DNA from: Acuticoccus mangrovi
Lineage (GTDB): Bacteria; Pseudomonadota; Alphaproteobacteria; Rhizobiales; Amorphaceae
Direction: 5' to 3'
DNA length: 64,000 nucleotides
NCBI RefSeq assembly: GCF_016411865.1
Contig: NZ_JAEKJA010000009.1
Location: 62,001-126,000, forward strand
The translations under genes were made by a program, and so were the position numbers. How positions within the stretch are numbered: position 1 is the first letter of the stretch; each line of letters begins with the position of its first letter. The notes under the pieces were generated by a model, which was given only the letters and a program-made list of their open reading frames with translations, made no database searches and was not told the origin of the DNA. This document shows, in pieces, positions 1-64,000 of the stretch.

Positions 1-2
1 CC

Positions 3-203
3 TCGGGCGGTCAGCGCCAGTTCGTGCCGACGCTGGCACGGGCGGCCGTGGCGGTGGGCGTCGCCGGGGTGTTCGTGGAGACCCATCAGGACCCCGACAA
101 CGCCCCCTCCGACGGCCCCAACATGCTGCCCCTCGACGCCATGGAGGCGTTTCTCGGGACGCTCATGGAGATCGACGCGATCGCCAAGAAGGCCGCGGCC
201 TGA
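3..203 (+). CDS. kdsA: 3-deoxy-8-phosphooctulonate synthase (KDO-8-P synthase), C-terminal part
   Basis: This is the last 66 codons of a gene whose start lies before the window; the frame opens at base 3 and ends in TGA. The translation has the family's C-terminal pattern: SGGQRQFVP, then [23 protein letters not shown], which compares with the E. coli end ([23 protein letters not shown]), given here only as family knowledge. The His and Asp of this loop belong to the active site and metal region. KdsA condenses phosphoenolpyruvate with arabinose-5-phosphate in the cytoplasm to make the KDO precursor of lipopolysaccharide. A hairpin follows the stop codon. Confidence 0.9.
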
Positions 204-217
204 GGCTGTCGCGCGGC

Positions 218-242
218 CCGGTCGGGGCTAGGTCCCGACCGG
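218..242. terminator. 9-bp perfect hairpin between convergent kdsA and sulfotransferase gene
   Basis: Bases 218-226 (CCGGTCGGG) pair perfectly with 234-242 (CCCGACCGG) around a 7-base loop. The hairpin spans the sulfotransferase stop codon (228-230) and follows the kdsA stop by 14 bases. There is no T tract on either strand, so it may be a weak bidirectional terminator or only a 3' stabilising hairpin. Confidence 0.4.
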
Positions 243-1058
243 CTCGTAGCCGTAGCGCTCCATGCCCGCGCGGCAGAGGAACTCGATCTCGGCGACGGCG
301 TCGGGTTCGAGCGACGTCTTCCAGCTGTCGATCTCGCCCTTGCGGAAGAAGTTGGGGCGAACGTCGAAGCTCGGGCTCGCTGGATCGGCGGACTTCTGGC
401 GAGAGGCGAGCTGCTTGGCGCTTGCCGACGATGACTTGCGGCGTGGCGAGGTGATGCCGAGCCAGGCGTGGATGCCGGCGAGCACGGCGTCCTTGTCGGC
501 GTGGAGATCCTCGTAGCGCACGACGCGGAGGGCGGGTCCGATGGTCGTTTCGAGGTGGTGGGTGCGCAAGAGGTTCAGCATCCACTCGCGGGCGATCTCG
601 GGGATCGGGCGATCGGCCCAGCTGCCCCAGTCCTCCTGCGCGGCGGCGAGCATGGAGGCGCAGACCGCCCGCGGATCGCGCACGATCACGAGGAAGTGGG
701 CCTCGGGAAAGAGCCGCAGGATCGTCGACGCCATCCGCAGGTTGGCGGGCGTCTTCTCCAGGACGACCTCGCACTTCGGCTTGGTGGCGGCGATGCGGTC
801 GAGCACCACGTGGGCGAGGGGGCGCAGGACCTCCGCATCCAAGGTGTCGGCGTCGATGTAGGCCTTGAGCCCGTCGGGGCCCGACGTCACGCTCTCTTCA
901 CCGAGATAGCGCCGCTCGATCTCGCCGACGTAGCGGTCGAACACGTGGCTTTCGCGCAAGGTTGCGACCTTCGGATGGGCGCCGAGCAGGATCTGCAGCC
1001 ACGTCGTTCCGCTGCGGGTCGAGCCCCCGAGGAAGGCGTAGCGCTTGACGTTGGTCAT
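228..1058 (-). CDS. PAPS-dependent sulfotransferase family protein
   Basis: A 276-aa protein of the sulfotransferase P-loop family, which moves sulfate from PAPS to a hydroxyl or amine acceptor. The 5'-phosphosulfate loop is at residues 10-20 (LGGSTRSGTTW) and the 3'-phosphate motif at about 125-136 (IVRDPRAVCASM). Both are well kept, so the enzyme should bind PAPS. The start is the ATG at 1056-1058, 26 bases after the stop of the TRAP large permease, on the same strand, so it is probably the last gene of the TRAP operon. The acceptor cannot be told from sequence. The C-terminal part after residue 240 is Ser/Lys rich and less conserved. Confidence 0.8.
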   Translation of the reverse strand: MTNVKRYAFLGGSTRSGTTWLQILLGAHPKVATLRESHVFDRYVGEIERRYLGEESVTSGPDGLKAYIDADTLDAEVLRPLAHVVLDRIAATKPKCEVVLEKTPANLRMASTILRLFPEAHFLVIVRDPRAVCASMLAAAQEDWGSWADRPIPEIAREWMLNLLRTHHLETTIGPALRVVRYEDLHADKDAVLAGIHAWLGITSPRRKSSSASAKQLASRQKSADPASPSFDVRPNFFRKGEIDSWKTSLEPDAVAEIEFLCRAGMERYGYEPVGT

Positions 1059-1084
1059 CTGTCGGCTCCGTTGATCGGATGAGG

Positions 1085-2386
1085 TCAGCCCATCAGGCTC
1101 GGCAGCCACAGGGCGAGGCCGGGGATCGCGAGGATCAGGGCGACGCGCACCACGTCGGCGAGAATGAAGGGGATCACGCCCTTGAAGATGGTGCCGACCG
1201 AGACGTCGGGAAGGACGGTCTTGAGGACGAACACGTTGAGCCCGACCGGCGGGGTGATGAGGCTGATTTCCGTCATCACCACCACGAGAATGCCGAACCA
1301 CACGAGATCGTAGCCGAGGCCCTCGACCATCGGGGCGAAGATCGGCACCGTCAGAAGCACCATCGACAGGCTCTCGAGCACCATGCCGAGCACCAGATAG
1401 ACGCCGAGGATGGCGACGAGGACGCCGAAGGGGGGCCAGTCCGCGGCGTCGGCGAGGCCGGTGAGGGCGGCCGGCAGGCCGGCGACGTTCACGTAGCTCG
1501 CGAACACCAGCGCGCCCGTCAGCACCGCGAACATCATGGTGGTGGTGGCGGCCGTCTCGGCGAGCGCCTCGGCGAAGCTGCGCAGCGTGAGGCGCCCCAT
1601 CACGAGGGCGATGAGGAAGGCACCGAACGCGCCGACGCCGGCCGCCTCGGTGGCGGTGAACACGCCGGCATAGATCCCGCCGATCACCAGGACGAAGAGG
1701 GCGAGCACGCCGCCGACGCCGCGCGTCGCGACGAGCTTCTGCCGCAGCGTGGTCTGCGGTCCGCGGGGGCCGGCGTCGGGGTCGATCATGCAGGTCACGC
1801 GCACCGCGGCCATGTAGCCGAGGACGCCGATGAGGCCGGGGATCACGCCGGCGATGAAGAGGGCGCCGATGTCCTGGCTGGTGGTGACGCCATACATCAC
1901 GAGGATCACCGACGGCGGGATCAGGATGCCGAGCGTGCCGCCCGCCGCGATGACGCCGGCGGCGAGGCTGTCGGAGGTGCCGTAGCGGCGCATCGACGGC
2001 AGGGCGACCTTGCCCATCGTCGCCGCCGTCGCGAGCGAGGAGCCGCAGACGGCGGAGAAGCCGCCGCAGGCGACCGCCGTCGCCATGGCGAGCCCGCCCC
2101 GCCGCGCCCCGAGCCAGGCGTGGCAGGCGCCGTAGAGCTTGTCGGAAAGGCCGGCGCGGGTCACGAGATTGCCCATCAGGATGAAGAGGGGCACCACCGA
2201 GAGGGTGTAGGAAAGGCCGGTGTCGAACAGCGTCTGGCCGACAATCGACATCGCCCCGCGCGGGCCGAGGAGGAGCACCAGCCCGACGGTGCCCACGAGC
2301 CCCATCCCGAACGCGATCGGCAGCCCCAACAGGATGAGGACGACGAGCGCGACGAGCCCCGGCACCCACGGCTCAAGACCCATCAT
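1085..2386 (-). CDS. dctM: TRAP transporter large permease (DctM type)
   Basis: A 433-aa, very hydrophobic protein with about 12 membrane segments, the usual size for the DctM ion-coupled permease of tripartite ATP-independent periplasmic transporters. Family patterns visible include the N-terminal GLPIAFGMGLVG segment, the SxLATAATMGK region and GGTLGILIPPSVILVMYG. It works with the small permease just upstream (82-base gap) and the binding protein at 2993-4006. Two adjacent ATG codons (2384-2386 and 2381-2383) could start it; the first is given. The transporter would use a sodium or proton gradient to import an organic acid or similar solute; the substrate is unknown. Confidence 0.9.
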   Translation of the reverse strand: MMGLEPWVPGLVALVVLILLGLPIAFGMGLVGTVGLVLLLGPRGAMSIVGQTLFDTGLSYTLSVVPLFILMGNLVTRAGLSDKLYGACHAWLGARRGGLAMATAVACGGFSAVCGSSLATAATMGKVALPSMRRYGTSDSLAAGVIAAGGTLGILIPPSVILVMYGVTTSQDIGALFIAGVIPGLIGVLGYMAAVRVTCMIDPDAGPRGPQTTLRQKLVATRGVGGVLALFVLVIGGIYAGVFTATEAAGVGAFGAFLIALVMGRLTLRSFAEALAETAATTTMMFAVLTGALVFASYVNVAGLPAALTGLADAADWPPFGVLVAILGVYLVLGMVLESLSMVLLTVPIFAPMVEGLGYDLVWFGILVVVMTEISLITPPVGLNVFVLKTVLPDVSVGTIFKGVIPFILADVVRVALILAIPGLALWLPSLMG

Positions 2387-2468
2387 CGGCGACCCTTTCG
2401 CGCGGGGTGGCGAGAGCGTGCGTCGGTCGCGCCGGCGCGACGTCGCGTGGCGTAAGCGAGGAAAGCCG

Positions 2469-2972
2469 TCATATGTCGTCGTGCGGGATCTCGGGGGTCG
2501 GGGAGAGGGCGCCCCGACATCCCTGCACCAGACGCGCCACCGCGACGATCGAGGAGACGGCCGAGAGCGCGGCGAGGGCGAAGGCGACCGGCGCCAGCGG
2601 AATGCCGAGGAGCACGGTGGCATCACCGTAGCGGGAGAGAGCCGCGCCGCGCTGATAGAGGAGCCAAGCCGCCCCGGCGAGGAGGAGGGTGACGAGCACC
2701 TCCGCCGCGCGCTCCAGGACGAAGCGCATCCCGCCCGGCATCCCGTCGAGGGCGAGGCGCACCTGGACGTGCTCGCCCCGCCCGGTGACGAGCGGCAGTC
2801 CGGCGAACACCACCAGAGCCAGCATGATCTCCGTCGCCTCGAATGCCCCCGGCACCGGCGCGGAGAACACGTAGCGGCCGATCACGTCGACGACGGTGAG
2901 GAGCATCATCGCCATGAGGAGCGCCCCCGCGATGGCGGTCAACAGCGCGGAGGCGAGGGTGGCGGGTCGCAT
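2469..2972 (-). CDS. dctQ: TRAP transporter small permease (DctQ type)
   Basis: A 167-aa membrane protein with four predicted helices (about 6-30, 42-62, 85-105 and 122-145). It has the DctQ pattern in which a polar segment (GRYVFSAPVPGAFEATE) follows helix 1. It lies between the binding-protein gene (20 bases upstream) and the large permease gene, all on the minus strand, which fits a dctP-dctQ-dctM operon. The ATG at 2970-2972 opens directly before the first membrane helix. DctQ is needed for DctM function but does not itself identify the substrate. Confidence 0.87.
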   Translation of the reverse strand: MRPATLASALLTAIAGALLMAMMLLTVVDVIGRYVFSAPVPGAFEATEIMLALVVFAGLPLVTGRGEHVQVRLALDGMPGGMRFVLERAAEVLVTLLLAGAAWLLYQRGAALSRYGDATVLLGIPLAPVAFALAALSAVSSIVAVARLVQGCRGALSPTPEIPHDDI

Positions 2973-2992
2973 GGCGGCGGGACGACGTCGGC

Positions 2993-4006
2993 TCAGTTGC
3001 CGGCTTCGTCGTGCAGCATCTTCAGCGCGGCGACGCCGTCGACGCCCTTCGCCGCCGCGGCGTCGATGAACACCGCCTCGATCCCGGCGAGCGCGCCGTG
3101 GAGCTCCTCCACCATCGCCTCGTCGGCCGCGGTGACCGTCATGCCGGCCTCGGCCATCGTCTTGCGGCCGGCCGCGTCGGCGGCGTCCCACGCCTTGCCC
3201 GCCCGCTCGGCGAGGGCGACGCCGGACACGCCGTCGATCGCCTTCTTGTCCTCGTCGGAGAGGCCATTCCAGGTGTCCTCGTTCATGATCATGAAGAACG
3301 AGGTGTTATAGAGCCCGCCCGGCACCTCGGTGCCGTACTTCAGCACCGTGTCGATCTTGAAGAAGGGCACCGACTCGGGCGGAAACAGGATGCCGTCGGC
3401 GACGCCGTTCGACAGGATCTCGTAGACCTGCGGCGAGGGCGCCGACACCGGCACGATGCCGAGCTTGTCCGCCACCATGTTGGCGAGGCCGCCGCCGACG
3501 CGCATCTTCTTGCCGGAGAGGTCGGCGACGTCCTTGACGGGGTCCTTCACGGTGTAGATCTCGCCGGGCCCGTGGGTCCACACGGCGAGCAGCTTCACCC
3601 CCTCGTGCTCGTTCGCCTTGGCGAGATACTTGTCGTAGACCTTCTGGTAGGCGACCGAGAGGGTCTCGGAGCTGTCCGACAGGAAGGGCAGCTCGGCGAT
3701 GGTCGTGAGGGCGAAGCGGTTCGGCGTGTAGCCGTGCACGCCGTAGCCGATGTCGGCGGCACCGTCGCGGATGAGGTCGTATTGCGCCGGCGGCTTGCCG
3801 ATCGGGGCGGCCATCACCTCCACCGTCACGCGCCCGTCCGTCGCCTCCTTCACGGCCTCCCCCCAGGGGATCACGATATCCTTCACGATCGGATGGCTCG
3901 GCGGCAGCCAGTTGGACACCGTCAACGTCGTCTGGCCGAGCGCCGGCGCGCTGAAGCCGGCGAGGGCGGTGATGGCCACGAGGGAAAGCGCGCGGAGTGA
4001 CGTCAT
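2993..4006 (-). CDS. dctP: TRAP transporter substrate-binding protein (DctP family)
   Basis: A periplasmic solute-binding protein of 337 aa. A Sec signal peptide covers about residues 1-25 (hydrophobic stretch, then APALGQT). The body has DctP-family blocks: TLTVSNWLPPSHP at the start of the mature chain and KKMRVGGG, which holds the Arg that binds the carboxylate in this family. The ATG at 4004-4006 is preferred because an AAGAGG Shine-Dalgarno (4016-4021) lies 9 bases before it. The ATG at 4013-4015 would have no space after that motif. First gene of the TRAP operon; divergent from hemH across 172 bases. Confidence 0.88.
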   Translation of the reverse strand: MTSLRALSLVAITALAGFSAPALGQTTLTVSNWLPPSHPIVKDIVIPWGEAVKEATDGRVTVEVMAAPIGKPPAQYDLIRDGAADIGYGVHGYTPNRFALTTIAELPFLSDSSETLSVAYQKVYDKYLAKANEHEGVKLLAVWTHGPGEIYTVKDPVKDVADLSGKKMRVGGGLANMVADKLGIVPVSAPSPQVYEILSNGVADGILFPPESVPFFKIDTVLKYGTEVPGGLYNTSFFMIMNEDTWNGLSDEDKKAIDGVSGVALAERAGKAWDAADAAGRKTMAEAGMTVTAADEAMVEELHGALAGIEAVFIDAAAAKGVDGVAALKMLHDEAGN

Positions 4007-4178
4007 GGGAATCATCCTCTTATGGGCCGGGTGGCCGGCATCATTCTCGGCAGATTAGGCGTCAAGCCGAGGCCCTGTCGACGGGTGGCATATTTTGCGC
4101 CAACCGCCCCGGCGCGGATGGCCGCATCGGGCTTTATCGCCCCTCGAATCTCGCGGGCGCATTGCTATCTTGCCTCTT

Positions 4179-5282
4179 ATGGACACGATCAGCACCACCG
4201 GTACCGCCGACATCGGCACGACTTCTCCGCTCGACGACCGGCGACCCTTCGCGGGGCGTCCGGGGGCCCTCCCGGCCGATCATCCGCCGGTCGCCTTCGG
4301 GCGCATCGGCGTGCTGCTCGTCAATCTCGGCACGCCGGAGGGCACCGACTATTGGTCGATGCGCCGCTATCTCAAGGAGTTCCTGTCCGACCGGCGCGTC
4401 ATCGAGGTGCCGCGCGCCATCTGGTGGCCGCTCCTCAACCTGGTGATCCTGTCGCGGCGGCCGCAAGCCTCGGGCAAGGCGTACGCGGCGATCTGGAACC
4501 ATGAGCTCGACGAGGCGCCGCTGCGCACGATCACCCGCAGCCAGGCCGAGAAGCTCGCCGCGAGCCTCGCCGCCGAGCCGCGCATCGAGGTGGACTGGGC
4601 GATGCGCTACGGCATGCCCGCGATCGGCGACCGCCTCAAGCGGCTGCAGCAGAAGGGGTGCGAGCGCATTCTCGTGGTGCCGCTCTATCCGCAATACGCG
4701 GCCGCCACCACGGCCACGGTGAACGACGTCGCCTTCGATGCCCTCAAGGCGATGCGCTGGCAGCCCGCCGTGCGCACGCTGCCGCAATATTGCGACGACC
4801 CCGTCTATATCGACGCCCTCGCCAACTCGTTGGAGGCGCATCTCGCCGGTCTCGACTTCGAGCCGGAGATGGTGCTCGCGTCCTTCCACGGCGTGCCGCT
4901 CGAGTATCTTCAGAAGGGCGATCCCTATCACTGCCAGTGCCACAAGACGGCGCGGCTCCTGCGCGATCGCCTCGGCTGGCCGCAAGAGCGGCTGAAGGTG
5001 ACCTTCCAGTCCCGCTTCGGCCGCGCCGAATGGCTGAAGCCCTACACCGACGAGACGGTGAAGGCGCTCGCCCGCTCCGGGGTCAAGCGTCTGGCGGTGA
5101 TGACGCCCGGCTTCGTCGCCGACTGCCTGGAGACGATCGAGGAGATCGGCGTGGAGAATGCCGGCTACTTCATGGCGGAGGGGGGCGAGCACTTCTCCGC
5201 CGTTCCGTGCCTCAACGACAGCGCGGAGGGGATGCGCGTGATCGAGCACGTCGTCCGCCGCGAGCTGATGGGCTGGGTCTGA
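4179..5282 (+). CDS. hemH: ferrochelatase
   Basis: 367 aa. Catalyses insertion of Fe2+ into protoporphyrin IX, the last step of protohaem synthesis, at the cytoplasmic face of the membrane. Typical blocks are GVLLVNLGTPEGTD near residue 45, the metal-channel histidine motif SFHGVPLEYL near residue 233, and the C-terminal MTPGFVADCLETIEEIG block. A CHCQC-like cluster follows the catalytic His (YHCQCHKT), as in many alphaproteobacterial enzymes. The ATG at 4179 gives an N-terminal extension of about 40 residues before the conserved core, longer than usual, so a later start is possible. A RidA-family gene follows 74 bases downstream. Confidence 0.93.
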   Translation: MDTISTTGTADIGTTSPLDDRRPFAGRPGALPADHPPVAFGRIGVLLVNLGTPEGTDYWSMRRYLKEFLSDRRVIEVPRAIWWPLLNLVILSRRPQASGKAYAAIWNHELDEAPLRTITRSQAEKLAASLAAEPRIEVDWAMRYGMPAIGDRLKRLQQKGCERILVVPLYPQYAAATTATVNDVAFDALKAMRWQPAVRTLPQYCDDPVYIDALANSLEAHLAGLDFEPEMVLASFHGVPLEYLQKGDPYHCQCHKTARLLRDRLGWPQERLKVTFQSRFGRAEWLKPYTDETVKALARSGVKRLAVMTPGFVADCLETIEEIGVENAGYFMAEGGEHFSAVPCLNDSAEGMRVIEHVVRRELMGWV

Positions 5283-5356
5283 GGCTTGCGGCGGCCGGTG
5301 GGGACGACGCATCCTCCCCGCCCGACCGAGGAGCTCCGCAGGAGTATGAAGCGACC

Positions 5357-5746
5357 ATGTTGAGCATCGAGCATCTGATGATCGGCGGTGCGCCGCGCCC
5401 CGTCGCCCCGTTCAGCCACGCCGTGCGGGCGGGGGACTTTCTATTCGTCACCGGCCAGATGCCGACCGACCCGGTCACCCACGAGGTGGTGGGCGAGGAC
5501 GTGGAGACGCAGACGCGGCAGGTGATGGCGAACCTTTCCACCGTGCTCGCCGGTGCCGGCACCACGCTGAGCCGCACGGTGTTCGCGCGGGTCTATCTGA
5601 CCGAGTTCCAGCGCGACTATGCGGCGATGAACGCGCTGTGGGAGACCTATTTCGAGGTCGGCAAGCGGCCGGCGCGCACCTGCGTCGGCGTGACCGGCCT
5701 CGCTGTCGGCGCGCTGGTGGAAATCGACCTGGTAGTGGCCCTCTAG
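5357..5746 (+). CDS. RidA/YjgF/UK114 family protein
   Basis: 129 aa, the normal length of RidA-family proteins, which hydrolyse reactive enamine/imine intermediates made by PLP enzymes. The family Arg that binds the substrate carboxylate is in the KRPARTCVGV block (about 102-111), and the chain ends in the characteristic VEIDLVVAL strand. The start is the ATG at 5357; an AGGAG motif lies 12 bases before it. The setting is suggestive: two PLP-dependent transaminases lie immediately downstream, and RidA-type deaminases commonly protect such enzymes. Whether this is canonical RidA or a paralogue cannot be settled here. Confidence 0.88.
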   Translation: MLSIEHLMIGGAPRPVAPFSHAVRAGDFLFVTGQMPTDPVTHEVVGEDVETQTRQVMANLSTVLAGAGTTLSRTVFARVYLTEFQRDYAAMNALWETYFEVGKRPARTCVGVTGLAVGALVEIDLVVAL

Positions 5747-5748
5747 GC

Positions 5749-5768
5749 GGGGAGGGGAGATCCTCCCC
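5749..5768. terminator. short hairpin between convergent RidA and transaminase genes
   Basis: GGGGAGG (5749-5755) pairs with CCTCCCC (5762-5768) around a 6-base loop, inside the 29-base gap between two convergent genes. A bidirectional terminator is plausible, but there is no T tract. Confidence 0.4.
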
Positions 5769-5775
5769 CCGGGCG

Positions 5776-6723
5776 CTAGCGGGCGGCGAGGCCGCGGACC
5801 GGCTCCGACCACGCCGGGTCGCCGTGCTTGTCCCAATAAAGGGCCGCGAGGCGGGCGGTGTGGGGGCCGGGGCGGCCGTCGCCGACCGGGCGGCCGTCGA
5901 TGCTCACCACCGGGATGATGCCGCCGGCGGTGGAGGTGATCATGACCTCTTCGGCGCCGAGAAGGTCGTCCTCGCTCATCGCCCCGGCGGCGACCGCCAC
6001 GTTCAGCTCGGCGCAGAGGTCGATCACCGTACCGCGGGTGATGCCTTCGAGCACGTTGTCGGCCGGCGTCGACCAGACACCGTCGCGGTAGGCGAAGACG
6101 TTGAAGCCCGGCCCCTCGGCGATGTTCCCCTCGGGGTCCTTCAGCACCACGGTATCGGCGCCGCCGTCGAGCGCCTCCATCAGCGCCATGTCGAGGTCGA
6201 GCCAGTGATAATTCTTGGCGCGCTGGTCGAGCGCGCGGCGTGAGATGCGCTCGGTGTTGCGGGCGATCGCCATGGCGAGCCCGGCCGCGCGCTTGTCCGC
6301 GTCGGCGAGCCACACATAGGGGATCGCGTAGGCGTAGAGCGTGTTGGTCGAGGCGCGCGGATCACGCCGCGCCGCCGGGTTGGGGCGCCCCCGCGTGCAG
6401 GTCATCGACACGTAGGCGTCCGAAAGCCCGGTGCGCGCCACGAGTTCGTGGAGGACGACCGCCAGCGCCTCCCGCTCGAGGGGCGGTGTCAGGCGCAGCC
6501 GGGCGCAGCTCGCGTAGAAGCGGTCGAGGTGCTTGTCGAGGCGGAAGAAGCGGCCTTGCCAGACGCCGACGACGTCATAGGTGCAGTCGGAACGGGTGAC
6601 GCCGTAGTCGAGCACGGAGATCTTGGCCTCGGCGATCGGGCAAAACGCACCGTCGACATACGCGGCGCCGTCTGCCATCACCGGGTCCGGCGACGTGTAG
6701 ACCAGGGGGTCGGCGAGATCCAT
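5776..6723 (-). CDS. fold-type IV PLP aminotransferase, (R)-amine transaminase-like
   Basis: 315 aa, class IV (BCAT/DAAT fold). The catalytic Lys is K170 (RAKNYHW), and the phosphate-binding Glu region is EGPGFNVF (203-210). Several stretches look more like fungal (R)-selective amine transaminases than like branched-chain enzymes: SDCTYDVVGVWQGRFFRLD (45-63), TAGGIIPV, and the C-terminal DGRPGPHTARL...YWDKHGDPAWSEPV. Such enzymes move an amino group between pyruvate and a primary amine. This assignment comes from memory of family motifs, so a D-amino-acid or branched-chain aminotransferase remains possible. Divergent from a class III transaminase, with an inverted repeat between them. Confidence 0.8.
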   Translation of the reverse strand: MDLADPLVYTSPDPVMADGAAYVDGAFCPIAEAKISVLDYGVTRSDCTYDVVGVWQGRFFRLDKHLDRFYASCARLRLTPPLEREALAVVLHELVARTGLSDAYVSMTCTRGRPNPAARRDPRASTNTLYAYAIPYVWLADADKRAAGLAMAIARNTERISRRALDQRAKNYHWLDLDMALMEALDGGADTVVLKDPEGNIAEGPGFNVFAYRDGVWSTPADNVLEGITRGTVIDLCAELNVAVAAGAMSEDDLLGAEEVMITSTAGGIIPVVSIDGRPVGDGRPGPHTARLAALYWDKHGDPAWSEPVRGLAAR

Positions 6724-6768
6724 CGACAGTCTCCGTTGTCCAAACCATCCGCAGAGGGTCCTAGTGAC

Positions 6769-6789
6769 GCCATTCTATGCGGCAATGGC
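6769..6789. promoter_or_regulatory. inverted repeat in the divergent transaminase promoter region
   Basis: GCCATT (6769-6774) and AATGGC (6784-6789) form a perfect inverted repeat with a 9-base spacer, 46 bases before the class IV gene start. It is a candidate regulator site shared by the two divergent transaminase genes; no regulator gene lies next to them. Confidence 0.35.
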
Positions 6790-6935
6790 AACTATTTGCG
6801 CGGCCGACGGGTCGCACTTTGGGGCCGAAGCGTCCAACCTGGAGGGCAACGCCGCTCGTTGGTTGGGGCAGCCCGCCCCTCGTCGCCGTCGCCGCCCCGG
6901 CTCCAAGGCGCGACCCGCTCGATAAGGAGAGGCCA

Positions 6936-8327
6936 TTGAACGCCAACTCACCCGCCGCACGCGATGTGCGCCATGTTCTGCACGGCTACGTGGAACTGAA
7001 GGCCCAGCGCGAGAGCCTGCCCACCGTCATCACCGCCGGTGAGGGCATCTACGTGAAGGACGAGAACGGGACGCCCTACATCGAGGCGGCGAGCGGCATG
7101 TGGTGCACCTCGCTGGGCTTTGGCGAGGAGGAGCTGGTCGAGGCTGCCGCCGAGCAGATGCGCAAGCTCCCCTACTACCACACGGTGGGCTACAAGTCGG
7201 TCAACCCCGCCATCGATCTCGCCGAGAAGCTGGCCGAGATGGCGCCCATCAAGGATGCCCGCGTCTATTTCGCCCTCTCCGGGTCGGAGGCGAACGACGC
7301 GCTGGTGAAGTTCATCCGCTACTACAACAACGCCGTGGGGCGGCCGCAGAAGAAGAAGTTCATCGCCCGCCACAACGGCTATCACGGCGCGACGGTCGCG
7401 ACGACGAGCCTGACGGGCATCCCGATCAACCACGTGGCGTTCGATCTGCCGCTGCCGGGCTTCCTCCACACCACCGATCCCCACTATCTCCACCACGCCC
7501 ACGCCGGCGAAACGCGCGAGGCGTTTGCCGAGCGTCTCGCCCGCGAGCTCGACGAGATGATCGAGAAGGAGGGGCCGGACACCGTCGCCGCCTTCATGGC
7601 CGAGCCGATCACCGGTGCGGGCGGCGTCATCATTCCGCCCGAGCCCTACTACGAGAAGGTGCAGGAGGTGCTGAAGAAGCACGACGTGCTCTTCCTCGAC
7701 GACGAGGTGGTGAACGGCATCTGGCGCACCGGCAAACTGTGGGGCGCCGAAACGATGGGGATCGCCCCCGACACGATGACGGTGGCGAAGGGTCTCACCT
7801 CCGCCTATCAGCCGCTGTCGGCGCTGATCCTGTCCGACGAGATCTATCGCGGCATGGAGAAGGGCTCGCTCGGCGTGGGCTTCTTCGCCCACGGGCAGAC
7901 CTACTCGGGCCACCCGGTCTCCTGCGCTGTGGCGCTCAAGGTGCTCGAGATCATCGAGACGCGCGACATCGGCGGCCATGTGGGGCGCGTGTCGCCCACC
8001 TTCGCGCGCCGTCTCCAGAAGCTCGGCGAGCACCCGCTCGTCGGCGACGTGCGCTGCAAGGGCCTCATCGGCGCCGTCGAGTTCGTCGCCGACAAGAAGA
8101 CCGGGCGCCTGTTCGATCCGAGCGGCGTCGTCGCACGCCGCATCAAGGAGCGCGCGGAGTCGGCCTACAAGCTGATCACGCGCAACGTGCCGAGCGGCGA
8201 TTCGATCGCCTTCTCGCCGCCGCTCATCATCACCGAGAGCGAGATCGACGAGGTGTTTGACCGCTTCGAGAAGGCGGTGAACGACGTGATGGGCGAGCTC
8301 GCCCGCGAAGGCGCTATCGCCGCCTGA
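6936..8327 (+). CDS. class III (omega-type) PLP aminotransferase
   Basis: 463 aa, fold-type I, class III aminotransferase. The PLP lysine is K285 (TVAKGLTSAYQP) and the PLP-ring Asp is in LFLDDEVVNG (253-260). A GSEAN phosphate-binding motif lies at 116-120. The family moves amino groups from omega-amino acids or amines to pyruvate or 2-oxo acids; the substrate here is unknown. The start is judged to be TTG at 6936, because AAGGAG (6924-6929) sits 6 bases before it and no ATG fits as well. An upstream in-frame start would add about 50 unusual residues. It is divergent from the class IV enzyme. Confidence 0.88.
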   Translation: MNANSPAARDVRHVLHGYVELKAQRESLPTVITAGEGIYVKDENGTPYIEAASGMWCTSLGFGEEELVEAAAEQMRKLPYYHTVGYKSVNPAIDLAEKLAEMAPIKDARVYFALSGSEANDALVKFIRYYNNAVGRPQKKKFIARHNGYHGATVATTSLTGIPINHVAFDLPLPGFLHTTDPHYLHHAHAGETREAFAERLARELDEMIEKEGPDTVAAFMAEPITGAGGVIIPPEPYYEKVQEVLKKHDVLFLDDEVVNGIWRTGKLWGAETMGIAPDTMTVAKGLTSAYQPLSALILSDEIYRGMEKGSLGVGFFAHGQTYSGHPVSCAVALKVLEIIETRDIGGHVGRVSPTFARRLQKLGEHPLVGDVRCKGLIGAVEFVADKKTGRLFDPSGVVARRIKERAESAYKLITRNVPSGDSIAFSPPLIITESEIDEVFDRFEKAVNDVMGELAREGAIAA

Positions 8328-8338
8328 CAGAGCTGCAC

Positions 8339-8361
8339 AGGGCGAGGCGGCGCCTCGCCCT
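8339..8361 (+). terminator. 10-bp perfect hairpin after the class III transaminase
   Basis: AGGGCGAGGC (8339-8348) pairs perfectly with GCCTCGCCCT (8352-8361) around a 3-base loop, 12 bases after the stop codon and before the convergent dehydrogenase gene. There is no T tract; GC-rich genomes often have such hairpins at gene ends. Confidence 0.5.
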
Positions 8362-8392
8362 GACGCCTTCGCAGGCCCGGGAGCGACGGTCG

Positions 8393-9394
8393 TCAGTCGG
8401 GGTGGACGAGGCGGATCGGGGCGCCGTCGAGCCAGGCGACGAGGTTTTCCACCGTCTCGCGATAAAAGCCCGTGAGCGTCTCCTCCACCGTGTAGCCGAG
8501 GTGGGGGGTGAGGAGGGTGTTGGGCAGGGTGCGCAGCGGGTGGTCGGCTGGAAGCGGCTCCTCGTCGTAGACGTCGAGGCCGGCGCCGGCGATGCGCCGC
8601 GCACGCATCGTCTCGATGAGCGCAGCCTGGTCGACGAGCGGGCCGCGCGAGGTGTTCACGAGGATCGCCGAGGGCATCATGCGGCCGAGATCCTCGGCAC
8701 CCACGATGCCGCGCGTCGTCTCGCCGAGCACCAGATGCAGCGACACCACGTCGGAGGTCGCAAACAGCGTCGCCTTGTCGACATATCGGGCGCCCGCCGC
8801 CGCGGCCCGTTCCTCGGTGAGGTTGGGGCTCCAGGCGACCACCTCCATGCCGAAGGCGTTGGCGATGGGCACCATGCGGGCGCCGAGCCGGCCGATCCCG
8901 AGGAGACCCAGTCGGCGGTTGAGCACGGTGTTGCCGAGCCGGGTCTGCCAGTGACCCGTGCGCATGGCGTTGGCCTCCTGCGGGATGTGGCGCAGGAGGC
9001 CGAGGATGAGGCCCCAAGCGAGTTCCACCGTCGCATATTCGCCGTTGCCGCTGCCCGTCGTCGCCGATACGGCGACGCCGTTGTCGGCGGCGGCCTGAAG
9101 GTCGAGCGTGCGGTTGCGCCGCCCGGTCATGGCGATGAGGGAGAGCTTGGGCAGTCCCTCGATGTAGGCGCGCGGCAGCGGCGTGCGCTCGCGGATCACG
9201 CAGATCGCGTCGTAGTCCTGGAGCGCGGCCACCTGCTCCTCGGTGCTGCCGAGGTGACGGTCGAACACGGTGACGTCGGCGCGTGCTTCCACCGCCGACC
9301 AGTCGGCGAGGCTGAGGGCGATGCCGAGATAGTCGTCGAGGACGGCGATCTTGGCGCGGCGGTCGGTGGGGGCGGGCTTCAGGGGAACGGCCAT
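8393..9394 (-). CDS. D-2-hydroxyacid dehydrogenase family protein
   Basis: 333 aa, NAD(P)-dependent D-isomer-specific 2-hydroxyacid dehydrogenase. The dinucleotide motif is GIGRLG (166-171). The catalytic triad is R250 (NTSRGPLVD), E279 (YDEEPLP) and H298 (LLTPHLG). It would interconvert a 2-oxo acid and a D-2-hydroxy acid in the cytoplasm. Its ATG shares one base with the stop codon of the AbrB-type gene upstream (TGATG), so the two are almost certainly translated together. No feature identifies the natural substrate. Confidence 0.88.
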   Translation of the reverse strand: MAVPLKPAPTDRRAKIAVLDDYLGIALSLADWSAVEARADVTVFDRHLGSTEEQVAALQDYDAICVIRERTPLPRAYIEGLPKLSLIAMTGRRNRTLDLQAAADNGVAVSATTGSGNGEYATVELAWGLILGLLRHIPQEANAMRTGHWQTRLGNTVLNRRLGLLGIGRLGARMVPIANAFGMEVVAWSPNLTEERAAAAGARYVDKATLFATSDVVSLHLVLGETTRGIVGAEDLGRMMPSAILVNTSRGPLVDQAALIETMRARRIAGAGLDVYDEEPLPADHPLRTLPNTLLTPHLGYTVEETLTGFYRETVENLVAWLDGAPIRLVHPD

Positions 9395-10479
9395 CACGTA
9401 CCTTTTTCGGGGTGTGCCTTGTGGATCCGCGCGATCACCCAGGGGATGTTGGGCATGATGAGAAAGATGCGGATGAGATGGAAGGCGGTGATGAGTGCGA
9501 CGTCCTGACCGAGCACGCTCGCCGTCAGCGCCATCTCGGTGACGCCGCCGGGGGCGGAGCCGAGCACGAGGCTTTCCCACGGCATGTCCACCACGAGGGC
9601 GAGGCTCGCTGCGCCGATGGTGCAGACGGCGATGAACAAGATGGTGGTGAGGAAGAGCACGAGGACGAGCTGGCCGGCCCGCTCCAGCAGCTCGCGGCGG
9701 AAGGTGGCACCGAGCCAGGTGCCGAGGAGCACCTGGGCTCCCCACAGCATCGGCACCGGGTAGTGGGCGAGCGGCACGTCGAACGCCGTGAGCGCGGCGG
9801 AGAAAGCGAGGGGGCCGAGGAAGTAGGGGTTGGAGAGGCGCACCAGCTTGCCGACGCGCGCGGCGAAGTAGCCGACACAGGCGACGAGGACGAGGGCGAG
9901 CGGGCGGAAGGGTGCGGGCTCGAAGCTCGTCGGCCGCTCGAACTGGCCGTGGATCATGTAGATGACGATGGGCACGAACACCACGATGGCGGTGATGCGC
10001 AGCGTCTGGGCGAAGGCGATGGGGCCCGGATCGCGGCCGTAGTGGTGGGCGAGGTTCGCCATCTCGACCGGCCCGTTGGGCACGCTGGCGAGGAAGGCGG
10101 AGATCCGGTCGAGCCCGGTGAAGCGGGCGAGGAGCACCGAGGTGGCGTAGCCGAGAATGGCCGTCATCACCGCCGACCCCAGCAGGATGGGCAGGCTGTC
10201 GAGCGCGGCCTCGACGGCGTGGGGGGTGAAGAAGAAGCCGACGCTCGTCGCGATGACGATCTGGCCGAAGGGGCGAGTCTTCACCGGGATGCGCAGCGTA
10301 ATGCCGCTCATGGACATGGCGGCGGCGGCGACGAGGGGGCCGATCATCCAGGGAAGCGGCGCGCCGACGCGCCAGAAGACGTAGCCGGTCAGCGCGGTGA
10401 CGCAGTAGATGCCGAGGAGCCTGGCGCCTTCGGCGAGGAGGGCGAGGCGCAGGCCGGGGGTCGGGAGGGTCAATCGCAC
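9394..10479 (-). CDS. AbrB family membrane protein (putative transporter)
   Basis: 361 aa, about ten membrane helices. Repeated halves with GAPLPWMIGPLVAA near residue 35 and a second inverted half with LGTWLGATFRRELL and APGGVTEMAL are the marks of the AbrB family (old annotation: ammonia monooxygenase). Its transport role is inferred from fold only. The GTG at 10477-10479 is taken as start; a GGAGGG motif lies about 11 bases before it, and no in-frame ATG is closer. It is translationally coupled to the downstream hydroxyacid dehydrogenase, which suggests a role in uptake or efflux of an organic acid. Confidence 0.78.
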   Translation of the reverse strand: MRLTLPTPGLRLALLAEGARLLGIYCVTALTGYVFWRVGAPLPWMIGPLVAAAAMSMSGITLRIPVKTRPFGQIVIATSVGFFFTPHAVEAALDSLPILLGSAVMTAILGYATSVLLARFTGLDRISAFLASVPNGPVEMANLAHHYGRDPGPIAFAQTLRITAIVVFVPIVIYMIHGQFERPTSFEPAPFRPLALVLVACVGYFAARVGKLVRLSNPYFLGPLAFSAALTAFDVPLAHYPVPMLWGAQVLLGTWLGATFRRELLERAGQLVLVLFLTTILFIAVCTIGAASLALVVDMPWESLVLGSAPGGVTEMALTASVLGQDVALITAFHLIRIFLIMPNIPWVIARIHKAHPEKGT

Positions 10480-11198
10480 CGGGTCGACATCCCTCCATCG
10501 ACGGCCGTGTCGATATTTCCGGCGAAATTCCCTTCGCCGACGTGAGGCCGGGGCATGCCCGCCATTGTGGGTTCTTGGTGGGTGGGGCGCCGACGACGCT
10601 CGGCGGGCGAGCGTTCTGCGCCGCGTTCGCGCGGGGCGGTGAGGCGAGCCTCGGCCATGGGAGTGTGCATTGGATCGAAAAGGATGGTGTTCACGCAGGT
10701 GTTGTAGGGCGCCGGGCCGGTCGTGGTCACCCTCGCTCGTCGAATTGCACCCACTGCGATCGCATGGGTGCATTGCGCAGCGCCGGGCGGGTGGGCGGCG
10801 GAGGGCTTGGCAGGGCCGATGCGTTGACCCACCATTGTGTCGATAGTTTGCTCGCGGAGGTCGGCGTGGGCGCGCCCGGCCGCGGCGGCGGTCGTGTCTC
10901 GTGGACGGCCCGACATGAGACGGCCTGGCATGGAGCGCTTCCTCGCGACGGGCGCGGGCCTGCGGTTTGTGCCGGAACGGACGCCGCAGGTCGTTGGTTG
11001 GACCACGACCCTTCGCGCTCAAGGTCCGGATGTCAAGACCTTTGCCATAACCGCTGATGGGGGCGGCGACGGGTGCGTCGACCTGCGACCGCATGGTGCG
11101 GCGGCCTCGCATCCACGGTGCGACAGCTCCTCACGCCGAGTTGAACGATGCCGGTGGCGAGCGAAGAATAACCAGAAATTTGTCATTCATACCGTGGG
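10480..11198. other. 719-base stretch without a credible gene
   Basis: Several reading frames cross this stretch, but none has a plausible start with Shine-Dalgarno, family resemblance or a natural amino-acid composition. The last part before the LysR gene (about 11160-11200) is more AT-rich. The only structured element I see is the palindrome at 10746-10772. It may be the long leader or promoter region of the AbrB gene, or the remains of a lost gene. Confidence 0.5.
10746..10772. promoter_or_regulatory. 27-base near-perfect palindrome, possible operator
   Basis: Arms TGCACCCA (10746-10753) and TGGGTGCA (10765-10772) enclose the 10-base perfect palindrome TGCGATCGCA (10755-10764), with one extra C at 10754. 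It is 267 bases before the AbrB start codon, in a stretch with no credible gene. The shape is that of a dimeric-regulator binding site; the regulator is unknown. Confidence 0.4.
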
Positions 11199-12116
11199 TT
11201 AGGCTCGGGCCGGATAGAACTCCGGTGCCTCGCCGACGGACTCGAGCACCCAGTCGATGAAGTGGCGTGTCTTGGTGCTGACCGAGGTGAGGGTCGGCCA
11301 CACCACGTAGAAGGCCGCGCCGGTGGCGTGGGGGCGGTCGAAGGGGCGCACCAGCTCGCCGGACGCGAGCTCGTTGCCGAGGAGGTCGATCTGACCGATC
11401 GCCACCCCGAGCCCCTGCGTGCAGGCCGAGTAGGTCAACAGCGACGTCTCGAACTCGATCCCCTCGCGCCAGTTGAGATCGATGCCCATCGCCGCCGCCC
11501 AAGTCTCCCAGTCGCGCCGGCGATAGCGGGAGTGGAGAAGGTCGGCGACGGCGAGGTCCTCGGGCCGCTCGAGCGGGCCGGCAGCGGCGAGGTAGCGCGG
11601 GCTCGCCACCACGTCGAGCACCTCGTCGAACAGCTTGCGGCAGCGCGCGTCGCTCCAGTCGGCGCGGCCGAGCTGGATCGCCACGTCGAGATGGGTGCCG
11701 CGGAAGTCGAGCGGCTCCACCGTGGTGTCGAAGCGGACGCGATAGTCCGGATGGCGCGCCATGAACTCCGGCAGCCGCGGCAAGAGGAAGTGATGGGCGA
11801 CGGTCGGGTAGATGCGCAGGTGGATCGTGTTGCGCGTCTCGTTGGAGAGGATGCGCTCGGTGGCGCGCTCCAGATCGTCGAACAGCCCGGCGATCTCGTG
11901 GCCGAAGGCGCGTCCGACGTCGGTCAGCTTCACCGAGCGCGAGCCGCGCTCGAAGAGACGCACCGACAGATAGCGCTCCAAAATGGCGATCTGCCGGCTG
12001 ATCGCCACCTGGCTGATGCCCATGTGCTTGGCCGCCGCGGTGAAGGTCTTGTGGCGCGAGGCGACGGCGAAGGCGCGCAATGGGTTGAGCGGCAGATTGC
12101 GATAGCCTCGATCCAT
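11199..12116 (-). CDS. LysR family transcriptional regulator (GcvA-like)
   Basis: 305 aa. The N-terminal winged helix-turn-helix covers about residues 8-67 (LRAFAVASRHKTFTAAAKH, then SQVAISRQIAILE), followed by a substrate-binding domain. The pattern resembles the GcvA branch of LysR regulators. The ATG at 12114-12116 is preceded by GGAG/AAGG. It is divergent from the acyl-CoA dehydrogenase gene with 111 bases between, the classic arrangement for a LysR protein controlling its neighbour and itself. An imperfect inverted repeat lies between them. The inducer is unknown. Confidence 0.87.
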   Translation of the reverse strand: MDRGYRNLPLNPLRAFAVASRHKTFTAAAKHMGISQVAISRQIAILERYLSVRLFERGSRSVKLTDVGRAFGHEIAGLFDDLERATERILSNETRNTIHLRIYPTVAHHFLLPRLPEFMARHPDYRVRFDTTVEPLDFRGTHLDVAIQLGRADWSDARCRKLFDEVLDVVASPRYLAAAGPLERPEDLAVADLLHSRYRRRDWETWAAAMGIDLNWREGIEFETSLLTYSACTQGLGVAIGQIDLLGNELASGELVRPFDRPHATGAAFYVVWPTLTSVSTKTRHFIDWVLESVGEAPEFYPARA

Positions 12117-12168
12117 AACCTTAGCTTCTCCATGCCCAACAATATGCCGGTTTTGCGAAGCTGAGGTT
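12117..12168. promoter_or_regulatory. 12-base inverted repeat between LysR gene and acyl-CoA dehydrogenase gene
   Basis: AACCTTAGCTTC (12117-12128) and GAAGCTGAGGTT (12157-12168) match as an inverted repeat in 11 of 12 positions, with a 28-base spacer. The left arm touches the LysR start codon and contains its Shine-Dalgarno, so binding there, or an mRNA hairpin, could autoregulate the LysR gene. Confidence 0.45.
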
Positions 12169-12227
12169 AGTCTAAGATCGGCCGGCCGGCGAGAGTCGGC
12201 GTCACTGCCACGTCCAGAGGGACTGCC

Positions 12228-13394
12228 ATGGATTTCGAGCTGACGGAAGATCAGCGCATCTTTCGCGACACCGTACGTCGCTTCGCCGAGAACGAATTGG
12301 CCGACGGAGCTGCGGAGCGCGCCGCGGCGGACCATTTCCCCCGCGAGATCGCCGAGCGCTTCGCCGAGATGGGCCTCCTCGGCATCACCATTCCGGAGGC
12401 CGACGGCGGCTCCGGCGGCGGGCTGATCGAGGCGATCCTGGCGATCCAGGCGGTGGCCGAGGTGTGCCCGCGGTCGGGCGACGTGGTGCAGGCGGGCAAT
12501 TTCGGACCGATCCGCACCTTCGCCGAGTACGCGACGGCGGAGCAGAAGGCCCGCTTCCTGCCCGATCTTCTCGCCGGACGCACGCTGATCTCGCTCGGCA
12601 TGACGGAGCCTGACGCGGGGTCGGCCGTCACCGAGCTCAAGACCTCGGCTCGCGAGGAGGGCGACGAGGTGGTGATCAACGGCGCCAAGATCTTCGGCAC
12701 CCACAGCGCCGAGGCGAGCGTCTTCCTCGTCTATGTCCGCTTCGGGCCGGGGGTCGGCGGCATCGGCTCCGTGCTCGTGGAGCGCGACGCGCCGGGCTTC
12801 ACGGTGGGCAAGCCGTCGGCCTTCATGAACGGGGAGGAGTGGGCGCCGCTGTTCTTCGACGAGTGCCGCATTCCGAAGAAGAACGTGCTGCTCGGCGCCG
12901 GGGGCTTCAAGAAGCAGATCTCGGGCTTCAACGTGGAGCGGCTCGGCAACGCCTCGCGCGCCGTGGCGGTGGGGCGGCACGCCTTCGAGGTCGCCCGCCA
13001 GCACGCGGCGACGCGCAAGCAGTTCGGCCGCCCGCTCTGCGAGTTCCAGGGCCTGCAGTGGAAGTTCGCCGAGATGGCGGTGAAGCTCGAGAGCGCCCAG
13101 CTTCTCCTGATGCGCGCCGCCGTCGTCGCCGCCGAGGGACTGCCCGACGCCCATCAGACGGCGATGGCCAAGCTCGCCTGCAACGAAGCCGGCTTCTTCG
13201 CCGCCAACGAGGCCCTGCAGGTGATGGGCGGGCTCGGCTTTTCCGAGGAGAGCACGGTGCAATATTGCCTGCGGCGCACGCGCGGCTGGATGATCGCCGG
13301 CGGCTCGATCGAGATCCTCAAGAACCGCATCGCGGAAGGGATCTTCGAGCGCCGCTTCTCGCAGCGCCCGCCCAAGCCGGAGGCGGCGGCGTGA
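12228..13394 (+). CDS. acyl-CoA dehydrogenase family protein
   Basis: 388 aa, FAD-dependent acyl-CoA dehydrogenase with the N-terminal helical domain (1-115), middle beta domain with SLGMTEPDAGS (about 124-134), and C-terminal helical domain with the VMGGLGFSEEST and GGSIEILKNRIAE blocks. It would introduce an alpha-beta double bond in an acyl-CoA and pass electrons to ETF. The start ATG is at 12228. Its stop overlaps the GTG start of the next gene (GTGA), so both are coupled. The partner suggests catabolism of a particular carboxylic acid rather than general fatty-acid oxidation; chain length cannot be read from sequence. Confidence 0.9.
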   Translation: MDFELTEDQRIFRDTVRRFAENELADGAAERAAADHFPREIAERFAEMGLLGITIPEADGGSGGGLIEAILAIQAVAEVCPRSGDVVQAGNFGPIRTFAEYATAEQKARFLPDLLAGRTLISLGMTEPDAGSAVTELKTSAREEGDEVVINGAKIFGTHSAEASVFLVYVRFGPGVGGIGSVLVERDAPGFTVGKPSAFMNGEEWAPLFFDECRIPKKNVLLGAGGFKKQISGFNVERLGNASRAVAVGRHAFEVARQHAATRKQFGRPLCEFQGLQWKFAEMAVKLESAQLLLMRAAVVAAEGLPDAHQTAMAKLACNEAGFFAANEALQVMGGLGFSEESTVQYCLRRTRGWMIAGGSIEILKNRIAEGIFERRFSQRPPKPEAAA

Positions 13395-15475
13395 CGACTG
13401 ATCCCGAGCTTCTCTCCGCTCTCACCGCGCCGGGCACGGTGGCGCTGGTCGGAGCCTCCGACAATCCCAAGAAGCTGACCTCGCGGCCGCAGCGCTTTCT
13501 CACCGCCAATGGCTTTGCCGGTCGCATCGTGCCGGTCAATCCGGGCCGCGACACGGTGCTGGGGCTGCCGGCCGCCGCGAGCGTCGACGCGATCGAGGGT
13601 CCCGTCGACCACGCCTACGTGATGACGGCGGCCGATGCCGCGATCGCCGCGGTGGAGGCGTGCGCGGCGAAGGGCGTCAAGGTGGTCTCGGTGCTCGCCG
13701 ACGGCTTCGCCGAGGCGGGGCCGGAGGGGTGGGCGCGGCAGGAGCGCATCACCGCCGTCGCCCGCGAGGCGGGCATGCTCCTCATCGGCCCCAACTCCAT
13801 GGGCGTCGTCAACACGCTGAACGGCTTCGTCTGCACCACCAACGCCGCCTTCCGCGCCGACCGCATTCTCAAGGGCCGGTTCGCGGCGCTGTCCCAGTCG
13901 GGGTCGATCATCGGCACGCTGCTGTCCCGGGGGGCGGCGCGCGGGCTCGGCTTCTCCACCCTCGTCTCCCTCGGCAACGAGGCGGTGGCGGGGGTGGGCA
14001 CCCTCGGCCGGCTGCTCGTCGACGATCCGCAGATCGACGGCTTCCTCTTGTTCCTCGAGACGATCCGCGATCCTGAGGAGATCGCGGCGTTCGGCCGGGC
14101 GGCGGCCGCCGCCGGCAAGCCGGTGGTCGCCTACATGATCGGCCGCTCCGACGAAGGTCAGGCGCTGTCGGTCTCCCACACCGGCGCGCTGACGGGCTCG
14201 GCCGAGGCGGTGGCGAGCTTCCTCGCCGGCTGCGGCATCCTCCAGGTGGACCTTTTCGACACCCTCCTCGATGCGCCCGCCGCGCTCGCCGGCACCCGTC
14301 TCGATCCTGTCCGGCCGCGCACCGTCACGGTGGTTTCCACCACCGGCGGGGGCGGCGCGATGGTGGTGGACCAGATGGCGATGCGCGGCGTGACCATCGC
14401 CGGTGCGAGCCCGGCCGCGCGCCGTACGCTGGAGGCGCAGAAGATCCCCCTCGGCCACGGCAAGCTCGTGGACGTGACGCTCGCCGGCGCCCAGTACGAC
14501 ACCATGAAGGCCGTGGTGGGCACGCTCGCGGCCGATCCCGCGACCGGCGTCCTCGTCGTCGCCATCGGATCGTCGGCCCAGTTCGACCCCGAGCTCGCGG
14601 TGAAGCCGATCGTCGACGCCGTGGCGGAGGCGCCGGAGGGGGCCGCGCCCGTGCTCGGCTTTCCGCTGCCGCACGCCCCGGACAGCCTGCGCCTTCTGGA
14701 GGAGGGCGGCGTGCCGGCCTTCCGCGGCGTCGAGAGTTGCGCCGAGACGGTCGCGCTGTTGATGCGCCCGCCGGCGCCGCCGCCCGTCCCGCATGCGCCG
14801 CTGCCCGCCGCGGCGGCCGATCTCCTCACCCGCAGCGGTGTTCTCGACGAGGTCGCGGCGGGCGAGGTGTTCGCCGCGCTCGGCGTCGACCGGCCGGCGC
14901 AGACGATGGTGAGCGAAGCCTCCGAGGCGACGGGGCTCGCCTTCCCGGTGGTCGCCAAGCTCGTCTCGCCCGACCTTCCGCACAAGACGGAGGCGGGGGC
15001 GATCCGTCTCGGGATCGGCGATGCCGACGCGCTCGCCGAGGCCGTCGAGGGGATGATCGCCTCGGCCGAGGCCCATGCTCCCGGCTTCCACCGGCGCGGC
15101 ATCCTCGTTCAAGAGATGGTGAAGGGACTCGGAGAGGCGCTGGTGGGCCTCACTCGCGATCCGCTCGTCGGCCCGATGGTGACGGTGGGCGCGGGCGGCG
15201 TGCTCGCCGAGATCTACCGCGACGCGGCGGTGCGTCCCGCGCCCGTCGACCGCGCAACGGCGCGCGCCATGGTGGCCGAGGTCAAGGGCTTCGCCCTCCT
15301 CGCCGGCTATCGCGGCGCGCCGCGGGGCGACCTCGAGGCGCTCGCCGCCGTGGTGGAGGCGGTGTCGCGGCTCGCGATCGCCCCGAACGTCGCCGAAGCG
15401 GAGATCAACCCGGTGCTCGTCCTGCCGGAAGGGCAGGGGGCCTTGATGCTCGACGCCCTGATCCGCCTGACGTAG
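13391..15475 (+). CDS. acetate-CoA ligase (ADP-forming)-like protein, fused alpha and beta parts
   Basis: 694 aa. Order: CoA-binding Rossmann domain (about 5-130, with ALVGASDNPKKL), succinyl-CoA-ligase-like domains (about 145-460), then an ATP-grasp domain (about 475-694, with PVVAKLVSPDLPHKTEAGAI). The phosphohistidine motif of ADP-forming acyl-CoA synthetases is kept: VSHTGALTGS with H263. It would activate a carboxylate to its CoA thioester, or run the reverse to gain ATP. The GTG start overlaps the stop of the acyl-CoA dehydrogenase gene, which probably supplies or uses the same acyl-CoA. The acyl group is not known. Confidence 0.86.
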   Translation: MTTDPELLSALTAPGTVALVGASDNPKKLTSRPQRFLTANGFAGRIVPVNPGRDTVLGLPAAASVDAIEGPVDHAYVMTAADAAIAAVEACAAKGVKVVSVLADGFAEAGPEGWARQERITAVAREAGMLLIGPNSMGVVNTLNGFVCTTNAAFRADRILKGRFAALSQSGSIIGTLLSRGAARGLGFSTLVSLGNEAVAGVGTLGRLLVDDPQIDGFLLFLETIRDPEEIAAFGRAAAAAGKPVVAYMIGRSDEGQALSVSHTGALTGSAEAVASFLAGCGILQVDLFDTLLDAPAALAGTRLDPVRPRTVTVVSTTGGGGAMVVDQMAMRGVTIAGASPAARRTLEAQKIPLGHGKLVDVTLAGAQYDTMKAVVGTLAADPATGVLVVAIGSSAQFDPELAVKPIVDAVAEAPEGAAPVLGFPLPHAPDSLRLLEEGGVPAFRGVESCAETVALLMRPPAPPPVPHAPLPAAAADLLTRSGVLDEVAAGEVFAALGVDRPAQTMVSEASEATGLAFPVVAKLVSPDLPHKTEAGAIRLGIGDADALAEAVEGMIASAEAHAPGFHRRGILVQEMVKGLGEALVGLTRDPLVGPMVTVGAGGVLAEIYRDAAVRPAPVDRATARAMVAEVKGFALLAGYRGAPRGDLEALAAVVEAVSRLAIAPNVAEAEINPVLVLPEGQGALMLDALIRLT

Positions 15476-15558
15476 ACGCCGGTGTCTCGCCGATCGCAGT
15501 TGCCGAACGGCGCGCGATCGGCTCAGGATGGGGAAGCTTCGTTCGAGGAGACCACCCA

Positions 15559-16494
15559 TTGACCCCGCCTCCGGAAGTCTCCGACGCCGAGCCCGCCCCG
15601 TCCCGCCCGCGGTCCGCCAATCGCCGCGAGCGCCCGCCCATCCGGCGGCGGGACGGGCTTCCCACCGTCACCCTCGTCGCCATCCTCAAGAACGAGGCGC
15701 CCTACGTCGACGAGTGGATCGAGGCGCACCGCCTGATCGGCTTCGACGCCATGATCCTCTACGACAACGCGAGCACCGACGGGACGGGCGAGCGCCTCGC
15801 CGCCCACGCCGGCCGCGGGGTGCGGGTGATCGACTGGCCCGACCGGCCGGAGCGGCGGGCGCCGCCGCAGATCGCGGCCTACCGGCATGCGACGGCGCGT
15901 CTGCGCACCGAGTGGGCCGCCTTCTTCGACGGCGACGAGTTCCTCAACCTCCACAAGCACGACAGCGTCGGGGCGATGCTGGCCGAGATCCCGCCCGAAG
16001 CGGAGGCGGTGGGGGTGAGCTGGCGCGTGTTCGGCTCGTCCGGCGCCATCGCGGCGTCGGCGGAGCCGGTGACGGAGCGCTTCGTGCGCGCGGCGCCTGC
16101 CGCGATGCCCGCCAACACCATGATCAAGACCATCGCACGCACCGATCGCCTGGTACGGATGGCCATCCACAAGGGCGTCTTCCTGTCGCATCAGCACGAC
16201 GGCGACCCGGTGGGGCGCTACGTCACGCCGTCGGGTCGGCCGATGGTGTTCGGCGACAACGGTCGCCCCACGGAGCCGGAGTGGGAGACGGCGCAGCTCA
16301 ACCACTATGTGGTGAAGTCGCGCGAGGAGTTCGCCGCCAAGATGCGGCGCGGCAGAGCCGCGAAGCGCTCCGGCGGGGCGGACAAGTTCTATTCCGACGA
16401 AGAGGCGAGCCGCCACTTTCGCGTCCACGACCGCAACGACGAGGAGGATCGCTCGCTGCTCGATCTGCTCGCCCGTCTGCGCGGCGCCCGATGA
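15559..16494 (+). CDS. glycosyltransferase family 2 / GT92-like protein
   Basis: 311 aa. After a basic N-terminus (1-35) comes VTLVAILKNEAPYVDEWIEA, with the ILYDNASTDGTGERL block and a DxD metal motif at FFDGDEF (D124, D126), the pattern of DUF23/GT92-like and GT2 enzymes using nucleotide sugars. No membrane helix is obvious, so it is probably cytoplasmic. The start is judged to be TTG at 15559, because CGAGGAG ends 8 bases before it and there is no in-frame ATG near. It lies 83 bases after the CoA ligase gene. Acceptor and donor are unknown. Confidence 0.8.
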   Translation: MTPPPEVSDAEPAPSRPRSANRRERPPIRRRDGLPTVTLVAILKNEAPYVDEWIEAHRLIGFDAMILYDNASTDGTGERLAAHAGRGVRVIDWPDRPERRAPPQIAAYRHATARLRTEWAAFFDGDEFLNLHKHDSVGAMLAEIPPEAEAVGVSWRVFGSSGAIAASAEPVTERFVRAAPAAMPANTMIKTIARTDRLVRMAIHKGVFLSHQHDGDPVGRYVTPSGRPMVFGDNGRPTEPEWETAQLNHYVVKSREEFAAKMRRGRAAKRSGGADKFYSDEEASRHFRVHDRNDEEDRSLLDLLARLRGAR

Positions 16495-16551
16495 GGCGGA
16501 GCGTTGCCGCATCCCTTTGGCGTCGCGCCGCGCTGCCTTATCTTAGAGCGC

Positions 16552-17280
16552 GTGAAAGATAAGCAACCTCTCACCAACGGCCCCTCCTCGACGTCGCCCG
16601 ACACGGCGTCGGCTCGCGGCGAGATCGACGCCTTTCTGCAGCGGGCGCGCACCATGGCCCCGCCCCGGCAGGGCGCGCGCGGTCGGCTGATGTTCGCCCT
16701 CGACGCGACCATGAGCCGGCAGCCGACCTGGGATCGGGCCATCGCCATCCAGTCGGAGATGTTCGCCGAGGCTGCGGCGGTGGGCGGGCTCGACATCCAG
16801 CTCGTCTACTTCCGCGGCTTCGGCGAGTGCCGTGCCTCCAAGTGGGTGTCGGACGGCGGCCGGCTCGGCGCGATGATGACCCGCATCGACTGCCGCGGCG
16901 GCCTCACCCAGATCGGCAAGGTGCTCTCGCGCGCCGTCGAGGAGACGCGCAGGACGCCGATCCAGGCGCTCGTCTATGTCGGCGATTCGATGGAGGAGGA
17001 CGTCGACCGGCTCTGCGCGCGGGCGGGCGAGCTCGGTCTCCTGAAGGTGCCGGTGTTCGTCTTCCAGGAACGGCGCGATCCGGTCGCCTCGCGGGCCTTC
17101 AAGGAGATCGCGCGGCTGTCGGGGGGCGCCCATCTCACCTTCGACGACAGCGCGGGTGCGGAGCTCGCCCGGCTGTTGAAGGCGGTCGCCGTCTATGCGG
17201 CGGGCGGGCGCAAGGCGCTCGAGGACCGCAGCCGGGCCGGCGACGGCGGCGCCCGTCTCTTGCTGGAGAAGCTTTCGTGA
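16552..17280 (+). CDS. VWA-domain-like protein
   Basis: About 242 aa, cytoplasmic. LMFALDATMSRQPTW (about 47-60) is a von Willebrand A metal-site pattern (D51-x-T53-x-S55). Further alpha/beta segments include GGLTQIGKVL and QALVYVGDSMEED, which fit the same fold. Function is unknown. The start is uncertain: GTG at 16552 is given, and a TTG at 16504 would add 16 residues. The stop overlaps the next gene's GTG (GTGA), so it is translated together with the membrane J-domain protein, a pairing I recall as recurring in Hyphomicrobiales, though I cannot check that here. Confidence 0.72.
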   Translation: MKDKQPLTNGPSSTSPDTASARGEIDAFLQRARTMAPPRQGARGRLMFALDATMSRQPTWDRAIAIQSEMFAEAAAVGGLDIQLVYFRGFGECRASKWVSDGGRLGAMMTRIDCRGGLTQIGKVLSRAVEETRRTPIQALVYVGDSMEEDVDRLCARAGELGLLKVPVFVFQERRDPVASRAFKEIARLSGGAHLTFDDSAGAELARLLKAVAVYAAGGRKALEDRSRAGDGGARLLLEKLS

Positions 17281-18116
17281 TCTTGCTCTTGCTGCCCCTC
17301 CTTCTCGGGGTGGCGCTGCTCGTCGCCGTGATCGCCACGGGGCGGTGGTTTGCCCAGGCCGACCCGGCGCGGATCGCAGCGATGGCCCGCTCCAGCGGCG
17401 GCCTGGCGCTGATGGCGGTGGGGGCGCTGCTCCTCGCCCGCGGCCAGGGGATGCTGGGGGCGAGCCTGGTGATGGCGGGGCTCGCCCGATTCGGCCTCGG
17501 CTCGGGTGGCGGCTTCGGCGGTGGCCCGAGCGGCCGGGCAGGGCCCTTCGGCATGGGTGGGAGCGGCACGGGCGGGACCGGATGGGGCGGAAGGGGCGGA
17601 AGGGGCTGGGGTGGGGGAATGGGTCGGCGGCGGGCGAACCCGCGGCCCGGCCAGACGTCCACCGTGCGCACCGCGAAGATCGCGGCCGAGCTCGATCACG
17701 ACACGGGAGAGATGGACGGGGAAGTGCTCTCAGGCCCGCAGGCCGGGCGGCATTTCGCGGACATGGGCGAGGGGGAACTCCTCGCCGTCTGGCGCTGGTG
17801 CGCCGACGACGAGGAGAGTCGCCTACTCGTGGAAGCTTATCTCGACCGCCGGTTTCCCAGCTGGCGTGAGGACTTCCAGCGTAACGACAACGCCGGGGCG
17901 AGCGGCTCTGGCGGCGCGGGCCGCGAGCGCCGGTCGGGCGCTCTGACCGAACAGGACGCGTACGAGGTTCTGGGCCTTGAGCCTGGCGCTGGTGAGGCGG
18001 AGATCCGCGCAGCGCATCGCCGCCTGATGAAGCAGATGCACCCCGATCGTGGAGGATCTGCGTTCCTTGCCGCCCAACTCAACGAAGCTAAGGACATCCT
18101 TCTGCGTCGACGGTGA
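17277..18116 (+). CDS. membrane-anchored J-domain (DnaJ-type) protein
   Basis: 279 aa. The N-terminus has two hydrophobic segments (about 1-22 and 38-62), then a Gly/Arg-rich linker (about 70-118), a middle region with GEMDGEVLSGPQAG, and a C-terminal J domain (about 220-279). The J domain carries the HPD motif (MHPDRGG near 253-259) that stimulates Hsp70/DnaK. The overall plan resembles DjlA/Tim14-like proteins, with the J domain at the end. It is probably a co-chaperone at the inner membrane. The GTG start overlaps the stop of the VWA-like gene. Confidence 0.82.
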   Translation: MILLLLPLLLGVALLVAVIATGRWFAQADPARIAAMARSSGGLALMAVGALLLARGQGMLGASLVMAGLARFGLGSGGGFGGGPSGRAGPFGMGGSGTGGTGWGGRGGRGWGGGMGRRRANPRPGQTSTVRTAKIAAELDHDTGEMDGEVLSGPQAGRHFADMGEGELLAVWRWCADDEESRLLVEAYLDRRFPSWREDFQRNDNAGASGSGGAGRERRSGALTEQDAYEVLGLEPGAGEAEIRAAHRRLMKQMHPDRGGSAFLAAQLNEAKDILLRRR

Positions 18117-18186
18117 CACAACGCTCATCGAACAACTCATAGGGTGGCGCACATGGGCGCCACCGATCATCGATGGCGCGGGTGCG

Positions 18187-19767
18187 TTACATGGACACCG
18201 CCCAGCATGGCCGGTCATGGTTAGCGAACCGTTTGCACGCCGCCCAAGCTTCGTCCTTCGACGCAAAACCGGCGAAACGGGCTCGGTAGAGCGTGCCTTT
18301 GTCGGTCGCCACCTTGATGGTTAGCTTCTTTCGCTGACCCATGGCTGGCTCGTCGGCGACGGCCTCGGCGAGGAGGCGCTCGGCGAGCGCGGCGCTCGGG
18401 ACGGCGCCGATCTGGATCTGCCAGGGGCCGGCGACCGCCGCGTGCGCGGTGGGGGCGGGGGCCTTCTGGCGGTGCGCGGAGCCCATCACGATGGTCTGGG
18501 TGCCGGGCACGGACCGAGAGCGGGCGATGGCGGCCGCGAGGGTGTCGGCGTCGAGCGAGGCCGGCGTGACCTCGAAGGCGGCGAAGGCGGTCTCGAAGCG
18601 CGCGGCACCGTGCGCCGGCCTGCCTTCCTCCACCACCGCGACCACGGCCATGTCGCGATCGGCGACGGCCGGAGCGGGCAGCGGCGTCGGACGTGATTCG
18701 GCCTGGTCGATGACCGCCCGCAGCGCGCCGGTGGCAAGGTCGGGCGTGGTGATCGCCGGCTCGGCCGTCGCGGCGCGGGCCTCGCTGGCAAAGGCGAGCA
18801 CGGTCTCGGCGATCGGATCCTCGCCGTGGGTCTTGGCCTTGAGGCGCGAGGCGAAGAGGGTGCGCAGGTTGGGCTTGCGGCCGGGCACCGGGGGCGGGCC
18901 CTCGTCCCGCCACTCCGCGAACACCATCGCCTGCCCCGTGGTCGCCTTCGGCAGATAGGCCTCGATGAGCTTGCGCATCTGGGCATCGCGCGAGGCGCCG
19001 GTGCGACCGCCGAACACGGCGGCGACGATGTGGCGCCCGTCGCGCCGCACCGACGTCACGAGGTTGAAGCCGGAGGCGCGGATATAGCCGGTCTTGATGC
19101 CGTCGACGCCTTCGACGCGGCCGAGCAGGTGGTTGTGATTGCCGTAGCGGCGCTTGTTGTACTCGAAGACGCGGGTCTCGAAGACGCCATAGTAGGATGG
19201 AAAGTCGCGCTGGATCGCCACGCCGAGGCGCACCATATCGCGCGCAGTGGTCTTCTGGTTCGGATCGGGCAGCCCCGAGGCGTTGCGGAAGGTGGTGGAC
19301 TTCATGCCGAGCCGATGGGCCGTCTTGGTCATCCGCTTGGCGAAGGCCGCTTCGGAACCGGCGATGTTCTCGCCGAGGGCGGTCGCCACGTCGTTGGCGG
19401 ACTTCGTCACGAGCGCCTTGATGGCGTCGCGCACGGCGATCACGCCGCCGGGCTTGAAGCCGATCTTGGAGGGCGGCCGGCTCGCGGCATAGGCCGACAC
19501 GGTCAGCTTGTCGCCGAGCGACAGGCGGCCGGCCTTCAGCTCTTCGAAGGTGATGTAGAGCGTCATGATCTTGGTGAGCGAGGCGGGATAGCGCGCCTCG
19601 TCGGCATCGCTCGAGTAGAGCGTCTTCTCACCGATCACGTCGTAGACGAGGCCGGAGTATTCGGGGTTGGCCGCGGCCGGCCCGACGAGACAGGCGAGCA
19701 CCGCGACCGCGGCGAGGAGATTGATGGAGCAGCGCGTCCAAGCGTTGCGACGAAGGGGGACGTGCAT
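18187..19767 (-). CDS. D-alanyl-D-alanine carboxypeptidase with C-terminal SPOR domain
   Basis: 526 aa, low-molecular-mass penicillin-binding protein (DacA/DacF family), which trims the terminal D-Ala of peptidoglycan stem peptides in the periplasm. It has a signal peptide (about 12-34), the SxxK motif S63-LT-K66, the SxN motif S123-A-N125 and the KTG motif at 225-227. The C-terminal 75 residues (WQIQIGAVPSAALAERLL...LYRARFAGFASKDEAW) form a SPOR domain that binds denuded glycan at the division site. The ATG at 19765-19767 has AAAGGA 4 bases upstream. It is divergent from clpS. Confidence 0.92.
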   Translation of the reverse strand: MHVPLRRNAWTRCSINLLAAVAVLACLVGPAAANPEYSGLVYDVIGEKTLYSSDADEARYPASLTKIMTLYITFEELKAGRLSLGDKLTVSAYAASRPPSKIGFKPGGVIAVRDAIKALVTKSANDVATALGENIAGSEAAFAKRMTKTAHRLGMKSTTFRNASGLPDPNQKTTARDMVRLGVAIQRDFPSYYGVFETRVFEYNKRRYGNHNHLLGRVEGVDGIKTGYIRASGFNLVTSVRRDGRHIVAAVFGGRTGASRDAQMRKLIEAYLPKATTGQAMVFAEWRDEGPPPVPGRKPNLRTLFASRLKAKTHGEDPIAETVLAFASEARAATAEPAITTPDLATGALRAVIDQAESRPTPLPAPAVADRDMAVVAVVEEGRPAHGAARFETAFAAFEVTPASLDADTLAAAIARSRSVPGTQTIVMGSAHRQKAPAPTAHAAVAGPWQIQIGAVPSAALAERLLAEAVADEPAMGQRKKLTIKVATDKGTLYRARFAGFASKDEAWAACKRFANHDRPCWAVSM

Positions 19768-20496
19768 ACGGTCCTTTGGCGCTTCGGCTGTGGTCTCTAG
19801 CCACGACATGCCGACGGTTGGGGGACAAACACTGCCCAGACGAGACACCCGGAGGCGTTACGCCGGGATCAACCGCTCTGGTTGAAAACCAGTTTATGCA
19901 TTCGATCTGACTCGTAGCTTGTATCGACGCGAATCGCAAAGACCCGCCGCGAGCCTGAGGCAAACCGGCGATTCGAGGTTAACAGCTCGAAAGGTCGATG
20001 CTGGCGGGTCGAGGAAAATTTCCACAAGTGCCGCGCTGGCGGACCGGGAAGTGCCGCGCCGGCGGGCCGGGCGAGGGCGCCTCGATCGGGCCCGGTACGG
20101 GCGTCCAGCACCGGAGCGGGATCCGACGCGCGGCATTCGCGCGCATCGCCTCGGCGCTCTGCCGCGGGTGCGAAATGGGCGATTGCGAGGCGGCTCTTTT
20201 TGTCGATATGTTGACGATAGTGGCGTGAGGCTCTCGGGCGTTGGTGCACGGCTGCCGGCTGTCGATCGTGCCGGCAAGCCTCGCTCCAGCGGGGCCAAGT
20301 CTCATAGCTGTCTTGAAGACGCTGGAGGACCGCATCATTTGATGAGGTGGCGATAGTGCGGACAGTCGGGCTCGCTCAGGCCCGGTGCCGGGGATGCCGT
20401 CTTCGAACCGCCGGACGCCGTCACCTCTTTTCCCCATCGACATGAGGGCATCCTTGGAGATTTGCCCGCTTGCGTGTTGATGATTGACGATTCAGG
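19768..20496. other. 729-base divergent intergenic stretch before clpS
   Basis: No reading frame here looks like a protein. The part near 19870-19990 and 20190-20230 is AT-richer than its surroundings and must hold the promoters for the D,D-carboxypeptidase gene (minus) and for clpS-clpA (plus). A small hairpin, CAACC-N5-GGTTG (19870-19884), lies near the carboxypeptidase side. A small RNA or heat-shock promoter is possible, but nothing fixes it. Confidence 0.45.
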
Positions 20497-20979
20497 ATGG
20501 CGACCATGACGAGCCTTCCGGACCCATCGGTACCGAGCCCGGTCGCGACCGCCGCGTCCTGGCACACCTTTGCATCACTCGATCGGGCAACACTCGACTG
20601 GGCCGCCCTCGACCGGCGCGTTCGCGCCGGTCCCGGTGACGACGGGACCGACAACGGCGGCGACGATCGGACGGGCAACAACGACCCCGGCACCCTCGTC
20701 ATCACGCGTCCGAAACCCAAGACCAAGCGCCCGAACATGTATCGGGTGCTGCTTCTCAATGACGACTACACACCCATGGAGTTCGTCGTTCACGTTCTGG
20801 AGCGTTTTTTCCAGAAATCGCGGGAAGAGGCGACCCGCGTCATGCTTCACGTCCATCACCACGGCGTCGGCGAGTGCGGCGTTTATACCTACGAGGTGGC
20901 GGAGACGAAGGTGACGCAGGTGATGGACTTTGCCCGCAAGCATCAGCATCCTCTCCAGTGTGTGATGGAGAAGAAGTAA
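20497..20979 (+). CDS. clpS: ATP-dependent Clp protease adaptor ClpS
   Basis: 160 aa. The ClpS core (about 75-160) is complete: [20 protein letters not shown] with the Asn-Asp pair that holds the N-terminal residue of N-degron substrates, [11 protein letters not shown], and the C-terminal [11 protein letters not shown] that docks on ClpA. It delivers N-end rule substrates to ClpAP. The first 60 or so residues are low-complexity, with many D, G and P, and are longer than the short tails usual in rhizobial ClpS. A second ATG (20506) is spaced better from the AGG at 20494-20496. clpA follows after 9 bases. Confidence 0.93.
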
Positions 20980-20988
20980 GGAGCGAGA

Positions 20989-23391
20989 ATGCCCTCATTC
21001 TCTCGTAGCCTCGAAAAGGCCCTGCACCAGGCGCTCGCCTCCGCCAACGAGCGTCGCCAGGAATATGCGACGCTCGAGCATCTCCTCCTCGCGCTGGTGG
21101 ACGATCAGGACGCCGCGGCGGTCATGAAGGCCTGCAGCGTCGATCTCGACCGCCTCCGCCGCGACCTCTCGGAATATATCGATGCCGAGCTCGACAACCT
21201 GGTGGTCGACGGCGACGACGATTCCAAACCGACCGCCTCCTTCCAGCGCGTGATCCAAAGAGCGGTCATCCATGTGCAGTCCTCCGGCCGGGAGGAGGTC
21301 ACGGGTGCCAACGTGCTCGTCGCCATCTTCGCCGAGCGGGAAAGCCACGCGGCATACTTCCTGCAGGAGCAGGAAATGACGCGGTACGACGCCGTCAACT
21401 ACATCTCTCACGGAATTGCCAAGCGCGCCGGCATGGGAGAGCGCGCCCGCGAGGAGGGGGACGAAGACGCCCCCGCCGAGGAGGGTGGTGCCACGACCAA
21501 GCGCAAGACGGACGCCCTTGAGGCCTACTGCATCAACCTCAACGAGAAGGCGAAGAAAGGGAAGGTCGACCCCCTGATCGGCCGCGACAACGAGGTGCGG
21601 CGCACCATCCAGGTGCTGTGCCGCCGCCAGAAGAACAACCCGCTCTTCGTCGGTGACCCCGGCGTCGGCAAGACCGCCATCGCCGAAGGCCTCGCCAAGC
21701 GCATCGTCGACGGCGAGGTTCCCGAGGTCCTCGAGGACTCCACCATCTTCGCCCTCGACATGGGCGCCCTCCTCGCCGGCACCCGCTATCGCGGTGACTT
21801 CGAGGAGCGGCTGAAGCAGGTGGTGAAGGAGATCGAGGAATATCCGGGCGCCATCATGTTCATCGACGAGATCCACACCGTCATCGGTGCGGGCGCGACG
21901 TCGGGCGGCGCGATGGACGCTTCGAACCTCCTGAAGCCCGCCCTGTCGTCGGGCGCGATCAAGTGCATCGGCTCCACGACCTACAAGGAGTATCGGCAGT
22001 TCTTCGAGAAGGACCGGGCCCTCGTCCGGCGCTTCCAGAAGATCGACGTGGCCGAGCCGACGGTCGACGACGCGATCGAGATCCTCAAGGGCCTCAAGCC
22101 CCACTACGAGGCCTATCACTCGATCAAGTTCACCAACGAGGCGATCAAGTCGGCGGTCGAGCTGTCGCACCGCTACATCAACGACCGCAAGCTCCCCGAC
22201 AAGGCGATCGACGTGATCGACGAGACGGGCGCCTCGCAGATGCTGCTGCCGGTGAACAAGCGTCGCAAGCAGGTGGGGGTGAAGGAGATCGAGGCGACCA
22301 TTGCCACGATGGCCCGCATTCCGCCCAAAACCGTGTCGAAGGACGATGCGGAGGTGCTGCAGACCATCGAGACCAACCTCAAGCGGGTGGTCTATGGGCA
22401 GGAAGGCGCGATCGAGGTGCTCTCCTCGGCGATCAAGCTCGCCCGGGCGGGTCTGCGCGAGCCCAACAAGCCGATCGGCTCCTACCTCTTCTCCGGCCCC
22501 ACGGGCGTCGGCAAGACGGAGGTGGCGCGCCAGCTCGCCGAGCTCCTCGGCGTGGAGCTCCTGCGCTTCGACATGTCGGAGTATATGGAGCGCCACACGG
22601 TGAGCCGCCTGATCGGTGCGCCTCCGGGCTATGTGGGCTTCGACCAGGGCGGCCTTCTGACCGACGGTGTCGATCAGCACCCGCACTGCGTCCTGCTCTT
22701 GGATGAAATCGAAAAGGCCCACCCGGACCTCTTCAACATCCTTTTGCAAGTGATGGACCACGGCAAGCTGACGGACCACAACGGCAAGCAGGTGGATTTC
22801 CGCAACGTCATCCTGATCATGACGACGAACGCGGGCGCCGCCGATCTCGCCAAGGCCCCCATCGGCTTCAACCGCTCGCGCCGCGAGGGGGAGGATGCCG
22901 AGGCGATCAACAAGCTGTTCACGCCGGAGTTCCGCAACCGTCTCGACGCGATCGTGCCGTTCTCGCCGCTGCCGGCCGACGTCGTCCACCGCGTGGTGGA
23001 GAAGTTCGTCATGCAGCTGGAAGCCCAGCTCGCCGACCGCAACGTCACCTTCGAGCTCTCGGACGAGGCGGTGCAGTGGCTCGCCGAGGAAGGCTACGAC
23101 GAGAAGATGGGCGCCCGCCCGCTCGGCCGGGTCATCCAGGAGTACATCAAGCGGCCGCTCGCCGATCAGGTGCTCTTCGGTGATCTCAAGAAGGGCGGCA
23201 CGGTCAAGGTGACCGTGACCGAGGACGAGGACGGCAAGAAGTCGCTCGCTCTGGAGGCGATCGCCGATCCGACCGGACCCTCCCGGATGGCCTCGGACGA
23301 CGACGAGCCCGATCACGACGACGGCGACGGGCCGGAGGAGACCACCGGTTCTGGCTCCTCCCGCATCCCGCAGGTGCCGCTCTCGAACTAG
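20989..23391 (+). CDS. clpA: ATP-dependent Clp protease ATP-binding subunit ClpA
   Basis: 800 aa AAA+ unfoldase that feeds ClpP. Order: N-domain (1-145) that binds ClpS, a charged linker (about 145-170), then the D1 ATPase with Walker A GDPGVGKT (about 222-229) and FIDEIH, and D2 with GPTGVGKTE (about 502-510), [11 protein letters not shown] and a sensor-2 GARPLGR motif. The C-terminal tail after 755 is acidic ([12 protein letters not shown]), unlike the E. coli enzyme. Start ATG at 20989 with AAGGAGCG just before. Cotranscribed with clpS; ends at a strong intrinsic terminator. Confidence 0.96.
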
Positions 23392-23411
23392 ATCGGCCAC
23401 ATTCTCGAACC

Positions 23412-23445
23412 AGCGGCGCCCTCCGGGCGCCGCTTTTCTTTTTGA
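23412..23445 (+). terminator. rho-independent terminator after clpA
   Basis: AGCGGCGCCC (23412-23421) pairs perfectly with GGGCGCCGCT (23425-23434) around a 3-base loop. It is followed by a T-rich tract (TTTCTTTTT, to 23443), 20 bases after the clpA stop codon. Confidence 0.9.
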
Positions 23446-23546
23446 CCCGACCTCTCATTTGAGCGATCTTTGAATATGCGCCCGCTCGCGTGGGCGCGGC
23501 TGAGGTGTGCGGCGTAGGGTGCCGGCAATCCGGAGGAGGGCCAGCC

Positions 23547-24299
23547 ATGGACGACGAATCTGAAACCGATGACTTCATCGATCCGACCGCCGGACCAACG
23601 CGGTATGTCGGAACATCCGGTGCAGACTACGTGCTTCTCGGCGCCTACGACGACACCATCAGCGGCAAGGCCGGCGACGACACGCTGAGGGGCGAGGGCG
23701 GCGACGACATCATCTCCGGCAACGACGACGACGATTGGCTGCTCGGCGGCACGGGCGACGACTCGCTCTCCGGCGACTCCGGGGCCGATACGGTCGACGG
23801 CGGCGCAGGCGCCGACCTCATCCGCGGCGGCGCGGGCGACGACCGCCTCATCGGCGGCACCCAGAGCGACGTCATCAACGCCGGCGACGGCGACGACAGC
23901 GTGTTCGGCGGCCAGGGAGCGGACCGGATCGCCGGCGGCGACGGCGACGATCTCCTCAAGGGCGACAACGGGGCGGACCACATCACCGGCGGCGCCGGCG
24001 ACGATTCGGTGCGCGGCGGCGAGGGCCACGACACGCTGAACGGCGGCGAAGGCGACGACATTCTCGTCGGCGATCGGGGCAACGACTTCTTCGTGTTCGA
24101 AGGCGACTTCGGCAACGACAAGATCAGCGACTTCTCGTCCGGCGACGTCATCGACCTGCGCAGCCAGGCGATCGAGGCGTTCGAGGATCTCGTGATCACC
24201 CAGAACCGCTTCGGCGTAGAGATCACGATCGGCGAGAATTCGATCTTCCTCGCCGGCGCCACCTCCGATCAGGTCACCGAACACACGGTTTTGATCTAG
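23547..24299 (+). CDS. RTX repeat calcium-binding protein (repeat-only type)
   Basis: 250 aa, strongly acidic. After a 21-residue lead there are 18 uninterrupted nonapeptides of the RTX type (residues 22-183), then a 67-residue C-terminal part that has the look of a type I secretion signal domain (FGNDKISDFSSGDVIDL and hydrophobic beta segments). There is no N-terminal signal peptide and no catalytic or adhesive domain. It should fold into a Ca2+-bound beta roll after export. Start ATG 23547 with GGAGGAGGG upstream. No type I ABC exporter or membrane fusion protein lies in the window. It could be a surface or matrix protein; function unknown. Confidence 0.85.
   Translation: MDDESETDDFIDPTAGPTRYVGTSGADYVLLGAYDDTISGKAGDDTLRGEGGDDIISGNDDDDWLLGGTGDDSLSGDSGADTVDGGAGADLIRGGAGDDRLIGGTQSDVINAGDGDDSVFGGQGADRIAGGDGDDLLKGDNGADHITGGAGDDSVRGGEGHDTLNGGEGDDILVGDRGNDFFVFEGDFGNDKISDFSSGDVIDLRSQAIEAFEDLVITQNRFGVEITIGENSIFLAGATSDQVTEHTVLI
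23610..24095 (+). repeat. 18 tandem RTX nonapeptide repeats (27-base units)
   Basis: Protein repeats of the form GGxGxDxxx run in phase from residue 22 to 183 of the host protein. The best-preserved units are GGAGDDRLI, GGDGDDLLK and GGAGDDSVR; weaker ones are LGAYDDTIS, GNDDDDWLL and GGTQSDVIN. At the DNA level the units are diverged, so recent slippage is not obvious. Confidence 0.9.
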
Positions 24300-24320
24300 G
24301 CTGAAGGCCGCTTCGGACAC

Positions 24321-24344
24321 GGCCCGCCGGCAGCGCCGCGGGCC
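24321..24344. terminator. hairpin between RTX gene and convergent ABC ATPase gene
   Basis: GGCCCGC (24321-24327) pairs with GCGGGCC (24338-24344), and an inner GGC/GCC pair extends the stem, leaving a 3-base loop. It stands between two convergent genes and may stop both transcripts; no long T tract. Confidence 0.5.
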
Positions 24345-24368
24345 ACCGTCGCACCTCCTGCGCGCCTC

Positions 24369-25175
24369 TCACAGGACCTTGCGCAGGAACTCCGCCGTGC
24401 GGGGGTGCGTCGGGCTGGCGAAGATCTCCTGCGCCGAGCCCACCTCGATGATCCGCCCGTGATCCATCACGATGAGGCGGTCGGCGACCTCGCGAGCGAA
24501 GCCCATCTCGTGCGTAACGACGACCATCGTCATCCCCTCCGCCGCGAGCGTCTTCATCACGTCGAGCACTTCGCCCACGAGCTCGGGATCGAGGGCGGAG
24601 GTCGGCTCGTCGAACAGCATGGCGCGGGGGCGCATCGCGAGAGCGCGGGCGATGGCGGCGCGCTGCTGCTGGCCGCCGGAGATGTTGGCGGGGTAGACGT
24701 GCGCCTTGTCGCCGATGCCCACCTTGTCGAGCAGCGCCTGGCCGAGGGCGATCGCCTCCTTGCGCCGCTGCCGGCGGACGATGCGCGGCCCCTCGATCAC
24801 GTTCTGCAGCACCGTCTTGTGCGGGAAGAGATTAAAGCTCTGGAACACCATTCCCATTTCGGACCGGAGCTCGCTCATCGCCCGGTGCGACATCGGCCGC
24901 TTGCGGCCCTTGTCGTCGAGCCGGTAGCCGACGAGCACGCCGTCGAAGTGCACCTCTCCCTCGTCGTAGGGCTCCAGAAAGTTCAGGCAGTTGAGGAGGG
25001 TGCTCTTGCCCGAGCCGCTGGGACCGATGATGACGACGACCTCGCCGCGATGGACGTCGAGGTCGATGCCGTGCAGCACCTTGAGAGCGCCGAAGCGCTT
25101 GCAGAGGCCCGCGACGCGCAACAGCGGCTGGGGGCCCTCGGCGGGCGCGGCGCCGTCGGCGGGTGTCGGGCTCAA
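24369..25175 (-). CDS. amino-acid ABC transporter ATP-binding protein
   Basis: 268 aa. ATPase of a polar amino-acid importer: Walker A GPSGSGKS (about 52-59), Q-loop [12 protein letters not shown], signature [14 protein letters not shown], Walker [13 protein letters not shown], and H-loop VTHEMGF. The start is read as TTG at 25173-25175, overlapping the permease stop (TTGA), because GGAGGAAGGA lies 3 to 12 bases before it and no ATG is near. That makes it translationally coupled to the permease. Last gene of the minus-strand operon that starts with the ferredoxin reductase at 30066. Confidence 0.9.
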
Positions 25176-25834
25176 CGGTCCTTCCTCCAGAGCTTTTCGA
25201 GGATGCTCGCGGCGTAGATCATCGGGAACACGATGAGCGCGAAGCAGAGAGCGACGGTGCTGTAGATCTCCATCGGCCGATAGGTCGAGGCGATCAGGTT
25301 GTTCGCCTCGTGCAGGATCTCCGGCACGGCGAGGACCGAGGCGAGCGAGGTGAGCTTCACGAGCGTCGCGAACTCGTTGACGAAGGGCGGCACCATGCGC
25401 CGCACCGCCTGGGGCAGAATGATGCGGCGCATCGCCTGATAGGGCGTCATCCCGATGGCGAGCGCCGCCCGCATCTGGCCCTTCTCGATGGAGTTGACGC
25501 CGGCGCGGAAGATCTCGGCCATGTAGGCGGCGGTGTGGCCGCCGAGGCCGAGAAGCACGGCGTTGTAGGCGCTGAGCTGGATCCCGGTGAGGATGGGCAG
25601 CGCATAGTAGATCCACACGAGCTGAACGATGGTCGGCGTGCTGCGGAAGGTTTCCACGAAGAAGGCGGCGGGCCAGCTCAGCGCCCGCCGCTTGGAGAGG
25701 CGGGCGAGACCGATGACGAGCCCGCACGTCAGTCCAATGATCAGCGCGCCGACGCTGATCTCGGCCGTCACCGCGGCACCGCGCAAGAAGACCGCGCGAT
25801 AGTCCCACGGCACGTCGAAATGCCAAGTGTACAT
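25172..25834 (-). CDS. amino-acid ABC transporter permease
   Basis: 220 aa with five membrane helices and the HisM/GlnP family EAA loop ([23 protein letters not shown], about 128-150). Only one permease gene is present, so the importer is probably a homodimer in the membrane. The ATG start at 25832-25834 is 42 bases after the stop of the binding-protein gene. It shares a 4-base overlap with the ATPase gene. Confidence 0.9.
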
Positions 25835-25876
25835 GCACCTCGTCCTTGCTGTTGTCGCGGATCGGCCGAGCCTGTT

Positions 25877-26710
25877 CTATTCGACGGCGTGGTAGGTGGG
25901 GCTGAGCACGTAGCGGCCGCTCGCCGGATACTGCTTGACGAACTCTTCGATCTTGCCGTTGATCCGCATCCACTCCAGCGCCGTGTTGAGGAACTCGCGC
26001 AGATCGCGATCCTCGTAGCGGGTCGCCCAGGCGATCGGCTGCAGGTTGTAGGGGGTGTTGGAGAAGAGGCTGACGAGCTCGGGGTGGGTCTGGATGTAGC
26101 GGCGCGTCGCCCAGGCGTCCTCCACCGCGACGTCGGCCCGCCCGGACTGCACGGCGATCAGGCTCGACGACAGATCGTTGGTGCTGAGCGCGACGATGTT
26201 GGCCTTGGAGAAGGTGCGCTTGACGAACTCGTGGCCGCCGGTGCCCTGCACCACGGCGACGGTCACGCCCTCCTGGTCGATGTCGTCGAGGCTCTTGAAG
26301 CGGTCGTCACCGGCGCGCACCGTCGCGTCGTAGCCGAGGTAGAAGATGGGCGAGGTGAAGGCTACCGAGGCGGCGCGCGGAATGCTGGCGAAGGTGCCGG
26401 CCGCGACGATGTCGAACTGCTTCGCCTGGAGACCGGCGACGAAGGTCGACCACTGCGTCTCGATGAACTCGGGCTCGACGTTCACCTGCTTCAGGACGAA
26501 GCTGATGATGTCGATGTAGTAGCCCTTGAGCTCCTGCGTGATCGGATCCTTCTGCGATCCGGGCGGCGACATGATCCAGCCGATGCGCAGCGTCTTCTCG
26601 CTCAGCATCCGCTCGAACGCGTCTTCGGCGACCGCCTGGGTGCTGACGAGGCCCACCGCCGCGATCACGGCGGCGGCCACGCCACGCCTTACCGAGTGCC
26701 ATGCTCTCAT
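25877..26710 (-). CDS. amino-acid-type ABC transporter substrate-binding protein (family 3)
   Basis: 277 aa periplasmic protein. Signal peptide about 1-28 (ends STQAVA). The family-3 fold is visible in [30 protein letters not shown], and the central [22 protein letters not shown] block, where amino-acid binders usually keep an Arg for the alpha-carboxylate (here in SIPRA). The ligand is not known; given the Rieske oxygenase in the operon, a methylated or quaternary amine is a reasonable guess. ATG start at 26708-26710, with AAAGAGA before it, 38 bases after the dehydrogenase gene. Confidence 0.88.
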
Positions 26711-26748
26711 AGTCCGTCTCTTTCCAGGTTGCACTGTGTTGAGGGGGA

Positions 26749-27738
26749 TCAGTATTGACGGTCCGGATCGACACGGTTGATCAGCGGCTGACCGTCGAGG
26801 ACCCGCTGAAAATTCTTGAAGAACAGGTCGAGCGTGTCGGGCATGTAGCGCGCGACATCGTCGGCCGCGACGTGCGGGGTCAGGATGGCGTTGGGCCAGT
26901 CCCACTCCGGCGCATCGGGCGGCAGCGGCTCGGTCTCGAACACGTCGAGCACGGCGCCGCCGAGGTGGCCGCTGCGCAGCGCCGCGCCGAGGGCGGGCTG
27001 GTCGACGCTCGCCGCGCGGCCGATATTGACGAGGCCGGCGCCGGGCTTCATCAGCGCCAGCTCCGCCGCGCCGATGAGACCGCGGGTCTTCGTGGTGAGC
27101 GGAACGGCGAGGACGAGGACGTCGGCCCGTGGCAGTAGCGCGGGAAGGGCGTTCGGCCGGTGCATCTCGTCGACGCCCTCGATGGGCGCCCCGCTCTCGC
27201 GCACGCCGATCACGTGCATCCCGAGCCCCTTGCAGCGCAGCGCTCCGGAACGGCCGAGATTGCCCATGCCGACGATCAGCGCCGTCTTGCCCTCCACCCC
27301 GGAGACGAACTCGCGCTGCCAGACCCGCTGCGCCTTGTTGGAGGCGAAGAGCGGGATGCGGGTGTTGAGGGCGAGGACCGCCATCGCCACATACTCGCCC
27401 GCCTTGGTGGCGACGCCGCGGTTGGTGGTGATCGCGACGTCGGCCGGCAGCCAGTCGAGGGGGAGGGCGTGCTCGATGCCCGCTCCGATGAGGTGCATCC
27501 ATCGCAGCCGCGGCGCATCCTGGGCGATGGTCGCGAACGGCAGCTTCCAGCCGATCAGGAAGTCCGCCTCCGCGGCGGCCGCCCGATAGTCCTCGAGGTC
27601 CCAGCCGATCGTCGCATCGAGCCGCGGCGCGAGCTCGGGATGGCGCGCCTCGGCCGCGGCGTAGCGCTCGGGCGTGATGTGGAAGATCGGATGTTGGGTC
27701 CGGATGTTCTCGATGTGGAGGCGGTAGCGCTCGGCCAT
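26749..27738 (-). CDS. D-2-hydroxyacid dehydrogenase family protein
   Basis: 329 aa from the ATG at 27736-27738. NAD motif VGMGNLG (156-162), catalytic R241 (NIGRAASVDQ), E270 (FETEPLP) and H289 (LTPHVAADD). This is a divergent branch of the D-hydroxyacid dehydrogenases, unlike the other copy at 8393-9394. A TTG at 27751-27753 overlaps the stop of the Rieske gene (TTGA), in the same sequence context as the ATPase start, and may be the true start, adding five residues. Its presence in an importer/oxygenase operon suggests it acts on the product or a side product of that pathway. Confidence 0.85.
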   Translation of the reverse strand: MAERYRLHIENIRTQHPIFHITPERYAAAEARHPELAPRLDATIGWDLEDYRAAAAEADFLIGWKLPFATIAQDAPRLRWMHLIGAGIEHALPLDWLPADVAITTNRGVATKAGEYVAMAVLALNTRIPLFASNKAQRVWQREFVSGVEGKTALIVGMGNLGRSGALRCKGLGMHVIGVRESGAPIEGVDEMHRPNALPALLPRADVLVLAVPLTTKTRGLIGAAELALMKPGAGLVNIGRAASVDQPALGAALRSGHLGGAVLDVFETEPLPPDAPEWDWPNAILTPHVAADDVARYMPDTLDLFFKNFQRVLDGQPLINRVDPDRQY

Positions 27739-27749
27739 CGGCGTCGGGC

Positions 27750-28925
27750 TCAAGAGGCCTTGGCGAGGACGGCTTCGCTCGCCGTCGGCTCGTCGAGCAC
27801 GTGGTCGAGCACCCAGTTGGCGATGTCGTGGACGAGCGGCTCGAGGTAGGAGAGGCGGCCGGGCACGGCGAGCGGCGAGCGGATGCCGATCTGCTGGATC
27901 TCGGAGATGTCGTTGTCCTCGCCCACCGAGATCTGCCAGCGCTTGTAGTAGCGCTGCGCCACCTCCTCGAAGTCGGGGCGGGTGGTGATGTCCTCGGGGA
28001 AGCAGCCCCCTACGATGAGGCGCATCTTCTCCGGCCCGAGCGGGTGCACCTCGAACCACCACATGCAGTCGATGGTGCAGCCGAACATCGTGCTCGGATA
28101 GGTGAGGGTGTAGTAGGTGCCTTGGCCGGCGAGGCCGTCGAGGGTCGGGATCGGCGGGAAGCCGGTGTCGCCCGCGAGCAGGGCGCGGCTGCCCGTGTGC
28201 TTGGTGTGGAGGCCGACCCAGTTGCCCTCCGAGGGCACCTTCGGCGGCATCTCGCGCTTCAGCTTCTGCAGCGTCTTCGCGTGCACCATGGGGACGTGGT
28301 AGGCCTCCATGGCGTTCTCGGCGTAGATCTTCCAGTTGCAGTCGAGGATGTACTCGCGCCGGAACGTCTGCTTCATCGTCTCGAAGTGGTAGGAGGCGAG
28401 CCGCTCCGGCAGATCGCCGAGATAGTCCATCAGACGTTCGGCGTCGGGATCGAAGTTGATGAACAGGAAGCCCGCCCAGGTTTCGAGGCGCACCGGCTTC
28501 AGCCCGTTGCAGGCGGTGTCGAAATCCTTGGTGAGGTCCATCTCGGGGGCCGCCACCAGCGATCCGTCGAGCCCGTATGCCCAGCCGTGATAGGGGCAGA
28601 CGAAGGCACGCGCGTTGCCCTCGCCCTCGGCGACGCGGGCGCCGCGGTGGCGGCAGCTGTTGGAGAAGGCGCGCAGCTCACCCGCCCGATCACGCACGAT
28701 GATGAGCGGCACCCCCACGAAGGTCAGTGTGAAGTAGTCGCCCGGGTTGGGGATGTGGTCGGCGCGGCCGATGAAGTTCCACACCTTCATGAACAGCCGC
28801 TCGACCTCGTACTGATAGAAGGCCTCCGACACGTAGCACCAGGCCGGCAGGGTCTCCGCCTCGTCCAGCGGCAGGCGGACCTTGGAGAAGTGGGCGGGAT
28901 CGAGGACATCGGCGGGGGTGGGCAT
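27750..28925 (-). CDS. Rieske non-haem iron oxygenase, large (alpha) subunit
   Basis: 391 aa. The Rieske [2Fe-2S] ligands are C91-x-H93 and C110-x2-H113. The catalytic iron site shows H210 and H215 in the AYHVPMVH segment, and the residue that bridges Rieske and iron centres is Glu207 in MEAYH rather than the Asp of naphthalene dioxygenase. A Glu at this place is the mark of quaternary-ammonium oxygenases such as carnitine, glycine betaine and stachydrine demethylases. No small (beta) subunit is encoded, as in those systems. It would take electrons from the reductase 103 bases upstream. Substrate unproven. Confidence 0.9.
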   Translation of the reverse strand: MPTPADVLDPAHFSKVRLPLDEAETLPAWCYVSEAFYQYEVERLFMKVWNFIGRADHIPNPGDYFTLTFVGVPLIIVRDRAGELRAFSNSCRHRGARVAEGEGNARAFVCPYHGWAYGLDGSLVAAPEMDLTKDFDTACNGLKPVRLETWAGFLFINFDPDAERLMDYLGDLPERLASYHFETMKQTFRREYILDCNWKIYAENAMEAYHVPMVHAKTLQKLKREMPPKVPSEGNWVGLHTKHTGSRALLAGDTGFPPIPTLDGLAGQGTYYTLTYPSTMFGCTIDCMWWFEVHPLGPEKMRLIVGGCFPEDITTRPDFEEVAQRYYKRWQISVGEDNDISEIQQIGIRSPLAVPGRLSYLEPLVHDIANWVLDHVLDEPTASEAVLAKAS

Positions 28926-29028
28926 GGCGGTCTCTTCTATTGGAGCGTTCGGTGGACGAGGGCGCGGGTATCGATGCGGGGAAAGCGAACGGCGTGTCGG
29001 TGCCGTCCGGCGGTCTCGGGACGGCTCT

Positions 29029-30066
29029 TCATGCCGGACCCCCGGCCGTCTTCGCCCTGTCCGCTTCGGTCAGGAACGGGTCGATGTGGCAGCGGCTCTC
29101 GGCGAGGCCGTGCGCGCTGAGGACCTTGGCGACAAGGTCGACCATCACCGGCGGCCCGGCGACGTAGGCGCGCCAGTCGGCGATCGAGGCCTCGCCGGCG
29201 AGGTCGGCCTCGATCACGGCGTGGATGTGACCGCCGCGCGTCTCGGGACCCCCGCCCTCGGCGACGGCGCGGGTGACGGTGAGGTTGGGATGGGCGGCGG
29301 CGAGCGTGGCGAGCGTGTCCGTCGCGTAGAGGTCGCGAGGGCTGCGCACGCCGAAATAGAGGCGGATCGGCTGGCCGAAGCCCCGCCGCAGGGCGGTCTC
29401 GACCACTGAGAGGATCGGCGCGAGGCCCGATCCCCCGGCGACGGCGATGAGCGGCTTCACCTCGCCCTCGCGCAGATAGGCGACGCCGTAGGGTCCCGTC
29501 ACGCCGACGCTCTCGCCCGGTTGCAAGGCATCGAACACGTACGCTGTGACCTGCCCGCCCGGCGTCCGGCGCACGAAGAATTCGAGACCCCCGTCGTCGG
29601 GGCAGTTCGCCATGGAGAAGTCGCGGCTCGGCAGATCCGCGAAGCGCAGCGTGGCGTACTGGCCGGGGAGAAAGGTGAAGCGCAGCCCCTCCGGAGGCGC
29701 CAGACGCAGGCGCACGATGTCGTGGGTGAGGGGCGCGATGGCGGTGACCGTCGCCGCGAACGTGACGACCCGCGGCAACAGCCCGTCGTCGATGGGGGTG
29801 ATGACGCAGTCGGAGAGCGCCCGCGCGCTGCACGGCAGGGTCAGCCCGGCGTCGCGCTCTTCCTGGGTGATGGCGGGGCAGTAGTCGGCAAGTTCCACGC
29901 GGCCCGACGCGAGGCGCGACTTGCACATCCCGCACACCCCGCTGGTGCATCCGCAGGGATAGTCGACGCTCGCAGATTGGAGCGCTTCCAAAATCGTCTC
30001 GCTCTGGCTGGCGGAGACCGAAACGCCCAGTGCGGGCACGGAAATGCGGTGGAATGCGGCGCTCAT
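29029..30066 (-). CDS. ferredoxin-NAD(P) reductase component of the Rieske oxygenase
   Basis: 345 aa. Plant-type [2Fe-2S] domain at the N-terminus with C40-x4-C45-x2-C48 and C79, then the FAD domain (about 100-205, with RDFSMAN at 148-154) and the NAD domain (AGGSGLAP, then GPPVMVD near the end). This order, ferredoxin first, is that of BenC/XylZ. The reductases of carnitine and betaine oxygenases, as I recall them, carry the ferredoxin at the C-terminus. It would move electrons from NAD(P)H to the oxygenase. First structural gene of the operon; an inverted repeat lies upstream of its start. Confidence 0.9.
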   Translation of the reverse strand: MSAAFHRISVPALGVSVSASQSETILEALQSASVDYPCGCTSGVCGMCKSRLASGRVELADYCPAITQEERDAGLTLPCSARALSDCVITPIDDGLLPRVVTFAATVTAIAPLTHDIVRLRLAPPEGLRFTFLPGQYATLRFADLPSRDFSMANCPDDGGLEFFVRRTPGGQVTAYVFDALQPGESVGVTGPYGVAYLREGEVKPLIAVAGGSGLAPILSVVETALRRGFGQPIRLYFGVRSPRDLYATDTLATLAAAHPNLTVTRAVAEGGGPETRGGHIHAVIEADLAGEASIADWRAYVAGPPVMVDLVAKVLSAHGLAESRCHIDPFLTEADRAKTAGGPA

Positions 30067-30092
30067 GGCCGCATATGAGTACGGACCTTTTT

Positions 30093-30116
30093 ATTTGTAA
30101 AGTTGATGATACAAAT
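30093..30116. promoter_or_regulatory. perfect 7-base inverted repeat, likely GntR operator
   Basis: ATTTGTA (30093-30099) and TACAAAT (30110-30116) form a perfect inverted repeat with a 10-base spacer, 27-50 bases upstream of the reductase start codon in an AT-rich patch. Its place in the promoter region and the HutC-type GntR gene next to it make it the best operator candidate of the operon. HutC-family sites often have TGTA/TACA half-sites. Confidence 0.6.
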
Positions 30117-30177
30117 GAGATGGATCAAATTTCGAGCGTAGAATGCCCATCGATTCAGCGCCCTGGGGTGGGGAAGG

Positions 30178-30969
30178 TTAGAAGCGTTCCGGAGAAGGCC
30201 GGTTCGTGCCGTTGGGAGGCTGGCGGCGGCTGCCGGAGCCCGGCGCAGGTTTAGGCAGCTTGATACTGTAAAAATATCGGTCGGCCCGGAAGTTCGTCTT
30301 GAAGTAGGCGATGGCGCGGCCCGCGCCGTCGACGAACAGGCGCTTGACGCAGAGCACCGCCGCGCCGGGATCGATCTGGAGGTGCTGCGCCATCTCTGCG
30401 CTCGCTGTCAGCGCATCGATCTGCTGGTAGTCCTCCCGCACGTCGTTGCCGAGGAGCTCCTGCAGGATCGGGACGAAGAGGCTGCCCTCGCGCCGGTGTC
30501 CGGCGAGGAGGTGGCCGATGTCCTCCGGGAAGAAGGCTTCGAGGACGAGCAGGGGGCCGCCGCTCAGGAAGCGCACGCGGCGCACGCGGTAGATCTCGAC
30601 GGCGGCCGCGAGGCCGAGGGCGGCGGCGACGTCCGCCGCGGCCGGCACGAAGCCGTGGTCGATCGCCTGCGTCCACGCCGGCAGCCCGAGCGCGGTCATG
30701 TCCTCGATCGGCCCGGTCAGGCGGTCGTCGAGCGGGGGAGGCGGCGGTTTCAGGAGGTAGGTGCCGAGCCGCGGCCGCCGGGCGATGACGCCTTCCTCGG
30801 CAAGGGTGTTGAGCACGTTGCGGATCGTGACGCGGCTCACCATGAACTCGGCGCTGAGGTCGGCCTCGGTCGGCAGCCGCGTTCCCTCCGCGAGCCCGGC
30901 GAACCGCCGCAGGAGGATATCGCGAATCTGCAGATATTTCGGGAACGGGTCGTAGAGGGGGGTCGGCAT
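30178..30969 (-). CDS. GntR family transcriptional regulator (HutC/UTRA type)
   Basis: 263 aa. N-terminal winged helix of the GntR kind (about 8-72: KYLQIRDILLRRF, LPTEADLSAEFMVSRVTIRNVL) and a UTRA ligand domain (about 95-240, with VYRVRRVRFLSGGPLLVLEA-like strands and IAYFKTNFRADRYF). It should bind a small effector and a palindromic operator. The ATG at 30967-30969 has GGAG 5 bases upstream, which decides the start over an in-frame ATG at 30994-30996. It is upstream of, and on the same strand as, the reductase/oxygenase operon, so it is the likely repressor. Confidence 0.88.
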   Translation of the reverse strand: MPTPLYDPFPKYLQIRDILLRRFAGLAEGTRLPTEADLSAEFMVSRVTIRNVLNTLAEEGVIARRPRLGTYLLKPPPPPLDDRLTGPIEDMTALGLPAWTQAIDHGFVPAAADVAAALGLAAAVEIYRVRRVRFLSGGPLLVLEAFFPEDIGHLLAGHRREGSLFVPILQELLGNDVREDYQQIDALTASAEMAQHLQIDPGAAVLCVKRLFVDGAGRAIAYFKTNFRADRYFYSIKLPKPAPGSGSRRQPPNGTNRPSPERF

Positions 30970-31303
30970 TGGCACTCCGCATGGACACGCCCCCACCTAT
31001 AGTCGTGTTCGCCCCGAGAGGGGGAGCATTTGCCATCGCGGCATCACGTGCGCCCGCACACCTCCGGTGTCACGGCGTTGGTTCAGCCTGGAGCTCTGGA
31101 AGGCGGTGTGAAGAAACGTGGGTTCTCATCCGCGGATGTCGGCCAGCGCTGCGGGTTGACTGCCGTATCCGGTCAGCTCCGGCGGCTGATGGCGTCCCTG
31201 TCCGGACTCGCGCGGTTGGACTGGACGGGCTTAGTCGACGTCACTACGACTGAGTTGCGGAGGCGCACCGCGGTGCTCGTGTTTTGGGAATCAGAGACGG
31301 CGT
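30970..31303. other. 334-base stretch without a credible gene
   Basis: It lies between the divergent GntR gene and the sulfotransferase-like gene. No frame has protein-like content. Composition falls from the GC-rich level to the AT-richer one of the next gene across it. I see no clear direct repeats that would mark an insertion boundary. Confidence 0.4.
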
Positions 31304-32224
31304 ATGAGCAAGAGGCTGGTTTGGCATGTCGGCGCCCACAAGTGTGCCACGACATCATTGCAGTTGGCGCTTGCTCGCGCGATCCCGCCCGGTGGCGACA
31401 CCTTGTATATCGCGCCAAAAGACAAGCATCCGATTATCGAGGACCTTCGACGATATGTCTGGGGTGTCCAGCCGACGTTTGATATAGATGCAATTGTTGA
31501 GTTAGCCTCCAGTTTTCAGGGAAATAATATTATCCTCAGCGAGGAAAATCTGATCGGCAGAATGCCGGGACTATCATTCGAATTTTATCCGCATGCTCAC
31601 CGGTTGCGTCAAATTATTGATCAATTGGCCGAAAAATACGAAACAATAGTTTTATTGCAGTCACGGGAGATGTCGCGTTTTCTGTCGTCATGCTACAAAT
31701 TTCGAGTGGCGCATGGTCTTGCTTCCGACTATGCAGCCTTTCTTCAATCAATGCGTTTGGATACCTTCAAATGGTTGAATCTCGGGCGTGTGTTGTTCGA
31801 TGGTGCTAAATTTGAGTATTCGATTTTACCGATCGAGGAGTTGAAGAACGAACAAGCTGTGTTTGAATTTTGTCATAAAGCCGTGCCGGGGATCAATATT
31901 TCCGTTCTCCCAAAGATCAATGAGTCTGCTCCCACTCTATTGCGCTCACTATCGTTGCTGTTCTCATACCTGGGGCGACCGATCACGCCCGTGCAGTTGA
32001 ATATGATTCAAAAGCATATGGAGACGTCGGGGAAGAATCTCAGGCAGGCGGCGAGCTTGGTGGATATCGACGTTTCGACGGACATGGCGAAGCTGGCACG
32101 ACGGATGTCGGCCACCCAAGCCGGAAGTTCTCTCGATACCCTCTTGGCCGAGTATTTTAGCGACGATTATGAACGATTTCTTGAGCGTTATTGCTCCCGT
32201 GCCGCGCTGGAGACGCTCGGCTAA
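31304..32224 (+). CDS. P-loop sulfotransferase-like protein, AT-rich, probably acquired
   Basis: 306 aa. The N-terminus WHVGAHKCATTSLQLAL (7-23) has the P-loop spacing of sulfotransferases (HxGxxKxxTTSLQ), and LSEENL and VLLQSREMSRFLSSCY fit later segments of that fold, the latter where the 3'-phosphate motif would be. The other parts match nothing I know, so the assignment is to the superfamily only. Base composition is unlike its neighbours: 31501-31560 has 26 G+C of 60, against 41 of 60 at 32701-32760. Codon use is correspondingly AT-biased. It stands alone, with no operon partner. Confidence 0.72.
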   Translation: MSKRLVWHVGAHKCATTSLQLALARAIPPGGDTLYIAPKDKHPIIEDLRRYVWGVQPTFDIDAIVELASSFQGNNIILSEENLIGRMPGLSFEFYPHAHRLRQIIDQLAEKYETIVLLQSREMSRFLSSCYKFRVAHGLASDYAAFLQSMRLDTFKWLNLGRVLFDGAKFEYSILPIEELKNEQAVFEFCHKAVPGINISVLPKINESAPTLLRSLSLLFSYLGRPITPVQLNMIQKHMETSGKNLRQAASLVDIDVSTDMAKLARRMSATQAGSSLDTLLAEYFSDDYERFLERYCSRAALETLG

Positions 32225-32294
32225 CCACCCTATCGCGACTGTCGCGCCGTGACGTAGCGGCTCGGCCACGCTGCCGTCTGCGAGGGCTGCCGCC

Positions 32295-34133
32295 CTATGC
32301 GGCGAGGACCCTGTGGCCGTCGCCGAGGTCGGTCCAGGCGGCTGTCGAGGGCTCGGCGGAGGGCGTGCCGAAAAGCTCCTCGATCCCGCTGAGCTTGTGA
32401 CGCCGCGACGGGTCGGGCAGCGGGACCGCGCTCAGCAGGCGGCGCGTGTAGGCGTGGGCCGGCCGCTCGAACACCGCCGCGCGGGGGCCGATCTCGACGA
32501 TCTGGCCCCGATACATCACCGCCACGCGGTGGCTGAGCCGTTCGACCACCGCCATGTCGTGCGAGATGAACAGCAGCGCCAGACCGCGGCGCGCCTGGAG
32601 CTGCATGAGGAGGTTGAGCACCTGCGCCTGCACCGAGACGTCGAGCGCGGAGACCGCCTCGTCGGCGACGATCACCTCTGGCTCGAGCGCCAGCGCGCGG
32701 GCGATGCAGATCCGCTGGCGCTGTCCGCCGGAGAACTGGTGGGGGAGGCGGTCGAGCATTTCCGCCGACAGGCCGACTTCCTCGATCAGCCGCACCGCCG
32801 TCGCGCGGGCCCCGCCAGAAGAGACGCCGTGGGCGGTGAGGGGCTCGGTCAGCGAGTCGACGATCCTGAGGCGGGGGTTGAGGCTCGCGAACGGGTCCTG
32901 GAAGACCATCTGGATCGCCTTGCGGGCGAGGCGCGCCTCGGCCGCCGTCATCGACGTCGCCACCCGGCCGGCGACTTCGATCGCCCCGCTGTCGACGGCC
33001 TGCAGCCCCATGATGCTGCGTGCGAGGGTGGACTTGCCGCAGCCCGATTCGCCGACGATCGCGAGGGTCTCGCCCGCCCGGAGATCGAAGCCGACGCCGC
33101 GCACGGCCCGCAGCGTCGTCCGCCGGAAGCGCGACGTCTCGTTGCGGACCCGGAACGAGACGGAAAGATCCGTGACGCGCAGGACGGGGCCCTTGGCGAC
33201 CTCGAGAGGGGACGGCGCCAGAGCCGCTCCGTCGTCGCCGATGGAGGCGAACGGGGCGGGGCCGGGCTTGCCCCGCATATCGCCGATGCGCGGCACCGAG
33301 TTGAGGAGCTGGCGGGTGTAGGTCTCGGCGGGTCGATGGAAGATCTGCTGCGAGGGGCCGTGCTCGACGATGCGTCCCGACCGCATGACGAGCACGTCGT
33401 CCGACACTTCGGCGACCACGCCCATGTCGTGGGTGATGAACATGATCGCCGTGCCGTCGTCGGCCTGGATCTGCTTCAGAAGATCGATGATGCCGGCCTG
33501 GGTGGTGACGTCGAGCGCCGTCGTCGGCTCGTCGGCGATGAGGAGCTCGGGATTGCAGGCGAGCGCCATCGCGATCATGACGCGCTGACGCATGCCGCCG
33601 GAGAGCTGGTGGGGATATTCCGCCGTCCGCCGCGCCGCGTTCGGGATGCGCACCCGGTCGAGCAGCTCGACGGCGCGCCGCCGCGCCGCCTGTCCGCTCG
33701 CCACCTTGTGGCGGCGCAGCGATTCCTCGATCTGAAGCCCCACCGGGAGCACCGGATTGAGGGACGTCATCGGCTCCTGGAAGATCATGCCGATGCGGTC
33801 GCCGCGCACGTCCGCCATCTGGCGATCGCTGAGGGTCGTGAGGTTCCGCCCCTTGAGCATGACGCGGCCGGCGACCGTCGCGCTCCTGGGCAGGAGGCGC
33901 ATGATCGACAGCGCCGTGACGCTCTTGCCCGAGCCCGACTCGCCGACGATCCCCAGGGTCTGACCGCGTCGGACCGAAAAGCCGATGTCCTCGATGAGCC
34001 GCTGCTCGCCTTGGCGCCGGTCTCCTTGGCCGGTTCGGATCGAGGTCGTCAGCCCGTCGATCGACAGGACCTCGTCCGCCGGATCCGCCGGCGTGGTCTC
34101 GGCGGGGCCGTGGGCTGTGCGCAGGGTCGTCAT
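32295..34133 (-). CDS. oligopeptide/dipeptide ABC transporter, fused double ATPase
   Basis: 612 aa with two complete ATPase domains in one chain (DppD plus DppF). Domain 1: Walker A GESGSGKS (about 65-72), signature [15 protein letters not shown], Walker [13 protein letters not shown]. Domain 2: GESGCGKS (about 375-382), signature [27 protein letters not shown]. Each is followed by the HPY-type oligopeptide tail region. The ATG overlaps the stop of the permease gene upstream (ATGA), so it is translationally coupled. It powers the importer encoded by 34130-37529; the substrate is unknown and could be a peptide, opine or nickel complex. Confidence 0.92.
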
Positions 34134-34951
34134 AGGTGCCTGTCCCCGCGCTGGTCGAGCCTGTCCCTCAGCCCGTCGCCGAAGATGTTGATGGCGAAGA
34201 CGGTGAGCGACAGGAAGAGGGCCGGATAGAGGATGATGAAGAACTTGATCTGCCAGAGCTGACGGCCCTCGGCGATGATGTTGCCCCACGAGGGCGTGGT
34301 GGGCGGGATGCCGGCGCCGATGAAGGAGAGGATCGCCTCGAGCACCATCGCGGAGGCGAACACGTAGGTGGCCTGCACGGCGAGCGGGGCGAAGGTGCTC
34401 GGCAGGATGTGGCGCACGATGATGCGGCTGCGGCTCACGCCGGAGATCAGGGCGGCCTCGACATATTGGCGCTCGCGCAGCGACAGCACGATGCCGCGGA
34501 TGAGGCGCACGACGCGAGGGGACTCGGCGACCGCGATCGCGATGACGACGTTGAGCACGGAGCCTCCCAAGAGGGCCGAGAGGGCGATCGCGAGAAGCAC
34601 GGCCGGGATCGCCATCAGGCCGTCCATGATGCGCATGACGACACCGTCGAGCGAGCGGTAGTAGCCGGCGATCAGCCCGATCAGGAGGCCCACCCCGGTC
34701 GACAGCACGGCGACCGCGAAGCCCACGGTGAGCGACGTGCGCCCGCCATAGAGGACGCGGGAGTAGAGGTCGCGGCCATAGGCGTCGGTGCCGAACCAGA
34801 AGGCGCTCGAGGGGTCCTTCATGCGATTGAGCGGGTTCATCGACAACGGATCGATGGTCTGAAGGTACGGCGCGAAGAGGGCGAGCAGCACCATCAGCAC
34901 GACGATCCCACCGCCAATCGCAATCGACGGGTTTCGCAACAACAACGGCAT
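34130..34951 (-). CDS. ABC transporter permease (DppC type)
   Basis: 273 aa, six membrane helices, with the DppC-type N-terminal pattern (WFGTDAYGRDLYSRVLYGGRTSL) and the EAA loop (ERQYVEAALISGVSRSRIIVRHILP). The ATG at 34949-34951 is given, but the Shine-Dalgarno AGGAG directly touches it. The TTG codons two and three residues later (6 or 9 bases after AGGAG) may be the real start. Partner of the DppB-type permease 23 bases upstream. Confidence 0.9.
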   Translation of the reverse strand: MPLLLRNPSIAIGGGIVVLMVLLALFAPYLQTIDPLSMNPLNRMKDPSSAFWFGTDAYGRDLYSRVLYGGRTSLTVGFAVAVLSTGVGLLIGLIAGYYRSLDGVVMRIMDGLMAIPAVLLAIALSALLGGSVLNVVIAIAVAESPRVVRLIRGIVLSLRERQYVEAALISGVSRSRIIVRHILPSTFAPLAVQATYVFASAMVLEAILSFIGAGIPPTTPSWGNIIAEGRQLWQIKFFIILYPALFLSLTVFAINIFGDGLRDRLDQRGDRHL

Positions 34952-34974
34952 CTCCTGAATGGCGCGTCGACGGG

Positions 34975-35916
34975 TCAGTAGCGGATCCGCGGGTCGAACA
35001 CGGTGTAGAGCAGGTCGATGATGAGGTTGACGACGATGTAGATCATCGCGAACAGCAGCATCACGCCCTGGATGATCGGGTAGTCGCGCCGCAGGATGGC
35101 GTCGACCGTGAGGCGTCCGATCCCCGGAATGTTGAAGACGCTCTCGATCACCACCGCGCCGCCGAGGAGCAGCGCCACGCCGACCCCCACCACGGTGACG
35201 ATCGGGTTCGCCGCGTTGCGCAGCGCGTGGACGAACAGGATACGCCGCCCTAGGAGCCCCTTCGCCCGCGCGGTGCGGATATAGTCCTCCGACAGCACCT
35301 CCAGCATCGACGCGCGCGTGATGCGCGAGATGAGCGCGACGTAGATGAGCCCGAGCGAGACGGACGGGAGCACCAGGTGCGCGAGCCACTCTCCGACGCC
35401 CTCCTTCAGGAAGGCGTATCCCTGGACCGGCAGCAATCCGGTCTTGAACGCCACGTAGTAGGCGAGGACGTAGCCCGTGACGAAGACCGGGATCGAGAAG
35501 GAGGCGATCGACAACACGAGCACGATCCGGTCGACGACGCTGTTCGCCCGCCAGGCGGCGAGGACCCCGAGGGGCACGGCGATGACGATCGCGAAGAGCG
35601 TCGTCAACGCCATCAGCGAGAAGGTCGGCTCCATCCGCTGCATGATCAGCTCGGTGACCGATCGGCCGTTGAAGACCGATCGCCCGAAGTCGAAGTGGAG
35701 GACGTCCCAGAGCCAGTCGAAATAGCGCATCAGCGCCGGATCGTTGAGGCCGAGAGCTTCGCGGATCCGTTCGACGTCATCCTGCGTCGCCTGCGCGCCG
35801 GCGATCATCTGAGCGGGATCGCCGGGCGTCAGGTAGAGCAGCGAGAAGATCAGGACGGATACCACGAAGAGGATCGGCACCGTCGAGATCAGGCGATTCG
35901 CGATCGACTGGACCAT
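34975..35916 (-). CDS. ABC transporter permease (DppB type)
   Basis: 313 aa, six membrane helices. DppB features: N-terminal helix then LTPGDPAQMIAG, the IREALGLNDP block, EAA loop (DYIRTARAKGLLGRRILFVHALRNA), and the end DLLYTVFDPRIRY. It forms the import channel with the DppC-type protein. Start ATG 35914-35916, 32 bases after the stop of the binding-protein gene on the same strand. Confidence 0.92.
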   Translation of the reverse strand: MVQSIANRLISTVPILFVVSVLIFSLLYLTPGDPAQMIAGAQATQDDVERIREALGLNDPALMRYFDWLWDVLHFDFGRSVFNGRSVTELIMQRMEPTFSLMALTTLFAIVIAVPLGVLAAWRANSVVDRIVLVLSIASFSIPVFVTGYVLAYYVAFKTGLLPVQGYAFLKEGVGEWLAHLVLPSVSLGLIYVALISRITRASMLEVLSEDYIRTARAKGLLGRRILFVHALRNAANPIVTVVGVGVALLLGGAVVIESVFNIPGIGRLTVDAILRRDYPIIQGVMLLFAMIYIVVNLIIDLLYTVFDPRIRY

Positions 35917-35948
35917 CGTTCACCCCGTGGCCTCGACCGCGCATCGGC

Positions 35949-37529
35949 TCACCGATCGACCTCGAGGTTCCAGAAGAGGGGAATGGCCGACGGGATGATG
36001 TTCGAGATGTCGGACCGGTAGGCCGCCGGCTGCGCGAACTGCCCCCACATCACCGCCGGGACCGATTCGAACGCGGCCTCGGAGATCTGCGCGGCCGCGG
36101 CCTTGCGCCCGTCGTCGTCGGGAGCCTCCTTGAAGGCATCGAGGCCCGCCGTGATGCCCTCGTCGCAGAACCAACCGGGGAAGTCGACGCAGTTGCGGGC
36201 GATCCAGAAGTGCGACAGCGGGTTGCCGAGGTCGAGGCCGAGGGCGTGGACACCGTAGGCGTGCCACTCGTTCTCGTTCTTGCGGCGGCTGAGAAGGGTC
36301 GCCCAGTCCATCGCCTCGATCCGCACGTTGAAGCCGACCTGGCGCATCCACTCGTAGAGCACCGCCGAGGAGACGCGCAGCGCTTCGATGTCGGTTCCCT
36401 GGAAGACGACGATCTCCTCGCCGTCATAGTCGGTCTCGGCGAGCGCCTTGCGGCCCGCCTCGACGGAGATCTCGTCGGGGAACTGCGAGCCCGCGGTGGT
36501 CTCGTAGGGCGTGCCGCACATGAAGTAGGACTGGCAGCCCGGCACCATGTATTCCTCGGAGAGGCCGAGGGCGATCGGCACCGAGCTTTGGTCGACGAAG
36601 TTCCACAGGACGCGCCGGATCGCCGGATCGTCGAACGGCGGGTTGCGCCAGTTCAGCGGATAGTAGCCCTGGAACATGTTGAGCCCCTGGAAGCCCATCA
36701 CCGTCACGTTGGGGTCCTGCTCCAGGATCGGCAGGAGGTCGAACGGGGCATACTGGATGTAGTCGATCTCGCCGGCGCTCAGCGCGGTGGTCGCCGTCAT
36801 GCTGTCGGGAATCACCTCGATCTTCAGCTCGTCGATGTTGACCACCTTGCCGCCGGCGAGGAAATCGGCCGGCTCGTCGCGGGGCTTGTAGTCCTCGAAG
36901 CGGGTGAGCGTCATGCTGTCGCCCGGGAAGTGGCGAGAGGCGTCGAACACGAACGGGCCGGAGCCGATGATCTCCGGCAGCGGCTGGCCGACCGGCGTCT
37001 CGGTCAACCGGGCGGGCATGATGAAGGGCGCCGGCGAATTGGGATGGCCGAGCGACGTCAGCATCAGCGGGAACGGCTCGGCGAGCTGGATCTCGAAGGT
37101 CTTGTCGTCCTTCGCGACGACGTCCTTCGCGGCGGCCTTCAGGAGCCGGCCCATCGTCGACAGCGACCACCACCGCTTCAGCGAGGCGGCGACGTCGGTC
37201 GCGGTGACGGGCGTGCCGTCGTGGAAGGTCAGCCCGTCGCGCAGGGTGAAGGTCCAGGTGAGATCGTCGACCTGCTCCCAGCTGTCCACCATCTCCGGCT
37301 GGATCGCGCCGTTGGAGTCCATCGCGAAGAGCGTGTCGAACACCATGTAGCCGAACGTCCGCGTGATGTAAGCGCTGGTGCCGTGCGGATCGAGCGTGAC
37401 GATCTCCGCCTCGAGAACCGCCGTCACCGACTTGGTCGCGGCGTGCGCGGGGAGGGTGGAGGCGACCCCGACGGACGCCGCGATGCACGCCGCCGCGGCA
37501 AGGTTCAGAACAGCTTTAAGGTCTCGCAT
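35949..37529 (-). CDS. ABC transporter substrate-binding protein (family 5, peptide type)
   Basis: 526 aa periplasmic binding protein. Sec signal peptide about 1-30 (ends PAHA). Family-5 marks: EIVTLDPHGTSAYITRTFGYMVFDTLF, the block WTFTLRDGLTFHDGTPVTATDV, and INMFQGYYPLNWRNPPFDDPAIRR-like central segment. It binds peptides or similar compounds and delivers them to the DppBC channel. First gene of the minus-strand importer operon; a 480-base upstream region must carry its promoter. Confidence 0.9.
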   Translation of the reverse strand: MRDLKAVLNLAAAACIAASVGVASTLPAHAATKSVTAVLEAEIVTLDPHGTSAYITRTFGYMVFDTLFAMDSNGAIQPEMVDSWEQVDDLTWTFTLRDGLTFHDGTPVTATDVAASLKRWWSLSTMGRLLKAAAKDVVAKDDKTFEIQLAEPFPLMLTSLGHPNSPAPFIMPARLTETPVGQPLPEIIGSGPFVFDASRHFPGDSMTLTRFEDYKPRDEPADFLAGGKVVNIDELKIEVIPDSMTATTALSAGEIDYIQYAPFDLLPILEQDPNVTVMGFQGLNMFQGYYPLNWRNPPFDDPAIRRVLWNFVDQSSVPIALGLSEEYMVPGCQSYFMCGTPYETTAGSQFPDEISVEAGRKALAETDYDGEEIVVFQGTDIEALRVSSAVLYEWMRQVGFNVRIEAMDWATLLSRRKNENEWHAYGVHALGLDLGNPLSHFWIARNCVDFPGWFCDEGITAGLDAFKEAPDDDGRKAAAAQISEAAFESVPAVMWGQFAQPAAYRSDISNIIPSAIPLFWNLEVDR

Positions 37530-38009
37530 ATCTCACCGCTCTCGTCATGGCGTCTTCATCTCCTGGTCTTCGGGTGGACCCGCGGTCGTCTGGTGAACCC
37601 ACGCGGCCCGAAGGGGCTCATCGGCCGCACGGCATACGGAGGCGCCATCGCCGCTTGTCGCCTGCGCGACCGACGGGCCGGGGCGAGGCCGCAGGCCCCG
37701 CGTGCGGGGAGGAGGGGGGCCTTCCCACCGAGCCGGATGTCACCTGCGCTCCGCCCGGTGTCCGTCTCCGGGATGTGCGAGCACAGTCTGAGGTCGCCGA
37801 TCCTCCAAAGTCCATTTCAATGATCGCAACGTTCAGCAAGCGCATCTCAATAATCGAAAGGGCTTGTCGGCGGGCGCCGAGCCGGCCGCGCCGAGCCGGC
37901 CACGTCGGGGCGAATGGCAGGCGCGAACGGCGAAAGCCCCGCGGACGGGTGGCCGCGGGGCGATGGTCGAACCGTCGCGATGGGGAGAGCGCGTGGCCCG
38001 CGGGCCGCC
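37530..38009. other. 480-base intergenic region upstream of the first peptide importer
   Basis: No credible gene. It holds the putative M20 terminator (37936-37961), and two near-identical 10-mers at 37817-37826 (TCAATGATCG) and 37847-37856 (TCAATAATCG), 30 bases apart, in an AT-richer patch. That patch is about 290-320 bases upstream of the binding-protein gene on the minus strand. Confidence 0.5.
37930..37961 (-). terminator. intrinsic terminator after the M20 amidohydrolase gene
   Basis: Bases 37936-37944 (GCCCCGCGG) pair perfectly with 37953-37961 (CCGCGGGGC). On the minus strand the hairpin is followed by TTTCGCC, 48 bases after the M20 gene stop. Confidence 0.6.
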
Positions 38010-39161
38010 TCAGGCGCCGCGTTCGGCAACCCGCGCGTAGAGGGCGGCGCCGAACGGAATCGCCTCGTCGTTGAACATATATTTCGGGTTGTGCAGCGCC
38101 GCGCTCTCGCCGTTCCCGACGAGCATGTAGGCGCCCGGCACCTTCTCCATCATGAAGGAAAAGTCCTCCGAACCCATGGAAGGCGGCTTGCCGCGCGTCA
38201 CCATCTCGGGCGCCGCGAGGTCGTGCATCGCGGCGACGCCGAGGTCGGTCGCGTGCGGGTCGTTCACCGTGGGCGCGAAGATCAGCCGCCAATCGAGGCT
38301 CGCCTCGCAGCGCAGGCCGCTCGCCACCCCCTCGACCATCTGCCGCAGCGCCGCCTCGATCTCCTCGGCGACTTCGCGGCGGAAGAAGCGGGCCGTGCCG
38401 CCCATCTTGGCGGTGTCGGGGATCACGTTGTAGGCGTCGCCGCCGGTGATCTTGGTGATGCTGACCACCGCCGGATCGGCCGGATTGAGGTTGCGCGACA
38501 CGATCGTCTGCACCGCCGTCGCGATCTGGCAGGCGGCGATCACCGGGTCGATGCCCGAATAGGGCCGGGCACCGTGCGTCCCGCGCCCGCGCACCGTCAC
38601 GTCGAAGAACGCGCCGCCCGCCATCGCCGGCCCGTCGCAGACGGCGTATTCGCCGATCGCCATGCCGGGGCGGTTGTGCAGCCCGTAGACGGTGTCGCAG
38701 GGGAAGCGGTCGAACAGCCTGTCCTCTAGCATGGCGAGGGCGCCGCCGCAGCCTTCCTCCCCGGGCTGGAAGATGAAGTGGACGGTCCCGTCGAAGTCGC
38801 GCGTCTCGGCGAGGTAGCGGGCGGCGCCGAGAAGCATGGTGGTGTGGCCGTCGTGGCCGCACGCGTGCATCTTGCCGGGAGCGGTGCTGCGCCAGGCGGC
38901 CTCGCTCTCCTCGGTGATCGGCAGCGCGTCCATGTCGGCCCGCAGCCCGATCGCGCGGTTGCCGGGGCGGCCGCGCAGCACCCCGACGACGCCCGTCCCG
39001 CCGACCCCGCGGTGCGCTTCCACACCGAACGACTCCAACGTCTTCGCGACGATCTCGGAGGTGCGGTGCTCTTCCATCCCGAGCTCGGGGTTGGCGTGCA
39101 GGTCGCGCCGGATGGCCGTCAGCTCATCATGATAGGCGCGGATCTCGTCGACGATGGACAT
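38010..39161 (-). CDS. M20 family amidohydrolase (hippurate hydrolase/aminoacylase type)
   Basis: 383 aa, cytoplasmic. Metal ligands of the M20D family are in place: HACGHDGHTTMLLG (about 99-112), IFQPGEEGCGG (about 129-139) and the downstream LHNRPGM segment, with a dimerisation domain in the middle (about 185-295). Such enzymes remove acyl groups from amino acids (N-acetyl, benzoyl) or open amide bonds. The gene stands between the LysR regulator and the first peptide importer, all minus strand, which suggests it processes the imported compound. Start ATG 39159-39161. Exact substrate unknown. Confidence 0.9.
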   Translation of the reverse strand: MSIVDEIRAYHDELTAIRRDLHANPELGMEEHRTSEIVAKTLESFGVEAHRGVGGTGVVGVLRGRPGNRAIGLRADMDALPITEESEAAWRSTAPGKMHACGHDGHTTMLLGAARYLAETRDFDGTVHFIFQPGEEGCGGALAMLEDRLFDRFPCDTVYGLHNRPGMAIGEYAVCDGPAMAGGAFFDVTVRGRGTHGARPYSGIDPVIAACQIATAVQTIVSRNLNPADPAVVSITKITGGDAYNVIPDTAKMGGTARFFRREVAEEIEAALRQMVEGVASGLRCEASLDWRLIFAPTVNDPHATDLGVAAMHDLAAPEMVTRGKPPSMGSEDFSFMMEKVPGAYMLVGNGESAALHNPKYMFNDEAIPFGAALYARVAERGA

Positions 39162-39267
39162 CAGCGGGGTGGCTCCTGGTGGCTTGGCCGACGCCGAGGC
39201 GATGCCGTCGCCGGCCCGCGGTCAACCCTCGATTTCTCGCGCAACGCCGTGATGCCGTCCATTCGAA

Positions 39268-39296
39268 TGATGAAAGCAAGCGTTGAGGTTTCATCA
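39268..39296. promoter_or_regulatory. 8-base perfect inverted repeat upstream of the M20 gene
   Basis: TGATGAAA (39268-39275) and TTTCATCA (39289-39296) are a perfect inverted repeat with a 13-base spacer, in the gap between the LysR gene stop and the M20 start. It could be an operator for the M20 gene, or an mRNA hairpin ending the LysR transcript. Confidence 0.4.
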
Positions 39297-39317
39297 ATAT
39301 TGGGCCGCGCCCGCCCC

Positions 39318-40307
39318 TCAGTGGACGGCGATCCAGTCAGGGCTGTGCGCGCGCATGTGGGGGCGGTTGTCGAAGCGCTCGAGCTGGGTGGTGAGGGCGG
39401 TGATCGCATCGAAGACCAGCGGCGAGCGCGCCTTGTCCTTCGGTGTCACGAGATAGTTGGTGCGCCAGGCGACGGGGTTCGCCAGCGGGATGAAGCGGAA
39501 GCGCTTCTCGTTGAAGTTCTCCGCGGTGAGAGCCGCGGTGATGGCGCTTCCGGCTCCCGATTCGATCAGCGCGGAGAGGCCGGCGAGCGACGAGGCCTCG
39601 TGCAAGGACTGGCTGATCATCCCGCCGATGTGGGGATCGCGCTCGACCCGCTCGCGGGTGCCGGCGCCGATGCCGAACGACACCATGGTCTGGCCGCGAA
39701 GGTCGCGCCAGGAGAGCGGCTCGTCGGCCTCCGCGAGGGCGCTGTAGGCGGAGGTGAGGACGCCGAGCCGATCGTCGATCAAGGGCGTGGAGTCGACCGA
39801 GCCGATACTGCTCCAAAGGGTCGTGATCCCGAAGTCGAGCTCGCCGCCGGCGATGCGGCTCACCATGTCGTGCGTCGTGCCCTCCCACAGTCTGATCGAG
39901 ATATTCGGATGCTCGACCGTCAGCCCCTTGAGGACGTGCGGGATCACGAGGTTCATGAAGTGCTGCGACGCGCCGATGCGAACCGTCTGGCGCGGCATGT
40001 CGGGATAGCGGGCGACATCGTCGATGGCGCGCGCGAATTCGCCGAGGAGGCGGTCGGCGACGGGCAGGAAGGTCGCGCCCGCCTCGGTGAGCGTGACCGT
40101 CCGCGTGGTGCGCTCGAAGAGCTTCTGCCCGACCCGCCGCTCGAGTTCCTGCACGGTCAGCGACAGGGCCGATGTCGAAACGTTCAACATCTTCGCGGCC
40201 TTGGAGAAGTTCTCGGCCGATGCGACCGCGACGAATGCGCGGATCTGCTTGATGGACACGTTCTTTGTCGTGCTGCTCAACGCTGTGCTGTACACGGCCA
40301 CCCCCAT
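39318..40307 (-). CDS. LysR family transcriptional regulator
   Basis: 329 aa. Helix-turn-helix at about residues 17-76 (SIKQIRAFVAVASAENFSKAA, then STSALSLTVQELE), followed by a LysR substrate domain (about 105-310). The ATG at 40305-40307 is given. GTG at 40257-40259 would remove a 16-residue lead and start directly at the DNA-binding helix, which is as likely. It is divergent from the GMC oxidoreductase, with the M20 gene downstream, and is the only regulator between the two peptide importers, so it may control both arms of the locus. Confidence 0.85.
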   Translation of the reverse strand: MGVAVYSTALSSTTKNVSIKQIRAFVAVASAENFSKAAKMLNVSTSALSLTVQELERRVGQKLFERTTRTVTLTEAGATFLPVADRLLGEFARAIDDVARYPDMPRQTVRIGASQHFMNLVIPHVLKGLTVEHPNISIRLWEGTTHDMVSRIAGGELDFGITTLWSSIGSVDSTPLIDDRLGVLTSAYSALAEADEPLSWRDLRGQTMVSFGIGAGTRERVERDPHIGGMISQSLHEASSLAGLSALIESGAGSAITAALTAENFNEKRFRFIPLANPVAWRTNYLVTPKDKARSPLVFDAITALTTQLERFDNRPHMRAHSPDWIAVH

Positions 40308-40691
40308 TTTCGCAGCGCCAAAAACGAAAGCCCGTTTCTCCGCAACGGATAGGCTAGGGTCGCCTATGCAAAGCGCAGGCCTAATGCTCTGATATTCATG
40401 CGTGACACGATTGCGCAGTGAGCGCGGCGGGGCCTCGCGCGGCACCGTCGCACGCGCGGTTCGATCCGACGATGCGGCCGCTGTGCGAAAAACCTCAATG
40501 ATTGTCCCAATCTATCTGATGGACGGGTGACCGGCCCCAACGCACACTTTCCCCCGTGATCGGCGCATGCGGCGGAATGCACGCTGCAAAAGGCCGCACA
40601 TTCTTGAACCGTCCGCCTGCGATCGTCTCCGCCGCGTGCCGGGTAGCGATCGGGGCCGCCGACGGCCGATGACCGCGAGACACAAGAATCT
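40308..40691. other. 384-base divergent intergenic region (LysR / GMC oxidoreductase)
   Basis: No gene seen. It contains a compact inverted repeat at 40500-40512 and must carry the promoters of the LysR gene (minus) and of the GMC/importer operon (plus). The 40308-40400 part is AT-richer than the rest. Confidence 0.5.
40500..40512. promoter_or_regulatory. GATTG-N3-CAATC inverted repeat, possible LysR operator
   Basis: GATTG (40500-40504) and CAATC (40508-40512) form a perfect short inverted repeat with a 3-base spacer in the divergent LysR/GMC promoter region. LysR sites are typically AT-rich interrupted palindromes (T-N11-A). The 10-mer just before it, TCAATGATTG, resembles the two 10-mers upstream of the other importer. 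Confidence 0.35.
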
Positions 40692-42293
40692 ATGACCGAG
40701 AACTATGATGTGATCGTCGTCGGGGCCGGATCTGCGGGGGCCGCGCTCGCCGCGCGGCTGTCGGAGGATCCGACCCGCCGTGTTCTCCTCCTGGAGGCAG
40801 GGCGGGACTGGCGCTCGGCGGAGGCACCGTATGCGGCGCGCTCGGCCAACATCATGGGGTTCATGCATGACCCGGCTCACCAGGCCGAGTGGCAGTGGCC
40901 GCGCCTCCTCACGCGCCGCACCCGCGCGCAGGAGCCGCGCTTCTACTGGCGCGGCCGCGCCCTCGGGGGCTGCTCCCTCGTCAACGCGCAGATCGCGGTG
41001 TGGGGCGTCGCCGCCGCGTTCGACGGGTGGGCCGCCGCCGGATGCGAGGGCTGGTCCGCGAAGGACGTGCTGCCCCTCTTCGCCAAGATGGAAGACGATC
41101 CCGAGATGGCCGACGCCCCCTATCATGGGCAGGGCGGGCCGGTCCCGATCTACCGGGCGCCGCAGGAGACCTGGGGGCCGGTCGACATCGGCCTCCGCGA
41201 CGCCGCGCTTGCCTGCGGCTATCCGTGGAACCCGGACACCAATGCCCCGACCGGTGAGGGCGTCGCCTGCTATCCGATCAACTCCCGCGGTCTTGAGCGG
41301 GTCACCACCAACGACGGCTATCTGGAGCCGGCGCGCGGGCGGGCGAACCTCACGATCCGCGGCGACGCGCTCGTCGAGCGCCTCGCCATCGAGGACGGTC
41401 GCGCCACGGGCGTCATCGTGCGGGCCGGCGGCGAGCGGTTGACGATCGGCGGGGGCGAGGTGGTTCTGTGCGCCGGGGCGATCCACTCGCCGGCGATCAT
41501 GATGCGCTCCGGTCTCGGGCCCGCGGCGCAGCTCAAGTCGTTCGGCATCGAGGTGGTGCGCGACATGCCCGACGTCGGCGCCCACTTCATGGATCACCCG
41601 GTGGTCCGCGCCACGATCCATCTGAAGCCCGAGTTCGCCTGCACCGATCCCGACCAGCGCCACACCAACTCCTGCGTGACCTACACCTCGGGTCTCGGCG
41701 GCGGCGGGGTGCGCGACATGATCCTCATCGGCTTCAATCATCGCGACCTTGCGACCGGCGACGTCCCGAACCCTCATGGGGCGGTGGCGGCCGGCCTCTA
41801 CAACGCCTTCTCCCGCGGCTCCGTCACGCTCGCGTCCGCCGACCCCGACGTCGATCCGGAGACGGACGAGAACATGCTTTCCGATCCGCGCGATTTGCTG
41901 CGCATGCGCGACGCGGTGGCGCGCCTTGCCGAGCTCGCCGCCCAGCCGGCGCTGCGCTCGATCGCCGAGCGCATCACCCTCGGCGCCACGGGCCTCTCGA
42001 TGGAGGAGGGGGCGAGCCTGCCGGAGGCCGAGCTCGACGCCGTGATGTTGGAGCAGGCGGCCGACATACAGCATGCGGCGGGAACCTGTCGGATGACCGG
42101 CTACGGCGAGAGTGGCGGCGTCGTCGACCCCGACCTGCGGGTCAAGGGCATCGCCGGGCTGCGCGTGGCGGATGCGGCGATCATGCCCGCCGACTGCCGT
42201 TCCAACACCCACATGACCTGCGTGATGATCGGTGAATGGCTTGCCCGGCGCATGGCGCACGAGCGGGCGCACACGGCGGCGGAGGTGGTCTGA
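40692..42293 (+). CDS. GMC family FAD-dependent oxidoreductase (choline dehydrogenase-like)
   Basis: 533 aa. FAD-binding motif VIVVGAGSAGAALAARL (about 8-24) with LLLEAG, GMC signature region GGCSLVNAQIAVWG near 95, and the second signature GAIHSPAIMMRSGLGPA near 263. The C-terminal active-site His is in GTCRMTG...SNTHMT (His near 505). It oxidises an alcohol or sugar hydroxyl to the carbonyl; the alcohol is unknown. Start ATG 40692. First gene of the plus-strand operon with the second peptide importer (62 bases before the ATPase gene). Confidence 0.88.
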   Translation: MTENYDVIVVGAGSAGAALAARLSEDPTRRVLLLEAGRDWRSAEAPYAARSANIMGFMHDPAHQAEWQWPRLLTRRTRAQEPRFYWRGRALGGCSLVNAQIAVWGVAAAFDGWAAAGCEGWSAKDVLPLFAKMEDDPEMADAPYHGQGGPVPIYRAPQETWGPVDIGLRDAALACGYPWNPDTNAPTGEGVACYPINSRGLERVTTNDGYLEPARGRANLTIRGDALVERLAIEDGRATGVIVRAGGERLTIGGGEVVLCAGAIHSPAIMMRSGLGPAAQLKSFGIEVVRDMPDVGAHFMDHPVVRATIHLKPEFACTDPDQRHTNSCVTYTSGLGGGGVRDMILIGFNHRDLATGDVPNPHGAVAAGLYNAFSRGSVTLASADPDVDPETDENMLSDPRDLLRMRDAVARLAELAAQPALRSIAERITLGATGLSMEEGASLPEAELDAVMLEQAADIQHAAGTCRMTGYGESGGVVDPDLRVKGIAGLRVADAAIMPADCRSNTHMTCVMIGEWLARRMAHERAHTAAEVV

Positions 42294-42355
42294 GCGGCGG
42301 TGAACGTCGCAGGTCCGGCGCGTCCTGTCCCCTCAGCGAACCGTGAGCGATCCAT

Positions 42356-43348
42356 TTGAGCACACCTTCGAACGCTGGCCTCTCGATCCGCGACCTCACC
42401 ATCTCGTTCCCGGGACCGTCCGGCCGTCTCGCGGTCGTGAACCGCATCTCTCTCGCGGTGGAGCCGCGCGAGATCCTCGGCCTGGTCGGCGAGTCCGGGA
42501 GCGGGAAGTCGCTGACGGCGACGGCGGTGCTGCGGCTGATCGATCCGCCCGGCGCGATCGAAGACGGCGCCATCATGCTCGACGGCCGCGACATCGTGGG
42601 GCTCGACGAACGGGCGATCCGCGCACTGCGCGGCGGCGAGGTCGCGATGATCTGGCAGGACCCGATGGCCTCGCTGAACCCGGTGCGCCGGATCGGCGAT
42701 CAGATCGGCGAGGCGGTCCGCCTCCATTGGCGACGGATCGGGCAGGGGCGTTGCACCAAGGCGAAGGTCCGCGCGATGGTGCTGAAGTCGCTCGAAACGG
42801 TGAACATCCCCGAGGCGTCGTCGCGCATCGACGCCTACCCGCACCAGCTCTCCGGCGGCCTGCAGCAGCGCGTGATGATCGCGATGGCACTCGTGTGCCG
42901 GCCGACCCTCCTCATCGCCGACGAGCCGACGACGGCGCTCGACGTGACGATCCAGGCGCAGATCCTCGAGCTCGTGAGGAGCCTGCGCGACGAGAGCGGG
43001 ATGAGCGTACTCCTCATCACCCACGATCTCGGCACCGTCGCGGAGACGGCCGATCGGGCCGCGGTGATGTATGCCGGCGAGATCGTCGAGGTTGCTCCCT
43101 CGGCGGAGCTCTTCAAGAACCCCGCCCACCCCTATACGTTCGGGCTGATCGCATCGACGCCGCGCCGCTCGACCGCGCGCGGCACGCTTCGGCCGATCTT
43201 CGGCAGCGTGCCGGAGCCGGGGGTGGTGCCGCAGGGCTGCCGCTTCAACACGCGCTGCCCCAAGGTCATGGACGTCTGCCGCACGGTGTCGCCGCACGTG
43301 AGCGCGGTGGCGCCCGGCCACACGGTTCGTTGCCACCTCCATGGCTGA
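42356..43348 (+). CDS. peptide ABC transporter ATP-binding protein (DppD type)
   Basis: 330 aa, ATPase domain of an oligopeptide-type importer: Walker A GESGSGKS (about 44-51), signature [15 protein letters not shown], Walker [13 protein letters not shown], and a C-terminal CRFNTRCPK motif with Cys residues as in OppD tails. No ATG opens the frame; a TTG at 42356 is the best start, though its upstream Shine-Dalgarno is weak. It overlaps the next ATPase gene by 8 bases. Partner of the DppF-type protein. Confidence 0.9.
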
Positions 43349-44321
43349 GCCGGACCTTCTCACCGTCGACGGGCTGACCAAGCACTTTCCGCTCCGGCGC
43401 AGTGCGAGCGACATCGTGGCGCGTCGTCCGGCGCGGGTGTTGCGGGCGGTCGACGGCATCAGCTTCTCGGCCAAGCGCGGCGAGACGATCGGAATCGTCG
43501 GCGAATCCGGTTGCGGCAAGTCGACCGCCGGGCTCGCCCTTCTCCAGCTCCTGCCGGACGTCGACGGCAGCGTGATCTTCCAGGGCCGCAACATCGTCGG
43601 CCTCCCGGCGCGCGAGATCCGCGAGCTGCGCCGCAACATGCAGCTGGTGCTGCAGAACCCCTATTCCTCGCTCGATCCGCGGATGCGCATCGAGGCGATC
43701 GTCGCCGAACCGCTGCACAACTTCGCCATCGGCACCCGGGCGGAGCGGCGCGAGAGGGTGCGTGAGCTGCTCGCCCGCGTCGGGCTGTCGACCGGCCATG
43801 CGACGCGCCACCCGCACGAGTTCTCCGGCGGCCAGCGCCAGCGCATCTCGATCGCCCGCGCGCTGGCGCTGAACCCGGCCCTCATCGTCGCCGACGAGGC
43901 GGTGTCGGCGCTCGACGTGTCGGTCCAGGCGCAGATCCTCAACCTGATGCTGGAGCTGAAGGAAGAGTTCGGGCTCACCTACATCTTCATCAGCCATGAT
44001 CTGTCGGTGGTCCGCTACATCGCCGACCGCATCGCGGTGATGTATCTGGGACAGATCATGGAGATCGGCGCCTCCGAGGAGGTGAGCGACCATCCGCGCC
44101 ACCCCTATACAGAGGCGTTGATGTCGGCGGTGCCGGAGATCGACGACGCCGACCAGAAGCGGCGCATCGTCCTCTCGGGTGAATTGCCGAGCCCCGTCAA
44201 TCCGCCGCCCGGCTGTCCGTTCCAGACCCGCTGTCCTCGCGTCGAGACCCGGTGCCGGGAGGAAAAGCCCGTGCTGCGCGACCTCGGCGGTGGCCACAGA
44301 GCGAGCTGTCATTTCGCATGA
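43341..44321 (+). CDS. peptide ABC transporter ATP-binding protein (DppF type)
   Basis: 326 aa. Walker A GESGCGKS (about 54-61), signature [15 protein letters not shown], Walker [14 protein letters not shown]-loop ISHDLSVV and the oligopeptide C-terminal CPFQTRCPR motif. Start ATG 43341, inside the end of the DppD gene. It forms the second ATPase of the importer encoded here. In the other importer (32295-34133) the two ATPases are fused in one chain, so the two systems are not simple duplicates. Confidence 0.92.
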   Translation: MAEPDLLTVDGLTKHFPLRRSASDIVARRPARVLRAVDGISFSAKRGETIGIVGESGCGKSTAGLALLQLLPDVDGSVIFQGRNIVGLPAREIRELRRNMQLVLQNPYSSLDPRMRIEAIVAEPLHNFAIGTRAERRERVRELLARVGLSTGHATRHPHEFSGGQRQRISIARALALNPALIVADEAVSALDVSVQAQILNLMLELKEEFGLTYIFISHDLSVVRYIADRIAVMYLGQIMEIGASEEVSDHPRHPYTEALMSAVPEIDDADQKRRIVLSGELPSPVNPPPGCPFQTRCPRVETRCREEKPVLRDLGGGHRASCHFA

Positions 44322-44337
44322 GCGGGGCGAGGGAGCG

Positions 44338-45105
44338 ATGACCTGGTCGATCGTGGCACGCGACGACGCGACGGGCGCCTACGGCGTCGCCGTCACCAGC
44401 TGCTTCTTCGCCGTCGGTGCGCTGGTCCCCCATGTGCGCGCCGGGGTCGGGGCCGTCGCGACCCAGGCGCTCGTCAACGCCGCGCTCGGCCAGGCGGCGC
44501 TCGACAGCCTCGCCGCGGGCCGTTCCGCCGTCGACACCGTCGCGGCGCTGCTCGAGGGCGACGAGGGGCGCGACGTGCGCCAGCTTCACCTCGTGGGCGC
44601 GACCGGCAGCGCCGGCCATACCGGCGCGCGCTGTCCCGCTTGGGCGGGCCGCGCCGAGGCGGCGAGCGTCTCCGTCGCCGGCAACACGCTGGCGGGGAGC
44701 GGCGTCGTCCAGGCAACCCTTGCGGCATATTGGGCGTCGCCGGCGCCCTTCGCCGAGCGGCTTGTCGCCGCGCTGAGCGCGGGCGAGATCGCCGGCGGCG
44801 ACGTGCGCGGGCGCCAGTCTGCGGCGCTCGTGGTGCGCGGCGTTCCCGGCGCGCCCGACGTCGACATCCGGGTCGACGACCATGCCGAGCCGATCGTCGA
44901 GCTCGCCCGCCTCCTCGCCGTCCACCACGGCGATTTCGTCCCGATCGCACGCCTGCTGCCGGGCTTTGCCGGGACGAGCGGCGTGTTCGATCCCCAGAGC
45001 GTCGCCGCCGCGCGCGACGAACGGCAGACCAACCGCGATGCCGGACGGACGCCGAGCCTCGGCACGCTGCGGCCCGCACCGGTTCCCGAGAGGCCCGATC
45101 GATAG
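44338..45105 (+). CDS. DUF1028 family protein, possibly an Ntn-type hydrolase
   Basis: 255 aa. The start MTWSIVARDDATGAYGVAV is the conserved DUF1028 N-terminus. The family is, as I recall, placed in the Ntn-hydrolase clan; the Thr directly after Met could be the catalytic residue once Met is removed, but this is inference. Further blocks are GVGAVATQALVN and AGNTLAG. It is 16 bases after the DppF gene and 31 before the binding-protein gene, inside a peptide-importer operon, so hydrolysis of an amide in the imported compound is the simplest role. Confidence 0.8.
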   Translation: MTWSIVARDDATGAYGVAVTSCFFAVGALVPHVRAGVGAVATQALVNAALGQAALDSLAAGRSAVDTVAALLEGDEGRDVRQLHLVGATGSAGHTGARCPAWAGRAEAASVSVAGNTLAGSGVVQATLAAYWASPAPFAERLVAALSAGEIAGGDVRGRQSAALVVRGVPGAPDVDIRVDDHAEPIVELARLLAVHHGDFVPIARLLPGFAGTSGVFDPQSVAAARDERQTNRDAGRTPSLGTLRPAPVPERPDR

Positions 45106-45136
45106 ACCCACCACCCGCTCGTCAGGAGACACGACC

Positions 45137-46690
45137 ATGCGCCAGAAGCTGAACTTCCTCACCACGCGCCGCGATGTTCTTCGCTACGGTGCCGCCGCCT
45201 CGAGCCTTGCCGCGACGGGGCTCGGTCCCGCCAGCGTACTCGCCCAGGAAGGGGGCGAATTCGACGAGTTCAAGATCGGCATCTGGAGTGGCGTGCCGAA
45301 CCTCGATCCGGAGCAGAACTCGATCCGCACGTGCATCGTCTGCCAGAACTGGATCTTCGACCCCTTGCTCTTCCGCGACAAGGACACGAACGAGCTGAAG
45401 CCCTACCTCGCGACGGAATATTCCTACGTCGGCGACAACCGCTGGCGCTTCAAGATCCACGAGGGCGTAATGTTCCACAACGGCGAGCCGCTCGATGCCG
45501 CCGCCGTGAAGTTCTCGCTGGAACGGCGGAAGTCCGACAAGGTGGGCTCGCCCTTCCAGACGACCTTCGCCGACGTTCTCGACTGCGAGATCATCGACGA
45601 CACGACGTTCGAGTTCGTCTGCGCCAATCCGTTTCCGATGATGCCGGCCTATCTGCCGACCTTCTCCATCATGCCACCGAAATACTATTCCGAGCACGAT
45701 CTCTCCTATCTGGCGCTCAATCCCGTCGGGTCGGGTCCCTTCAAGCTCGTCGAGTTCCGGCCGGACGACGTCGTGCGCGTCGAGCGCAACGAGGATTATT
45801 GGGGCGAGAAGCCGGTCATCAAGCGGGTGACCGCCACCATCGTCCAGGAGGATGCCACGCGCGTCGCCTCGCTCCTCGCCGGCGACTTCAACATCACCGG
45901 GCGGCCCGTCATGGAGGACTTCGACCGCATCGACGCGAACCCCGGCACGCGGGTGTCGGCGACGATCGGCAACCGCGTGGTGTTCGCCGGCTTCAACTTC
46001 GACATGCCGCCGTTCGACAACAAGCTCGTGCGCCAGGCCGCGAACTACGCGGTCGACGCGGCGATCATCAACGAAGTCTACCTGCGCTCGACCGGCGAGC
46101 TGATGGCGTCGGCGCTGCCCTCCACGGTGCCCGGCTACGATCCGGCCATCGAGCCCTACGCCTACGATCCGGACAAGGCGAAGGCGCTTCTCGCCGAAGC
46201 CGGCTTCCCCGACGGCTTCGAGACGACCATCGAGGTGCATCCGGGTTGGCTCATCGCCGGCATGGAGGTGACGCAGGCGATCGCCAACTTCCTCAAGGAG
46301 GTCGGCATCAAGGTCAACCTCGTCGTGAGCGACGCCGGCACCATGGCCGCCCACATCAACGACCGCACGGCCGGGCCGATCTACGTGCAGTCGTGGGGCG
46401 GCAACTCCACCTTCGACGCCGACAGCTACATCCAGGTCCTGTTCGACGAGGGTTCGTGGTCGTGCAACCACATGCCGGAGATCGGCGCGCTCGTGCAGGC
46501 CGGACGCGCCACCGCCGATCAGGCCGAGCGCATCAAGGTCTATCAGGAGGCGTGCCGGATCATCCACGAGGAGGCGCCGTGGATCTTCCTCTACCTCCAA
46601 CCCAACACCTACGGCGTGACCACCGACACCGACTGGGAGGGGAGGCCCGACGAGATGATCCCGCTCTACTACCTGAAGAAGATCGCCTAG
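45137..46690 (+). CDS. ABC transporter substrate-binding protein (family 5), Tat-type signal
   Basis: 517 aa periplasmic binding protein. The N-terminus TTRRDVLRYGAA (9-20) is a twin-arginine signal, followed by a hydrophobic stretch and cleavage near ASVLAQ (about 37). Family-5 blocks: GVPNLDPEQNSIRT, WRFKIHEGVMFHNGEPLDAAAV, and the IIHEEAPWIFLYLQPNTYGV end. It binds a peptide or related compound, exported folded. The other importer's binding protein has a plain Sec signal. Start ATG 45137, with CAGGAGA upstream. Confidence 0.9.
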   Translation: MRQKLNFLTTRRDVLRYGAAASSLAATGLGPASVLAQEGGEFDEFKIGIWSGVPNLDPEQNSIRTCIVCQNWIFDPLLFRDKDTNELKPYLATEYSYVGDNRWRFKIHEGVMFHNGEPLDAAAVKFSLERRKSDKVGSPFQTTFADVLDCEIIDDTTFEFVCANPFPMMPAYLPTFSIMPPKYYSEHDLSYLALNPVGSGPFKLVEFRPDDVVRVERNEDYWGEKPVIKRVTATIVQEDATRVASLLAGDFNITGRPVMEDFDRIDANPGTRVSATIGNRVVFAGFNFDMPPFDNKLVRQAANYAVDAAIINEVYLRSTGELMASALPSTVPGYDPAIEPYAYDPDKAKALLAEAGFPDGFETTIEVHPGWLIAGMEVTQAIANFLKEVGIKVNLVVSDAGTMAAHINDRTAGPIYVQSWGGNSTFDADSYIQVLFDEGSWSCNHMPEIGALVQAGRATADQAERIKVYQEACRIIHEEAPWIFLYLQPNTYGVTTDTDWEGRPDEMIPLYYLKKIA

Positions 46691-46697
46691 GTCGGCG

Positions 46698-47678
46698 ATG
46701 CTCCTCTACATCGCCCGGCGGCTGGCGCATGCCATCATCGTCGTCTGGGGGGCGGCGACCCTCGTGTTCGCGATCCTCAATCTCGCCCCGGGCGATCCGG
46801 CGGTGAACCTCGTCGGGGAAAACGCCACCGAAGAGAAGTTCGAGATGGTGCGGCAGGCTCTGGGGCTCAACCTGCCGCTCCACGAGCGCTATCTCAACTA
46901 TCTCGGCGACCTCCTGCGGGGTGATCTCGGCGTCTCCTGGTTCGTCGGGCAGCCGGTCTTCGACCTTCTGATGGACCGGCTGCCCAGCACCATCGAGCTC
47001 ACCATCGTCGCGGCGCTGCTCTGCCTGCCGTTCGCGATCGTCCTCGGCGTCGTCTCCGCCCTCTTTCGGCGGACCTTCGTGGACTTCGCCGCCAACTTCG
47101 TCGCCCTCTTCGGGATATCGACGCCGAACTTCTGGCTCGGCGTGATGCTCATCCTCCTGTTCGCGGTGAACCTTCACTGGCTTCCCTCGATGGGCCGGGG
47201 ACCGGGGCCGGGCGACGTTCTCGCCGGTCTCGCGGCCGGCGACGTCGCGGCGCTGCAGGCCTGGGCGAGCCACATCATCCTGCCGGCATTCACGCTCGGC
47301 ACGTTCCTGATGGCGCTCGTCACCCGCCTCACGCGCACCGACATCCTCGAAAATCTCAACAAGCCCTACGTGAAGGTCGCGCGCGCCAAGGGCATGTCCC
47401 CGACCGGGGTGATCACCCGCCACGTCCTGCCAAACTCGATGATCTCGGTGGTGACCTTCATCGGCTTGGAGGTCGGCGCGCTCCTCGGCGGTGCGGTGGT
47501 GACGGAATCGATCTTCGCCTGGCCGGGCCTCGGGCGGCTGATGATCGATTCCATCATGCGCCGCGACTTTCCCGTCATTCAGGGCGGCGTTCTGCTCGTC
47601 TCGTTCATCTTCGTGTTCGTGAACCTCCTCGTCGACCTTCTCTACCTGTGGCTGGACCCGAGGATTCGATTGCGATGA
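46698..47678 (+). CDS. ABC transporter permease (DppB type)
   Basis: 326 aa, six membrane helices. N-terminal LNLAPGDPAVNLVGENAT, EAA loop (KPYVKVARAKGMSPTGVITRHVLPN) and the end DLLYLWLDPRIRLR identify a DppB-type permease. Start ATG 46698, 7 bases after the stop of the binding-protein gene; the stop overlaps the next ATG (ATGA). Channel half of the second peptide importer. Confidence 0.92.
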   Translation: MLLYIARRLAHAIIVVWGAATLVFAILNLAPGDPAVNLVGENATEEKFEMVRQALGLNLPLHERYLNYLGDLLRGDLGVSWFVGQPVFDLLMDRLPSTIELTIVAALLCLPFAIVLGVVSALFRRTFVDFAANFVALFGISTPNFWLGVMLILLFAVNLHWLPSMGRGPGPGDVLAGLAAGDVAALQAWASHIILPAFTLGTFLMALVTRLTRTDILENLNKPYVKVARAKGMSPTGVITRHVLPNSMISVVTFIGLEVGALLGGAVVTESIFAWPGLGRLMIDSIMRRDFPVIQGGVLLVSFIFVFVNLLVDLLYLWLDPRIRLR

Positions 47679-48529
47679 TCAAGAAAATCCTCGCCGAACT
47701 GAAGGCGAACCCGCTCGGCCAGCTGGCCGTCCTCGTCATCGCCCTGGTGGCGGTCGCGATCCTCTTCGGCCCCTCTATCACGCCGCACGATCCGGAGCAC
47801 TTCTCGCTCGCCCAGCGCAACAAGCCACCGGCCTTCCTGGCTGGCGGCTCGTGGACCTATGTGCTCGGCACCGACACCCACGGCCGCGACGTCTTCAGCC
47901 GCATCATCATCGGTGCCCGCGTGTCGCTCGGGACGGCGGTGGCCGGGGTCGCGATCAGCGTCCTGATCGGCGCCACCCTCGGCCTCGTCGCCGGCTTTCT
48001 CGGCGGGCTGTGGGACACCGTCATCATGCGCCTCGTCGACGTCCTGCTGTCGATCCCGTTGATCCTGATGGCGCTGCTCGTCGTCGCCATCATGGGGCCG
48101 TCGACGCTCAACATCATCCTCGTCATGGGCGGGACGGGGTGGATCTGGCACGCCCGCATCGTGCGCGGCAACGCGCTGCGCATCCGCGAGGAGCAATATG
48201 TCCTCGCCGCGCGGGCCTCGGGCGGGCGGGCGGCCTCGATCATCTGGCGCCACGTTCTGCCCAACCTCCTCGCCCCGCTGATGGTCACGGCGAGCATGCA
48301 GGTGGGCTACTTCATCATCCTGGAGAGCGGCCTCAGCTTCTTCGGCGTGACGGGGTCGACGCTGTCGTGGGGCTGGGACATCGCCTTCGGCCGTCGCTAT
48401 CTCGCGAGCGCCTGGTGGATCGCGACCTTCCCGGGGGTCGCGATCTTCCTCGCCGTCCTCGCCTTCAACCTCCTCGGAGACGTCCTGCGCGATGTGGCCG
48501 ACCCGACGAACTCGGCGGGGCGCTCCTAG
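47675..48529 (+). CDS. ABC transporter permease (DppC type)
   Basis: 284 aa, six membrane helices. DppC marks: YVLGTDTHGRDVFSRIIIGARVSL, EAA loop (EEQYVLAARASGGRAASIIWRHVLPN), WGWDIAFGRRY near the end. The start ATG at 47675 overlaps the DppB stop. Last gene of the plus-strand operon that begins with the GMC oxidoreductase. Confidence 0.92.
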   Translation: MIKKILAELKANPLGQLAVLVIALVAVAILFGPSITPHDPEHFSLAQRNKPPAFLAGGSWTYVLGTDTHGRDVFSRIIIGARVSLGTAVAGVAISVLIGATLGLVAGFLGGLWDTVIMRLVDVLLSIPLILMALLVVAIMGPSTLNIILVMGGTGWIWHARIVRGNALRIREEQYVLAARASGGRAASIIWRHVLPNLLAPLMVTASMQVGYFIILESGLSFFGVTGSTLSWGWDIAFGRRYLASAWWIATFPGVAIFLAVLAFNLLGDVLRDVADPTNSAGRS

Positions 48530-48625
48530 TCCCTGCGACCCAGGGCCGGAGGAGGGGCCGAAGGCGCCGGCGCGCGCGGCCGCGCAACGGCGTCGCACCC
48601 CGCCGCATCTGTGGATGCGCTGTGG

Positions 48626-48652
48626 AAAACCCCGCCGCTAGGCGCGGCGGGG
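48626..48652 (-). terminator. rho-independent terminator of the bamE gene
   Basis: CCCCGCCGC (48630-48638) pairs with GCGGCGGGG (48644-48652) around a 5-base loop. On the minus strand the hairpin is followed by TTTTCC, 27 bases after the BamE stop codon. It also stands behind the plus-strand importer operon. Confidence 0.75.
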
Positions 48653-48678
48653 TCGATCCGGGGCGTGGGAGGGACCCG

Positions 48679-49104
48679 TCAGAGCGTCGGGTTCATCAGG
48701 CCGCCGAGGAGCTGGGAGACGAAGGCGAGGTCGGCGCCCGACGTGCGCGTCTTGCGCGACAGGTAGTCGAACACCTTGCCGTCCTTCAGCCCGTACTCGG
48801 CGATGTCGCGCACCTTGTTGTCGTCGTCGAGGTAGACGGCGAGGATGCGGCGATCGCGGACCGACGGGCGCTGGAAGGCCACGGTGCGCGCACTCGTCTG
48901 CGAGATGTAGTAGAAGGCTTCACCGTCCGCGAGGCCGGTGCTCGTCGGCGTGCCGAGCGCGAGGAGAACCTGCTCGCGCGAGGACCCGATCGGGACCTGC
49001 TCGAGCTGGTCGGGCGTGATCTTCTGTCCACGCGTGAACGACTCGCCGGTGTTGCAACCGGCCACCGCAACTGCCACCAGGCCGACGATGGCCACGCGCG
49101 TCAT
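48679..49104 (-). CDS. bamE: outer membrane protein assembly factor BamE (SmpA/OmlA)
   Basis: 141 aa lipoprotein of the BAM complex, which inserts beta-barrel proteins in the outer membrane. Signal peptide with lipobox VAGC; the lipidated Cys is C17. The SmpA/OmlA domain follows (LEQVPIGSSREQVLLALGTP, YYISQTSARTVAF, LAVYLDDDNKVRDIAEYGL). The ATG at 49102-49104 leaves a normal lipoprotein signal. An ATG at 49156-49158 would overlap the start of the divergent chaperone gene (CATG) and add 18 residues, which is less likely. It is divergent from the cbp3-type gene. Confidence 0.9.
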   Translation of the reverse strand: MTRVAIVGLVAVAVAGCNTGESFTRGQKITPDQLEQVPIGSSREQVLLALGTPTSTGLADGEAFYYISQTSARTVAFQRPSVRDRRILAVYLDDDNKVRDIAEYGLKDGKVFDYLSRKTRTSGADLAFVSQLLGGLMNPTL

Positions 49105-49156
49105 CTCGCAACGGAGCCTTGCCAACCTATGTTTGAAGCGTGAGGGATTGGGTGCC

Positions 49157-49741
49157 ATGCTTCGCTTCTTCTTCAGAAAACCAACTGACCCGGCCGTGAC
49201 GCGGCACTACCAAGCGGCCGTCGCACAGGCGAGGCAACCAACCTTCTATCAAAAGTTCGGTGTTGCCGACACGGTCGAAGGCCGTTTCGAGATGGTGGTT
49301 TTTCACGTCTGTGCCCTTATCGATCGGTTAAGAGACGGCAACGGCGCGCTGACCGACCATGGCCAGGCCCTGTTCGACGCGTTCGTGGCAGATATGGAAG
49401 ACAATCTCAGGACCATCGGAATCGGGGATATGTCCGTACCGAAAACCATGAAAAAGATCGGCTCCGCCTTCTACGGGCGCTTCGACGCCTACCGCGCCGC
49501 AGCCAGGCGCGGGGATCGCGCCGGGCTCGCGGCGGCGATCGCCCGGAATGTCTTCGGGGACGAGAGCGGGCGGGCCGGCAGCCGCGAATGCCTCGCCCTT
49601 GCCGACTACTATGTGGCGCTGACCGCCGCCGCGCCGGCGGCAATCGACGGCCCGGCGGCTCCGCTCCCCGACCCGGACGACTTCGCCCCACGCACCCCGG
49701 CGGACGCCTCCGAAGCCGCCTTCGCGGAGGTGGGCCGATGA
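49157..49741 (+). CDS. ubiquinol-cytochrome c chaperone (CBP3 family)
   Basis: 194 aa, cytoplasmic or membrane-associated. The family pattern is clear: FYQKFGVADTVEGRFEMVVFHVCALIDRL and LFDAFVADMEDNLRTIGIGDMSVPKTMKKIGSAFYGR. In mitochondria CBP3 assists assembly of cytochrome b in the bc1 complex; the bacterial homologues are assumed to do the same. ATG 49157, with GAGGG 10 bases before. Its stop overlaps the ATG of the next gene (ATGA). Neighbour order with yceD and plsX is standard in the order. Confidence 0.9.
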   Translation: MLRFFFRKPTDPAVTRHYQAAVAQARQPTFYQKFGVADTVEGRFEMVVFHVCALIDRLRDGNGALTDHGQALFDAFVADMEDNLRTIGIGDMSVPKTMKKIGSAFYGRFDAYRAAARRGDRAGLAAAIARNVFGDESGRAGSRECLALADYYVALTAAAPAAIDGPAAPLPDPDDFAPRTPADASEAAFAEVGR

Positions 49742-50247
49742 TCGCCCGCCTCGCGCGGCCGATCAGCATCCGCCGCCTGACCAAGGAGGAGCACGTCGCC
49801 ATCGAGGCGAGCGAAGCCGAGCGAGCGGCCCTTGCCGAGGCGCTCGACCTTCTGTCGCTGACGAGCCTCACCGCCGATCTGTCGGTGAGCCCGTGGCGCA
49901 GCGAGGGGGTGCGGGTGAGGGGGACGGTCCGCGGGACTGTGTCGCAGGCCTGCGTCGTGACGCTGGAGCCCGTCGAGGGCGTGGTGGAGGAGGAGATCGA
50001 CGTGCGCCTCCACCCCGACGCCGGTGAGGCGACGCAGGTGGAGGTGGATCCGGAGGCCGCCGACCCGCCGGAGGCGCTCGAAAGCGACGTCGTGGATGTG
50101 GGGGCGATCGCGCTCGAGCACTTCGTCCTCGGCCTCGATCCCTATCCACGTGTGCCGGGCGCCGCGTTCGAGGAGGAGGCGGAGGCGGAAGAAGAGGAGC
50201 CGTCGCCCTTCGCGGCACTCGCGGCCCTCAAGAAGGGCGCGAGCTGA
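49738..50247 (+). CDS. YceD (DUF177) family protein
   Basis: 169 aa. The DUF177 core has [24 protein letters not shown] with the single Cys usual in the family, and a strongly acidic tail ([14 protein letters not shown]). In plants and bacteria the family is linked to 23S rRNA accumulation and 50S assembly. The rpmF gene that often follows is absent; plsX comes next after 91 bases. The ATG overlaps the stop of the chaperone gene. Confidence 0.85.
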
Positions 50248-50338
50248 CGGTTTTGATTGCGAACAAGTTCGACTATGGTCCGCGCCGCTGCGCCCCTTTC
50301 GGGCGCCGCCAAGGGACCCGGGCAAAGACCGAGCAACG

Positions 50339-51388
50339 ATGACGCGCGACACGATCCGGTTGGCGATTGATGCCATGGGCGGCGACGAAGGGCCGTCGAT
50401 GGTTGTGCCTGGGTTGCAGGTGGCGCTGGTGCGCTGCCCGGACCTCGCGTTCGATCTCTTCGGCGACAAGGCGGCGATGGAGCGCGAGCTCGCCTCGCTC
50501 CCCGAGCTCGCCAAGGTGTGCACGCTGCATCACAGCGAGGTCTCGATCCCGATGGACGCCAAGCCCAGCCAGGCGCTGCGGATGGGGCGCCGGTCGAGCT
50601 CCATGTGGCAGGCGCTCGATCAGGTGCGCAGCGGTGGCGCCTCGGCGATGGTGTCGGCTGGCAACACCGGCGCGCTGATGGCGATGGCGAAGTTCTGCCT
50701 GCGCTCCATGGACGGGGTGGCGCGGCCGGCGCTCGCGGCGATCTGGCCCACCATCCGCGGTGAATCCATCGTGCTCGACGTCGGCGCCTCGATCGGGGTC
50801 GACACCAACAATCTCGTGACCCATGCGATCCTCGGCGCGGCGATGTCGCGCGCCGTGTTCGGCATCGAGACGCCCCGCGTCGCGCTCCTCAACATCGGCG
50901 AGGAGGAGGTGAAGGGGCTCGAGGAGGTGCGCGAGGCGGGCCAGATCCTGCGCGCCCGCAATTTCCCCGACATGCGCTATGAAGGCTTCGTCGAGGGTGA
51001 CGACATCGGCCGCGGCAGCGCCGACGTGATCGTGACGGAAGGCTTTTCCGGCAACATCGCGCTGAAGACGGCGGAGGGCACCGCCCGCCAGCTTGCTGAA
51101 TATTTGCGCATGTCCATCGGGCGGACACTGCGGGCGCGCCTCGGATATTTGCTCGCCAAGTCGGCCTTCACCCGATTGCGCGACAAGATGGACCCGCGCA
51201 AGATCAACGGCGCCGTGTTTCTGGGCCTCAACGGCCTCGTCATCAAAAGCCACGGTGGGACCGATGCGGAAGGCTTCGCGAGCGCGGTGGAGCTTGCCCA
51301 CGACATGGTCCGCAACGAGTTGCAGCGCCGCATCGCGACGGATGTTGCCGCCCTCAAGGAGAGTCAAGAGTTTGCAGACGCGGGTTGA
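50339..51388 (+). CDS. plsX: phosphate acyltransferase PlsX
   Basis: 349 aa, peripheral membrane enzyme that turns acyl-ACP into acyl-phosphate for phospholipid synthesis (PlsY uses it). Typical blocks: [14 protein letters not shown] at the N-terminus, [29 protein letters not shown], and [19 protein letters not shown] 6-bp hairpin, GCGCCC-N5-GGGCGC (50290-50306), lies in its leader. fabH follows after 13 bases, as in the usual plsX-fabH-ihfA block. Confidence 0.95.
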
Positions 51389-51401
51389 TCCTCACGACGC
51401 C

Positions 51402-52439
51402 ATGAGTGCGGCGCGCGACGGCGTGGCGAAAGACGACAGCGGCGCGGTAAGCCGATCGAACCGGCTGCCGGCCGCGACGGTCGTCGGCGTCGGCGGGGCG
51501 CTTCCCGAGCGTACGCTGACCAACCACGAGCTGGCCGAGATGGTCGACACGTCCGACGAGTGGATCGTGTCGCGCACCGGCATCCGCCAGCGCCACATCG
51601 CGGCCGAGGGGGAGTTCACCTCCCACCTCGCCGAGCGGGCGGCGCGCGAGGCGCTGTCGGCCGCAAGCCTCGCGCCGGACGACATCGACCTGATCGTGCT
51701 CGCGACAGCGACGCCGGACAACACCTTTCCGTCCACCGCGGTGATCGTGCAGGAGCGGCTCGGCATCACCCGCGGCGCGGCGTTCGACGTCGCCGCCGTG
51801 TGCTCCGGATTCGTCTATGCCCTCACCACGGCCAACGCGCTGATCGCCGCCGGGGCGGCGACGCGGGCGCTGGTGATCGGGGCGGAGACCTTCTCGCGCA
51901 TTCTCGACTGGAGCGACCGCACCACGTGCGTGCTCTTCGGCGACGGGGCCGGCGCCGTGGTGCTCGAGGCGAACGGCGCGGGCCGGGGAGGTCCCACCCC
52001 CCGCGGCATCATCGCGACCAGCCTGCGCTCTGACGGGTCGCACAAGGAAAAGCTCTACGTCGACGGCGGCCCATCCTCCACGGGCACCGTCGGGCACCTG
52101 CGGATGCGGGGACAGGAGGTGTTCCGCTTCGCGATCTCCGCCACCGTGGACGTGGTGGAGGAGGTGCTCGGCAAGGCCGGCATCAGCGCGGCGGAAATCG
52201 ACTGGTTCGTCCCCCACCAGGCGAACAAGCGGATCATCGACGCCAGCGCCAGAAAGCTCGGCATCGCGCCCGAGAAGGTCATCCTGACCGTGTCGGATCA
52301 TGGCAACACGTCGGCCGCGTCGATCCCGCTGGCGCTCGCCGAAGCGGTGTCGGCGGGTCGCATTCGGCCCGGCGATCTGGTTCTCCTGGAGGCGCTCGGG
52401 GGCGGCTTCACCTGGGGGGCGGCGCTCATCCGCTGGTGA
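51402..52439 (+). CDS. fabH: 3-oxoacyl-ACP synthase III
   Basis: 345 aa. Starts fatty-acid synthesis by condensing acetyl-CoA with malonyl-ACP. The catalytic triad is C134 (AAVCSGF), H272 (VPHQANKR) and N302 (DHGNTSAAS). The [19 protein letters not shown] and [18 protein letters not shown] blocks are typical. The first 20 residues before ATVVGVG are longer than in E. coli, so the start may lie later. ATG 51402. It lies between plsX and ihfA in one transcription direction. Confidence 0.94.
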
Positions 52440-52474
52440 GCCCGCGGGCGGAACCGCCTGCTGCGAAACGCGCA

Positions 52475-52503
52475 TTGACCGTGGATTAACCTCCGCATAG
52501 ATT
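52475..52503 (+). promoter_or_regulatory. sigma-70-like promoter of ihfA
   Basis: TTGACC (52475-52480) and TAGATT (52498-52503) are spaced by 17 bases and lie 89 bases before the ihfA start. They match the -35 and -10 hexamers at four positions each. Confidence 0.5.
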
Positions 52504-52591
52504 TTCAGTGCGTGATAGTCAGATAAGAACAGGTCCTCAGGCGGTCACCGATCCGGTATCGGCTAGTGCAATGGGCCATTGGGCAGGGCAA

Positions 52592-52903
52592 ATGGCGGGT
52601 CGCACCATTACACGAGCGGATCTTTCCAATGCGGTCTGCCGCAAGGTGAAGGTTTCGCGGACCGAAGCGTCGGATTTGATCGACCAGATCATCGAAGAAA
52701 TCGTCAGCGCGCTGGAGCGGGGGGAGCCCGTGCGGCTCTCGTCTTTCGGCGCGTTCGAGGTGCGGCAGAAGAAGGAGCGCATCGGCCGCAACCCCAAGAC
52801 GGGGCAAGAGGTGCCGATCGAATCGCGCCGTGTGGTGACGTTCCGCCCCAGCGATGTGCTTAAGCGCTACATTAACTTCATGAAGGCCAACTCGTCCGAC
52901 TGA
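52592..52903 (+). CDS. ihfA: integration host factor subunit alpha
   Basis: 103 aa, the usual IHF-alpha size. MAGRTITRADLSNAV is the standard N-terminus, which fixes the ATG at 52592 over an ATG at 52571. The arm region RIGRNPKTGQEVPI (about 62-75) inserts in the minor groove, and the RRVVTFRPSDVLKRYI end is typical. The protein bends DNA and pairs with IHF-beta, which is not in this window. A GCAGGG lies a few bases before the start. Confidence 0.93.
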   Translation: MAGRTITRADLSNAVCRKVKVSRTEASDLIDQIIEEIVSALERGEPVRLSSFGAFEVRQKKERIGRNPKTGQEVPIESRRVVTFRPSDVLKRYINFMKANSSD

Positions 52904-52919
52904 CTGACAGCGCCGGGAA

Positions 52920-53441
52920 ATGGCCGGCGGAGAGCCGGAGGGCGCGATGGGGAAGGCTGGCGCAGGCGAGGAGACGGGCTCGGGCCGCGCCATCATCACC
53001 GCCGGCCGTCTGGCGACCCTCCTCGGCGTGCCGGTGTCGATCCTCGCCTATCTGGAGGCGCGCGTTCCTGAGATCCGGGCGCTGGTGGAAGGGCGCGAGC
53101 GCGTCTATCGCGCCAAGGATGCGGTGCTCCTCGCGGGTCTTTCCGAGCTTCTTTACGGCGAGGGTCTGTCGTTCCGCGAGGTCGTGGAGCTGATGCGCTC
53201 CGGCGGCCGGCAGAAGATCGTGGAGCGTGGGAGGCGCCGTCTCGCCGGGGCGCTCGGACCGGCGCGCAGCACCCCGCGCGCCGGCGAGCGCCGCGCGATC
53301 CCGCCCGATGCGATGGTCCGCCCCAAGGGGCTGCAGCCGGTCAACGGGACGGGACACCGTACGCCGGCGCTCTCGCGCGAAGCGGCGTCGGTGCTGTCGG
53401 AGCTGATGGAATGCGTGCGGCTGTTGGAGGCCGCGCGGTAG
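52920..53441 (+). CDS. MerR family transcriptional regulator
   Basis: 173 aa. A MerR-like winged helix covers about 24-95 (ITAGRLATLLGVPVSILAYLEARVP, then VYRAKDAVLLAGLSELLYGEGLSFREVVELM). The C-terminal half is less conserved and has no metal-binding Cys pattern. It lies 16 bases after ihfA, a placement I recall as recurring in alphaproteobacteria. Target genes are unknown. The start may be the ATG at 52920 or the second one (MGKAGAG) nine codons later. Confidence 0.85.
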   Translation: MAGGEPEGAMGKAGAGEETGSGRAIITAGRLATLLGVPVSILAYLEARVPEIRALVEGRERVYRAKDAVLLAGLSELLYGEGLSFREVVELMRSGGRQKIVERGRRRLAGALGPARSTPRAGERRAIPPDAMVRPKGLQPVNGTGHRTPALSREAASVLSELMECVRLLEAAR

Positions 53442-53542
53442 GGCGACGCGGCGGCAGGGTAGCGACGCGCGGGCTGTGGCGCGACGGTGCGACGTGAGGG
53501 CGCCGGAGACGCCCGGCGGCTGCGAAGTTGGTCTGGCGCGCT

Positions 53543-54274
53543 CTAGTAGTGGCGGAGGAGGGCCGTCAGGCGGCCTTGGATACGCACGCGGTCGGCACCG
53601 AAGATGCGCGTTTCGTAGTCCGGATTGGCCGCCTCCAGCGCGATGGTGTTGCCGCGCTTGCGCAGGCGCTTCAGCGTAGCCTCCTCCTCGTCGATCAGCG
53701 CCACGACGATCTCGCCCGTGTCCGCCTGGTCGGTGCGGCGGATGACCACCGTGTCACCGTCGTGGATGCCCGCGTCGATCATCGAATCGCCCTGCACCTC
53801 GAGAGCGAAATGTTCGCCGGGGCCCAGCATGTCCGCCGGCAGGTGGATCGCATGGGTCTTGTGCTGGATCGCCTCGATGGCGACGCCGGCGGCGATGCGG
53901 CCCATCACCGGAATGTCGATCACGTCGTGGGCGGCGGCGACCGGGCGCAGGGGCGGGCGGCGGAACTCGCGGCTCCCGTCGAAGCCGATCGGCCGGCTCG
54001 GACCCTCGATCACCGATGGGGAGAAGCCGCGGCTGCGGACGGGCGGATCGGCCGACACCGAGTCCGGCAGGCGCAGCACTTCCAGCGCGCGGGCCCGGTT
54101 GGGCAGGCGGCGGATGAACCCGCGCTCCTCCAGCGCCGTGATGAGGCGGTGAATGCCCGACTTCGACTTGAGATCGAGCGCGTCCTTCATCTCTTCGAAC
54201 GAGGGTGGCACGCCGGTGCTGCTCATCCGCTCGTGAATGAACATCAGAAGATCATACTGCTTCTTGGTGAGCAT
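53543..54274 (-). CDS. lexA: LexA repressor
   Basis: 243 aa, SOS-response repressor. Winged helix 1-65 ([32 protein letters not shown]), then a proline-rich hinge, the self-cleavage site A129-G130, and the serine-lysine pair S164 (GDSMIDAG) and K202 (ATLKRL). The ATG at 54272-54274 is the family-standard start. Upstream is an SOS box, so it autoregulates. It is longer than E. coli LexA because of the hinge insert (66-110), normal in the order. Confidence 0.95.
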
Positions 54275-54349
54275 GGCTCGCGACGGTCCCGTTATGGCGC
54301 GGTCAGCGCGTTGCAGGTTTGCGAATCGTTTCCCTCGATTCGCTGAACA

Positions 54350-54378
54350 CCTATACACGTTCGTCGTGTGTTCTACAA
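54350..54378 (-). promoter_or_regulatory. lexA promoter with SOS box in the spacer
   Basis: On the minus strand TTGTAG (54378-54373) and TATAGG (54355-54350) form -35 and -10 with a 17-base spacer. The alphaproteobacterial SOS box GTTC-N7-GTTC (read on the plus strand, 54359-54373) lies inside the spacer, so LexA binding should block RNA polymerase. It is 76-104 bases before the start codon. Confidence 0.75.
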
Positions 54379-54421
54379 CCCCTGGCTGGAGGCGGCCGCA
54401 TACTCGCGTGGCCGCGAACGC

Positions 54422-55591
54422 CTAGAGAGGCAGATATTCGCAGGGGCTCCCTGCTTCAGCCGGCGGTGCACCAGGCGGACGCACCAGAAGAACTTCGGCC
54501 CGGGACAGAATCGAGAGCATCGAGGAATCCTGCACCTCGAAGGGGTTGATCCGCCCGTCCACTACCTGCGCGCGCATATGGTCGCGGCGGGGTCCGTTCT
54601 GCGGCACGTCGGCGCCGAGGATGCCGGCGAGCGGCTGCGGCCCCGGCGAGGCGACCCCCTGCAGCGCCTCCACCAGCGGCACCAGAAAGAGGAGGGCGCA
54701 CACCACGCTGGAGACCGGATTGCCGGGCAGGCCGAGCACCAGCGGGTCGGAGGCGAACATCAAGGGCTTGCCCGGGCGGATCGCGACGCGCCAGAAGTCG
54801 ATGGCAATGCCGAGATCGGCGAGGGCGGGGCGGACGAGGTCGTGGTCCCCCACCGACGCGCCGCCGAGGGTCACGAGAATGTCGGCGGTGCTGAGGCCGG
54901 CCCGGGCGCGGGCGACGATCTCGGACCGAATGTCTGGCGCGATGCCGAGGTCGATGGCTTCGGCGCCCGCCGCCGCGACCATCGCCGACAGGGTAGGGGT
55001 GACGGAGGCGACGATCTGGTCGGGCCCAGTCGGCTCGCCGGGCGAGACGAGCTCGTCGCCCGTCGCGAGGAAGGCGACGCGGGGACGGCGGACCACCTCG
55101 AGCCGGGCGTGGCCGCCCGCCCCGGCGAGGGCGAGATGGCGCGGCGCGAGCCGGGTTCCGGCCGGCAGCAGCGTGCCCCCCGCCTGAAAATCGAGTCCCA
55201 TCGGGCGAATGTGGGCGCCGACCTCGACGGTGTCGGTGGCGGTGAGGAGGTCGCCGTCGCGCTGCGCGTCCTCCTGGATCAACACGGTGTCGGCGCCGTC
55301 GGGCACCGGGGCGCCGGTGAAGATGCGCACCGCTTCGCCCTTGCCGAGCGCGCCGTCGTGGCGGCGTCCGGCGACGGATTCGCCGACGACCCGGAGCGGT
55401 CCGTCGGCGAGGTCGGCGGCGCGCAGGGCATAGCCGTCCATCGCCGAGGCGGCGAAAGGGGGTTGGGTGCGCAGCGCGGGCAGCGGGGCGGCGAGCGTGC
55501 GGCCCGCGGCGTCGGCGAGTGCGACCGTCTCGGTCGGCAGCGTCGCGGCGGCGGCGAACAGCCGCTCGCGGGCCTCGTCCACGCTGATCAT
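54422..55591 (-). CDS. moeA: molybdopterin molybdenumtransferase
   Basis: 389 aa. Inserts molybdate into molybdopterin. Features: [13 protein letters not shown] (about 46-58), [20 protein letters not shown], the ATGDELV block, [11 protein letters not shown] (about 238-248), and [16 protein letters not shown] (about 295-310). The ATG at 55589-55591 overlaps the stop of the trpC-moaC gene (ATGA). Together with the MoaC part upstream it forms a molybdenum-cofactor pair. Confidence 0.95.
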
Positions 55592-56859
55592 CGTGCGGCG
55601 CGCCATTCGCCGGAGCGGCCGCCCGACTTTTCCAGGAGCCGGATCGGACCGATCTCCATCCCCCGATCGATCGCCTTCGCCATGTCGTAGAGGGTGAGGC
55701 AGGCGGCGGACACAGCGGTGAGCGCTTCCATCTCGACGCCGGTCTTGCCGGTGGTCGTGGCGCGGGCGGTGACGCGGTAGCCGGGCAGATCCGCGTCGGC
55801 GACGAGATCCACCGACACCGAATCGAGCGGCAGCGGATGGCAGAGCGGAATGATGTCCGCAGTCTTCTTCGACGCCATGATTCCCGCAATGCGCGAGACG
55901 GCGAGCACGTCGCCCTTCTTCACGTTGCCGGCCTCGATGGCGGTGAGGGTGGCGGGCGCCATTCTCACGCATCCCTCGGCCACCGCCACGCGCTGGCTGA
56001 CCGCCTTCTCACCGACGTCGACCATGCGCGCCGCACCTGCCGCGTCGAGATGGGTGAGGCCGCCGCCGAGGAGGGCGCGGGTCGCGGCGGCGACGTCGTC
56101 CTGGCGCATCAGGCTCTCGCCGACGAGGAAGGCGGCGCAGCCGGAGCGCTGCAGGCGCACCACCTCGGCGTTGGTGGCGATGCCGGACTCGGCGATGAGG
56201 AGGCGATCGGGCGGCACCAGGGGGGCGAGGCGCTCGGTGACGGCGATGTCGGTCTCGAACGTCCTGAGGTCGCGATTGTTGACGCCGATGAGGGGGGAGG
56301 GAAGGGCGAGGGCGCGCTCGAGATCGCGCTCGTCGTGGACCTCCAGGAGGGCGGCCATGCCGACGGCGCCGGCGGCCTCCACCAGCGCACGGGCGAGGCG
56401 ATCGTCGACCGCGGTCATGATGACGAGGATGCAGTCCGCCCCCCACACGCGCGCCTGCCAGACCTGCTCGGGGACGTACATGAAGTCCTTGCGCAGCACC
56501 GGCAGCGTGCAGGCCTCGCGCGCCGCCCTCAGGTACTCCGGCGCGCCCTGGAAGGAGGGACCGTCGGTGAGCACCGAAAGGCAGCTCGCGCCCCCCGCGG
56601 CGTAGGCGCGCGCGAGCGCGGGCGGGTCGAAGTCGGCGCGGATGAGGCCCTTCGACGGGCTCGCCTTCTTGATCTCGGCGATGAGGCCCGGCCGCCCTGC
56701 CGCGGCCGCCGCCCGCAGCGCGCCGACGAAATCGCGCGGCGGCGGCGCGGCGTCGGCGCGAACGCGCCAGAGGGCGGCGTCCTCGACGAGGCGCGCGTCG
56801 GCGATCTCATCGCGCTTGTAGGCCTCGATGCGGGCGAGAATGTCGGGCGGTGAGTCCAT
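55588..56859 (-). CDS. trpC-moaC: bifunctional TrpC-MoaC fusion: indole-3-glycerol phosphate synthase and cyclic pyranopterin monophosphate synthase
   Basis: 423 aa in one frame. Residues 1-266 are Trp[15 protein letters not shown] (60-73), [26 protein letters not shown] (119-126), IGVNNRDL (191-198), IAESGI (222-227). Residues 267-423 are MoaC: the normal start [22 protein letters not shown] with H341, and [11 protein letters not shown] with D392 and K395, the catalytic pair. There is no stop or start signal at the junction (about base 56060), and the two parts join with almost no linker. One catalyses ring closure in tryptophan synthesis, the other makes cPMP for molybdenum cofactor. The start ATG shares one base with the trpD stop. 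Confidence 0.9.
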
Positions 56860-57881
56860 CAGGGAGCAACAGCCTGGGAGACGGCGACGAGGGCGTCGAG
56901 GCGACGCTCGGCCGCCCCTTCGTCGAGAAGCTTTTGGGCGAGCACGACGCCTTCGGCAAGCCCCTCCACCTTCTCCGCGACGACGAGGGCGCCGGCGGCG
57001 TTGAGGCAGGCGATGTCGCGATAGGGTCCGGGCTTGCCGGCGAGGACGGCACGCAGGGCCGCCGCGTTGTGGGCCCCGTCGCCGCCGACGAGCGCGTCGA
57101 GCGGCACGGTGGCAAGCCCCACGTCGGCCGGGTCGACGGTGAAGGACCGCACCGTGCCGTTCTCCACCGCGGTCACGTCGGTGGGGCCGACGGTGCTCAT
57201 CTCGTCGAGCCCGCCGGCGCCGTGGACCACCCAGGCGCGGCTCGTGTCGAGCGTCGCCAGCACCTCCGCGATCGGCTCCACCCACTCGCGCGCGAAGACG
57301 CCGACGAGCTGGCGGTCGACACCGGCCGGATTGGAGAGGGGGCCGAGGAGGTTGAACACCGTGCGCGTGCCGAGCTCCACCCGCGCCGGCCCCACGTGCT
57401 TCATCGCCGCATGGTGGGCGGGGGCGAACATGAAGCCGATGCCGGCCTTCTCGATGCAGGCCGCGATGCCGATCGGCGACAGGTCGATGCGCACGCCGAG
57501 CGCCACCAGCACGTCGGCCGCGCCGGACTTCGAGGACAGGGCGCGGTTGCCGTGCTTGGCGACGGGCACGCCGGCGGCCGCCACGATGAAGGCGGCGCAG
57601 GTCGAGACGTTGTAGGTGCCCGAGGCATCGCCGCCGGTGCCGACGATGTCGATGGCGTCGGCGGGGGCCGTCACCCGCGTCATCTTGGAGCGCATCACCT
57701 CCACGGCGCCGGCGATCTCGTCGACCGTCTCGCCGCGCACGCGCATCGCCATCAACAGCCCGCCGATCTGGGCGGGGGTGGCCTCGCCCGACATCAGCAC
57801 CTCGAACGCCTCGGACGCCTCGTCGCGGCTCAGACGATCACCGGCCGCCGCCTTGGCGATGAGGGATTTCAGGCTCGCCAT
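56859..57881 (-). CDS. trpD: anthranilate phosphoribosyltransferase
   Basis: 340 aa. Transfers phosphoribose from PRPP to anthranilate in tryptophan synthesis. The glycine-rich substrate loops are clear: [17 protein letters not shown] (about 79-95), [17 protein letters not shown] (about 107-123), [17 protein letters not shown], and the [14 protein letters not shown] block. ATG 57879-57881 with GAAGG upstream. It is followed by the TrpC-MoaC fusion with a 1-base overlap. trpG and trpE are not in this window. Confidence 0.95.
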
Positions 57882-57909
57882 CACGCGACCTTCCGCATCG
57901 TCGTCATCG

Positions 57910-59796
57910 TCAGGATCCCGCCCGGTCGAGGCCGACGATGCTGTTGATGACCGTCGGGTTCTGCGTCGCGCCGACCTCCTGCTGCCAGCCGTTGAGGAAG
58001 CCGAGGAGGAGGGCGGTGCCCATCCCGTCGTCGAGGGCACGGCGGATCTGCTGGAGATCGGCGGCCCCCTCGAAGAAGGCGGGCTCGTTCACCTCGGTCA
58101 CCTTGAGGACCACCTGGGCAAAGTCCCCCGTCATCACGAGGTCGACGTGGCCGAGCGGACCCTCGAACGCGGCGGCCGAGGCCGGCTGCGGCAGCCCTTC
58201 GGGCGGCTTACCCTGCGAGAAGGGTTCGCTCACCTGCGCCTCGGCGCCATATTCGGCGGCGACCTCTTCGACGCTCGCGCCCTCGCGCACCTTCTTCTCC
58301 GCCTCTTCGGCCACCGCCTCGATGCGCTTGGCCTTCTCCGCCTCGGTCCAGGCGAAGCGGACGTCGCCCTCGACCTTCTCGAAGGGCTGATCGGCGGCCT
58401 CCTTCACGCTGTCGACCTGTACCCAGATGGTGGCGTCGCCGTCCTCCACCGGGCTCGCGTCGTCGCCCGGCGCATCGCTGAAGGCCTCGGTGAGGACGGT
58501 CTCCTTGGCCGGGATGTCGACGGGGGCGCCGTCCTCGCCGAAGCCCTGGCGGCTGACATAGGAGATCGTCGCGACGGGCAGGTCGAACCGGTCGCCGATC
58601 TCGGCGACGCTGGCGCCGCCCGCGACGGCGTCCTCGACGTTCGCGACGAGGGTGCGCATCTGATCGTGTGCCTCCTCAAGGGCGAGCTCCTGGCGAATCT
58701 CGCCCTCCACCTCCTCGAACGGGCGCTTTTGCGCCGGCACGATCTCGCTGACGCGCACGAGCACCGGGCCGAAGCGTCCGTCGACGGCGGCCGCACCCTT
58801 CACGTCGAGCGAGAAGGCGGCGTCGGCGACGGCGGGGTCGACGAGGGCGGAGCGCTCCACGAGGCCGAGATCGACGTCGGCGAACTTGCGGTCGAGCTCG
58901 GAGAGGATCGCGGCGAAGGCGACGCCATCGTTGAGTGCGGCGGCGGCCTTCTCGGCGAGCGCCTTGTCGCTGAGCACGATCTGCTGGACATGGCGGCGCT
59001 CTCCGGTGCCGTAGGCGCCCGACGCCTCGTAGGCGCGGCGCACGGCGTCGGCGCTCACCTCGGCGGGCTTGGCAAGGGCCTCCGGGCTCAGCGTGACGGT
59101 GGAGAAGCTGCGCCGCTCCGGCGAGCGAAACTCGGCCTGATGCTCGTCGTAGAACGCTTTCAGCGTGTCCTCGTCGGGGTCGGGGATCGCGTCGATCATC
59201 GAGTCGTCGACGGTGAACCAGGTCACCCGGCGGGTCTGGTTGGCGTAGCGGTTGAACGCCTCGAGGTAGGGCGTCGGCGCGGTGACGCCGCCGACGACGC
59301 CGTTCACCCACATCTCCTGCGCCGCGGCGTCGCGCTGCAGCTCGATGAAGTCGGCCTCGTTGTAGCCGTTCTCGGCCATCAGGCGGTTGAAGCGGGCGCG
59401 GCTGAAATTGCCGTCGGGGCCGGCGAAGGCCCTGTTCTCGCGGATGCGGCTCGCGAGCGTGTCGTCGCCGAGGTCGACGCCGAGGGCGTGGGCCGCGTCG
59501 ACCTGCAGCGCTTCGGAGACGAGGCTGTTCAGCACCTGCTGCGGTAGGCCGATCGCCTGCGCCTGGCTCGGGGTGATCGGGCTGCCGAGCTGCTGCGATA
59601 GCCGGTTCGCCTGCGCCTGATAGACGCGGGCGAAGTCCTGCGCGCTCACCGGCGTGCTGCCGACGCGGGCGACCTCGGTCGGGTTGACCTGGTTGACGAA
59701 GCCGGAAATGCCCCACACGGCGAAGGAGAGGACGAGGATGATGATGAGGATCTTCGCGAAGATCCCTTTCGATCCGCGCCGGAGTGCGTTGAGCAT
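57910..59796 (-). CDS. peptidylprolyl isomerase / SurA-type periplasmic chaperone (PpiD-like)
   Basis: 628 aa. One N-terminal membrane helix (about 14-34, [16 protein letters not shown]) anchors it to the inner membrane; the rest is periplasmic. The N-terminal SurA-like chaperone region (40-190) is followed by a parvulin-like domain (about 240-360), which lacks some usual catalytic residues, and a long acidic C-terminal part. It assists folding of exported proteins. Start ATG 59794-59796, divergent from tpiA; it precedes trpD by 28 bases. Confidence 0.88.
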
Positions 59797-59906
59797 AATG
59801 AACTGGGCTTTGCTGTGGTTGTTCGGCGAACCCGCTGTTCCGCAGGCACGGCGATGATAAGAAGGGCAAAGAGTGCCCGCAAGGCACGCAAGGGAAAGGG
59901 CACGGG

Positions 59907-60647
59907 ATGCTAATCGCTGGCAACTGGAAAATGAATGGCGACCCGTCCTCGATGGACGAATTCGGCCGCATGATCGCCAGGGCGCCGGAGGCGACGGCTC
60001 GTGGGGTGGACCTGATCGTCTGCCCCCCGGCCATCTTGATCGCGAAGTTCGTCGACCGGGCGACGGTGTCGAAGATCGGGATCGGCGGCCAGGACTGCCA
60101 CGCCGAGCCGAAAGGGGCGCACACCGGCGACATCTCCGCCGAAATGCTGGCCGCCTGCGGGGCGACGGCGGTGATCGTCGGCCACTCCGAGCGCCGCACC
60201 GACCACGGCGAGACCGACGAGATGGTCGGCAAGAAGGCGCTCGCGGCGCAGCGGGCGGGCCTCACCGCCATCGTGTGCGTCGGCGAGACCGAGGCCGAGC
60301 GTGACGCCGGCGAGGCGGAGGCGGTGGTGGGCCGCCAGCTCGCGGGCTCGCTGCCCGAAGGGCTCGACCCGGCGCGACTCGTGGTCGCTTACGAGCCGGT
60401 CTGGGCGATCGGCACCGGCCGCACCCCCTCGCTCGACGACATCGCGGCGATGCACGCCTTCATCCGCGCGACGCTCACGGCCCGCTTCCCGGAGACGCCC
60501 GTGCAAATCCTCTATGGCGGGTCGGTAAAACCCTCCAATGCCGCCGAGATCCTCGCGGTGGAGAATGTCGACGGGGCCCTCGTGGGCGGCGCCAGCCTCA
60601 AGGCCGACGACTATCTCGGCATCGCCCTCGCGGCGCCCGCCGCCTGA
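59907..60647 (+). CDS. tpiA: triosephosphate isomerase
   Basis: 246 aa (beta/alpha)8 barrel. Interconverts dihydroxyacetone phosphate and glyceraldehyde-3-phosphate. Catalytic K8 (GNWKMNG), H93 (VGHSERR) and E163 ([11 protein letters not shown]), with the GGSVKPSNA phosphate loop. Starts at ATG 59907. Its last 37 bases overlap the convergent ceramidase-type gene. Confidence 0.96.
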
Positions 60648-61300
60648 GGCCTTCCGAACCGCACCATCGCGATCAGCAGATAGCCGAGCAGCAACCCGTT
60701 CAGCGTGTGCCACAGGAAGTGGGTGCCGATGGGGAGCGCTGCGCATACCGCCATGTCGACGGTGCGGAAGGTGAGCGAGACGGCGAAGATCGCCGCGGCG
60801 ACGATCAGCGCGCCACCCGGTCCGCGTCGCCCCGAAAGGACGAGGGCGACGCCGACCAGGAGGAGGGCGGCGAGCGGCGGCAAATAGCCTTCCGAGCCGT
60901 TGAGCGAGACGCCCGCCCGGTCGAGGAGGGCGCCGCCGGCGACCGAGAAGACGATGAACCCCACCGTCGCCGCGCCGGCGGCCCACCAGGCGATCCCCAC
61001 GAAGCGCCGCATCGCGAGTGCGAAATAGGTGAGGATGAAGAGCTGGATCGGCACGATGTCGGCGAACGCCGCCCACCGCGTCGCCACGGTGTGGAACAGG
61101 AAGGAGCCCACACCGACGGCGAGGGTGATCGCGACGAGCACGGCGAGCGGCCAGTCGAGCGATCTGCGCCGCAGAGCCACACGCAGCGCCACGAGGGCCG
61201 CCACCACGAAGGCGGCGTTGGTGACGGCGTTGAGCGGCTCGGCCCAGAACTCGGGGCCCAGCCGCTCGCAGTAGTTGTCGATGGCGGCGTTCCAGTCCAC
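60611..61300 (-). CDS. CREST family membrane hydrolase (alkaline ceramidase-like)
   Basis: 229 aa, about seven membrane helices. Zinc-site motifs of the family are all present: S66-x3-H70 (GSFLFHTVA), D81 (AFADIVP) and H194-x3-H198 (THFLWHTLN). The N-terminus [17 protein letters not shown] resembles the Ca2+ site of alkaline ceramidases. The start is GTG at 61298-61300, with GGAGG (61306-61310) 5 bases before it. The family cleaves amide bonds of ceramides, but bacterial members may act on other lipids. The 3' end overlaps tpiA by 37 bases. Confidence 0.82.
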
Positions 61301-61361
61301 GGCGTCCTCCGCGAGCGGTCCCCGAGCCGGCCGGGACGGTCCGAAGGGTGGTCTCTGTGGC

Positions 61362-61976
61362 TCAGTCGGTCCGCCCGGCGAGGCTATCGTCGATCGACCG
61401 CGCCCGCACATAGGCCGGGCGCGCCGTCATCCGCGCGATCATCTCGGTGAAGGCGGGGCGGGGCTCCACGATCTTCATCAAGATCCCGAAGGTGATCTGG
61501 GCGCCGAGATAGAGGTCGGCGGCGGTGAAGTGGTCGCCGGCGAGATAGGGCCCGTCGGACAGCGCCCGTTCCACCACATCGAGCGTCCGGTCGACCGTGC
61601 CGTAGCCGAGCATCCGCTCCTTGTCCGGCTGCTCCTGATGGAGGGCGCGGGCGGTGACGGCGGCCTCCAGCGGCCCGGCCGCGAAGAACAGCCAGCGATA
61701 ATAGGCGCCCCGCTCGCCCGGAGGCGGCGCGAGGCCGGCGTCGGGAAAGGCGTCGGCGAGGTAGGCGCAGATCGCGGCCAACTCCGTCACCACCGTGTCG
61801 TGATGGCGCAGGGCCGGCACCTTGCCCATCGGGTTCACCGCCAAATATTCCGGTGCCTTCATCGTCGTGTCATAGTCGAGCACGACGGTCGAATAGTCGG
61901 CGCCGATTTCCTCAAGCATCCAGCGGGCGGTGCGCCCGCGCGAGAGGGGATTCGTGTAGAGGATCAGATCGCCCAT
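61362..61976 (-). CDS. glutathione S-transferase family protein
   Basis: 204 aa. N-terminal thioredoxin-like domain (1-80) with LYTNPLSRGRTARWMLEE, where the Ser usual at the active site is S12, and MGKVPALRHHDTVVTELAAI (GSH-binding). C-terminal helical domain follows (about 85-200). It conjugates glutathione to electrophiles or reduces them; class (beta/other) not certain. Start ATG 61974-61976. The ceramidase-type gene lies 61 bases downstream on the same strand. Confidence 0.9.
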   Translation of the reverse strand: MGDLILYTNPLSRGRTARWMLEEIGADYSTVVLDYDTTMKAPEYLAVNPMGKVPALRHHDTVVTELAAICAYLADAFPDAGLAPPPGERGAYYRWLFFAAGPLEAAVTARALHQEQPDKERMLGYGTVDRTLDVVERALSDGPYLAGDHFTAADLYLGAQITFGILMKIVEPRPAFTEMIARMTARPAYVRARSIDDSLAGRTD

Positions 61977-62116
61977 CGCGCGGCTCCTTCGGCGTCACAA
62001 TGGCGCGAATCTAATGCGTCGAGCACCGGTCGGCGAGATTCATTGTGCCGCATCGGTTCCATATCTGGCACGGGCTGCTAAATCATAGGCTATCTCAACA
62101 GGACAAGGAGCACACG

Positions 62117-63130
62117 GTGGCGCTTGCGACCAAGGCAGACGAAATTTCCGAAATCGCTTTCGGCTTCATGGGGTCCAAGGCCCTCTTCGCCGCACTTCAG
62201 CTCGAGGTGTTCAGCCACCTCTCCAAGGGGCCGCAGACCGCGGCCGAGGTGGCCGAAGCCGCTGGCGTTCACGAGGATCGGATGCTCACGCTGCTGACGG
62301 CGCTCGCGGGCCTCGGCCTCGTCGCCTCCGAAGACGGCAAGTGGGTCAATGCGCCGGCCTCCGACGCCTTTCTGGTGAAGGGCGCGAAGTACGACTTCGG
62401 CGACTATCTGCGCCTCCAGGTGGGTCGCCAGATGTACGGCCTGCTCGATCAGATCGAGGGCGCCCTCACCAACGACCTGCCGGAAGAGGCGACCGCCTCC
62501 TACGCCGACTGGTTCTCCGATCCCAAGGAAGCCCGTCTCTATTCGGAGAGCCAGCACGCGGGCTCGCTCGGCCCGGCGCGCCAGCTCGTCAAGGGGCTCG
62601 ACCTCTCGAAGGCGAAGACGATGCTCGACGTCGGCGGCGGCACCGGCGCCTTCGCCATCACCTTGTGCAAGGCCTTCCCGAACCTCACGGCGACCATCGT
62701 GGAGTTCCCCAACGTCGCCGCCATCGGCCGCGAGTATGTGGGCAAGGCGGGCCTTTCGGACCGCATCAAGTATGTGGAAGGCGACGGGCGGGAGGACATC
62801 TGGCCGAAGAACCAGGACGTTCTGTTGATGTCCTACCTCTTCTCCGGCATTCCGGGTGACGCCCACGAGCCGCTGATCGCCCGTGCCTTCGACCACCTCG
62901 CGCCCGGCGGCCGCTACCTCATCCACGACTTCATCGTGGATGCGGACCGCACCGGCCCCAAGCTCGCCGCCCTCTGGCAGCTCCAGCACACCGCCTTCAC
63001 GCCGGAGGCGCGCTCGCTCGACACGGCCTGGCTCGCCGACGCGCTGGAGCGGGCCGGCTTCGAGAACGTCTCGGTGGACACGATGATCCCGGAGATGACG
63101 ATGCTGGCGCAGGCGACGAAGCCCGCGTGA
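62117..63130 (+). CDS. SAM-dependent O-methyltransferase family protein
   Basis: 337 aa. N-terminal dimerisation/winged-helix domain (5-85: ALFAALQLEVFSHLSKGPQTAAEVAEAAGV), then the class I Rossmann fold with the SAM motif D171-VGGGTG-177 and later LIHDFIVD. The domain order is that of plant-type and carotenoid (CrtF-like) O-methyltransferases. The GTG at 62117 is fixed by AAGGAG (62105-62110) 6 bases before it. Acceptor unknown. It ends 6 bases before a perfect hairpin. Confidence 0.87.
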   Translation: MALATKADEISEIAFGFMGSKALFAALQLEVFSHLSKGPQTAAEVAEAAGVHEDRMLTLLTALAGLGLVASEDGKWVNAPASDAFLVKGAKYDFGDYLRLQVGRQMYGLLDQIEGALTNDLPEEATASYADWFSDPKEARLYSESQHAGSLGPARQLVKGLDLSKAKTMLDVGGGTGAFAITLCKAFPNLTATIVEFPNVAAIGREYVGKAGLSDRIKYVEGDGREDIWPKNQDVLLMSYLFSGIPGDAHEPLIARAFDHLAPGGRYLIHDFIVDADRTGPKLAALWQLQHTAFTPEARSLDTAWLADALERAGFENVSVDTMIPEMTMLAQATKPA

Positions 63131-63136
63131 CGCTCG

Positions 63137-63164
63137 GCGGGCGCCGCCCTGTGGCGGCGCCCGC
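63137..63164. terminator. 12-bp perfect hairpin between convergent methyltransferase and permease genes
   Basis: GCGGGCGCCGCC (63137-63148) pairs perfectly with GGCGGCGCCCGC (63153-63164) around a 4-base loop. It fills the 36-base gap between convergent stops; no T tract, but stable and well placed for both transcripts. Confidence 0.65.
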
Positions 63165-63166
63165 AC

Positions 63167-64000
63167 TCAGCCGGCCTGCGGCACCTCCGCCGTGCCGTAC
63201 TCTTCGGCTTCGAGCACCTTTTCCTCGGCGATGAAGCGCTCGTAGTCCTCCCGCGGCAGCCGATCGCGCACCGCCATCACGAAGACGGCGAGGGAGAGGA
63301 CGGCGACGATCACGCTGTCGAACGGATGGGGCACAATGCCGTAGCCGCCGCCGTAGCCCCCCATCAGCGACATCACCGTCAGCCCGACGAGGTAGGGCGC
63401 GAGCCACAGCGCGCCGCGCGGGGAGAGGTCTTCGCGTCCGCCGATCGCAAGGCGCAGCCCGAAGAGGGCGAGGCCGACGACGAGGAGCAGGAGTAACCGC
63501 CAGATGGTGTCCCAGCCCGACCAGTAGATCATCAAGGTGGCGACGGCGAAGCCCAGCGCGCCGAGGATCGGCGCGGCGGGGAGGCGGAAGGAGCGCTCGG
63601 CGGCGGGGTCGAGCGCGCGCAGCGACACCACCACCACCGGCCCCGCCACGAAGGAGAGGACGATCGCCGCCCCGTTGAGCGCCACGATCTCGGCGAACGG
63701 AATGCTCACGAGCAGGACCAGCGCCACCACGTAGTTGAGGAGCAGCGCCCAGAGCGGCACGCCGTAGGCGTTGAGCCTCGCGATGATGCCGGGAAAGACG
63801 CCGTTGTTGGCGATCGCCATGGCGAGGCGGCCGTTGGAGCCGACGGCGACGAGGGCGCCGCCGATGGGCGAGATCACCGCGGCGGCATTGAGCAGGCTGA
63901 CGAGCCACAGGAGGCCGACGGCGGTGGCGAGGGCACCAAGCGGTCCCAGCGTGTGGGCCGATTCCACCGCCGCCCAGCCCGCCTCGAGCTGCGCCGGGTC
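63167..64000 (-). CDS. APC family amino-acid permease, 5' part missing
   Basis: The frame is open through base 64000, so the N-terminal part lies outside the window. About 278 residues are present, with seven or so hydrophobic segments. Family patterns: SPIGGALVAVGSNGRLAMAIANNGVFPGIIARLN, then helices with NYVVALVLLVSIPFAEIVALNGAAIVLSFVAGP and a C-terminal polar tail (EDYERFIAEEKVLEAEEYG). It moves an amino acid or amine across the inner membrane; substrate unknown. Confidence 0.85.
   Translation of the reverse strand, partial: DPAQLEAGWAAVESAHTLGPLGALATAVGLLWLVSLLNAAAVISPIGGALVAVGSNGRLAMAIANNGVFPGIIARLNAYGVPLWALLLNYVVALVLLVSIPFAEIVALNGAAIVLSFVAGPVVVVSLRALDPAAERSFRLPAAPILGALGFAVATLMIYWSGWDTIWRLLLLLVVGLALFGLRLAIGGREDLSPRGALWLAPYLVGLTVMSLMGGYGGGYGIVPHPFDSVIVAVLSLAVFVMAVRDRLPREDYERFIAEEKVLEAEEYGTAEVPQAG

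Follow-up and report, generated by a model that had tools for sequence, protein, structure and literature searches.

Gene fusion is widely taken as a sign of proteins working together. What, then, is to be made of a gene of Acuticoccus mangrovi that joins two enzymes of different pathways, namely TrpC (indole-3-glycerol phosphate synthase, IGPS) of tryptophan biosynthesis and MoaC of molybdenum cofactor (Moco) biosynthesis: is the fusion genuine, how did it arise, and does it point to a link in function? The gene lies in a window of 64,000 nucleotides (the whole stretch analysed), where it runs from 56859 to 55588 on the minus strand as a single frame in which 423 sense codons are followed by a stop, with a calculated product mass of 44.55 kDa. 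An earlier note on this DNA had described an unbroken frame from TrpC into MoaC and a 45-kDa product, both of which are borne out; its coordinates for the gene are also right, with the correction that the gene is on the minus strand. The features of the locus are as follows.

53543..54274, minus strand: lexA, downstream of moeA, with the putative start MLTKKQ (Pfam LexA_DNA_bind and Peptidase_S24 on 53546-54322)
54422..55591, minus strand: moeA (Pfam MoeA_N, MoCF_biosynth and MoeA_C), start overlapping the moaC stop by 4 nt
55588..56859, minus strand: trpC-moaC fusion gene, 423 aa (open frame; both NCBIfam models above cut-off; open in 8/8 Acuticoccus)
55591..56058, minus strand: MoaC domain, residues 268-423 (TIGR00581; 1ekr match; catalytic residues kept)
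56023..56025, minus strand: internal ATG, Met279 (MVDV), a possible second start (ATG in 8/8 Acuticoccus)
56059..56067, minus strand: junction codons GGC GGC GGC, residues 265-267 (junction DNA)
56065..56859, minus strand: TrpC (IGPS) domain, residues 1-265 (NF001370; catalytic residues kept)
56859..57881, minus strand: trpD (Pfam Glycos_transf_3 and Glycos_trans_3N), stop overlapping the trpC start by 1 nt (TGATG)

The NCBIfam model NF001370 recovers TrpC at residues 6-265 (401.7 bits against a cut-off of 348) and TIGR00581 recovers MoaC at residues 268-416 (196.6 bits against 141.5), with NF006870 likewise above its cut-off at residues 268-421. The Pfam IGPS and MoaC models are matched from end to end (residues 8-263, model positions 1-254 of 254, and residues 279-414, model positions 1-136 of 136), and the MoaC part matches the PDB MoaC structure 1ekr with an E-value of 5.8e-46. 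The moeA ATG lies at window position 55591, and its overlap with the stop of the fusion gene, already seen in the earlier note, amounts to 4 nt in all eight Acuticoccus genomes, with ATG, GTG or TTG as the moeA start. Overlaps of this kind are associated with tight translational coupling in the excerpted text of PMC10666635; the arrangement fits termination-reinitiation at moeA, which would then be coupled to the fusion gene. At the other end of the gene, the trpD/trpC TGATG lies at window positions 56857-56861; the 1-nt overlap is found in four of the eight Acuticoccus loci (L001, L005, L006 and L008), L007 has a 4-nt overlap, and L002, L003 and L004 have gaps of 16, 5 and 274 nt.

A conservation search covering the window's genome and 60 relatives recovered the same frame, devoid of stops, in all eight Acuticoccus genomes, the other seven versions being 71-82% identical to that of the window. 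Exact matches tie the fusion gene of L004 (G002) to Acuticoccus yangtzensis (L033), that of L005 (G004) to A. kalidii (L034) and that of L008 (G001) to a metagenome-assembled genome titled uncultured Rhodobacteraceae bacterium (L035); NCBI taxonomy places Acuticoccus in Hyphomicrobiales, Amorphaceae. Because the frame is stop-free in eight of eight genomes, strains of A. yangtzensis and A. kalidii among them, chance or read error is excluded for the Acuticoccus fusion. Within the genus we found nothing in favor of a spurious frame or of an error in sequencing or assembly, a reading that is practically out of the question; the one case where an error could be at work, G788, which rests on a lone TGA to TGG difference in one genome, lies outside Acuticoccus. 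In the sister genus neither of the two genomes has the fusion, trpC and moaC being separate, and the trpC of one of them (L021, G008) matches that of Amorphus coralli (L039) exactly. We consider it probable that the fusion was fixed in the ancestor of Acuticoccus.

The junction, of the form ...LL-x-x-x-LTH..., has exactly three residues and no indel in 8/8 Acuticoccus. The two residues before Leu268 are GG, NP, NP, NP, TP, SG, RA and PT in the eight genomes. Leu268, Thr269, His270 and Gly275 of the N-terminal arm of MoaC are invariant amid arm positions that otherwise vary. The earlier note had seen a complete MoaC N-terminus two or three residues behind TrpC: the join is indeed three residues long, but the intact part of MoaC begins at Leu268, and missing are the start codon and a further 2-6 residues that precede LTH in the unfused MoaC proteins compared. 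Over the 11 codons that precede LTH, in-frame ATG and GTG are absent from all eight genomes. The single TTG in this interval belongs to L008, where it forms part of the last TrpC helix at five codons from LTH; within the arm, L007 carries a GTG as codon 9, two codons ahead of Met279. The window's gene has none of ATG, GTG and TTG in frame between Met251 and Met279. On this comparison of sequences, nothing is left of the trpC stop, the spacer or the moaC start codon, and of TrpC tail and MoaC start segment together no more than three residues survive. This does not agree with the proposal of the earlier note that the arrangement follows exactly from loss of the trpC stop.

Unfused relatives show 1 to 22 TrpC residues after the column of TrpC Leu264, followed by a stop, and their moaC starts at least three codons before LTH in the cases shown. 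The shortest such tail (1 residue), a converted stop and the shortest moaC start segment (two residues after the start codon) would together exceed the three residues of the junction, so that a deletion or a frameshifting indel has to be invoked. The simplest such event is a deletion that preserves the frame. Another is a frameshift at an overlapping stop and start, with subsequent loss of the ATG; a stop/start gap of -4 is present in 16 of the 108 unfused loci. In this sample, which is biased towards in-frame pairs, as many as 62 of the 108 are separated from fusion by a single stop codon and constitute possible intermediates, as does G788 (L126), which has TGG where its congeners have the trpC stop TGA and keeps the moaC ATG two codons on. 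G788 is likely a first stage of fusion, or an error, and differs from Acuticoccus in that the spacer and the moaC start are still present in its linker.

The earlier note had proposed a search for the fused architecture in Hyphomicrobiales, and the fusion is indeed found there in 9 of 397 genomes. In this census of the order 31 genomes have a match at E <=1e-108, the nine stop-free ones being the eight Acuticoccus and G160, a member of another family (thus two genera), and the other 22 having one stop. Only 1 of 20 genomes of the family of G160 reaches E <=1e-108, and in G276, the other member of its genus, the two domains are in different open frames. In a census of the class 54 of 385 genomes match at E <=1e-90, of which four (G000, G760, G477 and G470) are stop-free over both domains, 32 others have stops, and in the last 18 the match is confined to TrpC. 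Among the 21 genomes of the family of G477 are a genus, g221, with the fusion in 3/3 genomes (G760, G477 and G787), and another, g362, with it in 1/8 (G788); a further search, of an order with 22 genomes, yielded no fusions beyond those of this family. These censuses used the above thresholds and four scored candidates per genome, because of which distant fusions may have been missed. The fused loci number 14 in total.

The initial 134 loci were reduced to 122 by setting aside ten duplicates or re-fetches together with L020 and L023 (no moaC in the stretch), and 14 further near-duplicate or truncated rows were removed before a tree was built. The resulting tree of 108 loci, in which the long branches L130 and L129 are uncertainly placed, cannot be explained with fewer than five changes of state, and by a quick method its well-supported branches force three; a single origin of all fusions is disfavored by this method. 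Beyond Acuticoccus, two or more alphaproteobacterial lineages (perhaps four) have similar fusions, which seem to have arisen separately, where trpC and moaC adjoin. The neighborhood of trpC and moaC in this order, noticed earlier in the window, is seen in relatives; as moaC lies about 1.6 kb downstream of trpC in L020 (G019) and some 276 kb away in L023 (G027), close neighborhood is not universal. Outside Acuticoccus the linkers measure 9 to 20 residues. G470 (a 67% complete genome) has an ATG at the first codon of the LTH segment, giving MTH, and three codons before LTH G788 keeps an ATG and G760 has a GTG; because of these codons MoaC may start on its own in all three.

The short linker had been thought problematic for the folding and oligomerization of both parts. 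The junction is as short as claimed, but in a predicted structure the final helix of TrpC (256-263) lies about 24 residues from the opening strand of MoaC (from 288), and as the tether would thus have about 24 residues rather than three, the concern is eased. The AlphaFold2 model of a single chain, based on a 61-row alignment, has a mean pLDDT of 94.9 and a pTM of 0.75; both domains are confidently predicted, with a mutual placement that the pTM does not settle. Residues 261-280 have block-mean pLDDT values of 79 and 71, and the N-terminal arm of MoaC contains no helix or strand of three or more residues in the model. Among the best 50 of 1893 PDB matches recovered by Foldseek all are IGPS-type or MoaC entries and none spans both domains. 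MoaC structures share a common hexamer with an active site formed by two subunits, as described in the sections of PMC3602415 covered here, and with its arm as a flexible tether the MoaC of the fusion may still form its usual oligomer.

A search of 18 genomes gave a single MoaC and a single IGPS match in every one, and no second moaC or trpC that would free one half from constraint was found in these 18; given one match each, the fusion is the only source of trpC and moaC found in the eight Acuticoccus, two of whose genomes are less than 93% complete. The catalytic positions of IGPS, which we take to be E51, K53, K110, E159, N180, R182, E210 and S211 (Sulfolobus numbering), are all conserved in 8/8 Acuticoccus when placed by motif rather than by structure alignment. 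The same holds for the presumed active-site positions of MoaC (K51, H77, E112, E114, D128 and K131 in E. coli numbering, transferred via the 1ekr alignment), which are retained in 8/8 Acuticoccus and in 108/108 unfused loci, and the earlier statement that both parts keep their catalytic residues thus extends to the whole genus. MoaA and Moco-binding enzyme domains were detected in 12/12 genomes searched, with 19 such domains in the genome of the window, which rules out that MoaC is needless for want of molybdenum enzymes and implies that it should be needed. For A. yangtzensis, the part of PMC5747140 consulted lists 31 genes for form II CO dehydrogenases. Sole copies, retained active-site residues and the many molybdenum-enzyme domains together suggest that both halves probably work as enzymes, with TrpC expected to turn CdRP into indole-3-glycerol phosphate.

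The MoaC half diverges somewhat faster in Acuticoccus, the MoaC/TrpC distance ratio having a mean of 1.29 over 28 pairs against 1.05 for the pooled unfused loci (1657 pairs, 5-95% range 0.69-1.46; single unfused clades from 0.53 to 1.41). Although inside the unfused range, this ratio could mean a relaxed constraint on MoaC. One MoaC position that is Ala in 106/106 scored unfused loci is Val in a single Acuticoccus (L007).

The most probable account is that of a real fusion gene, whose product would be one chain of about 44.6 kDa with domains that would fold separately and each carry out its normal reaction, and which is a retained accident of neighboring genes. The closeness of trpC and moaC in many alphaproteobacteria would have provided the opportunity, and it is because the two adjoin that the fusion would have arisen. 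The stop, the spacer and the moaC start would have been lost through a deletion that kept the frame (alternatively, through loss of the stop combined with a deletion, or through a frameshifting indel where the two genes overlapped). The TrpC barrel and the MoaC domain would fold independently, each catalyzing its own reaction, with the N-terminal arm of MoaC as the tether by which TrpC barrels hang on a MoaC oligomer. Such a largely neutral fusion would have been retained because it does little harm and yields the two products in equal amounts (1:1), with moeA coupled to it downstream. It is also conceivable that the fusion was selected, with MoaC acting as an oligomerization scaffold that gathers TrpC barrels, or with the fusion tying tryptophan supply to Moco supply, and that this pairing was reached several times in alphaproteobacteria. 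To our knowledge, however, TrpC and MoaC have no substrate or product in common, and we know of no link between their pathways. Genus-wide retention, the fixed linker length in Acuticoccus and the fused genes of other lineages, with genus g221 fused throughout, would agree with selection, as would the widespread trpC-moaC neighborhood (moaC follows trpC in 25/25 cases in the portion of the metagenome study PMC2395257 at hand). Yet the fusion is rare in the order at the threshold used, being confined to two genera, the linkers of the other fusions differ, and gene closeness alone could explain repeated origin, so that we regard selection for the fusion as rather improbable.

A different possibility is that the frame is fused and MoaC is nevertheless made also, or mainly, as a separate protein through internal initiation at Met279 (MVDV) or at Met251 (ESLMR, inside TrpC), both of which are ATG in 8/8 Acuticoccus. 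A MoaC lacking most of the arm is possible, as the alignment with the archaeal structure 2ohd sets in only at query residue 10, immediately ahead of Met279, and the MoaC part of the NCBIfam model NF002947 also begins at Met279. The earlier note had named the ATG at MVDVGEK, with a Shine-Dalgarno of its own, as the case that would speak against the fusion. This ATG is equally common in unfused MoaC (107/108 loci, 121/122 overall) and hence is no adaptation. Anti-Shine-Dalgarno pairing upstream of it is fairly strong in the window and two other species (-7.0, -8.6 and -7.8), but these energies resemble those of unfused internal ATGs (p 0.72), and since the measure is blind to true moaC starts, which score no better than internal ATGs (p 0.45), it is uninformative at this site. 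The junction shows no excess synonymous constraint, in a test of low power in which the moeA-start control is equally flat; the strongest signals lie elsewhere, at 115-134 and, to a lesser degree, around Met251 (238-257). The invariance of the four arm residues upstream of Met279 also argues against an internal start, which we judge unlikely. Far less probable still is cleavage of a full-length chain between TrpC and MoaC: confidence in the model is near its lowest at the junction, which may be exposed, but no conserved cleavage motif is apparent there across the eight Acuticoccus.

Set against fusions of known kind, the retained accident that we favor has ordinary parts, and its TrpC-MoaC pairing is unusual and apparently new. 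It resembles TrpC-TrpF of E. coli (PDB 1pii; NF006945) in its N-terminal IGPS followed by a second enzyme, with 255 columns matched in Foldseek, the size of IGPS; TrpF, however, belongs to the tryptophan pathway, while the Acuticoccus partner, MoaC, belongs to another. NF006945 accordingly scores 243.5 bits on the fusion against a cut-off of 380, the C-terminal part being MoaC and not the TrpF barrel. TrpC-TrpB (NF010375; 160.6 bits against a cut-off of 1386) shares the same order of an IGPS and a second enzyme, and differs in that TrpB is again of the tryptophan pathway. The models for MoaC-MoaB (NF002947), MoaC-MOSC (NF011069) and MoaC-MobA (NF011070) likewise describe MoaC and another domain in one chain, but with MoaC N-terminal and a Moco-related partner, and all stay far below cut-off on the fusion (180.9 of 285, 171.1 of 457 and 128.1 of 606 bits). 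Fusions of MoaC with MoaE and MoaB in Archaea appear in the passages of PMC11237513 used here. Those of PMC2395257 report the Sargasso Sea metagenome fusions TrpE-PLPDE_IV and TrpF-TruA, which are of other gene pairs, and there TrpC-MoaC figures only as a neighborhood. No TrpC-MoaC fusion is mentioned in the parts of PMC2395257, PMC11237513 and PMC4921024 available, and a word search of the main text of the A. yangtzensis genome paper (PMC5747140) finds no fusion, tryptophan or molybdenum. The literature searched, mostly without subscription journals and without protein-domain databases, contains no such fusion, though it may have been described elsewhere.

With unfused sister lineages and possible intermediates at hand, the locus offers a natural test of how far gene closeness alone yields fusions, and it counsels caution in predicting function from fused domains. 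It is also a simple test case for whether MoaC tolerates a large N-terminal partner.

We also observed, in two genomes of one family (G703 and G615), that the moaC beside trpC encodes a protein of 257 aa (L114:1198-1968, minus strand, and L115:2317-3087, plus strand), in which MoaC at 15-150 is followed by a Cro/C1-type HTH domain (HTH_26) at 198-253. The HTH_26 scores are 29.7 and 23.3 bits with a cut-off of 22, one of them narrowly above it. On its domain make-up, this MoaC-HTH protein is a possible candidate for a MoaC-linked transcription regulator.
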